Shown here: piece after piece, positions 1 to 48,462 of the stretch
How the letters are laid out: each line of letters begins with the position of its first letter
How positions within the stretch are numbered: position 1 is the first letter of the stretch
Assembly: GCA_030054195.1 (NCBI GenBank)
Contig: JASGCJ010000007.1
Coordinates: 1-48,462, forward strand
Source of the DNA: Minisyncoccota bacterium
GTDB lineage: Bacteria; Verrucomicrobiota; Verrucomicrobiia; Methylacidiphilales; Verrucolacustridaceae
Length of the DNA stretch: 48,462 bases
Reading direction: 5' to 3'
Translations under genes and position numbers: made by a program
The notes under the pieces: generated by a model
Seen by the model: only the letters and a program-made list of their open reading frames with translations
Database searches by the model: none
Told to the model about the DNA's origin: nothing

Positions 1-32
1 AACCCATGGAGGTTCAAATCCTCTCGAGCGCA
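1..32 (+). tRNA. tRNA gene, 3' end only (possibly tRNA-Arg)
   Basis: The first 32 bases fold as the end of a tRNA. A 5-bp T-stem (8-12 with 20-24, one G-U pair) encloses the 7-base T-loop TTCAAAT at 13-19. It is followed by a 7-base acceptor strand CGAGCGC (25-31) and discriminator A at 32. CCA is not encoded. The anticodon lies outside the window. An acceptor strand CGAGCGC implies GCGCUCG at the 5' end, which is common in tRNA-Arg; that identity is an inference. Confidence 0.72.
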
Positions 33-476
33 ACGAAGTAAGCGAGAGAGTTCCATCCGCCGGAGGCGATCAACGATTGGGCCGGGGGTGGGTCTTAGGG
101 GGGCCAAATCCTCTCGAGCCCCGACAAGTCGGGACAGGCCCCGACAAGAGTCGGGACAGGCCCCGACAAGTCGGGGTAAACGCAGCGAAGCAAGCGAGAG
201 AATCCCTTCCGCCGGAGGCGATCAACGATTGGGCCGGGGGTGGGTCTTAGGGGGGCCAAATCCTCTCGAGCCCCGACAAGTCGGGGTAAGCGCAACGAAG
301 TAAGCAAGAGAGTTCCATCCGCCGGAGGCGAAATAGGATTGGCGCTGGGGCAGGTCAGCAGGGGCGCAAATCCTCTCGAGCCCCGACAAGTCGGGACAGG
401 CCCCGACAAGAGTCGGGGTAAACGCAACGAAGTAAGCGAGAGAGTTCCATCCGCCGGAGGCGATCAAGGATTGGGA
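15..476. repeat. Array of tRNA-tail-derived and palindromic repeats
   Basis: The 14-mer CAAATCCTCTCGAG, identical to part of the adjacent tRNA T-loop and acceptor strand, occurs at 15-28, 105-118, 257-270 and 367-380. Each extra copy is followed by one to three small inverted repeats of the type CCCCGACAAGTCGGGG (119-133, 139-155, 161-176, 271-286, 381-395, 401-418), separated by ACAGG. Between copies lies a roughly 50-base segment containing AACGAAGTAAGCGAGAG and CCGCCGGAGGCG, seen at 29, 180, 290 and 423. The units differ in length (spacings 90, 152 and 110), so this is a mosaic array, not a simple tandem repeat. No gene is supported here; open frames through it are by-products of the repeats. 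Confidence 0.85.
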
Positions 477-530
477 ACAGATTGGGCGGTCCCGCTTGAT
501 TATTTCAGCCGAATCGGTGAAGTAGTCTCC

Positions 531-2099
531 TTGAAGGCAACGAGTTCCATCTCTCCTCAGAACCGTGTTGAGCGGGTCCTGATCCTAGATTTCGGGTCTC
601 AGTATACTCAGGTGATTGCCAGGCGGATCCGGGAGGCTTCCGTCTTTTCGGAAATTGTTCCCCACACGATCTCTGCCCGAGAGGTGAGCGCCCTTCGGCC
701 TAAGGGGATTATTTTAAGTGGTGGACCCGCGAGTGTGTACAGCCCGAAGGCTCCTAAGATGGATCGGGCGATTTTTCATTTGGGGATTCCTCTTCTTGGG
801 ATCTGCTACGGAATGCAGCTTTTGGTGAAGGAGTTTGGGGGCGAGGTGGCAAGAGGAGCCAGACGGGAATACGGCCGAGGAACCTTACATAGAAAACGGG
901 CATGCCCTTTGCTGGAAAAACTGCCCTCCCGTCTCGAAATTTGGAACAGTCACGGAGATCGGGTGACGCGTTTGCCCAAGGGGTTTCAGTCGGTCGCGAC
1001 GACGGAGAACAGTCCGTACGCCGTGGTGCGAAAGGGGGAGATTTACGGGCTTCAATTTCACCCTGAGGTTTCTCACACCCCCAAAGGACAGCAGATCCTA
1101 GGAAACTTTTTGAAAAAGATCTGCGGATGTCGGGGAACGTGGACGATGGGCTCGTTCCTCAAGCGGGCAGTTGCGGATGTGAGGCAACAGGTTGGAAACG
1201 GACGGGTCATCCTCGGATTGAGCGGCGGGGTGGATTCGAGTGTGGCGGCGGCGCTCCTGCACCGCGCGATCGGCAACAAGCTGCGATGTATTTTTGTCGA
1301 TAATGGGTTGTTGCGAAAGGGAGAGGTGGAAAGCGTAAAACGCATTTTTGGAAAACACCGGCACTTCAACCTGACGGTGATCGATGCGAGGAAGAGGTTT
1401 CTGCGCAGACTCCGTGGGGTGGCTGATCCGGAGAAAAAAAGGAAGATCATCGGACGGGAATTCATTCACGTTTTTAATGAAGCATCGAAGAAGGTGGGGC
1501 GTGGAGCTCAGTTTTTGGCTCAAGGGACGTTGTATCCGGATGTGATCGAGAGTGTGCCGATTGCGGGCAATCCTGCTTCCCTAATTAAGAGTCACCACAA
1601 TGTGGGGGGATTGCCCAAGAGGATGAAGCTCGGGTTGGTCGAGCCGTTGCGGCAACTTTTCAAGGACGAGGTGAGAAAAGTCGGAACTGTATTGGGTTTG
1701 CCGAAAGAGATGGTATGGAGACAACCCTTTCCAGGGCCTGGCTTAGCGGTGCGCTGTTTAGGGGCGATTGAGGAGAAGAAGTTGTCGATTCTACGAGAGG
1801 CGGATGCGATTGTGGTGGAAGAGATGAAGGCTTCCGGATGGTACTATCGGATTTGGCAAAGCTTCGCCGTTTTGTTGCCGTGCCGAAGTGTGGGGGTGAT
1901 GGGAGATGAACGCACTTATGACAATGCGGTGGCGATCCGTGCTGTGGAGAGTCGGGATGGGATGACGGCGGATTGGGTGCGGTTACCAGGAGATCTTTTG
2001 GGAAGAATTTCAAATCGAATCTGCAATGAGGTCAAAGGGGTCAACCGGGTGGTTTTGGATGTCAGTTCCAAGCCGCCTGCGACGATCGAGTGGGAGTAG
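531..2099 (+). CDS. guaA: GMP synthase (glutamine-hydrolysing)
   Basis: Converts XMP to GMP with glutamine and ATP, the last step of guanine nucleotide synthesis in the cytoplasm. The N-terminal class I glutamine amidotransferase domain has the nucleophile Cys92 in GICYGMQ and the His177/Glu179 pair in FHPEV. The ATP-pyrophosphatase domain follows with the P-loop SGGVDSS at about 231-237. The dimerisation domain ends in the typical IEWE tail. With a TTG start at 531 the protein is 522 residues, the normal length. The frame stays open upstream to 240, but that extension is repeat sequence; no ATG or GTG lies between the repeats and the conserved start. A weak GGTGA lies about 10 bases before the TTG. 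hisD begins 2 bases after the stop, so guaA leads a guaA-hisD-hisB operon. Confidence 0.95.
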
Positions 2100-2101
2100 G
2101 A

Positions 2102-3364
2102 ATGAAAATTCTAGATGCGCGTGGAAAGGTGAATGCGGCGTGGGCACTCGGCCAGCTGTCGCGCAGGGCGCTGCCGGATCAGAAAGTGAGGGCGGTGGTA
2201 GAGCGGATTTTAGGAGAAGTGCGTAGAGGTGGGGATGCGGCTGTGGTGAAGATTCACAATCGGTTTGCAAAGAAAAAGATTCGAAAAGGGGATTTAAGGG
2301 TGAGGGGCAAGTTTCGAGCTCCGTCGGCAGAGGTGAGGCGTGCCCTTGCATTAGCGGAAAAAAATATTGCGGATTTTGCCAAGGCAACGCGTCCTGTGGC
2401 TTGGAGAAAGAGAAATGCGCAGGGAGCAATCACGGGAGAAAATTTTCCTGCGTTGGGTCGGGTGGGAGTTTATGTGCCGGGGGGGACGGCTCCGCTTGTC
2501 TCGACCGCGTTGATGACGGTGGTGTTGGCAAGAGTTGCTGGGGTGAAGGAGATTGTCGCTTTTACGCCAGGGCCCGTGAATCCTGTGTTGGGATGGGCGT
2601 TGCAGAAGGCTGGGGCAACGGAGATTTATCAAGTGGGGGGTGCGCAGGCTGTGGCCGCGATGGCTTTTGGGACGGAAACGATTCGGCCTGTGGAAAAGAT
2701 TTGTGGGCCTGGGAGTGCTTGGGTGGTGGAGGCCAAGAGACAGGTGTTTGGAATGGTGGGCATCGATCTATTGCCAGGGCCGAGCGAGATCGCGGTGATT
2801 GCGGACGAGACGGCACGGCCCGATTGGGTGGCGGCAGATCTGGTGGCACAGGCGGAGCACGGGCCAGGCAGCCAAATATTTTTCCTCACGCCATCGATGA
2901 AGGTTTTGGGGCGGGTTTTGGCGGAGGTGTTGAGCCAAAGCTCGCGACAACCCCGGGCTGAATATTTGCGGGACGTTTTAAAGCGCGGAGCTTCCCTAGT
3001 TTGGACGAAGGATTTGGCGCAGGCAGTGGAGTTGGCGGAGGCAATCGCGCCCGAACATCTTTCCTTGCAGTGTCGTGGTGCCAAAAAGATTGCGGAGAAG
3101 ATACGCTGCGCAGGCGGGGTGTTTATTGGCAATTTTTCAGCTGTCGCGTTGGGAGATTATGTGGCGGGGCCTAGCCACACCCTTCCGACGGGTGGGGCAG
3201 GGAGGGCTTTTGCGGGGTTGCGGGTGGAGGATTTTGTCAAAAGGGTAAGCGTGGTGGAGTACGGGAGGAGGGCTGTGAAGCGATCGGTCACCGCTACGGG
3301 GATTTTGGCCCGACTTGAACGGCTCGACGCGCACGCCGATTCGGTCGAGACTCGGCTGTCATGA
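2102..3364 (+). CDS. hisD: Histidinol dehydrogenase
   Basis: Oxidises L-histidinol to L-histidine in two NAD-dependent steps, the end of histidine biosynthesis. Family blocks are present along the whole length: YVPGGTAPL, the [10 protein letters not shown] segment (most relatives have GNAYV), [20 protein letters not shown] around His253, APEHL with Glu318/His319 as the expected catalytic pair, and [10 protein letters not shown] near the end. The 420-residue length is slightly under the usual 430. The ATG at 2102 has GGGAG five bases upstream, inside the end of guaA; an in-frame GTG at 2090 would overlap guaA and is less likely. The last 4 bases overlap hisB. Coupling of guaA with histidine genes places purine and histidine synthesis under one transcript. 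Confidence 0.95.
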
Positions 3365-3957
3365 GCCAAGGCAAACGGCAGGGAAAGAAGTTTCGTAAGA
3401 CCAGTGAGACGCAGATTGCGATCACGCTGGGTCTGGACGGCAAGGGAAGTGCAAAGGTCAAAACGGGAATTCCATTTTTTGATCACATGCTGAACCTTTT
3501 TGCTAGGCACGGTCTTTTTGATCTGGAGGTGAAGGCAAAGGGGGATCTGGATGTGGATCTTCACCACACGGTGGAGGATGTGGGAATTGTGTTAGGGCAG
3601 GCGCTGACTGCAGCCCTTGGAAAAAAGGAGGGAATTCGTAGGTATGGGACGGCTCACGTGCCGATGGATGAGACCCTGGCCCGGGTGGCGATTGATCTGA
3701 GTGGGAGGCCGTATCTCGAACTGCGGGGGTTAAGCCAACGCGGCAAGGTGGGAAATTTTCCGGCGCAGCTGGTGGAGGAGTTTTTGCGAGCGCTGTCCGT
3801 ACAGGGAGGGATGAACCTGCACGCCGAGGTGTTGTACGGGCGGGATGTACATCACCAGATTGAGGCAATATTCAAGGCCTTGGCAAAGGCATTGCAGGTA
3901 GCGGTCACCCGCGATCCGCGAGTGAAAGGCGTGCCGAGCACGAAGGGAAGAATCTGA
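3361..3957 (+). CDS. hisB: Imidazoleglycerol-phosphate dehydratase
   Basis: Dehydrates imidazole glycerol phosphate to imidazole acetol phosphate in histidine synthesis. At 198 residues it is the stand-alone dehydratase, without the phosphatase domain found fused in enterobacteria. The metal-binding histidine motifs are visible: [16 protein letters not shown] and, near the C-terminus, [10 protein letters not shown], each with the expected HH or DH pairs. The start is the ATG inside the ATGA overlap with the hisD stop, which implies translational coupling. No other his genes are nearby, so the pathway is split in this genome. Confidence 0.95.
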
Positions 3958-4055
3958 TTTAATGTTGGGGAGGGGTGCGGTGACGATGCCCTTTGTTTGA
4001 CAGGAAGGGGGCAATCTACGCAAATCGTTGATATTGAGAGCCTTATTTTTGTAAA

Positions 4056-4073
4056 TTGTCACACAATTGTCAC
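4056..4073 (+). promoter_or_regulatory. Pho-box-like site before the PEP-CTERM gene
   Basis: TTGTCAC-ACAA-TTGTCAC is two identical 7-bp direct repeats 11 bp apart, the architecture of the PhoB box (CTGTCAT, 4-bp spacer, CTGTCAY). The same arrangement occurs at 8089 and 10203, before phoB and pstS. It points toward the gene at 4177, 103 bp upstream of its ATG. No clear -10 box is seen at the E. coli spacing. The rest of the 219-base gap (3958-4176) holds nothing else recognisable. Confidence 0.7.
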
Positions 4074-4176
4074 TAGCAAATTTGGGGTCAGAGGTGTTTA
4101 TTTAAGTAGTTAAGGAAAAATTTAAACAAGGAAACAAACATAGAAGAAGTGTAGGCAAACAGATCGGAGAAAAAAA

Positions 4177-6891
4177 ATGAAAAAAATATTATTCATCCTA
4201 ACTTCAGTCGTTGTTTTTGAAATTTCTGCCTCGGCGCAAATCGGCATTAATACCGGAACCACTAGCTACAGTTACAGCCAGGATTTTAACACATTGGCCT
4301 CAACCGGAACGGGCATAGCTTGGGCAAATAATTCCACTCTTGCTGGTTGGAGTCTTTTTCGCCAACCAAGCGGAGTTCCAGTCGCACTAACTACCTACAC
4401 CACTGGAACTGGATCTGTAAATACTGGTGGATTTTATAGCTTTGGTACTACTGCAGCGGACAGGTCACTCGGTAGCTTAGGGAGTGGAGCTTACTTTGGC
4501 TCTCCAGGTTCTGGCTCCGTTGCTGGGTGGATAGCACTAGCATTTTCAAATAACACGGGCGGATCGGCAAATTCGTTCACACTGAATTATGATGGGGAAC
4601 AATGGAGAGATGGTGGGAACAACCCAGCAGTCTCTCAAACCATGACGTTGCAATACGGTTTTGGATCTTCTTTTAGTGCGGTAAGCTCTTGGGCACAGGC
4701 TGGAAGTGCATTTAATTTTACCTCCCCCGTCTTTTCAAACACGGCGTCTGGTGCTCCAGTTGACGGGAATGTTGCTGGTAGATCTGCAGGCCGTGGAGGA
4801 ACTATCTCCGGACTAAGCTGGGCTAATGGTAGTACACTTTGGCTTCGTTGGGTTGATAACAACGACGCGGGCAACGATCACGCGCTAGCTATAGATAATT
4901 TTAGCTTCTCAACCACGTTTGCTGCAGCCGCCGCCAGCTACGGTTGGACCGGAGGTGCGGGCACATGGCAAAACGGGCAGAGTGGCAATTTTGGAACGAC
5001 TTATAATAATGCTAATGACAGCACAGTGACTTTTGCTGGAACTGCGGAGAACGTGGCGTTATCTGGTACGGTCCAGGCTGGAAATCTTATCTTTACCTCT
5101 GGCGGATATGCGCTGAATTCTGGAAATCTTACTGTTGGGCAGGGAGCCATCACTACTGACACAGGTACTACTACGATTAACTCTGTTTTGGAAGGCACGG
5201 CTGGCCTGATCAAATCCGGCGCAGGTGCCTTGGTGCTAACTGGTGCGAATACGGTGTCCGGTGCAGTTAGTATCGCGGGGGGTACCCTACAGATCGGTTC
5301 TGATGGGGCTTTGGGAGATGCAGCCAACGATGTGACCAACAACGGCACCCTTAAAACAACTTCAAATACCGCTCTCGGCGCCGGACGGGATATCACGGGT
5401 TCGGGATCCTTGGACATTGGAGGTGGGACAACTCTTACGGTCAACGGAGGGTTCAATCAGACCGCCACCACGCTGGCAAATAGTGGGACTCTCGATCTTC
5501 AGGGTGCAACCCGTTCGGTCGGCAACCTGACAGTGAATGCGGCCGGCACGGTCAACGGCTCGGGTGCTATTAGTGCGACCGGACTGACCGCTGGACTTAC
5601 CTCTGGAACCGCCTCGATCAACCCGGGTATTGTTTTCTCCTCCGGGGATAAGACACTCAATGTTGCGAGCGGAGGCACTCTAGATCTGAATGGAGCCCTA
5701 TCCAACGGGGCTGGCACGGGACGAATCGCCAAAACTGGCGCGGGCACACTGATTTTGAGTGCGGACAACAACATGGGAGGCATTCGAATTGGTTCGACTG
5801 GCGCGATCATGACGGATGGAGGGAAAGTGATTCTGGAAAGCAGCGTGGTGGGTTCCCAGGGGCAAGCAATTCAGCATAATTTTGGAACACTCGAGGCCTC
5901 CACGGCTTTGGTCATGAACAGTGGACTCAGCATTGGAGGTCGCTTCAACGGCGCCGCCACCTTGGCTGGTGGGGATATGGAGTTTCAAGGGCAGTCCGCA
6001 TTTTTCCAAGGTTCAACAGGCACGATTGGTCAACTAGCTTTGAACGTTAACAACAACACCACTCTATCGGGAGGATTGGGGGCAACTTCCGGTACCGGTG
6101 GTACAGCTACGGGAGTGACTTTAGGCGGAAGCGGCACCCTCAATATCAGCGGCAATAGTTCCACCTTCACCGATGCAATCACCACTGCCGATACTGTAAA
6201 ATTGGTGGTTAACAACACCTTGGGCGCTGGTGTGAATGTCGGCAGCGGATCTCTTCTAAGTGGATCGGGTCGTGTTGGCGCAATCTCAGGCGCGGGGACG
6301 GTTGGACCTGGGAATAGCCCTGGGATTCTGACAGCGACGAGCGTAAATCCGAATGCGGGAACAGATTTCAGATTTGAGTTCACCGCGCTCAATCCGACTT
6401 ACAGTAGCGCCACAGCGAGTGGAAATGATCTGTTACACCTGACCTCGAGCTCCAGTCCTTTTGCCGGCGGAACGTTCGGTGCGGGGAATATCATTTCGAT
6501 CTATCTAAACAGCTCAACGATCAACGATAGTTTGTTGGCAGGGACGAACACCTCTTTCAGTGGTGGATTCTTCGTGGATGGCACTTTTGGCCTTGCCGCA
6601 GCGTTAAGTCCTGCAAGTTTCGCCTACTACACGACGAGCGCCTTGCTGGGAACGGGATCGGCCGTTAACTATGGTGGTACAGATTACTATTTGCTCAATA
6701 GTGAGATTGCCGCGAAGACAACCCTATCGGATACGGCAGTAACAGGTGCTGGATTTGCCACGGGAACAGCAACAGGAACGTTGTTAACCTTTAATGCGGT
6801 GCCCGAGCCTTCAGCCCAATCCTTGCTTGCTCTCGGGATGGTAGCACTGGTAGCGGTGCGGTCACTGAGACGCGCACGCGGCGATTCCTGA
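4177..6891 (+). CDS. Large secreted beta-strand-repeat protein with PEP-CTERM anchor
   Basis: 904 residues. An N-terminal signal peptide (MKKILFILTSVVV...SASA-Q) is followed by a domain of about 220 residues without a recognised family. From about residue 245 the sequence is a low-complexity Gly/Thr/Ser/Asn beta-helix-like region. It contains autotransporter-associated repeats such as KSGAGALVLTGANT with AGGTLQIG, and KTGAGTLILSADNN. The C-terminus has the PEP-CTERM pattern: VPEPS, a hydrophobic helix, then RSLRRARGDS. PEP-CTERM proteins are handled by exosortase and exported to the surface or matrix; no exosortase is in the window. No autotransporter barrel follows the repeats. GGAG lies 7 bases before the ATG. 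The Pho-box-like site upstream suggests induction under phosphate starvation. Substrate or partner is unknown. Confidence 0.85.
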   Translation: MKKILFILTSVVVFEISASAQIGINTGTTSYSYSQDFNTLASTGTGIAWANNSTLAGWSLFRQPSGVPVALTTYTTGTGSVNTGGFYSFGTTAADRSLGSLGSGAYFGSPGSGSVAGWIALAFSNNTGGSANSFTLNYDGEQWRDGGNNPAVSQTMTLQYGFGSSFSAVSSWAQAGSAFNFTSPVFSNTASGAPVDGNVAGRSAGRGGTISGLSWANGSTLWLRWVDNNDAGNDHALAIDNFSFSTTFAAAAASYGWTGGAGTWQNGQSGNFGTTYNNANDSTVTFAGTAENVALSGTVQAGNLIFTSGGYALNSGNLTVGQGAITTDTGTTTINSVLEGTAGLIKSGAGALVLTGANTVSGAVSIAGGTLQIGSDGALGDAANDVTNNGTLKTTSNTALGAGRDITGSGSLDIGGGTTLTVNGGFNQTATTLANSGTLDLQGATRSVGNLTVNAAGTVNGSGAISATGLTAGLTSGTASINPGIVFSSGDKTLNVASGGTLDLNGALSNGAGTGRIAKTGAGTLILSADNNMGGIRIGSTGAIMTDGGKVILESSVVGSQGQAIQHNFGTLEASTALVMNSGLSIGGRFNGAATLAGGDMEFQGQSAFFQGSTGTIGQLALNVNNNTTLSGGLGATSGTGGTATGVTLGGSGTLNISGNSSTFTDAITTADTVKLVVNNTLGAGVNVGSGSLLSGSGRVGAISGAGTVGPGNSPGILTATSVNPNAGTDFRFEFTALNPTYSSATASGNDLLHLTSSSSPFAGGTFGAGNIISIYLNSSTINDSLLAGTNTSFSGGFFVDGTFGLAAALSPASFAYYTTSALLGTGSAVNYGGTDYYLLNSEIAAKTTLSDTAVTGAGFATGTATGTLLTFNAVPEPSAQSLLALGMVALVAVRSLRRARGDS

Positions 6892-6921
6892 TTCTGGGTT
6901 AATCGAAAAGTTGGATTGCCT

Positions 6922-6955
6922 CAGCCCCGACAAGTGTCGGGGCTGGGCTGTTTTT
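6922..6955 (+). terminator. Intrinsic terminator after the PEP-CTERM gene
   Basis: CAGCCCCGACA (6922-6932) is perfectly complementary to 6935-6945, followed shortly by GGGCTG and five T at 6951-6955. The hairpin core CCCCGACA..TGTCGGGG is the same palindrome family seen in the array at 119-418. It separates convergent genes ending at 6891 and 7006. No T-run follows on the minus strand. Confidence 0.75.
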
Positions 6956-7005
6956 GGCTCCATTGGGGAGTGGATCTCTACCTGCTATGCAGCGGATAGC
7001 TTGAA

Positions 7006-7521
7006 TCAGTCGTTGCGGATGTGGTTTGGAGTGGGGTTCTTCTGAATGCGAAACTCCTGATGGCGAATTCGACCTCCCAAGAGGGCGGCTTGCAGTGTGA
7101 AAAAAGTGGCCCCTAGAGCGGTCAGAATCACGATGACCGTAATGTGATTTTTCCATGCGGGGCGAAAACGGAGAATTAGTAGTCCAGCGATGCCTCCGAA
7201 ACCAACGAAGTAGAGAAGAGGGGCAGCTTTCTCCGCCATATCTTCATGCATTTCAGCCGCAATGTCGCCCTCTTCGTCCAGCGGAGGTTTGATCTGGCCC
7301 ATTTCAAAGCGGGTATGAGCTGATTCTCCAGTTTGCATGACCACTGGGGTAATCAGGTCCGCCAAAATGCAAAAGCTGAAGCCAACGGCGAGAATGGATT
7401 TTTTTCCAAAGAAGAGCCCTGCCAGAAGAACCGGGGGAATGAGGAGGATGAGGGTCACGGGGAAATGGTTCGCCATGACGTGGATGTGTTCGGGTTGAAA
7501 AAAGCTGGGATCGATGCCCAT
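7006..7521 (-). CDS. DUF2231-like four-helix membrane protein
   Basis: 171 residues with four hydrophobic segments: about 21-38, 42-60, 100-120 and 127-148. The N-terminal ANHFPVTLIL and later TGESAH and GGRIRHQEF resemble the DUF2231 family of small inner-membrane proteins, whose members start with a His-x-x-x-His/Phe-Pro type motif and are sometimes linked to haem or redox functions. Function is unknown. The charged loop between helices 2 and 3 (PPLDEEGDIAAEMHEDM) is very acidic. The ATG has no good ribosome-binding site; the in-frame ATG 15 codons later is an alternative. It is divergent from the gene at 7583, with a 61-base gap in which no promoter was recognised. Confidence 0.7.
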   Translation of the reverse strand: MGIDPSFFQPEHIHVMANHFPVTLILLIPPVLLAGLFFGKKSILAVGFSFCILADLITPVVMQTGESAHTRFEMGQIKPPLDEEGDIAAEMHEDMAEKAAPLLYFVGFGGIAGLLILRFRPAWKNHITVIVILTALGATFFTLQAALLGGRIRHQEFRIQKNPTPNHIRND

Positions 7522-7582
7522 ACAGAAAGGATGGCCTGAAGGGGGTTCTTTTCAACTGAATCCGTCAGGCTAGAAAAGATGG

Positions 7583-8086
7583 ATGGATTGGAGTATTCGC
7601 CCTCGGGCTCATCTTTGTGCGGGGACGGGAAAGGATTTTTCCGACGGGCAAGTTGTGTTCACCGTGCTGGTGGCGGGTGAAGGCGGGATGGAGAGGAAGG
7701 ATTATGCGGAGGAGGTATGGAGTCGGGAGGAGAATCGGCCCACGTACTTCTGTTTTTGGAAGGGGAAGTTTCGGGTGCAACCGGCTGAAGTGGAGAAGGA
7801 GCCTCCTGCAGCACGAGCTGAGGCGGAGTTGCGCAGGCGGTTGAGTCAACCTGTGGCTTCGGAGAGTCCCGAAGCGCGGGTAATTTTCCTTTTTGCGCTT
7901 TTGCTGGAGAGAAGAAAGATTTTGCTCGTGCGGGAGCGGACCACGGGACCTGAGGGGAGGGTGACGGTGTATGAGCATAAGGTGACGGGCGAGGTGATCT
8001 TGGTGCCTGAGCCTGAGGTGAAGTTGAGCGAGGTGGATCGGTTGAGGTCGGAGGTGGAGGCTTTAGCGGCGACTTGGGGAGCTTAA
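7583..8086 (+). CDS. Conserved hypothetical protein, verrucomicrobial type
   Basis: 167 residues, soluble, no signal peptide or membrane helix. It begins with RPRAHLCAGTGKDFSDGQVVF, followed by VWSREENRPTYFCFWKGKF and a helical C-terminal half rich in Glu/Arg. From memory this matches unnamed proteins common in Verrucomicrobiota that share an N-terminal Cys-x-x-(T/S)G-F-x-x-G motif and an FxxWxxK motif; that recollection was not checked. No catalytic signature is evident, and a small zinc or beta-fold domain is possible. Its stop is 2 bases before the Pho-box-like site of phoB, so phoB has its own promoter rather than relying on this gene. The ribosome-binding site is weak (AGAAAAG). Confidence 0.7.
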   Translation: MDWSIRPRAHLCAGTGKDFSDGQVVFTVLVAGEGGMERKDYAEEVWSREENRPTYFCFWKGKFRVQPAEVEKEPPAARAEAELRRRLSQPVASESPEARVIFLFALLLERRKILLVRERTTGPEGRVTVYEHKVTGEVILVPEPEVKLSEVDRLRSEVEALAATWGA

Positions 8087-8088
8087 TT

Positions 8089-8106
8089 CTGCCATGATAA
8101 TGTCAC
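8089..8106 (+). promoter_or_regulatory. Pho-box-like site before phoB
   Basis: CTGCCAT-GATA-ATGTCAC: two imperfect 7-bp repeats at an 11-bp period, matching the PhoB box pattern. It starts 2 bases after the preceding stop codon and ends 38 bases before the first phoB start. Autoregulation of phoB through such a box is established in proteobacteria. Confidence 0.7.
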
Positions 8107-8144
8107 TTTGGGGCACTTGCTCGGGCGTTGTGGGGGGCGGATAA

Positions 8145-8846
8145 ATGGAGGCGATGCGAGATAGGGTTTTAATTGTAGAAGATGAAAAAGATGTGAGGGA
8201 GATGCTTCGACTCAATTTGAAGGTTGGAGGGTTTGATGTTTTGGAGGCGCAAAATGGGGCGGAAGGCTTGGCGATCGCCAAGGCGGAACTTCCCTCTGTG
8301 GTGATTTTGGATCTGATGATGCCAGAGATGAGTGGGATGGAGGTGTGTCGGGCCTTGCGAAGGAATCCTGCAACCTCGCGCATTCCCATTTTGATGCTGA
8401 CAGCCAAGTCGACTGAAGGGGACAAGGTCGCGGGTTTGGAGGTAGGTGCGGATGATTATGTGACAAAGCCGTTCAGCCCGCGGGAACTTCTTTTGAGGGT
8501 AAGGGCTGTGGCGCGGCGTCAACCTGATCAAGGGGCATCGAAGCCTTCCCCTGTGAAGGCGGGGGGTATTGCGCTAGATCGAGCTAGTATGACAGCGACG
8601 ATTGGAAGTAAGAAGCTGGTGTTGACGTCGACGGAGTATCGTTTGCTGGACCTGCTGGTGAGGAGGGCGGGAACCATTCTATCGCGGGAGGTACTTTTGA
8701 GCGAGGTGTGGGGATATCAGGCGAATTTGGATACGCGGACGGTGGATACGCATGTGAGGCGTTTGCGGGATAAATTAGGAAAAGCGGGTGCGGTGATTCA
8801 GACGGTGAGGGGAAGCGGGTATCGGTTGGGTGCGGCGACGGCATAA
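8145..8846 (+). CDS. phoB: PhoB-like response regulator
   Basis: 233 residues, OmpR/PhoB family. The receiver domain (about 6-122) has the acidic pocket VEDE, phosphoacceptor Asp56 in ILDLMMP, the LTAK threonine and the conserved lysine in TKPF. A winged-helix DNA-binding domain follows a short linker, with LTSTEYRLLDLL, VWGYQ and the recognition-helix segment TRTVDTHVRRLRDKLG. It pairs with the kinase 41 bases downstream and the pst genes, so it most likely activates the phosphate regulon by binding Pho boxes. The ATG at 8145 follows GGGGGCGG; an ATG at 8154 preceded by GGAGG is an equally possible start. Confidence 0.9.
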   Translation: MEAMRDRVLIVEDEKDVREMLRLNLKVGGFDVLEAQNGAEGLAIAKAELPSVVILDLMMPEMSGMEVCRALRRNPATSRIPILMLTAKSTEGDKVAGLEVGADDYVTKPFSPRELLLRVRAVARRQPDQGASKPSPVKAGGIALDRASMTATIGSKKLVLTSTEYRLLDLLVRRAGTILSREVLLSEVWGYQANLDTRTVDTHVRRLRDKLGKAGAVIQTVRGSGYRLGAATA

Positions 8847-8887
8847 ACAGTTTTGCCCGTGGAGTAGGGAGGGGGCAGGGTAGGGGG

Positions 8888-10168
8888 ATGGAGGGAATAC
8901 TCGTTTTCATCGGTGGGGTGGTCCTTTTCATAGGGATTTACTGGTTCTGGGGAGAGGTAGTGCGGCCTTTGCGTCAGTTGCAGAGGTTGATTCGGGAGTT
9001 GGCGGATGGGCAAAAACCCAAGGGGTTTGTGGCTCGAGGGTCGTGGGGATTAGAGGAGGCGATCGGGCAGCTGGAGCGTGTGGCGACGAGGTTGGAGGGA
9101 GTGACCTCGCAGGGGGAGAGCGAGAGGGTGAATCTACAGGCGATTTTAGGAAGCTTAACGGAAGGAGTGTTGGTGAGTGATCGGGAGGGTAAGATTGTTT
9201 TAGCGAACGGGCAGTTTTTGCGAATGTTTGATGTGGAGGATGTGCCGAGAGGAAGGACGGTCATGGAAGCGACGCGGTTGATTGAGGTGGATCGCGCGGT
9301 GGAGGAAATTAATGCGGTGGGAGGAATGAGAGGGCTGGAGGTGCAGGTGCCAGGGAGTGAGAGCAGGCAGGCGCAGACGCTTGCCGTCAACATGGCCGCG
9401 ATAGTGGAGGGAAATCAGGAGAGAAGCGGTGTGGTGGTGGTATTTCATGATCTGTCGAAGTTGCGGAGATTGGAGGTGGTGCGGCAGGAGTTCGTGACGA
9501 ATCTTTCGCATGAGTTGAGGACTCCTCTTTCCATTTTGGCGGGATATTTGGAGACATTGGAGGATCCGAACCAGTTGAAGGGTTCGGAAGGGAAGAAGAT
9601 CTGGGCTGTACTGCAAAGAAATTGTGAGAGGTTGACCTTGCTGGTGGGGGATTTGCTGGAGTTGTCGAGAATGGATTCGGGTCAGCTGGAACTGAAGAAG
9701 ATTGCGCGATCCCCGAGGGAAATTTTGCAGGAGGTGCAGGAAGATTGGCAGCGGGCTTTCGCTTCTAAAAAGGTGAAGTTGAAGTTGGAGTGTCCAGAGA
9801 AGTTGCCAGCCGTGCTGGTGGATTCCTTGCGGATGGGGCAGATCTTTTCAAATTTAATGGAAAATGCGCTGCGATTTGCGCCTGAGGGAAGCGAGGTGAA
9901 GTTGACGGGAAAGCAGGGGGAGTCAGGGCACGAGATTGAATTTACAGTTGAGGATGAGGGAGAGGGAATTCCAGAGGATAAGATAGACCGAGTTTTTGAG
10001 CGCTTTTTCCGTGTGGATGGGGGGCGGGTCAGGGAGAAGGGCGGGACGGGTCTAGGACTTTCGATCGTGAAGCATCTGGTGCAGTTGCATGAGGGCAGAG
10101 TTTGGGCAAAAAACGGGCTACAAAGAGGAACGCATATCATTCTCGCTTTTCCGAGTAAAAAACCATAA
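8888..10168 (+). CDS. phoR: PhoR-like sensor histidine kinase
   Basis: 426 residues. One N-terminal transmembrane helix (about 5-24) is followed by a linker and a PAS domain (about 75-190). The HisKA dimerisation helix has His208 in NLSHELRTPL. The ATPase domain has the N-box NLMENALRF, DEGEGIP and GGTGLGLSIVK. There is no large periplasmic sensor domain, which is typical of PhoR kinases that sense phosphate status through PstSCAB and PhoU rather than directly. It follows phoB by 41 bases and precedes pstS. A purine-rich GGTAGGGGG stands just before the ATG. Confidence 0.88.
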   Translation: MEGILVFIGGVVLFIGIYWFWGEVVRPLRQLQRLIRELADGQKPKGFVARGSWGLEEAIGQLERVATRLEGVTSQGESERVNLQAILGSLTEGVLVSDREGKIVLANGQFLRMFDVEDVPRGRTVMEATRLIEVDRAVEEINAVGGMRGLEVQVPGSESRQAQTLAVNMAAIVEGNQERSGVVVVFHDLSKLRRLEVVRQEFVTNLSHELRTPLSILAGYLETLEDPNQLKGSEGKKIWAVLQRNCERLTLLVGDLLELSRMDSGQLELKKIARSPREILQEVQEDWQRAFASKKVKLKLECPEKLPAVLVDSLRMGQIFSNLMENALRFAPEGSEVKLTGKQGESGHEIEFTVEDEGEGIPEDKIDRVFERFFRVDGGRVREKGGTGLGLSIVKHLVQLHEGRVWAKNGLQRGTHIILAFPSKKP

Positions 10169-10202
10169 ATGCATAATAGTTAAAGATATAGAATTCTAAA
10201 AA

Positions 10203-10220
10203 ATGCCATCATATTGTCAC
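10203..10220 (+). promoter_or_regulatory. Pho-box-like site before pstS
   Basis: ATGCCAT-CATA-TTGTCAC, again two 7-bp half-sites at an 11-bp period, 41 bases before the pstS ATG and oriented toward it. The bases just upstream (10169-10202) are strongly AT-rich. It marks a separate promoter for pstSCAB-phoU downstream of phoR. Confidence 0.7.
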
Positions 10221-10261
10221 AATCAAACGCTTGGTTTGCTGGGTGGCTACTCTTTAGTCAG

Positions 10262-11263
10262 ATGATGAGAAGGAATTTTTGCCAAATCCTGGGTGCAGTT
10301 TTGGGTCTTTCTATGGCTCAAACGGGGGTGGTGCGGGGGGACCAGGTGGTGAAGATTGATGGGTCGAGCACGGTCTATCCAATTACGGAGGGTGCGGCGG
10401 AGGATTTCCAAAAGGAGACAGGCACGAAGGTCACGGTCGGAATTTCTGGTACGGGTGGGGGTTTTAAGAAATTCACGCGAGGGGAGACGGATGTGCAGAA
10501 TGCGAGCCGGCCGATTTTGAAATCTGAGATGGACGCGGCCAAGCAAAGCGGGATCGAGTATTTGGAGTTACCGATCGCGTATGATGCTTTGACAGTGGTT
10601 GTGAATGCGAAAAACGATTGGGTCGATTCGATTCGGGTTTCGGAATTGAAAAAGATCTGGGAGCCCGAGGCGCAGGGAAAAATTAAAAAGTGGAATCAGA
10701 TACGGGCCGAGTGGCCTGACAAGGAGATTAAGTTGTATGGGGCAGGGTCGGATTCGGGGACGTTCGACTACTTTACGGAGGCGATCAATGGGAAGAGTAA
10801 AGCGAGCCGGGGAGATTATACGGCAAGTGAAGACGACAATGTATTGGTTCAAGGAGTGGAGGGCGACAGGCACGCGTTAGGGTATATGGGCTTTGCGTAC
10901 TATGTGGCGCATCAGAAACGATTGAAGGGCTTAGCGGTGGAGTGGGATGCAAAGCAGAAACCTGCAAGCAAGCCGTCTGAGGAGGCCGTATTGCAGGGGT
11001 TGTACAATCCACTCTCTCGGCCGCTTTTTTTATACGTGAATGTGAAGTCCTTGGATAAACCCGAGGTGAAAAAATTTGTGGAGTTTTACTTAAACCATGT
11101 CGAAAGCTTGGCCAAGGAGGTGAAGTACATTCCCTTGCCAGCTGAGTCGTATGTTCGCGTCAAAGCACGGTTGGAGAAAAAAGAAAAAGGAACAGCCTTT
11201 GCGGGACATGGGGACATGGCTGTGCCGATTGGTGAGATTTTAGATCGTCCCTTGTCGCAGTAA
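10262..11263 (+). CDS. pstS: Phosphate-binding protein of the Pst transporter
   Basis: Periplasmic phosphate receptor that delivers Pi to PstCA. After a signal peptide (RRNFCQILGAVLGLSMAQTG...) come the phosphate-contacting loops DGSSTVYPIT, GTGGGFKKF and GAGSDSGTFDYF, the last two matching the PstS fold. It is 333 residues from the ATG at 10262; a second ATG follows at once at 10265. A longer frame from a TTG at 10214 would start inside the Pho-box-like site and is unlikely. The start lacks a clear ribosome-binding site. pstC begins 4 bases after the stop. Confidence 0.93.
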   Translation: MMRRNFCQILGAVLGLSMAQTGVVRGDQVVKIDGSSTVYPITEGAAEDFQKETGTKVTVGISGTGGGFKKFTRGETDVQNASRPILKSEMDAAKQSGIEYLELPIAYDALTVVVNAKNDWVDSIRVSELKKIWEPEAQGKIKKWNQIRAEWPDKEIKLYGAGSDSGTFDYFTEAINGKSKASRGDYTASEDDNVLVQGVEGDRHALGYMGFAYYVAHQKRLKGLAVEWDAKQKPASKPSEEAVLQGLYNPLSRPLFLYVNVKSLDKPEVKKFVEFYLNHVESLAKEVKYIPLPAESYVRVKARLEKKEKGTAFAGHGDMAVPIGEILDRPLSQ

Positions 11264-11267
11264 GCGC

Positions 11268-12176
11268 ATGGAAGTTTTTCCGCGCACATCCTCCCGCCGT
11301 TTGGATAAGGCAGTGGAGACTTTTATGGTATGGGTTCTTCGCGCGGGGGGCTGGGCGTCTGTACTCGTCACGTTTGGAATTGTGATCACGCTAGTGACGG
11401 AGTCGTGGCCCTTTTTCAGGGAAGTTCCCCTCATTCGACTTTTTCAAGACACAATGTGGACGCCTCTCTTCGCGCAACCCCAGTATGGGATTGGGGCGTT
11501 ATTAGCGGGAACCCTCGTGACGACAGGAGTGGCTCTTCTGGTCGCAATTCCCTTGGGAACGATTCTGGCAATTTATTTGAGCGAGTTTGCCGATCCGAAG
11601 TTCCGAGATTGGGTAAAGCCGATGTTGGAGTTGCTGAGTGCGGTGCCGACGGTGGTGTACGGGTACTTTGCCCTCCTTTCCTTGACGCCCATTTTGCAGA
11701 AAATCTTTCCTGATCTGCCTCAGTTTTCGATGCTGAGTGCGGGGTTGATGATGGGAGTGATGATCGTACCTTATGTGACCTCACTGGGTGAGGATGCGAT
11801 GCGAAGTGTCCCCATGTTGTTGCGGGAAGGTGCGTTTGCTTTGGGGGATGGAAAACTGGGGGTTGGGTTACGGGTGGTTTTCCCTGGCGCATTTTCAGGT
11901 TTAGCGGCGGCGTACGTGTTGGCGATTTCCCGGGCAGTTGGAGAAACGATGATTGTGGCGATTGCGGCTGGATTGCAGCCGAAGATGACGATGAACCCGC
12001 TCGATTCTGCGGCTACGGTGACGGCTTTTATTGTGCAGGTGAGTTTGGGCGATTTGCCCCACGGGAGTATTGGGTACCAATCGATCTTCGCGGCAGGTGC
12101 GGCTCTATTTCTTATGACGTTGGGTTTCAATCTGGCGGGGCACGCCCTGCGAAGGAGGTTTCATCGTGCAACCTGA
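11268..12176 (+). CDS. pstC: Phosphate ABC transporter permease PstC
   Basis: 302-residue inner-membrane permease with about six helices: the first at about 25-47, then blocks near 75-100, 120-145, 155-180, 215-235 and 270-290. The ABC-permease coupling-loop region reads REGAFALGDGKLGVGLRVVFP, followed by AISRAVGETM, which is diagnostic for PstC/PstA. PSAVPTVVYGYFAL-like sequence (here SAVPTVVYG) is also conserved in PstC. It forms the channel with PstA. Its end overlaps the pstA start by 11 bases. Confidence 0.93.
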   Translation: MEVFPRTSSRRLDKAVETFMVWVLRAGGWASVLVTFGIVITLVTESWPFFREVPLIRLFQDTMWTPLFAQPQYGIGALLAGTLVTTGVALLVAIPLGTILAIYLSEFADPKFRDWVKPMLELLSAVPTVVYGYFALLSLTPILQKIFPDLPQFSMLSAGLMMGVMIVPYVTSLGEDAMRSVPMLLREGAFALGDGKLGVGLRVVFPGAFSGLAAAYVLAISRAVGETMIVAIAAGLQPKMTMNPLDSAATVTAFIVQVSLGDLPHGSIGYQSIFAAGAALFLMTLGFNLAGHALRRRFHRAT

Positions 12177-13092
12177 ACCGTTGCGGACACTTCAAGAGGG
12201 ACGAGCCCGTCGCCGAAGAGCGATCGACAGCAACTTTCGTCGGCTGGGATTCTTTTTGACGCTTTCGACTTTGGGAATTCTTGCGATTCTGATGCTGAAT
12301 TTGGCGATGAACGGATTGGCTCGGATCGATTGGCAGTTTATGAGCTCTTTTCCGTCGCGGCGTGCAGGGGAGGCGGGCATTCTTTCTGCTTGGGTCGGGA
12401 CACTGCTTCTCATGTTGGTGACGGCGAGTGCAGCGATTCCTTTTGGGGTGGCGGCGGGAATTTATCTGGAGGAGTACGCACCGAAAAACAGATGGACTGC
12501 TTTTGTGGAGATCAACATCGCCAATCTGGCCGGGGTGCCGTCGATTCTCTATGGATTGATGGCCTTGGGGCTTTTTGTTTATCAGTTTCGTTTTGGGCAA
12601 AGTTTACTGTCGGGGGGGTTAGCCTTGGGGTGTCTGGTGTTACCGATCGTGATCGTTGCGACGCGGGAATCCCTCCGAACGATTCCCTCGGGCATACGGG
12701 AGGCGGCGTTTGCTTTGGGGGCCACGCGGTGGCAAGCGGTATGGCATCATCTTCTGCCGTACTCGACGGGGGGGATTGCAACGGGTGTGATCTTGGCGAT
12801 GTCACGGGCAATCGGGGAAAGTGCGCCCCTGATTACGATCGGAGCATTGACCTTTATTGCGTTTCTTCCTCCCGCTCCCTTGATTTCCCACGCCCCCTTT
12901 GTTTCGGTGGATTGGCTTTTTTCTCCCTTCACAGCGTTGCCGATTCAGATGTTTAACTGGGTGTCTAGGCCAGGGGAGGAGTTTCAGTCGAATGCGGCGG
13001 CAGCAGGACTAATTTTAATGGTGATCACCCTGAGTATGAATGCCGCGGCGATCTTGCTCCGAAGGCGGGCCCAGAGGAATATAACCTGGTGA
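12166..13092 (+). CDS. pstA: Phosphate ABC transporter permease PstA
   Basis: 308-residue partner permease of PstC with six predicted helices. The conserved stretches [28 protein letters not shown] and [13 protein letters not shown] identify PstA. The GTG start at 12166 is supported by a strong AAGGAGGT six bases upstream, located inside the end of pstC, so the two genes are translationally linked. It ends in a GTGA overlap with pstB. Confidence 0.93.
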
Positions 13093-13913
13093 GCTTATCC
13101 CCCGAAAACGCACGGCAGGCGATTCCTGAATCGGATGCTTCGGAAAGCAAGGATTTGCCGAAAGTACAGATCCGAGGGGTGAACTTCTTTTATGGAAGTC
13201 ATCAGGTTTTGCGGAATGTATCGATGGATGTGCCTGCCCTGAAAGTAACGGCTTTGATTGGTCCTTCGGGCTGCGGAAAAACAACGCTCCTGCGATGCCT
13301 CAATCGCATGCACGATCTTTATCCTGGGAATCGGTATGAGGGATCGATTCAGGTTCAGCCGGATGGGACGGACATTCTTGGATCCGGCGTAGACCCGATT
13401 CAGGTGAGAATGAGATTTGGAATGGTTTTCCAAAAACCGAACCCGTTTCCCAAGAGTATTTATGAAAATGTAGCGTACGGATTGCGTTTGCAGGGAATGA
13501 ATCGTCGCCGGGAGTTGGACGAGAGAGTGGAGAAGGCGCTTCGGGAGGCGGCTCTTTGGGAGGAGGTGAAAAGTCGTTTACATCAGATGGCCCATAACTT
13601 GTCGGGGGGCCAACAGCAGCGTCTTTGCATTGCCCGCGCCGTTGCGACCGATCCGGACGTAGTTCTGTTCGATGAGCCAACAAGTGCACTGGACCCGATC
13701 GCGACGTCCAAGATTGAGGAGTTGATTGTGGAGCTTAAGAAGCGAGTGACGGTGATGATTGTGACGCACAATCTGCAGCAGGCGGGGCGTATTTCCGACA
13801 TGACGGCATTTATGTATTTGGGGGAGCTGATCGAGTTTGGGGAGACAAACCGAATGTTTACTAATCCTGCCAAGCCCCAAACGGAGGATTATATATCGGG
13901 TAGGTTCGGTTAG
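13089..13913 (+). CDS. pstB: Phosphate ABC transporter ATPase PstB
   Basis: 274-residue ATP-hydrolysing subunit. Walker A is GPSGCGKTT (58-66), the Q-loop lies in [10 protein letters not shown] (the PstB-typical PNPFP), the signature LSGGQQQR starts at 171, and Walker B is [12 protein letters not shown]. The H-loop is IVTHN. The first roughly 25 residues are a family-variable extension. The GTG start overlaps the pstA stop (GTGA). A 46-base gap with an AAGGAG ribosome-binding site leads to phoU. Confidence 0.95.
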
Positions 13914-13959
13914 TGGGAACCTGCCCGTTGACTTTTCTCTCCCAAGGAGTAGCTAGTAA

Positions 13960-14676
13960 GTGATGAACGCGCCTATTTTGGAGGCGACCGAAGAAAAGCT
14001 GGAGAGGGTACGAAGCTACTTCCGAGGCGATCTACTGGTCCTGCGGGAGACCTTGCTGAAAATGGCGAGCCTGTCCCATACAAATTTGCAGTTGGCTTTG
14101 GAATCTTTGGTAGAGCGAAGTGCCGAAAAAGCCCAAAAAGCCATCCGAGATGACATGGAGATTGATCGGTTGGAGGTGGAAGTGGATGAGTTGGTAGCAG
14201 GTTTTATGGCGACTCAGGCTCCCGTGGCTTTGGCGTGTCGGTTGATGTTGGCGGCTTCGAAGCTTTCGAGTGATTTGGAACGAATTGGGGACCAAGCTGT
14301 TTCGATTGCACGGCGAAGTTTGATTTTAATGGACGAACCGCCCCTCAAGCCACTTCTGGATATTCCCAGAATGGGTGCGGATGTGTTGGCGATGATCCGA
14401 GGGGCAACGGATGCTTTTGTTGAAATTACTCCTGAAAAGTGCGGAGAGATTATTCGGATGGATGTGCGGGTCGATGAAATTAACCGGCAGCTGGAGAGGG
14501 AATTAACCTGTTTTATGGTGGAGAGTCCAAAAACGATTACGCGGGCCATGAACTTGATGCTTGTGGCCCGATTTTTCGAGCGGGCGGCGGATCATGCCAA
14601 GAATATTGCCGAGCAGGTTTACTACCTGTACACGGGACAAGATATTCGGCACGAGTCGGAGTTTTCGAAAAATTAG
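13960..14676 (+). CDS. phoU: Phosphate signalling regulator PhoU
   Basis: 238 residues, all helical, two PhoU repeats of three helices each. The metal-binding signatures are SSDLERIGDQAV in the first repeat and FFERAADHAKNIAEQ in the second. It links Pst transport to PhoR signalling, keeping the kinase off when phosphate is plentiful. GTG at 13960 and ATG at 13963 are adjacent candidates; AAGGAG is 10 or 13 bases upstream. The stop codon overlaps the convergent ribF stop by 3 bases (the two coding regions share 4), leaving no room for a terminator between the two operons. Confidence 0.93.
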   Translation: MMNAPILEATEEKLERVRSYFRGDLLVLRETLLKMASLSHTNLQLALESLVERSAEKAQKAIRDDMEIDRLEVEVDELVAGFMATQAPVALACRLMLAASKLSSDLERIGDQAVSIARRSLILMDEPPLKPLLDIPRMGADVLAMIRGATDAFVEITPEKCGEIIRMDVRVDEINRQLERELTCFMVESPKTITRAMNLMLVARFFERAADHAKNIAEQVYYLYTGQDIRHESEFSKN

Positions 14677-15587
14677 GACGGGGTGAGGACGGCTTGGACG
14701 TCCTTCTGGATCTGTTCCGAAAGGGCACGGGAATCGGAAAATTTCTTTTCGGGTCGTAGGTAGCGATGAAATTCCAAGTCGATCTCTTGGCCGACAAGTT
14801 GGCCTGAAAACTTGGGCAAGTGTGCTTCGATATTGCGGTTTTTACCTCCGAAGGTGGGGCAGGTGCCTAGATTGATGGCGGCGAGCTGGGGAGTTCCATC
14901 GGGCAAGATGGCGCGGCCTGCGTAGACACCGTCCGGAGGTAGGCACTCATCTTCGGTAGCGAGGTTAGCAGTGGGAAATCCAAGATGGTGGCCTCGGCCT
15001 TCGCCGGTTTTGACTTTACCAAGAATGGTAAAGGGGCGGCCTAGCATAGCGGACGCGTCGGACAGTTCTCCTGACTGGATGGCGGTACGGATTCGACTGC
15101 TACTGATTCGTTCCCCTCCGTAAAGGACGGGGGTTGGATTATCCAAAGTGATAGAACTTTTCGAGCACCAGGCGGCCAGCATTTCGACATCTCCCGATCG
15201 ATTTTTCCCAAAGCGCCAGTTGGGCCCGACCGACAGAGTTTGCAGGGAGGGAAAAGCAGAGGAGAGTTCTGCAAGGAAAGCGGCCGGTTCCTGTTGCGAG
15301 CGTGTGGAGTTGAAGGGAAGCGCGATGGTAAGGCCGATGTTCCATCGTTCGAGGACGCGAAGTTTGTGGGGAAGGCCTGTGATGAGGGCGGGGTGTTTTT
15401 CTGGGTGGAGAATGGAGAGAGGATGTTCGCGGAAGGTGAGCACAGCCGTGGCGGAGGGGATGTGGGGGGTAGTGCCACCCAGAATCACCCTTTGATGGCC
15501 AAGGTGAAGACCGTCAAAGAAGCCGAGGGCAAGATGGCGGAGATTCGAACCAGCAGGGGTAGGCGAAAGAGATTCGGCTAGGTTCAC
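14673..15587 (-). CDS. ribF: Bifunctional riboflavin kinase / FMN adenylyltransferase
   Basis: Makes FMN and then FAD from riboflavin. The N-terminal nucleotidyltransferase domain has GFFDGLHLGH near residues 22-31 and VGPNWRFGKNRSGD, and ends with ISSSRIR. The C-terminal kinase domain has GEGRGHHLGFPTANL and GVYAGRA. At 304 residues it is the usual length. The ATG overlaps the truB stop by 4 bases, as in the common nrnA-truB-ribF order of other bacteria. Its 3' end runs into phoU. Confidence 0.93.
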   Translation of the reverse strand: MNLAESLSPTPAGSNLRHLALGFFDGLHLGHQRVILGGTTPHIPSATAVLTFREHPLSILHPEKHPALITGLPHKLRVLERWNIGLTIALPFNSTRSQQEPAAFLAELSSAFPSLQTLSVGPNWRFGKNRSGDVEMLAAWCSKSSITLDNPTPVLYGGERISSSRIRTAIQSGELSDASAMLGRPFTILGKVKTGEGRGHHLGFPTANLATEDECLPPDGVYAGRAILPDGTPQLAAINLGTCPTFGGKNRNIEAHLPKFSGQLVGQEIDLEFHRYLRPEKKFSDSRALSEQIQKDVQAVLTPS

Positions 15588-16303
15588 GAGCGACGGATAC
15601 GAGAAATTTCGGGAAGGGAGATGAGGTGGCGAGCAAGGTAGTCTGCGCCCTCGGCCGCCTCGAGATCGGGCCAGCGAACGGCTTTGGAGAGGTCGAAATT
15701 TCCTGATCGGGTGCGAGTGAGCGCAGACATGTGGCCTCCGGGTCCGAGGAGGGCGCCAAGGTCATGGCAGTAGGTGCGGACATAGAAGCCTTTCGTGCAG
15801 TGGATCCGAAAGCGAACTATGGGAAGAGCGACTTCTAGGATCTCGTACTTATCGATGCGAACGCGACGGGGTGGGCGATCGATGGTTTTACCTTCGCGAG
15901 CCAGTTTGTAGAGAGGAACCCCGTCTTTTTTAATCGCCGAAACCATGGGGGGGATTTGATCAAACTCGCCTGCGAACTTTTCAAATGCGGCTTGAATCGT
16001 GGCTGAGTCGATTGGGGGAACGGGCTTGGATTCGAGAACTTTTCCCGCTGAGTCTTGAGTGTCGGTTGTTTCACCGAGTTTCAGAGTGCCTTCGTACACT
16101 TTGTCTTCGGCCATAAGGAGGTCTTGAACGCGTGTGGCGCGGCCGACCACGAGCATGAGCAGGCCAGTTGCGATGGGGTCGAGAGTTCCGCAGTGTCCGA
16201 CTTTTCTTTGGTTGAAGCGCCGCCGAACAAAATCAACGATGTCGTGGGAAGTTCGACCTGGGGGTTTATCGACCAAGAGAAGTCCGTCGAGTTGGGGGAT
16301 CAT
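15584..16303 (-). CDS. truB: tRNA pseudouridine-55 synthase
   Basis: Isomerises U55 in the T-loop of tRNAs. 239 residues. The catalytic motif is GHCGTLDPIATG with Asp42, followed by KVYEGTLKLGE, PPMVSAIKKDG and KGFYVRTYCHDLG. The C-terminal PUA-like extension found in E. coli is absent or very short, giving the compact form of the enzyme. It lies 142 bases downstream of nrnA, and that gap (16304-16445) shows no gene or terminator. Confidence 0.93.
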   Translation of the reverse strand: MIPQLDGLLLVDKPPGRTSHDIVDFVRRRFNQRKVGHCGTLDPIATGLLMLVVGRATRVQDLLMAEDKVYEGTLKLGETTDTQDSAGKVLESKPVPPIDSATIQAAFEKFAGEFDQIPPMVSAIKKDGVPLYKLAREGKTIDRPPRRVRIDKYEILEVALPIVRFRIHCTKGFYVRTYCHDLGALLGPGGHMSALTRTRSGNFDLSKAVRWPDLEAAEGADYLARHLISLPEISRIRRS

Positions 16304-16445
16304 GTTTCCTTGGATTCGGGGCTCAAAAATCGGAAATGGATGAGAAAGGGATCATGCAATTGGGTTGGAACCAACGTGTAGTTAAGATGGAGAAGGGCGG
16401 GTGGAATGCAAGGATGGGTCTTGGCTGGTAGAGAGAAGTCGATTG

Positions 16446-17426
16446 TTAGGATTTTAAGGTGGCGACAGCTTTGGAGATGGCTTGGAGGACTAGGTCGCGA
16501 TTTTTTTCGGCCTCGTTGGTAAAGCGAATTCCTGCGGCAGCTTTGTGGCCGCCCCCGCCGAAGGAGGAGGCGATGGAGTTCACGTCGATTTTACCTTTGC
16601 TACGAAGACTGACGCGAAGGCCGCCGTCGGAAGTGAATTCGAACAAGGAGCCAACCTCGACCCCTTGAATCGATGAGACATCCTCAATAATTCCCTCAGT
16701 ATCCTCACTTTTAGCCCCGCTTTTCACATAAAACTCTGGCAAAATAGTCAAAAAAGCAGATTTCTTACTATCCTTTATCGATATAGTATCTGTAACTAGT
16801 TTACGCAGGGCGTAGCGTTCGTGGGAGATAGATAGGTAGCACTGTTTGGCGATTTCTGCTGGGTCTGCACCGAGTTCGACGAGTTTGGCGGCGGTGTTGA
16901 GAGTGAGTGCATTCGTCCCGCGGTAGCGAAAGGATCCAGTATCCGTGGTAAGACCTGTGTAAAGGCAGGTGGCGGCGGCAGGGGTTACTTTCCAGGAGGC
17001 CTGCTCGAATATGTGAAAGAGAACTCCTGTGGTGGAAGGTATATCGGAAATGATCAGATTGAGTTTTCCGTAACCGGGATTACTGATGTGGTGATCTATG
17101 ACCACATCGATGGGTTGGGGCCAAGCCAAGGTTTTCTGACCTAATCGTTCTCGGGTAGAGGTATCGAGGGCGATGACGCAGTCGGTTTCTTTTGGTAGTT
17201 GGCTTGGGAGATCTTGAACAAGGTTTGCGCCTGGAAGGAACTGGTACATCGAGATCATTCCGCCTTCGACGTAGAGGGACGGATTTTGACCGCGCTCCTT
17301 GAGGGTGTGACCCAGCCCTAAAAGGCTACCGAAAGCGTCCCCGTCGGGCCGAATATGAGCGAGAATGGCGGGGTTCTTAGAGGCAGCAAGGCGATCAATA
17401 ATCTTTTGGGTCAGCGCCTTGTCCAT
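16446..17426 (-). CDS. nrnA: DHH-family oligoribonuclease / pAp phosphatase
   Basis: 326 residues, DHH/DHHA1 phosphoesterase of the NrnA type, which degrades nano-RNAs and dephosphorylates 3'-phosphoadenosine 5'-phosphate. The metal sites are HIRPDGDAFGS, ALDTST, VIDHHIS (Asp111-His112-His113) and TDTGSFRY. The DHHA1 nucleotide-binding GGGGHKAAAG lies near the C-terminus. Gene order with truB and ribF supports the call. A stretch at about 16681-16800 (residues 209-249) is noticeably AT-richer than its surroundings but keeps the frame. The start is divergent from the small gene at 17513. Confidence 0.88.
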   Translation of the reverse strand: MDKALTQKIIDRLAASKNPAILAHIRPDGDAFGSLLGLGHTLKERGQNPSLYVEGGMISMYQFLPGANLVQDLPSQLPKETDCVIALDTSTRERLGQKTLAWPQPIDVVIDHHISNPGYGKLNLIISDIPSTTGVLFHIFEQASWKVTPAAATCLYTGLTTDTGSFRYRGTNALTLNTAAKLVELGADPAEIAKQCYLSISHERYALRKLVTDTISIKDSKKSAFLTILPEFYVKSGAKSEDTEGIIEDVSSIQGVEVGSLFEFTSDGGLRVSLRSKGKIDVNSIASSFGGGGHKAAAGIRFTNEAEKNRDLVLQAISKAVATLKS

Positions 17427-17512
17427 CCTATGAATTTAGAAAATGGGTGGGGGGAAGTCGAGCATCGCACGGGGCACTTGCGAGTGGGATGGGGCGGGGG
17501 TAAATTTACGAC

Positions 17513-17785
17513 ATGAAGCAGTTGGGAAAAGTTCTCCTTGGGATGCTGTTGGGAAGCGCCTTGGGGGTGGTTTCTGTGAGGGCATGTCCGACCTGTAAGG
17601 ATAGTTTTACGAAGGAGGATTCTGCCAACGGGACAAAGCTTGTTGCGAAAGGTCTAAATTCGACGGGGTTAGGGTTTGGTTGGAGTGTGCTTTTCATGTT
17701 GGCGGCGCCTGCGTCGGTTGCGAGTGGGTTGGTTTGGCTTGTGGTGACAAATGGTCGGAGTGGGTCCGGGGATAAACTCTCCTGA
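17513..17785 (+). CDS. Small membrane protein with CPTC motif
   Basis: 90 residues. A signal-like N-terminal helix (about 5-23) ends just before ACPTCKDSF, and a second hydrophobic helix runs from about 55 to 80. The paired cysteines after the signal could bind a metal or haem, or be redox-active; this is an inference. I do not recognise a named family. A run of G (GGGGCGGGGG) lies 13 or more bases before the ATG. The next gene starts 22 bases after its stop, so they are probably co-transcribed. Confidence 0.6.
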   Translation: MKQLGKVLLGMLLGSALGVVSVRACPTCKDSFTKEDSANGTKLVAKGLNSTGLGFGWSVLFMLAAPASVASGLVWLVVTNGRSGSGDKLS

Positions 17786-17807
17786 TCACGGTTTGCGGGG
17801 CGAGCGA

Positions 17808-18836
17808 ATGACCCTGCGAGAATTTTCCAAACTGTCGGGGCCGGCCAAAGGGGCGGTGCGGGCTCAACTCATCGCCAGGAAGGAGCAAACGGCGAGAAAC
17901 GGCAAACCGTTTTTGAGGGTGGAGTTGGCGGATGAGACGGAGCGGTTGGGACTGAATCTGTTTTCGGGTTCGAGTGCGTATGAGTATTTCGCAACGGCAG
18001 AGATTGGGGAGTGTTTGGAACTGACGGGAGTATTTGGGCCGAGTGATTACGGGCCGAATGTGGAGGGGCCATCCGCGCGGGGGTTGAAGCCGAATGAGGT
18101 GGAGGCTTTTTTTGACGGGGGTGAGGAGAGAAAAGCGCAAATTCAGAAAGCGTGGGATAGCTGTTTTCAGTGGGCTGGGGAGATGAAGGATCCAAGGCTA
18201 CGATGGGTGTGTCAGAGGGCTTTGGAAAAGTATGCGGAGAAGTGGAGGAGGGCGGCCGCGGCCAGGAAGAATCATCATGCGAGGCGGGGAGGATTGATGG
18301 ATCATACGACTCAGATGTGGCGAGTGGCGCGAGCGTTGGCCCCGCTATATCCGGAGGTGGATGGAGATCTGTTGGCGGCAGGGGTGCTGTTTCACGATAT
18401 TGGAAAACTTTGGGAGAACGATACGGGAGAAAAGGGGTTTGGATCGGTGCCGAGCCGGCGGGGAGAGATGATTGGGCATATTTCGTTGGGTGTGGAGGTG
18501 GCGAATGCGTTGTGGCGGGAGGGTGAAGCGGCGGAGGGGAAGGCTTGGGGCGAGTTAAAGCCTGGTTCTGAGGAGTTGCGGGATCATCTCTTACATCTGA
18601 TCGCGTCGCACCATGGGACGAAGGAGTTTGGATCTCCCGTCGCACCCAAAACACCTGAGGCGTTTCTTTTGCACCATATCGACAATATCGATGCGAAGAT
18701 GGAGATGTTGCGGTTGAGCTACGCGCGAGGAAAAGGGGACGGAGCAGGATTGGTAGAGGCGCACAGGCCGCTGGAGGGGCCGTTGCCTTGGCCGATTAGT
18801 GGGAGGGTGGTGTCACCTGGGGAGGTGGCTCCTTGA
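17808..18836 (+). CDS. OB-fold / HD-domain phosphohydrolase (YhaM-like)
   Basis: 342 residues from the ATG at 17808. The N-terminal part (about 10-95) has the OB-fold pattern seen in YhaM-type 3'-5' exoribonucleases (QTARNGKPFLRVELADET). An HD domain follows, with His166 in MDHTTQM, the His196-Asp197 pair in FHDIGK, IASHHG, and the late aspartate in HHIDNIDAKME. YhaM-like enzymes trim RNA or DNA ends; the substrate here is not known. An upstream in-frame ATG at 17751 would overlap the previous gene and is not favoured. GGGGCGAG precedes the chosen start. The last 4 bases overlap the next gene. Confidence 0.78.
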   Translation: MTLREFSKLSGPAKGAVRAQLIARKEQTARNGKPFLRVELADETERLGLNLFSGSSAYEYFATAEIGECLELTGVFGPSDYGPNVEGPSARGLKPNEVEAFFDGGEERKAQIQKAWDSCFQWAGEMKDPRLRWVCQRALEKYAEKWRRAAAARKNHHARRGGLMDHTTQMWRVARALAPLYPEVDGDLLAAGVLFHDIGKLWENDTGEKGFGSVPSRRGEMIGHISLGVEVANALWREGEAAEGKAWGELKPGSEELRDHLLHLIASHHGTKEFGSPVAPKTPEAFLLHHIDNIDAKMEMLRLSYARGKGDGAGLVEAHRPLEGPLPWPISGRVVSPGEVAP

Positions 18837-19378
18837 GGTTTTTGCTTTTGGCTTTTGTTGCTGTTGGGGGGCTGTTTGGATTCAACGCAATGGCTTACGA
18901 AGCAGCGTACCCGATGACGGAGGCGGGAGTTTGCGAAATCAAGACGTTGCCGGCGGGGGTGGTGTTAAAGGCGAGGTCGAGTAAGGAGTATTTTTCGGAG
19001 AACAACGGGCTTTTTAGGCGGTTGTTCGAGGCGATTCAGAAGAATCAGGTGCCGATGACGACCCCGGTCGAAGCGGAAATTCGGCCTGGAACGATGATTT
19101 TTTATCTCGATCCGAAATCGGCGCAACGATCGAACCTGAATCTTGAGACGGGGGTGGAGAGGTTGGCGGTGCAAGAGAGAGTCGTGGCATCGGTGGGAAT
19201 CCGGGGTGGATATTCGAAAGAGAGTTTTGAGGAAAATTCAAAAAAGCTGATGGATTGGGTTCGAAGTCAACCCGGTTGGAAAGTGGCAGGGGAACCCTAT
19301 GCGGTGTACTGGAACAGTCCTTTTATGATCTGGTTTCTTAAGAGATCTGAGGTGCATCTCCCTGTCCAAAAGGGATAA
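18833..19378 (+). CDS. SOUL-family haem-binding-like protein
   Basis: 181 residues. A signal peptide (about 1-21) precedes YEAAYPMTEAGVCEIKTLP. Typical SOUL features follow: LFRRLFEAIQKNQVPMTTPVE, VASVGIRGGYS and, near the end, YAVYWNSPFMIWFLKRSEV. SOUL proteins bind haem or related tetrapyrroles in some cases; many bacterial members are secreted and of unknown role. The start is a TTG within a TTGA overlap with the previous stop. A 63-base gap follows before the YHYH genes. Confidence 0.82.
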   Translation: MRFLLLAFVAVGGLFGFNAMAYEAAYPMTEAGVCEIKTLPAGVVLKARSSKEYFSENNGLFRRLFEAIQKNQVPMTTPVEAEIRPGTMIFYLDPKSAQRSNLNLETGVERLAVQERVVASVGIRGGYSKESFEENSKKLMDWVRSQPGWKVAGEPYAVYWNSPFMIWFLKRSEVHLPVQKG

Positions 19379-19441
19379 GAAACCTTAAGAATATATTTTT
19401 AGAGAACCGAACCCTTTTGCTCTATCGTCAGTTTAATCCAT

Positions 19442-20563
19442 ATGCACAAAACTCTTTTGAGGTGGGGAGGCTTGATTTTGGCGGGTCATTTATATGCGCA
19501 TCCGGGGCATGTGGAGGATGTGAGCACGGCTGCGGGGGGAGCGTCGGGATTGCCGCCCTCTGAAGTAAGAATTTCGGAACAGGGTGGATATCGAGTGATT
19601 CAAGCGAATGGGGTGCCGAATCATGAGATCGGTCAATTTCCTGGGCCTGGATGTCCTAACGCGGCCTCGGCGCAGAGTTACAGTTTCCGCATGCCTCTTC
19701 AGCCCAAAACCAATGCCACTTTCACAAAACTGAAACAGCAGGCGATCGGCGTGGCGTTGAATGGAGTGCCTTTTGATCCTGGAACGGCGGAGTATTGGAA
19801 AAACGATCGAACTTCTGGATGGCATATTGAGGCGATTGGTGGTGGAAAAAGTTTAGGACTGGATCGGAACCTTGCTCACGTTCAGCCGAACGGGGCGTAT
19901 CACTACCACGGAATTCCTACGGGGCTTCTTGCAACTATGAGCGAACAGAAGGAACCCAAGTTGATCGGTTATGCTGCGGACGGTTTCCCGATCTATGCGC
20001 AGACTTCACAAAACAGATCGAGTTATCAGTTAAAAAAAGGATCCCGCCCCTCAGGGGCGGCCGGGCCCGGGGGAACCTACGACGGGACTTATGAAGCGGA
20101 CTATGAGTTTGTCCAAGGCTCGGGGGATCTGGATGAGGCGAATGGAAAAACTGGGGTGACCTCCGAATATCCGGGAGGGACTTACTACTATGTGGCCACT
20201 GCGGGATTTCCTTTTTACCCGCGGATGCTGAAAGGAACTCCCGACGCGAGCTTTCATCGAGGACCGCCCGGAGGGGGGCCTGGTGGGGGCAGTCAGATGA
20301 AGGGGGTAGGTGGGTCTGGGGGACAACAAGGGGGAAAATCTGGAGGTATGGGGCAGGCGGCCGGAGGAAATCCGATTCAGAAATTTGATAAAAATGGAGA
20401 TGGGAAAATTTCGATGGAGGAAGCGCCTCCGCCGATGAAGGCCAATTTTTCCCAGCATGACACCAATGGGGATGGATGGATCGATGCGGAAGAGGCGAAG
20501 TCTCTACCAACTCCTAGAGGGCAAGGAGGTGGGCCTGGAGGCGGAGGCCAACCTCCGCAGTGA
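19442..20563 (+). CDS. Secreted YHYH-domain protein with two EF-hands
   Basis: 373 residues. A short signal peptide (MHKTLLRWGGLILAGHLYA) is followed by a YHYH domain with GPGCPNA, IGVALNGVPFDPG, the YHYH motif at about 152-155 and GYAADGFPIY. The YHYH domain is widespread in aquatic bacteria and has no established activity. After a Gly-rich linker (about 280-312) come two EF-hand loops, FDKNGDGKISMEE and HDTNGDGWIDAEE, which should bind calcium. The tail is again Gly/Pro/Gln-rich. It overlaps the next, related gene by 4 bases, so the two are made together. Confidence 0.82.
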   Translation: MHKTLLRWGGLILAGHLYAHPGHVEDVSTAAGGASGLPPSEVRISEQGGYRVIQANGVPNHEIGQFPGPGCPNAASAQSYSFRMPLQPKTNATFTKLKQQAIGVALNGVPFDPGTAEYWKNDRTSGWHIEAIGGGKSLGLDRNLAHVQPNGAYHYHGIPTGLLATMSEQKEPKLIGYAADGFPIYAQTSQNRSSYQLKKGSRPSGAAGPGGTYDGTYEADYEFVQGSGDLDEANGKTGVTSEYPGGTYYYVATAGFPFYPRMLKGTPDASFHRGPPGGGPGGGSQMKGVGGSGGQQGGKSGGMGQAAGGNPIQKFDKNGDGKISMEEAPPPMKANFSQHDTNGDGWIDAEEAKSLPTPRGQGGGPGGGGQPPQ

Positions 20564-21942
20564 CAGCTTTTCGATTTATTCTTATCCTTATTTTTGGTTG
20601 GGTGGGATTGGCTTCCGCGCATCGGATCGAAGATGCGGATTATCAAGCGATGAAAAAGAAGTCATCTGCCCAGGCGGGTCCAGCCCCGAAAACTGCCGAA
20701 CCCTTTTTGAAGTTTCCTGAAGCTGCTCTTGTGGATTGGGATGAAAAGTATCTCTATGTGGGATCGGATGGGTTGCCTGACCATCCGATGATGGTGGGAA
20801 TTACGGCGTGGCAGCAACAGGTGCCACTTCCCCAGTCGTATTATTTAGGAAATGCTTGGTCGATTCCTCTCAATCCAGTTCCCGCGAAAGTTGGGATGTC
20901 TGCCAAGACGAACTTCTTTAGAGGGGCGATTGCTGTGGCGGCGAACGGAATTCCGATATTCAATCCGATCAAGAACGATGGGAGGACCGACACCTATTTG
21001 GCGGGGGAGCTAGATGAGTATGGAGGGCACTGTGGTCGGGCGGATGATTATCACTACCATGTGGCCCCTTGGCATCTGGCCGAAAAACTGGGGCCGAATT
21101 TGCCTTTGGCTTATGCACTAGATGGATATCCGATTTACGGCCTGAAAGAGGCGGATGGAGGAGAGGTGAGCGGGCTTGACTCGTTTCACGGTCACACGAA
21201 TGCGTCAGGGGAGTATCACTATCACGCAAGTAAAAGTTACCCCTATATCAACGGGGGATTTCACGGAGAGGTATCGATCGGTGGAGGGCAAGTGGAGCCT
21301 CAGCCCAGTGCCAATCCAGTGAGGCAGGCAGGTGAGCCTTTGCCGGGGGCGAAGATTACGGGATTTATTATGTCCGAGGATAAGAAGAAGTATCAGTTGG
21401 AGTACAAGCAGGGAGGCAAGACCGGCTCGGTGAACTATGAGATACTCTCTAACGGAAACGTACATTTCACTTTCAAGAGTCCAGACGGGAAGATTTCTGA
21501 ATCAACGAGTGAGAAAGGAAAACAGAGGAAGGGTGGGGATCGGCCGCCTCCTCCGCCAGATGAGAGGCAGCGGGGAGGTCCTTCACAAAAAGAGGGAAAT
21601 GGGCAACCCCGGAGGCCGTGGATTGAAAATCATCTAACGGAAATGGATGGGAACCAGGATGGTAAACTGAGTCAGGAGGAGATGATGCTGGAGGTTAATA
21701 AGACTTTTAGCGGCTACGACGCGGATCGAGACGGGAAGATTAGTCAGGGGGAGGCGAATGGGCCGGTGGTGAGGTCGTCTATGGCTGGATTTGTGAAGCA
21801 GCATTTTTCTGAAGTCGATGGGAATAGCGACGGATCAATTTCTTTGGAGGAGTTAAAGACGGTAGCGATGAAGATGTGGGAGAAGTATTCACAGGGAGAG
21901 GGCTTTTCATTTCCTCGTCCTCCCTCTTTGGAAAAACCGTGA
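20560..21942 (+). CDS. Secreted YHYH-domain protein with three EF-hands
   Basis: 460 residues, GTG start overlapping the previous stop. A signal peptide (about 1-20) is followed by a YHYH domain. Here the motif occurs twice: DDYHYHVAPW (about 163) and GEYHYHASK (about 218), with ANGIPIFNP and YALDGYPIYG between conserved blocks. A linker of about 60 residues with a beta-rich segment leads to a Pro/Arg-rich region. Three EF-hand loops follow: MDGNQDGKLSQEE, YDADRDGKISQGE and VDGNSDGSISLEE. Together with the upstream gene this forms a pair of calcium-binding secreted proteins. It is distinct enough in sequence that the duplication must be old. Confidence 0.82.
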   Translation: MTAFRFILILIFGWVGLASAHRIEDADYQAMKKKSSAQAGPAPKTAEPFLKFPEAALVDWDEKYLYVGSDGLPDHPMMVGITAWQQQVPLPQSYYLGNAWSIPLNPVPAKVGMSAKTNFFRGAIAVAANGIPIFNPIKNDGRTDTYLAGELDEYGGHCGRADDYHYHVAPWHLAEKLGPNLPLAYALDGYPIYGLKEADGGEVSGLDSFHGHTNASGEYHYHASKSYPYINGGFHGEVSIGGGQVEPQPSANPVRQAGEPLPGAKITGFIMSEDKKKYQLEYKQGGKTGSVNYEILSNGNVHFTFKSPDGKISESTSEKGKQRKGGDRPPPPPDERQRGGPSQKEGNGQPRRPWIENHLTEMDGNQDGKLSQEEMMLEVNKTFSGYDADRDGKISQGEANGPVVRSSMAGFVKQHFSEVDGNSDGSISLEELKTVAMKMWEKYSQGEGFSFPRPPSLEKP

Positions 21943-21954
21943 ATCGAATTTTGT

Positions 21955-22407
21955 TTAAGGAAGGAGTTTGCCGACGAGGGCACTGAGAGCCCTATTGTCA
22001 GCTCGGCCAGCGGCTTTTGTCTGGCAGGCTTTCATCACGGCACCCATTGCCTTTTTGTCCGTCGCACCCAGTTCGGCAATGACCGCTTTCACCAGTTTTT
22101 CAAGATCGGCTTCGGACATGGCGGCAGGTAGGTAGGCTTCGAGAATTTTCATCTCGGCCTTTTCTTTGGTGGCCTGATCGGGACGGCCGCCTTTTTCGAA
22201 TGCTTCAATCGAGTCCTGACGTTTTTTAATCTCTTTACGTACCGCAGCCAGAACGTCTTCATCTTTTGCCTCACCCTCTGCACCGTACTTTTCGATCACA
22301 GCATACTTCATGGCAGACTTGAGCATTCGGAGAACACCGAGACGATCGGCATCCTTGGATTTCATGGCTTCTTTGATCTGTTCGTCGATTTTAAGGGCTA
22401 GGGACAT
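21955..22407 (-). CDS. GatB/YqeY-domain protein
   Basis: 150 residues from the ATG at 22407. The family pattern is clear: LKIDEQIKEAMKSKDADRL, VLRMLKSAMKYA, VRKEIKKRQDSIEAFEKGGR, EAYLPAAMSE and a C-terminal GAVMKAC. YqeY resembles the tail domain of GatB and is thought to act on tRNA or tRNA synthetases, but its role is unproven. A TTG four codons upstream is a weaker start. It converges with the YHYH genes (12-base gap) and diverges from the glycosyltransferase. Confidence 0.88.
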   Translation of the reverse strand: MSLALKIDEQIKEAMKSKDADRLGVLRMLKSAMKYAVIEKYGAEGEAKDEDVLAAVRKEIKKRQDSIEAFEKGGRPDQATKEKAEMKILEAYLPAAMSEADLEKLVKAVIAELGATDKKAMGAVMKACQTKAAGRADNRALSALVGKLLP

Positions 22408-22493
22408 GTTTCTACTCAACCAGCCAGCAAGCAGGGGTCAAACGGTAAGCACACAATCTTTGCGAGACGGCATAAGGATGGATAGAGTGAGGG

Positions 22494-24005
22494 ATGCGTT
22501 TTCTGCCCCAAAGTCTAGAGGCCCGATTGGCTTTAGGCTGGATTGGGGTTATCACACTGTTCCGGTTGTGGTTTGCGCCTCATTTAGATCTGGTGGGAGA
22601 TGAGGCGCACTACTGGGAGTGCGGGCGTTCTTTGGATTGGAATCATTATGGGAAGGGGCCAGGGGCGGCGTTTGTCATTCGTGTCTTCACAGTTTTGTTG
22701 GGAGACCATGTTTGGGCTCTCCGACTTCCAGCCGTTTTGCTTTCGGCGGGGACAGGTTGGCTCATTTTCTTGTTAGGCCGAAAACTTTATAGCGAGCGGG
22801 TTGGGCTCGTGGCCGTAGTTGCGGCATCTCTTATGCCCCTCTTTGCGATTGGCAGCATTTTAATGACGATCGATCCGCTGAGCGTCTTTTTTTGGGTGGC
22901 TGCGGCACTCTCTTTTTGGGAGGGGGTGCAGACAGGGAAAAAGAGGTTTTGGATTCTGACTGGGTTGTGGATTGGTCTTGGTTTTCAGGCCAAATATACC
23001 AATGCAGCGGAGCTTATATCCTTTGCTCTTTTTCTTTTGATCGTGCCTTCCAAGCGAAAGCTCCTGTTTTCAGGAAAAATGGTGCTTCTACTTGGAACCT
23101 TTGTGCTCTTGGCCCTACCGATCGTTTTTTGGAATGCCTTTTATGGCTGGATAACAGCCATGCATGTGTTTGAGGGTGGGGATCTGAATCGAGGGTTTCA
23201 GCTGAATTGGGGAAAATTTGCGGGGTTTTGGCTTCTGCAGGCGATTGTGGTTTCTCCTCTGCTCTTTGTTCTAATGCTTGTGGGTGCAACACGACCCGTG
23301 AGCACAAAGTTTGGAGACGAAGGGAAAAAATATCTGCTTACCCTTTTCTGGCCTCTCTTTTTGGCTTACGCATGGATCAGCTTTAATAAGACAGCCAATG
23401 GAAATTGGACGGCTCCTGCTCTCGTGGCGGGGCTTCTTTTGGGTGCAGGTTGGGCGGTTCAGAAATGGGATGAGAGAAGGATGGTATGGCGGTGGGTCAT
23501 GGCAGTTGCCTTGCTAATCGGGTTTGTGGAGACGGCGCTGCTGCACGACTTTCTTCCGATTCATTTTAAAAACAATCCGCTGGATCGTGCCAAAGGTTGG
23601 GCAGACTTGGCGGGGGAGGCGGAGAAAGTGCGAAAAAGAATCGGTGCAGACTTTGTTGTGGCAGATGAGTATCAGACCGCGAGTCTACTCTCCTTTTATT
23701 TGCCGGATCAGCCACGGGCTTTTACTCCTGACTGGCCCCAAATGATGACCCAGTATTCGATCTGGCCCAGCTATCGGGAGAAGTTTCCTAGTGGTAGTAC
23801 AGGTTTGTATGTGGCTGAGCAGCCCAACCCTTTGCCGCCGATCGCGCGAGACTTTGAGACCGTTCGTGTGGTCGGCACATATCGCAGATCGACGTGGGGA
23901 GAGCCAACGGGGCCTACTTTCCATTTTTACGAGTGTCGGGGCCTGAAGAGTGGACAACCCACCACGTGGCAAGACAGGCTGGAGTATACCCGAAAGAACC
24001 CGTGA
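22494..24005 (+). CDS. GT39/ArnT-like membrane glycosyltransferase
   Basis: 503 residues with about ten or more transmembrane helices in the first 360 residues and a soluble C-terminal domain. DEAHYWECGRSLDWNHYGKGP near residue 36 is the conserved Asp-Glu/Tyr-Tyr loop of the dolichyl-phosphate-mannose and ArnT-type (GT39/GT83) transferases, which move a sugar from a polyprenyl phosphate to protein or lipid A on the outer face of the inner membrane. TIDPLSVFFW and GLGFQAKYT are also family-like. The acceptor is unknown. Its stop overlaps an LPS-transport-type permease gene by 4 bases, hinting at envelope glycolipids. Confidence 0.82.
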   Translation: MRFLPQSLEARLALGWIGVITLFRLWFAPHLDLVGDEAHYWECGRSLDWNHYGKGPGAAFVIRVFTVLLGDHVWALRLPAVLLSAGTGWLIFLLGRKLYSERVGLVAVVAASLMPLFAIGSILMTIDPLSVFFWVAAALSFWEGVQTGKKRFWILTGLWIGLGFQAKYTNAAELISFALFLLIVPSKRKLLFSGKMVLLLGTFVLLALPIVFWNAFYGWITAMHVFEGGDLNRGFQLNWGKFAGFWLLQAIVVSPLLFVLMLVGATRPVSTKFGDEGKKYLLTLFWPLFLAYAWISFNKTANGNWTAPALVAGLLLGAGWAVQKWDERRMVWRWVMAVALLIGFVETALLHDFLPIHFKNNPLDRAKGWADLAGEAEKVRKRIGADFVVADEYQTASLLSFYLPDQPRAFTPDWPQMMTQYSIWPSYREKFPSGSTGLYVAEQPNPLPPIARDFETVRVVGTYRRSTWGEPTGPTFHFYECRGLKSGQPTTWQDRLEYTRKNP

Positions 24006-25123
24006 GAATCCTTTATCGCTATTTGACGGGCCAAATGATGGCTGCCACAGCGGGTGCGGTGGCTGTGTTATCGTTGATTATTGTTTTAGGAAACGCCTTC
24101 AAGCAGATCTTTGAACTTCTCGTAAACGACGAGCTTCCGATCTCGCTCATTTTCAAAATGGTAGGCTTGCTCATTCCGCAGGCTCTGACTTTTACCATGC
24201 CGTGGGGGATTCTGGTGGCGGCTCTCATTGTTTTTGGGCGCATGTCGCAAGACTTGGAGCTGCAGGCAATTCGCGCTGCGGGTATCGGTCTGGTTCCGCT
24301 GGTCGCGCCGGTGATCCTTTTCGGGCTCTTCTTATCGGCTGTATGTTTTTATAACAACGCGGTAGTCGTGCCGATGACTCTGCAGAAGTTTAAGTCCGTT
24401 CTTCTCGATATTGGACGAGATAATCCTGCCTTTCTGATTCGGGCGGGAGAGGCGATGGATCGGTTTCCTGGGTACCGTATTTACATAGGAAAAAAGAACG
24501 GCACCGACTTGTCCGATATTAATATCTGGGAGCTGGACCCGAATGGAGTGCCAAGAAGGAATATTCGAGCCGAAAAGGGCTCGCTCTCGGCCGATCTGGA
24601 TGACTTGAGTCTGACGATCACGCTGCAGAAAGCACGACAGGAGGAGAGGGGAGAGAACGCAGCGGATTTGAATGGTATCCGCGCTGGGTTGAGTGCGGAT
24701 CAGTTGCCGTTAAAAATCTCTCTTCGCAGTTTTTTGAATCCTGATGACATGAAGGATATTCGAATTGCGGGGTTGGGAGATCTGACGAACAGGATCTTAA
24801 GTCCGGTTGAGGGCTATGTGGATCCCAAGCAGATGTATCCGATGCTGACGGAAATGCAGAAAAGGATCAGTTTTGCTTTGGCACCCTTTACTCTGTTGTT
24901 GGTGGGAATTCCTTTGGGGATTCGTGTGCAAAGAAAGGAGACCTCGGTTGGAGTGGTCATCAGCTTCTTTTTGGTGATGGCTTACTACGCGTTGATTCTT
25001 CTGGCCGAGGGATTGAAGAATCGGGGAGGAGCATACCCAGAGTTGATTGTCTGGATGCCCAACTTATTGCTGCAGGGTTATGGATTCTTCCTTCTCTGGC
25101 GGGCGAACTTTCAGCAGAGCTAA
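24002..25123 (+). CDS. LptF/LptG-family permease
   Basis: 373 residues. Three N-terminal helices (about 13-35, 53-80 and 95-120), a periplasmic beta-jellyroll domain (about 125-275) and three C-terminal helices (about 290-370). TMPWGILVAALIVFGRMSQDLELQAIRAAG is the characteristic YjgP/YjgQ segment, followed by RISFALAPFTLLLVGIPLGI. In the LptB2FG complex this subunit extracts lipopolysaccharide from the inner membrane. Which of the two subunits it is cannot be told; a second family member begins the minus-strand block at 48462. The GTG start lies in a GTGA overlap with the glycosyltransferase. An upstream in-frame start at 23894 would lie inside that gene. Confidence 0.88.
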   Translation: MRILYRYLTGQMMAATAGAVAVLSLIIVLGNAFKQIFELLVNDELPISLIFKMVGLLIPQALTFTMPWGILVAALIVFGRMSQDLELQAIRAAGIGLVPLVAPVILFGLFLSAVCFYNNAVVVPMTLQKFKSVLLDIGRDNPAFLIRAGEAMDRFPGYRIYIGKKNGTDLSDINIWELDPNGVPRRNIRAEKGSLSADLDDLSLTITLQKARQEERGENAADLNGIRAGLSADQLPLKISLRSFLNPDDMKDIRIAGLGDLTNRILSPVEGYVDPKQMYPMLTEMQKRISFALAPFTLLLVGIPLGIRVQRKETSVGVVISFFLVMAYYALILLAEGLKNRGGAYPELIVWMPNLLLQGYGFFLLWRANFQQS

Positions 25124-25130
25124 CTGTATT

Positions 25131-25172
25131 AAAAAGAAGAGCGGGCCCCGGTTGTGGGACCCGCTCTCTTTT
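25131..25172. terminator. Bidirectional terminator
   Basis: AGAGCGGG (25138-25145) pairs with CCCGCTCT (25160-25167), extended by CCC/GGG inside. On the plus strand it is followed by CTTTT; on the minus strand by TTCTTTTT. It serves both the permease ending at 25123 and the small minus-strand gene ending at 25175. Confidence 0.8.
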
Positions 25173-25174
25173 CA

Positions 25175-25417
25175 TCAGGTGGTGTGGATGCCCTCCTCCT
25201 CAAGGTGGTTGAAGAGTGTGTTTCTGCGTTCTCGTGCTTCACGCAGGTTTCGGGTTTCGAGTGAAACTCGGACCCGACGTTTCGTGTAGTCCGCTTGGTG
25301 GACAGTGTAGTGAATCCACCAGGTGCCGTGGTTATTCCAGAGGTGATGATCCGGATTTTCCGAATCGATTTTGATGCTGAGGGTAGCCCAGGGGGCTTCA
25401 AGGGTTGCTGTGCTCAT
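25175..25417 (-). CDS. Small protein resembling an integrase arm-binding domain
   Basis: 80 residues from the ATG at 25417. The core GTWWIHYTVHQADYTKRRVR, followed by SLETRNLREARERR, looks like the three-stranded N-terminal arm-binding domain plus helix found at the start of tyrosine integrases (a small beta-sheet followed by a T-x-D/N-x-x-x-A helix). The catalytic part of an integrase is absent, and no remnant of it follows before the terminator. It may be a stand-alone DNA- or RNA-binding protein. AAAGGAG lies 10 bases upstream inside a hairpin loop. A longer frame to 25609 runs back through the structured leader and is not favoured. Confidence 0.6.
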   Translation of the reverse strand: MSTATLEAPWATLSIKIDSENPDHHLWNNHGTWWIHYTVHQADYTKRRVRVSLETRNLREARERRNTLFNHLEEEGIHTT

Positions 25418-25420
25418 GTT

Positions 25421-25446
25421 GATGCGTCTCCTTTGATTGACGCATC
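25421..25446 (-). promoter_or_regulatory. Hairpin presenting the ribosome-binding site
   Basis: On the minus strand GATGCGTC (25446-25439) is perfectly complementary to GACGCATC (25428-25421). The 10-base loop plus first stem base hold AAAGGAG, the likely ribosome-binding site of the 80-residue protein. An alternative hairpin CCC-GCATC-GGG (25456-25446) shares base 25446 and could compete with it. Confidence 0.5.
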
Positions 25447-25459
25447 CCGATGCGGGCAC

Positions 25460-25635
25460 AAAAAACCGCCGACACATTCCTGTGCGGGCGGTTGGCCTGC
25501 GGAGAACTTTGTTCGAGTCAGGATCTTCCTGTCTCGCACATCGGAAAAGGACCTTGGGTCTTTTTCCAGCCACCGTGGGTTTCTCCAGCCCCGGTTGGCG
25601 GACCTCCATCTTGCGACGGAAGTACTCGGAATGCT
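25460..25635 (-). ncRNA. Predicted structured RNA ending in an intrinsic terminator
   Basis: About 175 bases with no convincing protein. GGAGAA (in 25586-25576) can pair with UUCUCC (25506-25501), enclosing two long hairpins. One is GGAAAAAGACC/GGUCCUUUUCC (25567-25543, loop CAA, one A-C mismatch). The other is CGAG-A-CAGGA/UCCUG-A-CUCG (25536-25514, loop AGA). The 3' end is a terminator: AACCGCC/GGCGGUU (25493-25464) with an inner CACA/UGUG helix, a GGAA loop and a run of six U. It could be an independent small RNA or a riboswitch-like leader of the gene at 25417. I do not recognise it as 6S, SRP, tmRNA, RNase P or a known riboswitch. Confidence 0.5.
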
Positions 25636-25641
25636 GGGTTT

Positions 25642-25669
25642 AAATTAATCAATCCGCAGGGCAGGTCAA
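25642..25669 (-). promoter_or_regulatory. Putative promoter of the structured RNA
   Basis: On the minus strand TTGACC (25669-25664) is followed after 16 bases by TAATTT (25647-25642) in an AT-rich patch, close to sigma-70-type spacing. The predicted start falls near 25635, just before the structured region. Confidence 0.45.
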
Positions 25670-25705
25670 GCCCTTGGAGATTTTATGACACACGGGGTTC
25701 CGGGG

Positions 25706-26038
25706 TTATGCAGCTGGCTTTTTTGCGGTATCGAGCTCTTTGAGATATTTGTCGGGATTCTTGTTGAAGGATTTGACGCAACCTTTGCAGCAAAAACGGA
25801 TCAACCGGCCCTCGTACAAAGCATCCACTGTTTCGCCCATGCCTCCCAAGCCATCGTGTGAGACAACACAGGTCGTGAGAGGATAGCTTTTGGCCAGATC
25901 GGAAGCTTTTGCCTTATCTTCAGGAGTTTTGACGATCTGGGCAGATTTCTGTACAGGCGATTTGTTTTCTTCGGACTGGCCCAAGGTGAATGAGGCAAGG
26001 AGAAGGCAAGTGAGGAGGAGATAAGGTTTTAATTTCAT
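25706..26038 (-). CDS. Secreted TRASH/YHS-like metal-binding protein
   Basis: 110 residues. A signal peptide (about 1-20) precedes a lysine-rich spacer and a C-terminal domain of about 55 residues: YPLTTCVVSHDGLGGMG, then RLIRFCCKGCVKSFNKNPDKYL. The Cys...Cys-Cys-x-x-Cys arrangement and the F-x-x-x-P-x-x-Y-x ending match TRASH/YHS-type metal-binding domains, linked in other proteins to copper or other heavy metals. It is divergent from a cysteine-rich protein at 26116 and lies in a group of such proteins, so a role in metal capture or sensing outside the cytoplasm is likely but unproven. Confidence 0.75.
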   Translation of the reverse strand: MKLKPYLLLTCLLLASFTLGQSEENKSPVQKSAQIVKTPEDKAKASDLAKSYPLTTCVVSHDGLGGMGETVDALYEGRLIRFCCKGCVKSFNKNPDKYLKELDTAKKPAA

Positions 26039-26115
26039 TTCATTATTCTGGACTTAATCCCTCCTGAGGCAAGTGGGGCATTTGCTTTTTCGCATATGAG
26101 CAGTACGTATTACTT

Positions 26116-26421
26116 ATGACGTTCGCCTTTCTTACAATGGCCTTGGTTGGTGTGCTTTTTTCCAATCTTCCCGTGCCGGTTCAGGCGGGGCCGGTGAAAT
26201 CCTGCTGTTGTGGCGAGACGGATCAGCCTTGTCACTCCCCAGCGGTTCCAACTCCCTGTTCTGCCTGTCCTACTCCTTCTACTTCGGTGATGGCACTTCC
26301 CTCTGCACGGGTAGAGTTGTCGTTGCCCACCTCTTCTCCAATAAGCTCCGAGCAGAAAGCCCTTTCTGCTTCGGTCCGTACGGAGCGACCGCTTCTGACG
26401 CCTCCCCGAATTCTCTCCTGA
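26116..26421 (+). CDS. Small secreted cysteine-rich protein
   Basis: 101 residues. A signal peptide (about 1-24, ending VQA-G) is followed by a short cysteine cluster, CCCGETDQPCH and CSACP, then a Ser/Pro/Leu-rich tail without further cysteines. No named family is recognised. The cluster suggests metal binding. It lies 73 bases upstream of a metallothionein-like peptide on the same strand and is divergent from the TRASH-like protein. The ribosome-binding site is poor, so the exact start is uncertain. Confidence 0.55.
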   Translation: MTFAFLTMALVGVLFSNLPVPVQAGPVKSCCCGETDQPCHSPAVPTPCSACPTPSTSVMALPSARVELSLPTSSPISSEQKALSASVRTERPLLTPPRILS

Positions 26422-26494
26422 TTCGCGACGTGCCCGGCAACGATTCCGGGGCTTTCACGTCCGTTCTTTGAAACTTCAATCAGGAGATAAAAAT

Positions 26495-26623
26495 ATGAAA
26501 TATGTTCTCTTGGCTATGGCGGTGCTCTTCACCGCAGGATTGGCCTTCGCGGCCGACTGCTGTGGGTGCAAATGCGCCAAGTGCCAACCGGGCGAATGTC
26601 AGACCTGCGATTGCGGGTGCTGA
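26495..26623 (+). CDS. Secreted metallothionein-like peptide, 42 residues
   Basis: A short gene with a clean signal peptide (MKYVLLAMAVLFTAGLAFAA) and a mature part of about 22 residues, DCCGCKCAKC then QPGECQTCDCGC, containing nine cysteines. This density is typical of metallothionein-type metal binders, though those are usually cytoplasmic; here export is predicted. GGAG stands nine bases before the ATG, and a strong terminator follows 18 bases after the stop, which together support a real gene despite its size. It probably binds copper, zinc or another soft metal in the periplasm or outside. Confidence 0.75.
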   Translation: MKYVLLAMAVLFTAGLAFAADCCGCKCAKCQPGECQTCDCGC

Positions 26624-26640
26624 GCCTGAGTTAGCCTATT

Positions 26641-26678
26641 GGGGCGTGTATCCTTCGGGGTGCACGCCCCTTTTTTTT
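26641..26678 (+). terminator. Strong intrinsic terminator with UUCG loop
   Basis: A 13-bp stem GGGGCGTGTATCC with GGGTGCACGCCCC (two G-U pairs) closes on a TTCG tetraloop and is followed by eight T (26671-26678). It ends the metallothionein-like gene. Confidence 0.92.
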
Positions 26679-26691
26679 GTTGGGGGGAAGT

Positions 26692-26979
26692 TTAGTAGCG
26701 GCGGGTGGTGCCTTTGTCAGCGTAGGGGGAACTTTTCTTGCCACCCCGCTCCAAGGGAACAGATGACGATGATGAGCATTTTGATTTCTTGCTGGAGCAG
26801 CAAGAATCCTCTGATTTGCAGCACTCGTTGCACGCCTTGGTGCAGTTCGGTGTAGAGCAGCAGGGAGCATTGGTAGGGCAGCATTCGTTGCACTTTTTCT
26901 GGCAGGGTTCTGCTTGGACGAAGGATAGGAAGGGAAGAAGAAGGAGGACGGGTAGAGTCAGGTGATGGATGAATTTCAT
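26692..26979 (-). CDS. Secreted cysteine-rich protein
   Basis: 95 residues. A signal peptide (about 1-23, ...SFVQA-E) is followed by about 45 residues with fourteen cysteines in repeated patterns: CQKKCNECC, APCCSTPNC, KACNECC, DSCCSS and KSKC. The tail is Ser- and Lys-rich and ends without cysteine. Two half-repeats (KKCNECC and KACNECC) suggest internal duplication. No named family is recognised; a metal-binding or disulfide-knotted exported protein is likely. It converges with the 42-residue peptide across the terminator at 26641. Confidence 0.7.
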   Translation of the reverse strand: MKFIHHLTLPVLLLLPFLSFVQAEPCQKKCNECCPTNAPCCSTPNCTKACNECCKSEDSCCSSKKSKCSSSSSVPLERGGKKSSPYADKGTTRRY

Positions 26980-27009
26980 GTCACAAGAATATCGTTGCGA
27001 GGAGCGGGG

Positions 27010-28833
27010 TCAACGTCCTGCTGTAGATGCATCGAGAGACCGTAGCTGGGCGGATGCAGCACTCGCGTTGTCAGGTTGATCAAGTTCACGATAGAGAGCG
27101 GCAAGAAGACTCCAGCTAGCGCGATTTTTGGGCTCCAGTTGGGTGGCGCGTTCGGCGTGGGGCAAAGCTTCAGCATAACGATCCAAGCCTGCATAGGCTG
27201 TGGCCAAGTTTAGCCAAGCGCGAGATTCGGTGGGGGCGAGTTGGGTTGCGGTTTCAGATGCGGCCACAGCATCCGCAAAGTCGTGTGCGGCGTTTAAGCT
27301 GGCTGCGAGTTGAACCCAGGCGCGTGGATCCTCAGGCCCGTGCTTTGTGGCAAATTCGGCGGCTTGCCGGGCGTCGGCTAGCTGCCCTGTTGCAAGGCGA
27401 GAGGCGGAAAGAGTGGACCATGCGCGGGAGGATTCGGGGTTTAATCGCGTGGCGTCTTGGGATGGTGATTTAGCTTTCTCGAATTGGCCTTGGGAGAGGT
27501 AGAGCTCGCTGAGGCCCTCCGCCGTATCGGCGTCTTCGGGGTCGAGGCGATAGGCAACTTCCATCTCCTCAATCGCCAAGGCTGGGCGATCCGTTTGGAG
27601 AAGCAGGCCTGAAAGAAAGCGGTGGGGTTCGGGATTTTGCGGGTCTTTCAAAATGGCGAGGCGGATATCCGCTTCGGCCTCATTGGGGTGATTCAGGGCG
27701 AGGCGAGTGAGCGCTCGTCGAAGAAGGAGTCCGGCGTCACTTGGATGTTTTTCGATGACTTGGGTGATGGCTTTTTCCGATTGGGCAAAATCTTGATCCA
27801 GAACGGTCTGTTCGGCAGAGGAGACGGCGGGATCAAAGAAAGTGTTCCGACCTGTCCATTTTGAAAGAGTTCGAATATCGGAGAAGTGGCCGGGCTGACG
27901 TGTGGCATCCCAAAGAGAGGTGAGGGCGGAGTTTGCAACTGCCTCAGATCGGGCGGGGGCGCTTCGGGCGAGTAGGGGAAGAGATCCGCGGGAGGCGAGG
28001 CCGACGATCTGGTTTTGGGCGTTGAGAACAGGGGAGCCGGACTGACCGGGCATGAGGGGTATGGTGGTGGATAAAGTTCCGTCTTTTGCCTTGGCTCTAC
28101 TTTGGCCCCGCGAAGTTAGAGGAAGATCAATGGAGAGAGGAAAGCCAGAAACGGTTAGGGACTCGTGGGGAGCAGGATCATGATCGGCGAGAACGAGATA
28201 GTATTCGGATGGGGCTACGGTTTGAATCAAAACAGCGTCGGCAGAGAAGTCACCAGGACAGACGGTTTTTGCGGGAAAAATTTGGCCAAGAGAATTTCGA
28301 ATCATAACTCTTTTACGTCCCGCGACAACGTGGGCAGCTGTGAGAACGACGCCGTTTGAGGAAACGAAAGAGCCCGATCCGATGCCTCTTCCTTGATCAT
28401 CTTGGATTTGGACGAGAGCGCGTGAGATCTTTGGATCAAGGAGGCCGAGGTTCATTCGGTCGGGGCGAAGCATGGTTGCAAGAGAGCGGGAGAGTGGATC
28501 ACCGAGTTGTCCTGCACGTTCCAGGGCGGCTTTGGCTTGGGCGAGTTTTCCTTGGTGAAGAAGGCTACGGCCGAGGATGCGTTGGATTTCGGGATCTTGA
28601 GGGGCGACTAGGAGAGCATGGCGGGCAGCTTTTTCTGCCTCTGCATATCGTCCTGCAAAATCGAGTGCACGGGCTTTGAGTTTGCGAGCCTCGGGGTCGT
28701 CTTTATTCCACCAGAGGGCTTGCGTGGCAGCAATCAGGGGGCGGTTATTTCCGCGAGGAGGCCAAAGTTTTTCTTCTTCCGAAAAAATTAGAAAAGGAAG
28801 AAGGTTGGCAAAGAGAAAAAGTGAAAGTTTCAT
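27010..28833 (-). CDS. TPR protein with embedded trypsin-like protease
   Basis: 607 residues with a signal peptide (about 1-18). Residues about 45-115 form two or three TPR units. Residues about 135-300 are a trypsin-like (S1) protease domain with the triad His168 in TAAHVV, Asp199 in SADAVLI and Ser265 in PGQSGSP. Residues about 350-600 are at least six TPR repeats with the W/L-G-Y-A-P spacing (RAWLNLATAYAGLDRYAEALPHAERATQLEP). The protease resembles the HtrA core but lacks a PDZ domain; TPRs would replace it for substrate recruitment. Periplasmic quality control or processing is inferred. It lies 23 bases downstream of ruvB on the same strand. Confidence 0.82.
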   Translation of the reverse strand: MKLSLFLFANLLPFLIFSEEEKLWPPRGNNRPLIAATQALWWNKDDPEARKLKARALDFAGRYAEAEKAARHALLVAPQDPEIQRILGRSLLHQGKLAQAKAALERAGQLGDPLSRSLATMLRPDRMNLGLLDPKISRALVQIQDDQGRGIGSGSFVSSNGVVLTAAHVVAGRKRVMIRNSLGQIFPAKTVCPGDFSADAVLIQTVAPSEYYLVLADHDPAPHESLTVSGFPLSIDLPLTSRGQSRAKAKDGTLSTTIPLMPGQSGSPVLNAQNQIVGLASRGSLPLLARSAPARSEAVANSALTSLWDATRQPGHFSDIRTLSKWTGRNTFFDPAVSSAEQTVLDQDFAQSEKAITQVIEKHPSDAGLLLRRALTRLALNHPNEAEADIRLAILKDPQNPEPHRFLSGLLLQTDRPALAIEEMEVAYRLDPEDADTAEGLSELYLSQGQFEKAKSPSQDATRLNPESSRAWSTLSASRLATGQLADARQAAEFATKHGPEDPRAWVQLAASLNAAHDFADAVAASETATQLAPTESRAWLNLATAYAGLDRYAEALPHAERATQLEPKNRASWSLLAALYRELDQPDNASAASAQLRSLDASTAGR

Positions 28834-28856
28834 GCCGTATCTGTCCGGCGTTGATT

Positions 28857-29873
28857 TTAGAGAAGTGTGGCTTGGGATGCGGGGGGTTTGAGCCCGAGGA
28901 CTTCATATGCACGAGGAAGGGCGACACGTCCTTGTTGGGTGCGTTGGATATAGCCTTCGAGGATGAGGTACGGTTCGTGAACCTCCTCAAGAGTGCCTGG
29001 TTCCTCTCCTACGGAGGCGGCTAGGGAGTGGAGTCCCGCAGGTCCTCCCTTCCATTTGCCCGTGAGGGCTTGGAGGAGACGTTTATCCATTTCGTCCAAA
29101 CCGTGTTGATCGATCTCAAGCATCTCGAGGGCGGCAATCGCGGTAGCAGCGGAGGCGGTCCCTTGGGTACGGGCGAGCGAGTAATCACGAACCCAGCGGA
29201 GGAGGTTGTTTGCGATGCGTGGGGTGCCTCGGCAACGCCGAGCGATTTCTGGGGCGGCCTGTGGCTCGAGTTTAACTTCCAAGAGAGAAGCGGAGCGTTG
29301 CACGATGGTCGTAAGATCTTCGACCGAGTAGTAGTCGAGTCGGTGGGCGACTCCGAATCGGGAGCGCAGGGGAGCGCTGAGAAGGCCCGCACGTGTGGTG
29401 GCTCCGATCAGCGTAAAGCGGGGAAGGTTAAGGCGAACGGAGCGGGCGGCGGGGCCCTGATCGATGACGATATCGATTCGAAAATCCTCTACGGCGGGGT
29501 AGAGGTACTCTTCGATGACTTTGGAGAGGCGATGAATTTCATCGATGAAGAGGATATCTCCCTCTTGAAGGCCCGTGAGTAGACCGGCGAGGTCGCCTGC
29601 TTTTTCGATGGCAGGGCCTGAGGTGGTACGGACCGTGGCATTCATCTCTGCTCCGAGAATGTGAGCGAGAGTTGTTTTGCCGAGGCCAGGGGGTCCGCTG
29701 AGGAGAAGGTGATCGAGGGGTTGCGATCGGGCGCGTGCGGAGTCGATCAGGATGCCGAGACGGTCTTTTAGTTTGGGTTGTCCTGTAAAATCGGTGAGGC
29801 GTGAGGGGCGGAGGGACTGTTCGATAGCATCGCCCGAGGGGGTATTGAGTTTTTCTAGGGGTTTAGCGGACAT
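28857..29873 (-). CDS. ruvB: Holliday junction helicase ATPase RuvB
   Basis: 338 residues from the ATG at 29873. AAA+ ATPase with Walker [10 protein letters not shown], Walker B FIDEIHR, sensor-1 [19 protein letters not shown] and a C-terminal winged helix ([28 protein letters not shown]). With RuvA it drives branch migration of recombination junctions. A GTG 20 codons upstream (29933) would add unconserved residues and crowd the divergent gene at 29939, so it is not chosen. No ruvA or ruvC is nearby. Confidence 0.95.
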
Positions 29874-29938
29874 TGGATAAGGATGACGGAAGGAGGAAAG
29901 TTTGAAAGTGGGAAGGTGGGTCGCTATGTCCACATAAG

Positions 29939-30607
29939 GTGAAAGCTATTTGGACGGCAATTTTTGATTGGGATGGAGTGATTTTGGACAGCTCGCGGCA
30001 TCATGAGGAGAGTTGGGAAAGATTGGCGAGGGAGGAGGGCAAGATTTTGCCTGAGGGGCATTTTTTGAAAGGATTTGGGAGGAGGAATGTGGAGATCATG
30101 AGGGATATGCTCCACTGGTCTGAGGATTTGAATGAAATTCAGAGGCTGAGTTTAAGGAAAGAGGAGTTGTATCGGGAGGTGGTGAAGGCTTGGGGTATTG
30201 AGCCACTGCCTGGGGTTCGGCAGTGGTTGGAGCGGCTTCGGGAGGGGGGAATCGCGTGTGGAATTGGCTCCTCTACGGAGGATAGGAACGTAAAGCTGGG
30301 TTTAGAGATTTTGGACTTGGAGATGTTTTTTAAAACAGCAGTGACGGCAGAGCATGTGAAGAAAGGGAAGCCTGCGCCGGATGTTTTTTTAGAGGTGGCC
30401 AGGCGTTTGGGGGCAAAATCTGAAAGGTGTGTGGTTTTTGAGGATGCGCCGGCGGGGGTGGAGGCGGGGCGGGCGGCAGGGATGAAGGTGGTCGGGGTGA
30501 CAACAACGCATCCTGGGGGGCACTTGGAGAGTGTGGATCGGGAGGTTGAGAGGCTGGATGAGCTTAGCATTCAGGAGATTGAAAGTTGGTTTGGGCAGTC
30601 GGCTTGA
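29939..30607 (+). CDS. HAD-family phosphatase (beta-phosphoglucomutase-like)
   Basis: 222 residues. HAD motif I is [11 protein letters not shown], motif II GSSTE, motif III the lysine in KKGKPAPD, and motif [14 protein letters not shown]. The helical cap between motif I and II is of the subclass I type found in beta-phosphoglucomutase and phosphoglycolate phosphatase. Asp-x-Trp-Asp (instead of the common Asp-x-Asp) keeps the two catalytic aspartates in the usual order. The substrate cannot be read from sequence. The GTG start has only a weak ribosome-binding site. The Mla genes begin 31 bases after the stop. Confidence 0.83.
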
Positions 30608-30638
30608 TGCGGGGGTAGGTGTTCCCTAGTACAGATGG

Positions 30639-31436
30639 ATGGGCTGGGCCGTGTATTTAGCGGGTAAATTTGGAGCCGTTTTCACGGAGTCCTGTCGGAC
30701 GGCTGGATCGGTCTTCATTCTTCTCGGCGACACCTTGCGGAGCATGGTGCAGTATCGAATTCGGTGGGATCAGCTTTGGGAGCAGATGTACTTCATTGGA
30801 ATTCGTTCGCAGGTTGTGGTTTTAACGACAGGGGCATTTACGGGCGCGGTGTTTGCAGCACAGGTATGGTTTCAGTTTAAAAGATTTGGCATGGAGTCCG
30901 CCATCGGGCCAACCGTCTCGATTGCAATGTGTCGAGAGTTAGGTCCAGTTTTATGTTGTTTGCTTTTGGCGGGAAGAGTGGGAGCAGCGATGGCCGCGGA
31001 GTTGAGTTCCATGAAGATTACCGAGCAGGTGGACGCCCTGCGGGCGTTGGGGGTCTATCCGACGGAGTATCTGATTGTGCCGAGGTTTTTAGCTTTGGTG
31101 ATATCAGCACCGATTTTGACCGGGCTGGCTTTGGTCACGGGAATCGGATGCGGATATTTTGTTGCAGTAAAAATATTTGGTGTGGATGGGGCATACTACT
31201 GGGACAACACGATTAAATTTACGGACAGCAAGGACGTGGTGATTGCGCTGATCAAGTCCTTCATTTTTGCGGTGATTATTGCGGCAATTGCTTGTCACAA
31301 GGGAATGAACTGCCCGCCTGGCACGGCGGGGGTAGGCAAGACGACGACCGAGGCGGTCGTTAACGCGTCTCTGGCTCTATTGATTGTGAACTTCTTTCTA
31401 ACGGTGCTTTTGAATGCGCTCCTTTACTCCAACTGA
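30639..31436 (+). CDS. mlaE: MlaE-type phospholipid transport permease
   Basis: 265-residue inner-membrane permease with about five helices. The MlaE signature region GAFTGAVFAAQ, MCRELGPVLCCLLLAGRVGAAMAAEL and TEQVDALRALGV is intact. With MlaF and MlaD it moves phospholipids between inner and outer membranes. A Cys-rich spot (CHKGMNCPPG) occurs in a cytoplasmic-side loop where other MlaE proteins have GYxxxGGAxGVG. mlaF follows 8 bases later. Confidence 0.92.
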   Translation: MGWAVYLAGKFGAVFTESCRTAGSVFILLGDTLRSMVQYRIRWDQLWEQMYFIGIRSQVVVLTTGAFTGAVFAAQVWFQFKRFGMESAIGPTVSIAMCRELGPVLCCLLLAGRVGAAMAAELSSMKITEQVDALRALGVYPTEYLIVPRFLALVISAPILTGLALVTGIGCGYFVAVKIFGVDGAYYWDNTIKFTDSKDVVIALIKSFIFAVIIAAIACHKGMNCPPGTAGVGKTTTEAVVNASLALLIVNFFLTVLLNALLYSN

Positions 31437-31444
31437 GAAAATCG

Positions 31445-32191
31445 ATGATACAACTCAAAGAAATATGGAAAAGCATGGGGGGCCAAGAGGTTTTGCGAGG
31501 CGTCAATTTGAGATTAGGGCCTGCGGAGCGTGTGGTTGTGATTGGGAGAAGCGGGTGCGGCAAGAGTGTGATGCTTCGTGTGATTATGGGGCTCTTGCAA
31601 CCCGAGGCAGGGGAGGTTTTTTTTGAAGGCAAGAAGCTGACTGGGCTGAGTGAGGAGGAGTGGAACCCGTACCGAAGAAAGATTGGAATGCTTTTTCAAG
31701 GTTCTGCGCTGTTCGACTCGCTGACAGTTTTTGATAATCTGGCGTTTCCTTTGCGGGAACAGGGAGAAAAAAGTGACGCCGTGTTAAGGGACAAGGTTGC
31801 TGAGGCTCTGAAGATTGTTTCCCTAAGCGGGACGGAGGAGAAGATGCCTGCCGAGTTAAGTGGAGGAATGAAGAAGAGGGCGGCTTTGGCGAGGGCCATT
31901 ATTTCTCGACCCGACATCATGTTGTACGATGAACCCACGACGGGGTTGGACCCGATTGTGGCGGATAGCATTAATCGACTGATCCTGCATTTGGGGAAGA
32001 TGTTGGGTATGGCCTCGATTGTGGTGACGCACGATATGGTGAGTGCGCGAATGGTGGGGGAAAGGATTTCCTATTTGCATGAGGGCAAGATTTACTTCGA
32101 AGGCACGCCTGAACAGGTGGATCGGTGTGAGGATCCTCTGGTACGCGACTTTGTTCGCGGGCATGCTGAAGGAATCGGAATCACAGGATAA
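31445..32191 (+). CDS. mlaF: MlaF-type ABC transporter ATPase
   Basis: 248 residues. Walker A GRSGCGKSV (about 35-43), Q-loop MLFQGSALFDSLTVFDN, signature LSGGMKKRAALARA, Walker B IMLYDEPTTGLDP and H-loop VVTHDM. The SALFDSLTV and GGMKKR sequences are diagnostic of MlaF/Ttg2A ATPases. It energises the MlaE permease. No MlaB-like STAS protein or MlaC carrier is in the window, so the rest of the pathway must be elsewhere or absent. Confidence 0.93.
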   Translation: MIQLKEIWKSMGGQEVLRGVNLRLGPAERVVVIGRSGCGKSVMLRVIMGLLQPEAGEVFFEGKKLTGLSEEEWNPYRRKIGMLFQGSALFDSLTVFDNLAFPLREQGEKSDAVLRDKVAEALKIVSLSGTEEKMPAELSGGMKKRAALARAIISRPDIMLYDEPTTGLDPIVADSINRLILHLGKMLGMASIVVTHDMVSARMVGERISYLHEGKIYFEGTPEQVDRCEDPLVRDFVRGHAEGIGITG

Positions 32192-32204
32192 GGAAAGGAG
32201 TCTT

Positions 32205-32918
32205 ATGAAAGAAGGCAATTTAGAGACAAAAGTGGGGTTCTTCGTTATCGCGGGCCTGGTGGCTACCGCTACCCTGATTGTGGCTTTTGGAAAGCTGGGG
32301 AATTACTTTCGTAAAACGTATCCTGTGATCGTGGAGTTTGAGGATGCGAGGGATATTTTAAAAAATTCAAAGGTTTTGCTTCGGGGAGCTCAGATTGGAA
32401 TTGTTTCGGACACTCCCATCTATCGGGTGGGGCAAAATTACGTGGAGTTGACCCTACGGATCGATGATGGGACCCAGTTGCCTGCCCATTCGAAATTCAG
32501 GATTGATCAGTATGGGATGTTGGGGGATCGGTTTGTTCGGGTTGTTCCTCCTGAGACCATGGACGGAACATTTATTCAGCCTGGGGAGAGAGTGAAGGGG
32601 GAGCAGGAGGCAGGTTTAAATGCGATGCTGGCTTCGGCGGGGCCTGCCTTGGATGATATTCGATCTGCGGCAAGGAGGGTAGACGGGTTTGCGAAATCGG
32701 CTCAGGCACTGTTGGATGAGGCAAAGAATGGTAAAGGCCCTCTCTACACCATGATGAAAGACGAGAAGATGGCGCAAGACATGAAAAACTTGATGGCGAA
32801 TTTAAGAAAGCATGGAGTTCTGTTTTACAGTGATGATTCGGGAAAGGGAGACGAAGAGGGAGAGGGCAGAAAGAAAGCAGACAAAAAAACGTCTTCCCTT
32901 GAGCGCTCGCGTCCGTGA
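32205..32918 (+). CDS. mlaD: MCE/MlaD-family substrate-binding protein
   Basis: 237 residues from the ATG at 32205, which has AAGGAAAGGAG five bases upstream. One N-terminal transmembrane helix (about 11-30) is followed by a single MCE domain (KTYPVIVEFEDARDILKNSKVLLRG, then GDRFVRVVPP). A helical C-terminal part resembles the pore-forming helix of MlaD hexamers, and the tail is Lys/Glu-rich. It is anchored in the inner membrane and faces the periplasm. A longer frame to 32043 lies inside mlaF and is rejected. It overlaps ispD by 4 bases. Confidence 0.9.
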   Translation: MKEGNLETKVGFFVIAGLVATATLIVAFGKLGNYFRKTYPVIVEFEDARDILKNSKVLLRGAQIGIVSDTPIYRVGQNYVELTLRIDDGTQLPAHSKFRIDQYGMLGDRFVRVVPPETMDGTFIQPGERVKGEQEAGLNAMLASAGPALDDIRSAARRVDGFAKSAQALLDEAKNGKGPLYTMMKDEKMAQDMKNLMANLRKHGVLFYSDDSGKGDEEGEGRKKADKKTSSLERSRP

Positions 32919-33610
32919 GCGGTTCGGCTGGGGCGATTCTTTTGGCGGCTGGGCAGGGCCGGAGGTTGGGTCATGATAAATCGATCACGGCCATCGCGGG
33001 GCGTCCTGTTTTGGCGTACGGGTTGGAGGCGTTGCTAGGGATTCGCGATATCGAAAAGGTGGTGGTGGCTGTACGTGAGGATGTGCAGGAGGAGGCGAAA
33101 CTTTGGATCGGGAAGAATTATCCAAATGAGGCCAAGAGAGTGGAGGTGATTGTTGGGGGTAAGGAGAGGCAGGACTCGGTTTGGGAGGGGTTGGAGGCGT
33201 TAGGGGGTGGGGCTGAGTGGGCCGTGGTGCACGACGCGGCACGAGTTTTAACAACGGCGGGGCTGATTCAGAGAGTGATGGCGGGGGCTAAAAGGTCGGG
33301 AGCCGCTGCGGCGGCTCGAAAGATGAGTGATACGGTAAGACAGGCGGATGGGCAGGGAAATGTTGTGCGTCTGTTAGATCGGGAGGGGTTGTGGAGGATG
33401 GAGACCCCGCAGGTGGTGCGGGGGACGATTTTGCGGCAGGGTTTACAGAAGGCACGGGCTGAGGGAAAGACGGTCACGGATTGTATGGCAGCGGCGGAGC
33501 TGGCGGGGGTAAAGGGAATTTTGGTCGAGGCGACCGAACCCAATCTGAAGATCACGCTCGCGTCGGATTGGCAGTTGGCCGAAGTTTGGTTAAAGGCTGG
33601 AAGCAAGTAG
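32915..33610 (+). CDS. ispD: 2-C-methyl-D-erythritol 4-phosphate cytidylyltransferase
   Basis: 231 residues. Third enzyme of the MEP isoprenoid pathway: MEP plus CTP to CDP-methylerythritol. The N-terminal AILLAAGQGRRLG nucleotide loop, GGKERQDSVWEGL, VVHDAARVL, the METPQV segment, TDCMAAAEL and LKITLASDWQLAE all match IspD. The common GKTPQ segment reads METPQV here. The GTG start overlaps the mlaD stop (GTGA), so it is translated from the mla transcript. ispF is not adjacent. Confidence 0.9.
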   Translation: MSGSAGAILLAAGQGRRLGHDKSITAIAGRPVLAYGLEALLGIRDIEKVVVAVREDVQEEAKLWIGKNYPNEAKRVEVIVGGKERQDSVWEGLEALGGGAEWAVVHDAARVLTTAGLIQRVMAGAKRSGAAAAARKMSDTVRQADGQGNVVRLLDREGLWRMETPQVVRGTILRQGLQKARAEGKTVTDCMAAAELAGVKGILVEATEPNLKITLASDWQLAEVWLKAGSK

Positions 33611-33611
33611 T

Positions 33612-33684
33612 TGGCGCTGACGGGATTCGAACCCGTGTATGGTCCTTGAAAGGGACCTGTCCTAGGCCTCTAGACGACAGCGCC
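33612..33684 (-). tRNA. tRNA-Glu (anticodon UUC)
   Basis: The reverse strand reads a full cloverleaf: acceptor GGCGCTG/CAGCGCC, D-arm with CTAGAGGCCTAGG, anticodon stem GGTCC/GGACC with loop CTTTCAA (anticodon TTC), and T-arm CGGGTTCGAATCCCG. The discriminator is A at 33612. CCA is not encoded. It lies 2 bases beyond the convergent ispD stop. Confidence 0.96.
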
Positions 33685-33748
33685 GAGAAGTTGAAAAGAG
33701 TATCTCACAGGCGGATTAGGCCAAGGCAAAGGTTCCGATGTAGATTCA

Positions 33749-33786
33749 GATATATCGATATATCATGATAAGTTGATATATATATC
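33749..33786. promoter_or_regulatory. Run of AT palindromes before metH
   Basis: Three perfect palindromes lie end to end: GATATATCGATATATC (33749-33764), TATCATGATA (33761-33770) and GATATATATATC (33775-33786), ending 32 bases before the metH ATG. Such dyads suit a dimeric repressor or an AT-rich promoter. SAM- or SAH-sensing ArsR-type repressors are known for methionine genes in other bacteria; the link here is inference. Confidence 0.5.
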
Positions 33787-33818
33787 GACAGAGGATAAAA
33801 CCTGTCTAGGCTTGAAGC

Positions 33819-36800
33819 ATGGAATCGCGTGAAAGAGTTATTTTGCGTCGGGGGCAACTCGAAAAGGCCCTTCGGGAGAGGATTGTGATGATGGACGGCG
33901 CGATGGGGACGATGATCCAACGTCATAAGTTGACGGAGAAGGATTTCCGCGGAGAAAGGTATGCGAATCACCCTAGTGATCTGAAGGGAAATAATGATCT
34001 TCTCACGCTGACCCGGCCCGATGTCATTGGAGGAATCCATCGGGCGTATTTGGAGGGAGGGGCAGAAATTATCGAGACCAACACGTTTAATTCGACTTCG
34101 ATTTCTCAAGCTGACTACGGATTGGAAGGGGCTGTGAGGGAGATCAACCTTGAGGCGGCTCGCTTGGCGCGAAAAGTGGCGGATGAGCACATGAAAGCCA
34201 ATCCTAGTAAATTGGCTTGGGTTGCAGGGGCGGTGGGGCCGACCAACCGGACGGCATCGATGTCACCCGATGTGAACCGACCCGAGTATCGGGCGGTGTC
34301 CTTTCGGCAGCTTGCCGACGCATATGGGGAGCAGGTAAGAGCCTTAATTGAGGGAGGAGTGGATGTGCTTCTTCCCGAGACCACGTTTGACACTTTAAAT
34401 CTTAAGGCAGCGTTGTGGGCGATGGAGGAGGTTTTTGACGAGTTGGGGTATCGATTGCCTGTTATGATTTCAGTGACGATTACCGATGCATCGGGAAGAA
34501 CTCTGTCTGGGCAGACAACCGAGGCGTTCTGGCATTCGATTCGGCATGCCCAGCCCTTCAGTGTTGGAATTAATTGTGCGCTGGGTCCGAAAGAGATGCG
34601 TCCTTACATGGCGGCGCTATCCAAGTTGGCCAACTGTTTTGTCAGCTGCTACCCAAACGCTGGGCTTCCGAATGCATTTGGTGGGTATGACGAGACTCCC
34701 GAGCAGATGGCGGAGGTTTTAGGAGAATTTGCCCAAGCAGGATTTTTGAACATGGTGGGAGGTTGTTGCGGCACGACGCCGGATCATATAGCGGTGATCG
34801 CTCAGGCCGTGGCGAAAGCGAAGCCCAGAATCCCTGCAAGCCCAAGCCGCTCTACCATTCTGGCGGGACTCGAGCCTTATGAAATTGGAACGGGAGGTTC
34901 ATTCACCTCAATTGGTGAGAGAACGAACGTTACGGGATCGCCCAAATTCTCCGCTTTAATCAAAGAGGAAAAGTTTGAGGAGGCTGTGGCGGTCGCAAGG
35001 CAACAGGTCGAGGCGGGTGCGAACATGATCGATCTCAACTTCGACGAGGCTCTGTTGGATGGCGAGGCAAGCATGACGCGCTTTCTCCATCTGATCGGAA
35101 GTGAGCCGGAAATTGCGCGAATTCCTTTTATTTTGGACAGCTCCAAGTGGTCGGTTCTGGAGGCGGGCCTGCAGTGTGTTCAGGGCAAAGCGGTGGTGAA
35201 TTCGATCAGCCTAAAAGAGGGGGAGAAGGTCTTTTTGGAGCAGGCCAAAAAAGTCCGGCGCTATGGGGCTGCGGTCATTGTGATGGCGTTTGATGAGGAG
35301 GGGCAGGCGGCCGACGCAAAAAGGAAAGTGGCAATCTGTCGAAGGGCTTATCAGCTGTTAACCGAAAAAGCTGGATTAGCGCCTGAGGACATCATCTTTG
35401 ACGTAAATATTTTAACCGTGGCCACGGGAATTGAGGAGCACAACAACTACGCAGTAGAATTCATTGAGGCGGTCCGAGAGATCAAAAAGACGTTGCCTGG
35501 TTGCAAAACGAGCGGTGGATTAAGCAATATATCCTTTTCGTTCCGCGGAAATAATCCGGTCCGGGAAGCCATGCACTGCTGTTTCCTTTATCATGCGATT
35601 CAGGCTGGGTTGGATATGGCGATTGTGAATGCGGGGCAGTTGGCGGTGTATGAGGAGATTCCCGCCGACCTTAAGGAGAGGGTGGAGGATGTTCTGCTGA
35701 ATCGTCGTCCAGACGCGACGGAGCGTTTGTTGGAATTTGCGGAGACGGTCAAAGCGGGTGGAAAAACCGTGGTTAAGAATGAGGAGTGGAGGAAAAGCTC
35801 TGTAGACGAGAGGTTGCTGCACGCCCTGCTGAAGGGAATTACCGATTTCATTGATGTGGACACGGAGGAGGCACGCCAGAAGTACGGAAGGCCTTTACAA
35901 GTGATCGAGGGGCCTTTGATGGGAGGAATGCGGCATGTGGGGGATCTTTTCGGTGCGGGAAAAATGTTTCTTCCGCAAGTGGTAAAGAGTGCCCGCGTGA
36001 TGAAAAAAGCGGTGGCGTATCTGACCCCGTACATGGAAAAGGAGAAGGAGAAGGCTGGAGACAAGAGTAAAGGAGCGGGGAAAATTCTCATGGCCACGGT
36101 CAAAGGGGACGTCCATGACATTGGGAAAAATATTGTGGGAGTAGTTTTAGCCTGTAACGGGTACGAGGTAGTGGATCTGGGCGTAATGGTTCCGTGTGAG
36201 AAGATTTTAGCTGAGGCAAAATCACATGGGGTGGATCTGATTGGGCTGAGCGGCCTTATTACACCTTCCTTGGATGAGATGGTGACAGTAGCGGAGGAGA
36301 TGAGTCGCGAAAAATTTGAAATTCCCTTGTTGATTGGTGGAGCGACGACCAGTGCGGCTCATACGGCAGTGAAGATTGCCCCTGCCTATACAGGATCAGT
36401 GGTACACGTGATTGATGCCTCGCGGGTGGTTGGAGTGGCGCAGAAGTTGCTTTCGCCTGAGAATCGAGGGGGGTATTTGAGTCAAGTTCGTACGGATCAG
36501 GAGAAGGCGAGAAAGGATTATGAGACTCGTCGGGCAGCGCAGAAACTTCTTTCGATTGGGGAGGCACGGAAGCGAGCGGCAAAGTTCGATTGGTCAAAGG
36601 ATCCTGAGAAGCCTGAGTTTTTGGGGGTCAAGGTTTTCGAAAATTATCCCTTGGAGGAACTGGCGGGGTATATCGACTGGTCCCCGTTCTTTCATGCGTG
36701 GGAGCTACGGGGACGATTTCCAAAAATCCTTGAAGATCCAGTGGTGGGGGTGGAGTCGAAAAAGCTTTATGACGATGCGAGGATCCTCCTCGCTAAGATT

Positions 36801-37526
36801 TTAAAGGAAAAGCGAATCCGGGCTCGGGGTGTGATGGCTTTTTTCCCTGCGAATTCAGACGGGGACGACATTTTACTGTATGAGGATGATTCTCGAAAGA
36901 AGGTGAAAGCCAGGGTTCACGGGTTGCGGCAGCAGATGGCGAGGAGCGACGGGGAACCCAATCGTTGTCTTTCGGACTTTTTGGCGCCTGTGAGCAGTGG
37001 AAAGAAGGATTATTTAGGGGCATTTGCGGTCACTGCGGGTCACGGAGTGGAGGATTGGGCTAAGGATTTGGAAAAAGCAAACGACGATTATCAGGCGATC
37101 ATGTTGAAGGCTTTAGCGGATCGGTGTGCAGAGGCGTTTGCGGAGAGGATGCATGAGTTGGCTCGATCTGCTTGGGGATTTGGGAAAAAGGAGGGGTTGT
37201 CCAAAGAAGATTTGATTGATGAAAAGTATCGTGGGATTCGACCTGCTGCGGGTTATCCCGCTTGCCCTGACCATACAGAGAAGAGGGGGTTGATGGCGTT
37301 ATTGGATGCGGAGACAAGTGTGGGAATTCAACTCACAGAAAATTGTGCGATGACCCCCGCGAGCTCTGTGAGTGGCCTGTATTTTGGGCATCCCGAGGCT
37401 CGATACTTTGCGGTAGGTCCGATCGGTCGGGATCAGGTCGAAGACTATGCGGGTAGAAAAGGAGTGGCCGTGGAGGAGATTGAAAGGTGGCTACGGCCCA
37501 ATTTGGCATACGATCGTAAAGAGTAA
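33819..37526 (+). CDS. metH: Cobalamin-dependent methionine synthase
   Basis: 1235 residues, full four-module enzyme that transfers methyl from methyltetrahydrofolate to homocysteine. The homocysteine domain carries zinc ligands Cys253 (NCALGP) and Cys316-Cys317 ([10 protein letters not shown]). The pterin domain (about 350-620) starts with [13 protein letters not shown]. The cobalamin domain has the His766 ligand in [10 protein letters not shown]. The C-terminal reactivation domain has [15 protein letters not shown] for SAM binding. Length and residue positions are close to the E. coli enzyme. It implies a cobalamin supply. The palindromes upstream may control it; a 74-base gap separates it from the pilus-like operon. 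Confidence 0.97.
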
Positions 37527-37566
37527 GTTTTTTCCAAAGTGTTGGTGAGAGGGGGGTTCAATTCCA

Positions 37567-37596
37567 TTGACCGTAAACCTAGCCCCTTTAGATTAT
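37567..37596 (+). promoter_or_regulatory. Possible promoter of the pilus-like operon
   Basis: TTGACC (37567-37572) and GATTAT (37591-37596) stand 18 bases apart, with the ATG only 4 bases after the second box. If used, the transcript would be nearly leaderless, in line with the lack of a ribosome-binding site there. Confidence 0.3.
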
Positions 37597-37600
37597 TCTA

Positions 37601-38305
37601 ATGGGTCTTTTAAAAATTCTTTGCCTTGGGGTTTTGATTGCTGGGGTCCCTATCGGAGTGGGGGCGCAGGAGGAAAAGAAGGAGAAATCAAATTTGGAGT
37701 TTGGCAAGATTCAGGAGCTTGAGATAGAGCTAGCATCCGTTCCTGACTCGGTAGGCTCAGGCGGAAAACCGGCGCCCACGGTCGATGACAATAAAGCAAC
37801 ACAGGAAGGAAGGTGGTTGAGGATTGATGTTCCTTTTTCAACCACAAATAAGTTCACGCCTGAGGTGAAGTTTAAATTTTACTTAGAGGGTTATGAAGGG
37901 GTGCCTGAGCCCGAAGGGGGCAAGGTAAAAGAAAAATTTGTCGTGCTCACAGGAGAGGCTACGTATCGGGATGTGCCTAGGGGGAAGAAACACTATGCCG
38001 GAGTTTTTTTGCCTCCCGCATCGGTGTTGCGTTTTGCTGGGACAAAGTCTGGGGGGGAGCAAGATTGGGTTAAGGGAATGATGAATTTGAAGGTGGAAGC
38101 AACTGAGGCGGGTGCGCCAGTTCAGGGTGCCTTTGATTTGCAGGAGTCGAAGGAAAAAGGACCGAGTGGACGAGGGGGAAAGAAAGACCCTGATTGGAAT
38201 AAAAGTGCCGACGCGCAAGAGATGACGGGTGTTCTGCTTCCGATTTACGATACTCCTTTTTGGCCGAAAGATTATAAGCGTTATCCTCAGCCGAAAAAGC
38301 CCTGA
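37601..38305 (+). CDS. Amuc_1102-family pilus-like protein
   Basis: 234 residues with a signal peptide (MGLLKILCLGVLIAG...GVGAQ). The body (about 30-190) is beta-rich (RWLRIDVPFST, FKFYLEGYEG, VLTGEATYRDVPRGKKHYAGVFLPP), with a C-terminal TPFWPKDYKRYPQPKKP. Size, signal peptide and position directly upstream of a PilM-like gene match the Amuc_1102 family, whose A. muciniphila member is reported, from memory, to have an Ig-like fold related to archaeal pilins. It is probably a pilus-associated periplasmic or surface protein. No ribosome-binding site is visible. Its stop codon lies inside a hairpin that also covers the next gene's ribosome-binding site. Confidence 0.72.
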   Translation: MGLLKILCLGVLIAGVPIGVGAQEEKKEKSNLEFGKIQELEIELASVPDSVGSGGKPAPTVDDNKATQEGRWLRIDVPFSTTNKFTPEVKFKFYLEGYEGVPEPEGGKVKEKFVVLTGEATYRDVPRGKKHYAGVFLPPASVLRFAGTKSGGEQDWVKGMMNLKVEATEAGAPVQGAFDLQESKEKGPSGRGGKKDPDWNKSADAQEMTGVLLPIYDTPFWPKDYKRYPQPKKP

Positions 38306-38319
38306 TCAACAGGGGCTTT
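38296..38319 (+). promoter_or_regulatory. Hairpin joining stop codon and next ribosome-binding site
   Basis: AAAGCCCTG (38296-38304) pairs with CAGGGGCTTT (38310-38319, one bulged G) around the loop ATCAA. The left arm and loop contain the TGA stop of the upstream gene; the right arm contains AGGGG, the ribosome-binding site of the PilM-like gene at 38324. A ribosome reaching the stop would open it, which suggests translational coupling. There is no T-run, so it is not a standard terminator. Confidence 0.5.
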
Positions 38320-38323
38320 CATT

Positions 38324-40063
38324 ATGGCAACTTTTGCACGAAGAGTAGTGCTGGATGTGGGGGCTGGGGAGGTCCGAATCGGTGAAATCAGTCCGGACAA
38401 ACGGGGTGCGCCGGTTTTAACTCTTTTGAGGTCCGTCAGTCTCAATATAGATCCAACGAAACCGGCGGAATTTTTTCCAGCTGTTATGCAGGCGATAGGC
38501 TCTTTGGTTAAAGAAGTTGGCGTTAAGTCGGGTTTGACCACACTTTGTCTGGGTGGACCCTCGGTTTTTACACGGGTGATCAAGCTTCCGTTGAGTGACC
38601 CGGGACAAGTTGAGCAGATGGTTGGATTTGAGGCTCAGCAGGCGGTGCCTGCGATTGAGGAGGCAAGTTGGGATTTTCAGGTCTTCCCCCCAGGTCAAGC
38701 CGGAGCGGCCGAGCTGGAAGCTCTGATTGTCGCGATGAAGACTGAGACGGTCACTGAGACGATGGCGGCGGCTTCGGCGGCTGGGCTGAAAACAGATATT
38801 GTTGATCTTTCCCCCACTGCCTTGATCAACGCTTTTCGATATCAGTACCCTGAAGTTGAGGCTTGCACCTTAATTTTGGAGATCGGAGCAAGATCGACCA
38901 ATATTTTGCTGGTTGAAGGGAAAAAAATCTTTTGTCGGGTCGTGCCTCTGGGTGGTGCCAGTGTAACACAGGCAATTGCTGCGGATTTGCAGGAATCCTT
39001 TGCGGGAGCAGAGGTATTAAAAAAGGCCAAAGGTTTTGTCCATCCGGGAGGTTCGTATGAGGAGCCTGCTGAGGAGCAGGCGGCACGCATTAGTAAATTG
39101 GCTCGTGGAGTGATGACGAGATTGCACACAGAAGTTGAGCGATCGATCACCTTTTATCGAAGCCAACAGGCAGGGAGTAGGCCGACACGTGTGCTTTTGG
39201 CAGGGGGTGGAGCGGCCTTGGGTCTGACGGATCTGTTTTTTCAGGATAAGTTAAAGATTCCTGTTGAGTATTTTCAGTCGTTTCGAAGGATGTCGATTGG
39301 AGCGGGTGTCAATCGCGCTGAGATCGCCAAAAACTTCCCTGCATGGGCAGGTTTGGTGGGAGCAGCGTTGCGGGGCCTGCCAGACAGCCCTTGCAAAATT
39401 AATATTTTGGGGTCAGCACAAAAGATGGCTGCTGGACGTGTTAAAGATCGTCCAGCGATGGTGGCGGTCGCAGTAGCGGTTGCTTTCATGCTTTTACTTC
39501 CAGGAATCCACGGGTTTTGGCAATCCGCCCGCCTGGGGGCAGTCATATCACCCCAAACTGCTGAGGTGGATGAAGTGGAAGGGGCATTGACACAGGTAGG
39601 CACCGAGCAGAAAAAAATGAATGACCTGTTGAATCTAGCAAATCAGTCTCTTGTTTTACAGGGCGAGCGGATGAGATGGCCTCTCTTGCTGGAGGAGATT
39701 CGGTCGAAAAGCTTGCCTGGGTTGTGGGTAACATCCCTCAAGCTGAGTGAAAGCGCCCCGGGAGCAGAAGGGGAGAGTGCCGCTGCAAAGCCAGCCAATG
39801 GGAAGACTTCGGTGCCTGTTTTGGAAATTGGTGGATTCTTTGAGACGCAGTCAGAAGCCGCGGATGCAAAAGTGGTGGAGGACTTTCGCAAGGGTTTGAG
39901 TGAGGGTGGGATTTTGCAAAACGTAACGACTACCCAGCGAGACAACCCTGAGCGGGTGGATGGGAAAACGGAACAAGTGGCACTCAAGTTTGCCATGAGG
40001 GCCGAGTGGCCTGTGGGTGGAGTTCCCCCCGTGGAGGCGGCTAAAAAGCCGGCAAATCCATGA
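38324..40063 (+). CDS. Amuc_1101-family PilM-like protein with PilN-like tail
   Basis: 579 residues. Residues about 1-370 form an actin-like ATPase fold of the PilM/FtsA type: VVLDVGAGEVRIGEI at the start, ILEIGARSTNILLVEGKK in the middle and RVLLAGGGAALGLTDLF before the end of the domain. A single transmembrane helix (about 380-398) is followed by a coiled segment and a periplasmic domain (about 420-560) like PilN. In type IV pili PilM (cytoplasmic) and PilN (membrane) are separate partners; here they appear joined in one chain. It overlaps the next gene by 4 bases. Confidence 0.8.
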   Translation: MATFARRVVLDVGAGEVRIGEISPDKRGAPVLTLLRSVSLNIDPTKPAEFFPAVMQAIGSLVKEVGVKSGLTTLCLGGPSVFTRVIKLPLSDPGQVEQMVGFEAQQAVPAIEEASWDFQVFPPGQAGAAELEALIVAMKTETVTETMAAASAAGLKTDIVDLSPTALINAFRYQYPEVEACTLILEIGARSTNILLVEGKKIFCRVVPLGGASVTQAIAADLQESFAGAEVLKKAKGFVHPGGSYEEPAEEQAARISKLARGVMTRLHTEVERSITFYRSQQAGSRPTRVLLAGGGAALGLTDLFFQDKLKIPVEYFQSFRRMSIGAGVNRAEIAKNFPAWAGLVGAALRGLPDSPCKINILGSAQKMAAGRVKDRPAMVAVAVAVAFMLLLPGIHGFWQSARLGAVISPQTAEVDEVEGALTQVGTEQKKMNDLLNLANQSLVLQGERMRWPLLLEEIRSKSLPGLWVTSLKLSESAPGAEGESAAAKPANGKTSVPVLEIGGFFETQSEAADAKVVEDFRKGLSEGGILQNVTTTQRDNPERVDGKTEQVALKFAMRAEWPVGGVPPVEAAKKPANP

Positions 40064-41091
40064 AGGGTAAGATGACTCAACGCCAGATGGTTTTGGCTGC
40101 CGCTGGGGGAGGTTTCCTGCTTATTGCTGTTGCTGCAGGGTATTTTGGATGGAGTTCTTTGGGTGAGGTGCAATCCCAGGCCCAGGCTTTAGCGGAGCGC
40201 AAACTAAAGCCAGAGCTAGCGGCGATTTTAACAAAGCCAGGCGGTGCGGGTGCAGCTCGCAAAGAGGCTGTCGAGATTGGGAAAATAGCGGAGGAGGTGA
40301 GTCAAGCTGAGGAGGGCTTGGTTGGAAGTTGGCGGGAGGGGTATGAAAAAGGCTCTGGGGTGGGGCAAGGTTGGTCCCAAGATCCGAACCAGTGGAAGGA
40401 TCGTTTGATCGCGACGAACGACCGATTGAAAAAGCAGTCAGGAAAAAAAGGGGACAACAGCCGCGTTATTTTGGCGGATGATTTTTATTTAGGTCTGCAA
40501 GAGTACAAGCAGCAGAATCCGTCTGCGGACAAAGTTCCTGAATTGGCTCTGCAACTTTCCGTTGCGGAAAAATTAGTGGAATTGCTGATGGACGCAAAAA
40601 AGTCGGCTAAAGAAAAGTATCCAACTCAGTGTATTGTACAGTCGATCGTGAGCCCTGGGCTTTCCGCCGCCGACCCTGATAAAAAGAGCAGTGACAAAGC
40701 AAAAGCAGGAACGAGCCCGACAGGAATTCTGCGTGAGGGATATACGTTACAGTTTGAAAGTTCACCCGAGGTTTTGTATGGCTTTATTCAAAGAGTCGCT
40801 AAGGACCCGTGGCTTTTCGTTGTGATGAACTTGAGTCTAGAAAATGATTTGAAAGAATTTCCTAAGCGCAGTGAGATAGCCAAGAAATTCGCAGACGCAA
40901 ATAAGCCCGCGGATGGGGCCGCCACCGAGAATTCAACAGATGGTGCAAGAGGAAGTGCAAATCCGCCGACCCGCCCTCCACTTTTGATGGTGCTAGCAGG
41001 GAAAGAGAGGATGAAAGTCGTGGTGCGGATTGATTTTGTCGGTTGGAAAACACCTGTTGCAGGGAAAGCTCCTGAGAAGAGGAAGACGTAA
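40060..41091 (+). CDS. Amuc_1100-family pilus-like protein
   Basis: 343 residues. One N-terminal transmembrane helix (about 11-30) is followed by a long coiled-coil-like segment (about 33-90) and a mixed alpha/beta domain, with YTLQFESSPEVLYGFIQRVAKDPWLFVVMNLSL near 225-255. The layout resembles PilO (helix, coiled coil, ferredoxin-like domain), and its place after PilM/PilN agrees. By gene order it corresponds to Amuc_1100, which in A. muciniphila is an outer-surface protein with effects on the host. The ATG overlaps the previous stop by 4 bases. Confidence 0.75.
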   Translation: MKGKMTQRQMVLAAAGGGFLLIAVAAGYFGWSSLGEVQSQAQALAERKLKPELAAILTKPGGAGAARKEAVEIGKIAEEVSQAEEGLVGSWREGYEKGSGVGQGWSQDPNQWKDRLIATNDRLKKQSGKKGDNSRVILADDFYLGLQEYKQQNPSADKVPELALQLSVAEKLVELLMDAKKSAKEKYPTQCIVQSIVSPGLSAADPDKKSSDKAKAGTSPTGILREGYTLQFESSPEVLYGFIQRVAKDPWLFVVMNLSLENDLKEFPKRSEIAKKFADANKPADGAATENSTDGARGSANPPTRPPLLMVLAGKERMKVVVRIDFVGWKTPVAGKAPEKRKT

Positions 41092-42167
41092 TGAAACTTT
41101 CACCATGGTGGATTGGCGGAGGTGCTGGATTGGTTGTCTTGGGGCTCGTGGGCCTAACCTTTGGGTTTCTTCAGCCCGGATGGCCGGAGCCAGTAGAAAC
41201 ACCCGCAGGGGGGGGTAAATCTCCCCTTGCTGATGCGAAACAAAAGTCTTCTGAGTTTCGCGCAAAAATCGAAGAGTTGGAGCAGAAGAAGGGCGCACTC
41301 AAGGATACGCTGGAGAAGCATCGGGTATTTGTATCGCGAAGCCTTGTGTTTTTGCCCAAGGAAGCTGAACCTGTTCAACCCCTGAATCCCGATCAGGTCA
41401 CCGAGGATGGTATTCAGGTTGGCTGGAAGTTGAAGCATGGATTCTCCCCTGAAGACCCTGAGGTTGGCACGCAAGATGGGGATCAAGACGGATTCACGAA
41501 TTTTGAGGAGTATCAAAAGAAGACCGACCCGCAAGACCCTGCCAGTAGCCCCTCGAAATGGGTAAAACTGAAAATTGCTTCAGTGGATCCAGCCAAAATG
41601 ACGGTAAGTTTTTCCGGAAAGAGTGCTGGGCGATACACGTTACGTTTTAAAACAGTCGGAAAGCCTAAGGATGTAGATGTTGCAACTGGCGATAAGCTGT
41701 GGGTGGTGGCAACAGCAAAGGGAGTGGACATCACGAAAAGCGTGGATGAGGTCAAAGGAAAAGTGGGAGGGACGAATGCTTGCCCCCATGCGATTCCCCT
41801 TTTGGTGAAAGAGTACAAAGACGACAAGGGGATCAAGCTGGATGAGAAAACAAAAACAGAGAACGAGTATGATGACTCCATAATCGTTTTGGAGCGGTTG
41901 GATGACCTGAACGGGCCGGTTAGCCTGAAAATTGATGAGAGAGGAAAGTCAAGGGGGGTGGAGTGGGGGGTGGGTGACGTTCGCTTGTTTTCGATGGTAC
42001 CTGGAGAGGGTGAAATGGGACCTTATCGGATTGGGCAAAGCTTTCCTTACGCAGGGAAAACATTCGTTGTGGTTGGGGCGAGTGCACAAAAAGTCTCTCT
42101 CCGTATGAAACCTGAGGGGGAGTCCGTAGATATCCTGCCGAAGGAGATGCTCACAGCATCTCCCTAG
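41091..42167 (+). CDS. Amuc_1099-family pilus-like system protein
   Basis: 358 residues. A membrane helix (about 5-25) is followed by a coiled segment (about 45-80). A calcium-type loop, GTQDGDQDGFTNFEEYQKKTDP near 122-145, resembles thrombospondin type-3 or dockerin-like repeats. Beta-rich C-terminal parts follow (MTVSFSGKSAGRYTLRF). By order it matches Amuc_1099. It could be the PilP-like link between the inner-membrane PilMNO set and the secretin; this is inference. TAATG: its ATG shares one base with the previous stop. A 76-base stretch separates it from the secretin start used here. Confidence 0.7.
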   Translation: MKLSPWWIGGGAGLVVLGLVGLTFGFLQPGWPEPVETPAGGGKSPLADAKQKSSEFRAKIEELEQKKGALKDTLEKHRVFVSRSLVFLPKEAEPVQPLNPDQVTEDGIQVGWKLKHGFSPEDPEVGTQDGDQDGFTNFEEYQKKTDPQDPASSPSKWVKLKIASVDPAKMTVSFSGKSAGRYTLRFKTVGKPKDVDVATGDKLWVVATAKGVDITKSVDEVKGKVGGTNACPHAIPLLVKEYKDDKGIKLDEKTKTENEYDDSIIVLERLDDLNGPVSLKIDERGKSRGVEWGVGDVRLFSMVPGEGEMGPYRIGQSFPYAGKTFVVVGASAQKVSLRMKPEGESVDILPKEMLTASP

Positions 42168-42243
42168 TCATTGGTAAGTTCTTCACGACAGGTCGGGGGT
42201 GGCGTTGACCCATCCGCCTGCCCAAGCGGTATATTTAAGCCTT

Positions 42244-44625
42244 GTGAAGGTATTCCCGCTCTGTTGTTTGTTGCTGTTCGGCTTCAGCAATGTTCCGTCC
42301 TCTGCCCAAGAGGCGGTCGATTCAGCATCTGATTCAAGTGTAGCCCCTCGTTTTCAGTCATCGGCGGAAATGACCCAGCGAGAAATAGACCGCCGACGAG
42401 AGGCCACCTTCCGACTGAATGAAAATCTCGACTTAGCCGAGCGTCTGTATTTAGCGGGGGAGTGGGAGCATGCGCAGGCAAAGTTTCGGTTGGTGATGAA
42501 TCAGACAGATCCTCAAACCAGCACGTCGGGATTTTATCATCGGGCCCGGGTGGGTGTTGCGAAGTCCTTGGCCGCTCAGGCTTTGGCACAAGAAAAAGCG
42601 GGTAAGACGGCAGAGGCTGCCGGATTGATGAAGCAGGCTGCGGATCTGGATCCTGCGAACGCCCAAGTTGCAAAACAGGCGGCTAACATGCAGGAGGAGG
42701 CGTCAAGAGGAGCAGATCCATTTGAGGGAAATCCAGCTGCGACAGCCGATCTGGTCGAAAAAACAAAGGAGATAAAAAAGCTTCTGTCGCTGGCAGATCA
42801 GTTGACTGAGACAGGGCAGTATCGCTCTGCGCGGCAGAAACTGGATGATGTTTTGCGGATCGACCCGTATAATTCTGCAGCCCGCAAGAAAATTGAGGTT
42901 GTGGAGAAGAAGCGGCTCCTCGTGGCGGACAAGAGATACTCTGCAAGCCGTGTGAAAGCGATGACTCAGGTGACGGAAGCTTGGATACCGCCTCCCCCTG
43001 CCCGAGTTGATCCCAAGCAAACACGTGGCACAGGAAAAGCAGTCCCGTCTAACTCAGCTGAGATTTTGCAGGCTTTGTCGACGATCGAGATTCCCGAGAT
43101 TGTTTTTAATGAAAAACCTCTCCGAGACGCAGTGGAGGAGTTGCAAAGATTAAGTGAGCAGAACGACCCGAAAAAGAAGGGAATCAATTTTGTGTTGCGG
43201 TTATCGCCACCTTCGGAAGGAGTCGATCCAGAGGCGGGCACGGTGAGTTTGGAGTTGAGGAATGTAAAGCTACAGACCGCCCTTAAGTATTTGTGTGAAC
43301 AGATACGAGGTGGAGAGAAGTTAAGGTATGATGTGGAGAACAGCGCTGTACTCATCTTGCCCGTTACAGAGACAGGGGGAGAGTTAGAGACACGAAGCTA
43401 TACTTTGCCGCCCAGTCTCTTAGCCAATTCGGTTAAACCGGGGGACGCAAAGACACCCAAAGAGTTGGGTAAATTAGTTTTGGATGGTATCGGAGTGAAT
43501 ACTGCTATGGCGAGTACATCGGCGATGTGCTTTTCCGATACGGGCAAATTGGTGGTAAGGAATACACCGAACGAGTTGAGCAAGGTTGAGCAGAGGATTC
43601 GAGATGCGCAGGGGGAACCACCGCAGAAGCAGTTTGAGGTAGAAACCAAGTTTCTTTCTTTTACAGAGAACGACGTAAAGAATTTTACTTTTAATCTCCA
43701 AATGAGTGGGAATACATCCATTCCTTTGCCTGGTTCACCCGGTGCCATCTATAATCCCGGCTCAGCTACAGGTGGAACGGATGGTTTGAGGGGAACGGCA
43801 GGTATTAACCCTGGGGGCGGCTCAATCACCGCTTTGCAAACACTCTTGGATCCCACGTATCCACAGGAAGCATCGAATCAAATTGGGGTAAATGCTCAAG
43901 TATTCGGTCGAGGGTTTGCAGCTGTCCTGCAACTTTTACAAAATGCAATCGGAAAGGATTTAGTGGCAGCACCTAGGGTGACATTGGCTGATGGGAAGCA
44001 GTCGAAAATCGTGATTTCTCGTCGAATGTACTACCCCACGACGTACACACAACCGAATGTGCCGAATAATGATCAAGGTGTGGGAGCGGGTTTCATTTTG
44101 CCATCGAATCCAACGGGATTTGAGTACCGTGATATTGGAACTACCTTAGAGGTGAAGGGGGAATCCACATCGATTCCTAAAGCGGTGGATTTGGATTTCA
44201 CGAATTTACTAGTTGAGGATTTTGAGGGATTTGTGGATTACGGGGTGTTAATTTCGGCAGCTCCAATCGATCCTACGACAACTTCTAATACAACGGTCGG
44301 GGCCGCGCCATACCTTGTGCCTATTTTTTCTAAAAAATCTCTTCAGAGTCGCGTTCGTTTGATTGATGGGGAAACGGTAGGGATGGGTGGATTGATCTCG
44401 GATGTGGTTCAGTTGGTTGACGACAAAGTTCCTATGTTAGGAGACATTCCTATGTTGGGTCGACTTTTTCGGAGTGAGGCGTCGCAGAAAATTAAGAGTA
44501 ATCTGGTAATCTTTTGCACTTTGAGAATTATTAATCCTGACGGCACATTGGTCTTCCCTGAAGATGAGGAAAATCCTGAATTTGCCCAAGGTGGCAGTTC
44601 GGAAATGATGCCCTCCGTGCCATGA
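42244..44625 (+). CDS. Amuc_1098-family secretin (first of two)
   Basis: 793 residues from the GTG at 42244, chosen because it gives a clean signal peptide (MKVFPLCCLLLFGF...SSAQ); a GTG at 42199 would add 15 residues. The N-terminal third is TPR-like helical (DLAERLYLAGEWEHAQAKF, DQLTETGQYRSARQKLDDVL). N-domains follow (about 280-440), then the secretin barrel, with AAPRVTLADGKQSKIVISR and the signature VPMLGDIPMLGRLF. It forms the outer-membrane pore of the pilus-like machine. It overlaps a second secretin gene by 4 bases. Confidence 0.82.
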   Translation: MKVFPLCCLLLFGFSNVPSSAQEAVDSASDSSVAPRFQSSAEMTQREIDRRREATFRLNENLDLAERLYLAGEWEHAQAKFRLVMNQTDPQTSTSGFYHRARVGVAKSLAAQALAQEKAGKTAEAAGLMKQAADLDPANAQVAKQAANMQEEASRGADPFEGNPAATADLVEKTKEIKKLLSLADQLTETGQYRSARQKLDDVLRIDPYNSAARKKIEVVEKKRLLVADKRYSASRVKAMTQVTEAWIPPPPARVDPKQTRGTGKAVPSNSAEILQALSTIEIPEIVFNEKPLRDAVEELQRLSEQNDPKKKGINFVLRLSPPSEGVDPEAGTVSLELRNVKLQTALKYLCEQIRGGEKLRYDVENSAVLILPVTETGGELETRSYTLPPSLLANSVKPGDAKTPKELGKLVLDGIGVNTAMASTSAMCFSDTGKLVVRNTPNELSKVEQRIRDAQGEPPQKQFEVETKFLSFTENDVKNFTFNLQMSGNTSIPLPGSPGAIYNPGSATGGTDGLRGTAGINPGGGSITALQTLLDPTYPQEASNQIGVNAQVFGRGFAAVLQLLQNAIGKDLVAAPRVTLADGKQSKIVISRRMYYPTTYTQPNVPNNDQGVGAGFILPSNPTGFEYRDIGTTLEVKGESTSIPKAVDLDFTNLLVEDFEGFVDYGVLISAAPIDPTTTSNTTVGAAPYLVPIFSKKSLQSRVRLIDGETVGMGGLISDVVQLVDDKVPMLGDIPMLGRLFRSEASQKIKSNLVIFCTLRIINPDGTLVFPEDEENPEFAQGGSSEMMPSVP

Positions 44626-47048
44626 AAACGTTTCTACTCATTTTCTCTCTTTGCTTAGGAGCTTCAGTAAGTTCTGTTGTTCGTGCAAGCACGGTACAAG
44701 AACAGATCGAGGCTGAGACGGGAAAAAGGGAGCAAATGTTACAGCCTTTGAAAGAGGCTTATGGAGTGAGTCGAAAGATGGTGGCAGATGGCAAAAACTC
44801 AGAAGCTTGCGAACTGCTTGAGAAAGCGTACGAAGCTCTTCCGGAGGTGTTAAGGGGCTCATCCCTTGCTTTGGAGGTAAATCGGACTCTCAGCAAGCTT
44901 CAGGCATCTCTTGCGGAAGCCGCCGCCCAGCAGAATCACTGGCCTGAAGCCCGTCGGAGAGCCTTAGCTTCTCTCCAGCATGATCCTAAAAATGAGTTGG
45001 CTCTCCTGCAGTTAAAGAAAAGTGACGAGGTATTGCGGCGGGGTGTATCGGGTACGGAATCGGTCAACCCCGCCCTAACGACAAAGTTTTTTGACCGGCT
45101 TACGGCTGTTCGAAGTGGGTTGGAGGAGGCTCAAGCTTATCGTGAGACGGGTCAGCTCGCGAAAGCTGAGGAGAGGTATGAGGATGTTTTGGAGGCCGAT
45201 CCCTTTAATCAGGTGGCAACACAAGGAATCCAGAAGATTTATGAGGAGCGTGCGTTAGTGGCAGAAAAAGCCCGTGATCTATCCAACCTTGAAAGAAGGA
45301 GGGAGGTTCGTGAGGCATGGAACAATATTTACCCCAAAAGCGGGACGACGGTAGGTGGAATCGAAATTACAGGGGCTATGACAGCTTCTCCGGCCTACGC
45401 ATTAGAGAAGAAGCTGCAGAAAACAGTCATTCCGCAGGTTGATTTTTCGGGTGCAGATCTGGAGACGATTCGTCGAGCACTCATCAGTCTCAGCAGAACG
45501 TATGATCCAGAGGCTGCTAAAGGGGGGGTTAACTTTGTTGTCAGCACCGATGTTGCGAATCCGCAGCCCGTAACCTTGCGCTTACGTCAGACCTCTTTAG
45601 CGGAGGTGGTTCGATACATCTCACAAATTGCAGGGGTAAAGGCAAGGATTACAGACATTGGTGTTACTTTTGGACCTTTGGTAGAGAAGAGTCCTGAGTT
45701 GAATTCGCAGAATTTTACCGTAAGTCCCTCCTTCTTTAAGGGAGCTGATGGAAAAGAGGATGTAGGAACCGCTGAACCGAGGGGTGCAGCAGGGAGTTCG
45801 GCCGCAGCAGGATCGGATGGAGGAGGAAAGAACGAGCAGAAGAAGCTGGAAGATCTCGGGGTAGTTTTTCCGACTGGGGCTTATGCGGTCTATAATCAGA
45901 AGACCAGCCAGTTGAAGGTGGTGAACAATCAGGAGATGCTGGATTTAATTGGGCAGTTGATCAGTGCGGCTGAGGAGCAGACCCTTTTGATTCAAGTAGG
46001 AGTGCGGCTGGTGGAAATCAATCAATTGGATTTGGACTCTATTACAGTGAATTCGACCTTGGGTGGGTCAGGGATTAATTTGCTCTCACCAGTACCGGTA
46101 GGTCTGATTACCAACGGCGGGGGAACAACTCCCTCTGCCTCAACACAACGGGGTGTAAACGCTCAACTCAATCAGATTCAAGGTGTAGGACTTCTTCCAA
46201 ATAATACTTTGCAGTCATTTCTCCAGTCGGGAGTTCTGGCAGGTACAAATCAGCAGAGCTCGTATGCATTAAATACAATGGATCTAGGGGGAACAATTTT
46301 GAATGGAATGCAATTTAGGACGCTCATCACAGCTGTTTCACAGAAAAACAGTGCGAATGTGTTGGCAAATCCTTCGATTATTTTAAAAAGGGGGCAAAAA
46401 GGAGTAGTCGAAGTCACGCAGGAGTTTAAGTACGTGAAGGAGTATAGCGATCCGCAGTCATCAATTCGCACGATTCAGAGCACTAGTACAAATGCGAACG
46501 TTATCTCATTGGTAGATGTCCCTGGACCTGAGACAGTGATCGGATCTTTCCCCTCTCAAATCAGCGATCCAGTCCCCATTGGGGTGAAAATGGGGGTTAA
46601 GCCTGATGTTACAGGGGATAATAGCAGGGTGCTTCTCGAGCTTGAGCCAAGTTTTGTGGATTTTGAGGGTTTTATTAATTACGGAACACAAATTAACTCG
46701 GCTTACACATTGTCCTATTACAATACCTCAGTCACGATTCTCACTAACATTATTCAGCAACCAGTATTTATTCGTCGTGACTTAACCTTACCTGCGGTTG
46801 AGGTCAGCGACGGATACACGCTGCTGTTGGGAGGCCTTTTGCGGGAGGATATTCAAAAGATTGATGAAAAGGTGCCGATCATTGGTGATATACCCATCTT
46901 TGGACGAGCCTTTCAGGGTAAAACGGAGCAGGCGATTAAAAAGAATACGTTGATTTTTGTGACTCCGAGAATCTTAGATGTGAGTGGGCAACCTCTGAAT
47001 CCCACAGCTGGATCGCCAACCACGGCTTCAGCTAGCGGGTCACCCTAG
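44622..47048 (+). CDS. Secretin-family outer-membrane protein (second of two)
   Basis: 808 residues. A signal peptide (about 1-22) is followed by TPR-like helices (YRETGQLAKAEERYEDVLEADPF), a long N-domain region and a Gly/Ser-rich linker (about 390-405). The barrel has NVLANPSIILKRGQKGVVEV and the signature VPIIGDIPIFGRAF. The layout mirrors its upstream neighbour, but sequence identity looks low outside the core motifs, so they are old paralogues. The ATG overlaps the previous stop (ATGA). It is the last gene of the plus-strand operon and ends 3 bases from the convergent gene at 47052, with no terminator between. Confidence 0.82.
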   Translation: MKTFLLIFSLCLGASVSSVVRASTVQEQIEAETGKREQMLQPLKEAYGVSRKMVADGKNSEACELLEKAYEALPEVLRGSSLALEVNRTLSKLQASLAEAAAQQNHWPEARRRALASLQHDPKNELALLQLKKSDEVLRRGVSGTESVNPALTTKFFDRLTAVRSGLEEAQAYRETGQLAKAEERYEDVLEADPFNQVATQGIQKIYEERALVAEKARDLSNLERRREVREAWNNIYPKSGTTVGGIEITGAMTASPAYALEKKLQKTVIPQVDFSGADLETIRRALISLSRTYDPEAAKGGVNFVVSTDVANPQPVTLRLRQTSLAEVVRYISQIAGVKARITDIGVTFGPLVEKSPELNSQNFTVSPSFFKGADGKEDVGTAEPRGAAGSSAAAGSDGGGKNEQKKLEDLGVVFPTGAYAVYNQKTSQLKVVNNQEMLDLIGQLISAAEEQTLLIQVGVRLVEINQLDLDSITVNSTLGGSGINLLSPVPVGLITNGGGTTPSASTQRGVNAQLNQIQGVGLLPNNTLQSFLQSGVLAGTNQQSSYALNTMDLGGTILNGMQFRTLITAVSQKNSANVLANPSIILKRGQKGVVEVTQEFKYVKEYSDPQSSIRTIQSTSTNANVISLVDVPGPETVIGSFPSQISDPVPIGVKMGVKPDVTGDNSRVLLELEPSFVDFEGFINYGTQINSAYTLSYYNTSVTILTNIIQQPVFIRRDLTLPAVEVSDGYTLLLGGLLREDIQKIDEKVPIIGDIPIFGRAFQGKTEQAIKKNTLIFVTPRILDVSGQPLNPTAGSPTTASASGSP

Positions 47049-47051
47049 ATC

Positions 47052-47864
47052 TTATTTTCTGACGAGGCGGTAAGGGAAGTCGACGGGGATCTCTCTTACA
47101 TTGCCCGCCGACCAGCCAGCTAAGTTTGCCACGGTGTATCCAGCACCTCCAAAAACGAAATAGAACAGGGAACTCCAGGTGTCCGCTGTTTCTGACTTGG
47201 CATACCAGAGTCGAGGCTTGAGATCCGTGGGGCTGTTCACAGGCAGGTCAATTCCTCCACGGCGCTCTTCACCGCCTATTTTTATTTTTTCAAGTGACTC
47301 GTATCGGATCCACATAGGTTTTGTGTTGGGCGCGGGTTTTGGGGGAAGGACAGGAGCCGCCTTTACCTCTTGGCCTCTTTGAAGTCGAATTTGATTGGCC
47401 GATTGCATTGTCGGTGAGTCGATTGGGATTTGTAGAATTTGTCGATAGGTACCCGCAGGGAGATAAAGAACTTTTTCAGGATCTTCGTTGGGAACTTCGA
47501 CCTCCGAAGGGAGATTTAAATTAGCGATTTCAGGTGTGAGGGGAGGTTTGGGTGGGGTGAGTGCTTTTATTTCGGCTGAAGGTTGGGATGCTGACGCATT
47601 CACTGTGCCTCCCATGGGGTCGGAGGGTGTGGAGGATTCCTCGAGGGTTCCGTGATTTTTATTCGTAGTTGTGTCTGATGCGGGGACAGTGCCACCTCCC
47701 ATAGGGTCGGCGGCAGGCATTTCTTTTGCAGAAGTAGAAGTAGGTGAGTTGGTTAAGACGGGGTTTCCACCTCCCATGGGATCAGGCTCGACTGACTCAA
47801 CGGGATCGCGGGCAAGAGCAGTCATTGAAGTCAAAGCTAGGATGAGAAGAATTCTGTGCTTCAT
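47052..47864 (-). CDS. Secreted protein with DPMGGG repeats
   Basis: 270 residues from the ATG at 47864. A signal peptide (about 1-19, ...MTALA-R) is followed by a disordered Ser/Thr/Pro-rich region with three DPMGG(G) motifs at about 27, 52 and 82, spaced about 25-30 residues. The C-terminal half is more ordered (KVLYLPAGTYRQILQIPIDSPT, PMWIRYESLEKIKIGGEERRG) and ends with a hydrophobic segment, WSSLFYFVFGGAGYTVANLAGW. No family is recognised. It overlaps the LptF/LptG gene upstream by 4 bases, suggesting a function with that permease or simple co-expression. Confidence 0.65.
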   Translation of the reverse strand: MKHRILLILALTSMTALARDPVESVEPDPMGGGNPVLTNSPTSTSAKEMPAADPMGGGTVPASDTTTNKNHGTLEESSTPSDPMGGTVNASASQPSAEIKALTPPKPPLTPEIANLNLPSEVEVPNEDPEKVLYLPAGTYRQILQIPIDSPTMQSANQIRLQRGQEVKAAPVLPPKPAPNTKPMWIRYESLEKIKIGGEERRGGIDLPVNSPTDLKPRLWYAKSETADTWSSLFYFVFGGAGYTVANLAGWSAGNVREIPVDFPYRLVRK

Positions 47865-48462
47865 GTGATGAGCCCTACCCTGCGAAGCCAGACTGCGGCA
47901 CGGGGATGATGTTCGCTCCAGCCTTGAAGTTCCCACAGCCATCCCACTTTTTCCGCAAAGAGATAAAGGCCACCTGCTCCAAAAAGAATGATGGAGCTCG
48001 TTCCGGCCAAGAAAGAGGGAATACGGTTTCCTTGCCCAAGGGCAATTGACAGGCGGGTCCATACGAGAAAACCGAAAAGAACAAAGACACTGCTAAAAAT
48101 AGTGGCGGCAACATTCCGTCTGGCATCGGTCATGCCGAACGCGATGCCAAAGAGGCAGAGGAGAGGACAAGCCAAAGGATAGGCTAAGCGATTCCAGTGC
48201 TCTGTCTCGTAGGGAGCGCGAAGACGATCATTCAGGCGTGAGCGATCGGAGGCGAGACGAGCGACATCGGGCCAAGGGAGTTCATCGGGGGGGAGAAGAC
48301 GTGCGGCTAGTGTTTCGGGCGGAGCTGTGCACTCGGGTAGAACAAGCTCGTCCAGCAGGGGGCCGAGCATTTCTTGGCCGTTTGTGGTGGCGCTGTAATC
48401 GGCCCGCCGAACCCCTTGAAAGTGCCAAACCCCGCCTTGGTAGACGGCAGAAGTGGCAAATA
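47861..48462 (-). CDS. LptF/LptG-family permease, C-terminal part
   Basis: The frame is open to the window edge, so the N-terminus is missing; 199 codons plus stop are present. The visible part covers the end of the periplasmic domain (GGVWHFQGVRRADYSATTNG) and the last three helices. HWNRLAYPLACPLLCLFGIAFG with DARRNVAATIFSSVFVLFGF matches the C-terminal helix bundle of YjgP/YjgQ proteins. With the permease at 24002 it could form the two halves of an LptB2FG exporter. It precedes the DPMGGG protein with a 4-base overlap. Confidence 0.75.
   Translation of the reverse strand, partial: FATSAVYQGGVWHFQGVRRADYSATTNGQEMLGPLLDELVLPECTAPPETLAARLLPPDELPWPDVARLASDRSRLNDRLRAPYETEHWNRLAYPLACPLLCLFGIAFGMTDARRNVAATIFSSVFVLFGFLVWTRLSIALGQGNRIPSFLAGTSSIILFGAGGLYLFAEKVGWLWELQGWSEHHPRAAVWLRRVGLIT

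Follow-up and report, generated by a model that had tools for sequence, protein, structure and literature searches.

The minus strand of the window, by which we mean the whole stretch of 48,462 nucleotides that was analysed, very likely carries a divergent SAM-I/IV riboswitch that represses, at high SAM, a one-gene transcript for an 80-residue DNA-binding-like protein. The riboswitch class is known. The RNA subfamily, its main target and the arrangement of two expression platforms in series have no description in the non-subscription literature that we searched, where we found no relevant paper on SAM riboswitches in Verrucomicrobia and none on DUF6538. The locus occupies positions 25,131 to 25,690. 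The original prediction had described it as a riboswitch or attenuator with a terminator and a masked ribosome-binding site, followed by a small protein that resembles an integrase arm-binding domain. This layout is supported and recurs across the phylum, while the assignment to no known class does not hold.

Layout of the locus and class of the aptamer

As read from the sequence, a structured RNA of about 175 nt begins near 25635 on the minus strand, at the transcription start predicted from a putative sigma-70 promoter at 25642..25669 (-35 TTGACC at 25669-25664, AT-rich -10-like TAATTT at 25647-25642). A candidate intrinsic terminator lies at 25460..25492, with the paired segments ACCGCC/GGCGGU and GCACA/UGUGU, a GGAA loop, U6 at 25465-25460 and one internal mismatch in its stem. 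Both elements had been part of the original prediction and both are readable: TTGAC(C/G) is kept within the window's genus, and similar terminators are present in relatives. However, at their own thresholds consensus scanners flagged no sigma-70 site and no terminator in the window leader, so that the evidence for the two elements is the reading itself and their conservation in relatives. The ribosome-site hairpin (25421..25450) is the perfect 8-bp hairpin that had been predicted, with its 5' arm at 25446-25439 and its 3' arm at 25428-25421; AAAGGAG spans the loop and the 3' arm and contains the Shine-Dalgarno sequence AAGGAG (25433-25428). The 80-aa ORF follows at 25175..25417. It resembles DUF6538 and integrase arm-type domains and has no catalytic domain. 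A hairpin with a T-run just 3' of the ORF (25131..25170), also read from the sequence, is the probable end of a one-gene transcript, and the next gene, of the LptF/LptG family, is convergent. A one-gene transcript is not the general rule among relatives, where a terminator was found within 90 nt after the ORF at only 16 of 94 loci. The upstream neighbours on the minus strand encode a small protein that looks secreted and has a sub-threshold YHS domain (25706-26038) and a very cysteine-rich 95-aa ORF (26692-26979). The hairpins, the terminator, the ribosome-site hairpin and the ORF are present where they had been placed, and folding is much stronger than in shuffled sequences (z = -4.4 for 25455-25645 and z = -5.0 for the leader as far as the ORF, with 0 of 200 dinucleotide shuffles as good in either case).

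An Rfam scan at the gathering threshold returns nothing but a tRNA in the window. When Rfam is scanned by E-value, RF01725 (SAM-I/IV) matches at 25498-25639(-) with 30.5 bits (E 0.0034), below its gathering score of 41.1, which is a library cut-off and not a structural feature. This is the sole low-E-value match in the region; other sub-threshold matches (dinG, potC and asX2) have E-values above 4 and were taken as chance. The gathering score of RF01725 is reached by 4 of 20 relatives, and an extra copy in the window's genus (G008:C305) exceeds it with 42.7 bits. A new RNA class is ruled out by the SAM-I/IV match together with the above-threshold relatives.

The aptamer, from P1 to PK-2, spans 25501..25634; besides the sub-threshold RF01725 match its assignment draws on R1 (90.8 bits) and on covariation. 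It shows the order P1-P2-P3-P4-P5. The 5' strand of P1, GCAUU, is followed by J1/2 CC (together 25628..25634), and the 3' strand is GAUGU (25538..25542). P2 (25602..25623) is a single uninterrupted helix of 9 pairs with a GCAA loop, and it covaries in relatives. P3 (25569..25599) contains the ligand-pocket core GCCAACC/GGUGGC, whose columns are invariant in 35 relatives while the outer pairs covary. Covarying pairs are also found in P4 (25543..25567), and each of the four outer pairs of P5 (25514..25536) has two-sided changes in relatives. The P3 loop GGAGAA (25586-25581) is complementary to UUCUCC (25501..25506), and the two form PK-2. Instead of the two long hairpins first proposed, the aptamer has four, P2 to P5. 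SAM-I/IV RNAs are told from SAM-I and SAM-IV by an uninterrupted P2, the presence of P4, the absence of PK-1 and the presence of PK-2 (PMC6890682, PMC2864571), and the window RNA has all of these features, the absence of PK-1 being judged by the GNRA-type P2 loop. SAM-I (RF00162) and SAM-IV (RF00634) belong to the same clan and share the pocket core. The window RNA differs from SAM-I, in which P2 is split by a kink-turn and PK-2 is missing, and from SAM-IV, which has no P4 but a PK-1 (PMC6890682).

Every part of the crystallised SAM-I/IV RNA (4L81, PMC5393176) has a counterpart in the window, in the same order. P1-J1/2 reads GGAUCACGAG in the crystallised RNA and GCAUUCCGAG in the window, the P3 core GGCAACC...GGUGC against GCCAACC...GGUGGC, and the 3' side of P1 GGAUCC against CGAUGUGC; P5 comes next in both, and the region with the PK-2 strand that follows it is GCAACGAAGUCCGU in the former and GAACAAAGUUCUCC in the latter. 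In the alignment, the window has identical bases at A3, G8, A25, A26, G48 and U69, the SAM-proximity restraint positions of the crystallised RNA (PMC5393176). The flanking J1/2 bases differ, being CC in the window against AC in the crystallised RNA and AA in SAM-I. Thus, the window RNA shares with SAM-I/IV (RF01725; Weinberg 2010, PMC2864571; 4L81) P1, the uninterrupted P2, CAACC/GGUG in P3, P4, P5, PK-2 and the lack of PK-1. It departs from the class in several respects: most relatives, like the window copy, fall short of the gathering score, J1/2 is CC throughout the window's genus, a separate terminator and ribosome-site hairpin follow the aptamer, and the main target is a tiny DUF6538-like protein. 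In a sister genome (L004/L033, G014:C20) P1 carries a U to G change (GCAGUCC) in an otherwise intact leader, which scores 24.7 bits against RF01725.

The helices were analysed for covariation in an alignment of 35 diverse relatives, which are not independent samples. Paired cells amount to 86.8%, compared with 69.5% in shuffles, a percentage that is biased towards the structure since the structure was written from the same sequences. The changes on both sides of a pair do not depend on that bias alone, and neither does the slide control: 196 such cells were counted, against 72 in shuffles and 35-88 with the partners slid, and P2, P3, P4 and P5 all contribute. For PK-2, the duplex of each loop with its own tail has a mean of -10.17 kcal/mol, compared with -6.74 (sd 0.41) when the tails are permuted among the 35 relatives. 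Comparison of sequences in this way shows the SAM-I/IV fold, the conserved pocket and PK-2.

The switching strand and its downstream partners

Ten nucleotides at the 5' end of the aptamer, comprising the P1 5' strand and J1/2, are complementary to two downstream sites. This switching strand reads GCAUUCCG in the window and its genus and GCAUCAGG in most relatives. In most relatives CCUGAUGC appears twice, once in the loop of the terminator and once as the 5' arm of the hairpin immediately before the start codon; the corresponding sequences in the window's genus are AGGAAUGU for the terminator loop and CGGGAUGC for the ribosome-site arm. In the window leader, AGGAAUGU (25481-25474) can form 7 pairs with the P1/J1-2 strand, and UCGGGAUGC (25450-25442) can form 9. 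The strand pairs clearly better than dinucleotide shuffles do at both sites, the terminator part and the stretch immediately before the start codon. Four classes of strand can be distinguished, and in 73 of 78 leaders the best partner of the downstream region is the strand class of its own lineage (CCG 9/9, AGG 56/58, ACG 5/7, AAG 3/4), which, given the kinship within classes, corresponds to a handful of independent co-changes and not to 73. The 73 include 9 of 9 leaders in the window's genus, whose strand differs. On this comparison of lineages, the switching strand is seen to co-change with its downstream partners.

What the original prediction called a closing helix corresponds, in the ligand-free fold, to the P1 5' strand paired with the 5' arm of the hairpin at the ribosome site, the predicted ON state. 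This pairing is the ligand-free minimum computed for the window leader, at -96.9 kcal/mol. With P1, the terminator and the ribosome-site hairpin enforced, the leader reaches -91.6 kcal/mol, a gap for which ligand binding and PK-2 could pay. Secondary-structure energies ignore pseudoknots. Among the ligand-free minima of 68 leaders P1 is formed in none, and the strand pairs downstream in 44; a terminator-like hairpin with a T-run is present in 57 of the 68. When the terminator loop has just been transcribed, its pairing with the P1 strand is the minimum (-68.7 versus -60.5 with P1). Once complete, the terminator wins (-74.0 versus -69.4 for the P1-strand/loop pairing), and hence antitermination would be kinetic.

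We therefore predict an OFF switch at two levels, in which one strand of the ligand pocket acts on two distinct expression platforms, one after the other. Transcription would start at or just before P1. SAM would then bind the core made of P1, J1/2 and P3, and P1 and PK-2 would close. With P1 closed, GCAUUCC would be unavailable, so that the terminator (25492-25460) could fold and transcription would halt. Any read-through transcript would fold the ribosome-site hairpin (25446-25421), in which the Shine-Dalgarno sequence is masked. If SAM is missing, the five weak pairs of P1 would remain open; the strand would initially engage the terminator loop and so hinder termination, and would later pair with UCGGGAUGC in the 5' arm of the ribosome-site hairpin, allowing translation to start. 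Mimicry of P3 by the terminator segment GCCAACCG was considered as an antiterminator and rejected, since this segment is not conserved whereas the pairing of the P1 strand co-changes between lineages.

Two other modes of action have to be weighed against the OFF switch. SAM binding might free the ribosome site rather than mask it. Such an ON switch is scarcely credible: it has no direct support, P1 and the ribosome-releasing pairing share nucleotides, so that the ribosome-site hairpin is free to form once P1 has closed, and metH and metK, which follow related RNAs, are expected to be off at high SAM. The original prediction had also allowed for a stand-alone small RNA followed by a read-through gene. 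Listeria SreA/SreB are a precedent for a terminated small RNA acting in trans, and the locus has its own promoter, a strong terminator and an RNA of about 175 nt, which would suit such a main product with the ORF made only by occasional read-through. Nevertheless, we regard this as very improbable, because the loop of the terminator and the hairpin at the ribosome site both match the aptamer strand by complementarity and change along with it, because the RNA mostly stands directly before one protein family, and because several copies without a terminator keep the ribosome-site hairpin. The predicted two-level OFF switch resembles the dual transcription and translation platforms described earlier, in which the 3' arm of the terminator carries the ribosome site (Barrick and Breaker 2007, PMC2258182). 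In both cases one riboswitch attenuates transcription as well as translation; in contrast to those platforms, the window leader has two separate serial hairpins that share a single aptamer strand.

Distribution, target genes and the expected ligand

At the DNA level orthologues could be detected in 14 of 60 relatives, each of which belongs to the window's genus. Of 286 genomes of the class, 103 have a relative of the small protein. Relatives also occur in many named Verrucomicrobia, Opitutae and Spartobacteria and in some MAGs labelled Planctomycetota; in nearly all of those loci with sufficient upstream DNA the P3 signature precedes the gene. We built a new covariance model from 35 relatives and ran it on the 286 genomes, which yielded 76 RNA copies in 64 of them. 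Sixty of these copies, over 17 families, lie directly upstream of the small protein, and a sample of the phylum has the RNA in other classes too, again before the small protein in seven loci. The leader expected upstream of homologues is therefore found there, with helices and PK-2 that covary, and judged from these genomes the RNA-protein pair recurs across the phylum Verrucomicrobiota.

The association is not universal. In family f11, probably the Akkermansia family, none of 41 copies of the small protein has the riboswitch; in two f11 loci without it (L147 and one copy in L148) the small protein stands after an apparent ribosomal protein L28 gene. A phage origin was rejected, as a relative of the protein is on only 11 viral contigs and the RNA on only one. 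RNA and small protein occur together on the putative viral contig IMGVR_UViG_3300037781_000208 from IMG/VR (L217). A second type of SAM-I/IV copy exists in the genus, including the window's own genome (L209, G000:C87:31309-31448; also L210, L211 and L212), before unknown ORFs; these copies have no terminator, and their ribosome-site hairpin can take in the start codon. A Pfam-less family of proteins of about 210-270 aa lies beside riboswitches in two families (L212:765-1565 and L205:1026-1652, 43% identity), and in f63/f68, from other classes, the RNA precedes another Pfam-less protein of about 150-160 aa (L257, L258, L262, L264, L265). The window's genome also has a regular SAM-I riboswitch (L232, G000:C53:2975-3108; 73.3 bits) before a PLP-dependent enzyme resembling threonine synthase.

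Members of the RNA subfamily precede metH in three f14 genomes (L200-L202; S-methyl_trans and Pterin_bind in L201), metK in two f80 genomes of other classes (L261 and L263; three S-AdoMet_synt domains in L263) and a gene pair with a ThiS sulfur carrier (L198). This association with methionine genes holds for the subfamily and not for the window copy itself. Because of these placements and of the conserved pocket nucleotides, SAM is the expected ligand. The same fold and switching might serve another compound, for instance SAH or a different SAM-derived molecule, and the copies before the small protein would then be a variant class. The divergent J1/2 of the window's genus and the fact that most target genes are not methionine genes would be in line with this. 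We consider it unlikely, as the pocket core is invariant and the same subfamily stands before metH, metK and the ThiS gene, and we retain SAM as the expected ligand.

The small protein and the TATGACA box

DUF6538 (PF20172) is matched by 24 of 24 aligned members of the protein family (best 5e-5) and Arm-DNA-bind_3 (PF13356) by 4 of 24, with modest scores in both cases; the window protein itself reaches 20.9 bits against DUF6538, below the Pfam cut-off of 27. The family has 18 invariant positions, and an AF2 model (pLDDT 77) consists of strands followed by a helix; the fold of the integrase arm-type domain is a three-stranded sheet plus a helix. Compared with the PDB, the model gave no match at an E-value of 0.001 or better and the fold comparison nothing usable, and the same was true of a profile search of PDB sequences with the small protein. 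Profile matches link the family to DUF6538 and Arm-DNA-bind_3; unlike these, the small protein stands alone, with about 70-105 aa and no recombinase domain. We take it to be, most probably, a free-standing DNA-binding domain of the arm type, which would bind DNA and act at low SAM.

Upstream of the promoter, on the minus strand, lies the box TGTCATA (25684..25690; TATGACA on the opposite strand). Among 67 deduplicated relatives, 45 have the box, as TATGACA or TGTCATA, in the 160 nt that precede the aptamer, where shuffles average 1; it nearly always sits 51-66 nt before P1, both in the window and at the equivalent positions of L037-L166. The box was not found before metH and metK. It is missing in 16 of 18 RNA loci of genomes that lack the small protein (Fisher p 7e-6, uncorrected for relatedness); the two exceptions argue against a strict tie to the protein. 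The window's genome contains TTATGACAC[AG] at three sites, two of them at the two riboswitch promoters and the third inside a coding region. The box is a probable transcription factor site, and it is an attractive idea that the small protein binds it. Taken further, Verrucomicrobiota might possess a SAM-responsive regulon centred on a tiny stand-alone arm-type protein that binds the TATGACA box before its own riboswitch promoter and a few sister genes. Riboswitch and transcription factor would then be joined in a single feedback loop that responds to SAM starvation, with a single pocket strand operating first the terminator and then the ribosome-site hairpin. We put this forward tentatively and hold it to be possible rather than likely.

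The Rfam threshold misses most of this RNA subfamily. The leader offers a natural case of one aptamer strand driving two serial platforms, and its co-change in multiple lineages can guide the design of mutants. In numerous families of a large, little-studied phylum, a known riboswitch class is here tied to a conserved protein that has no assigned role. Its regulation gives the small protein a likely place in SAM and methionine biology, and in this way its function becomes testable.
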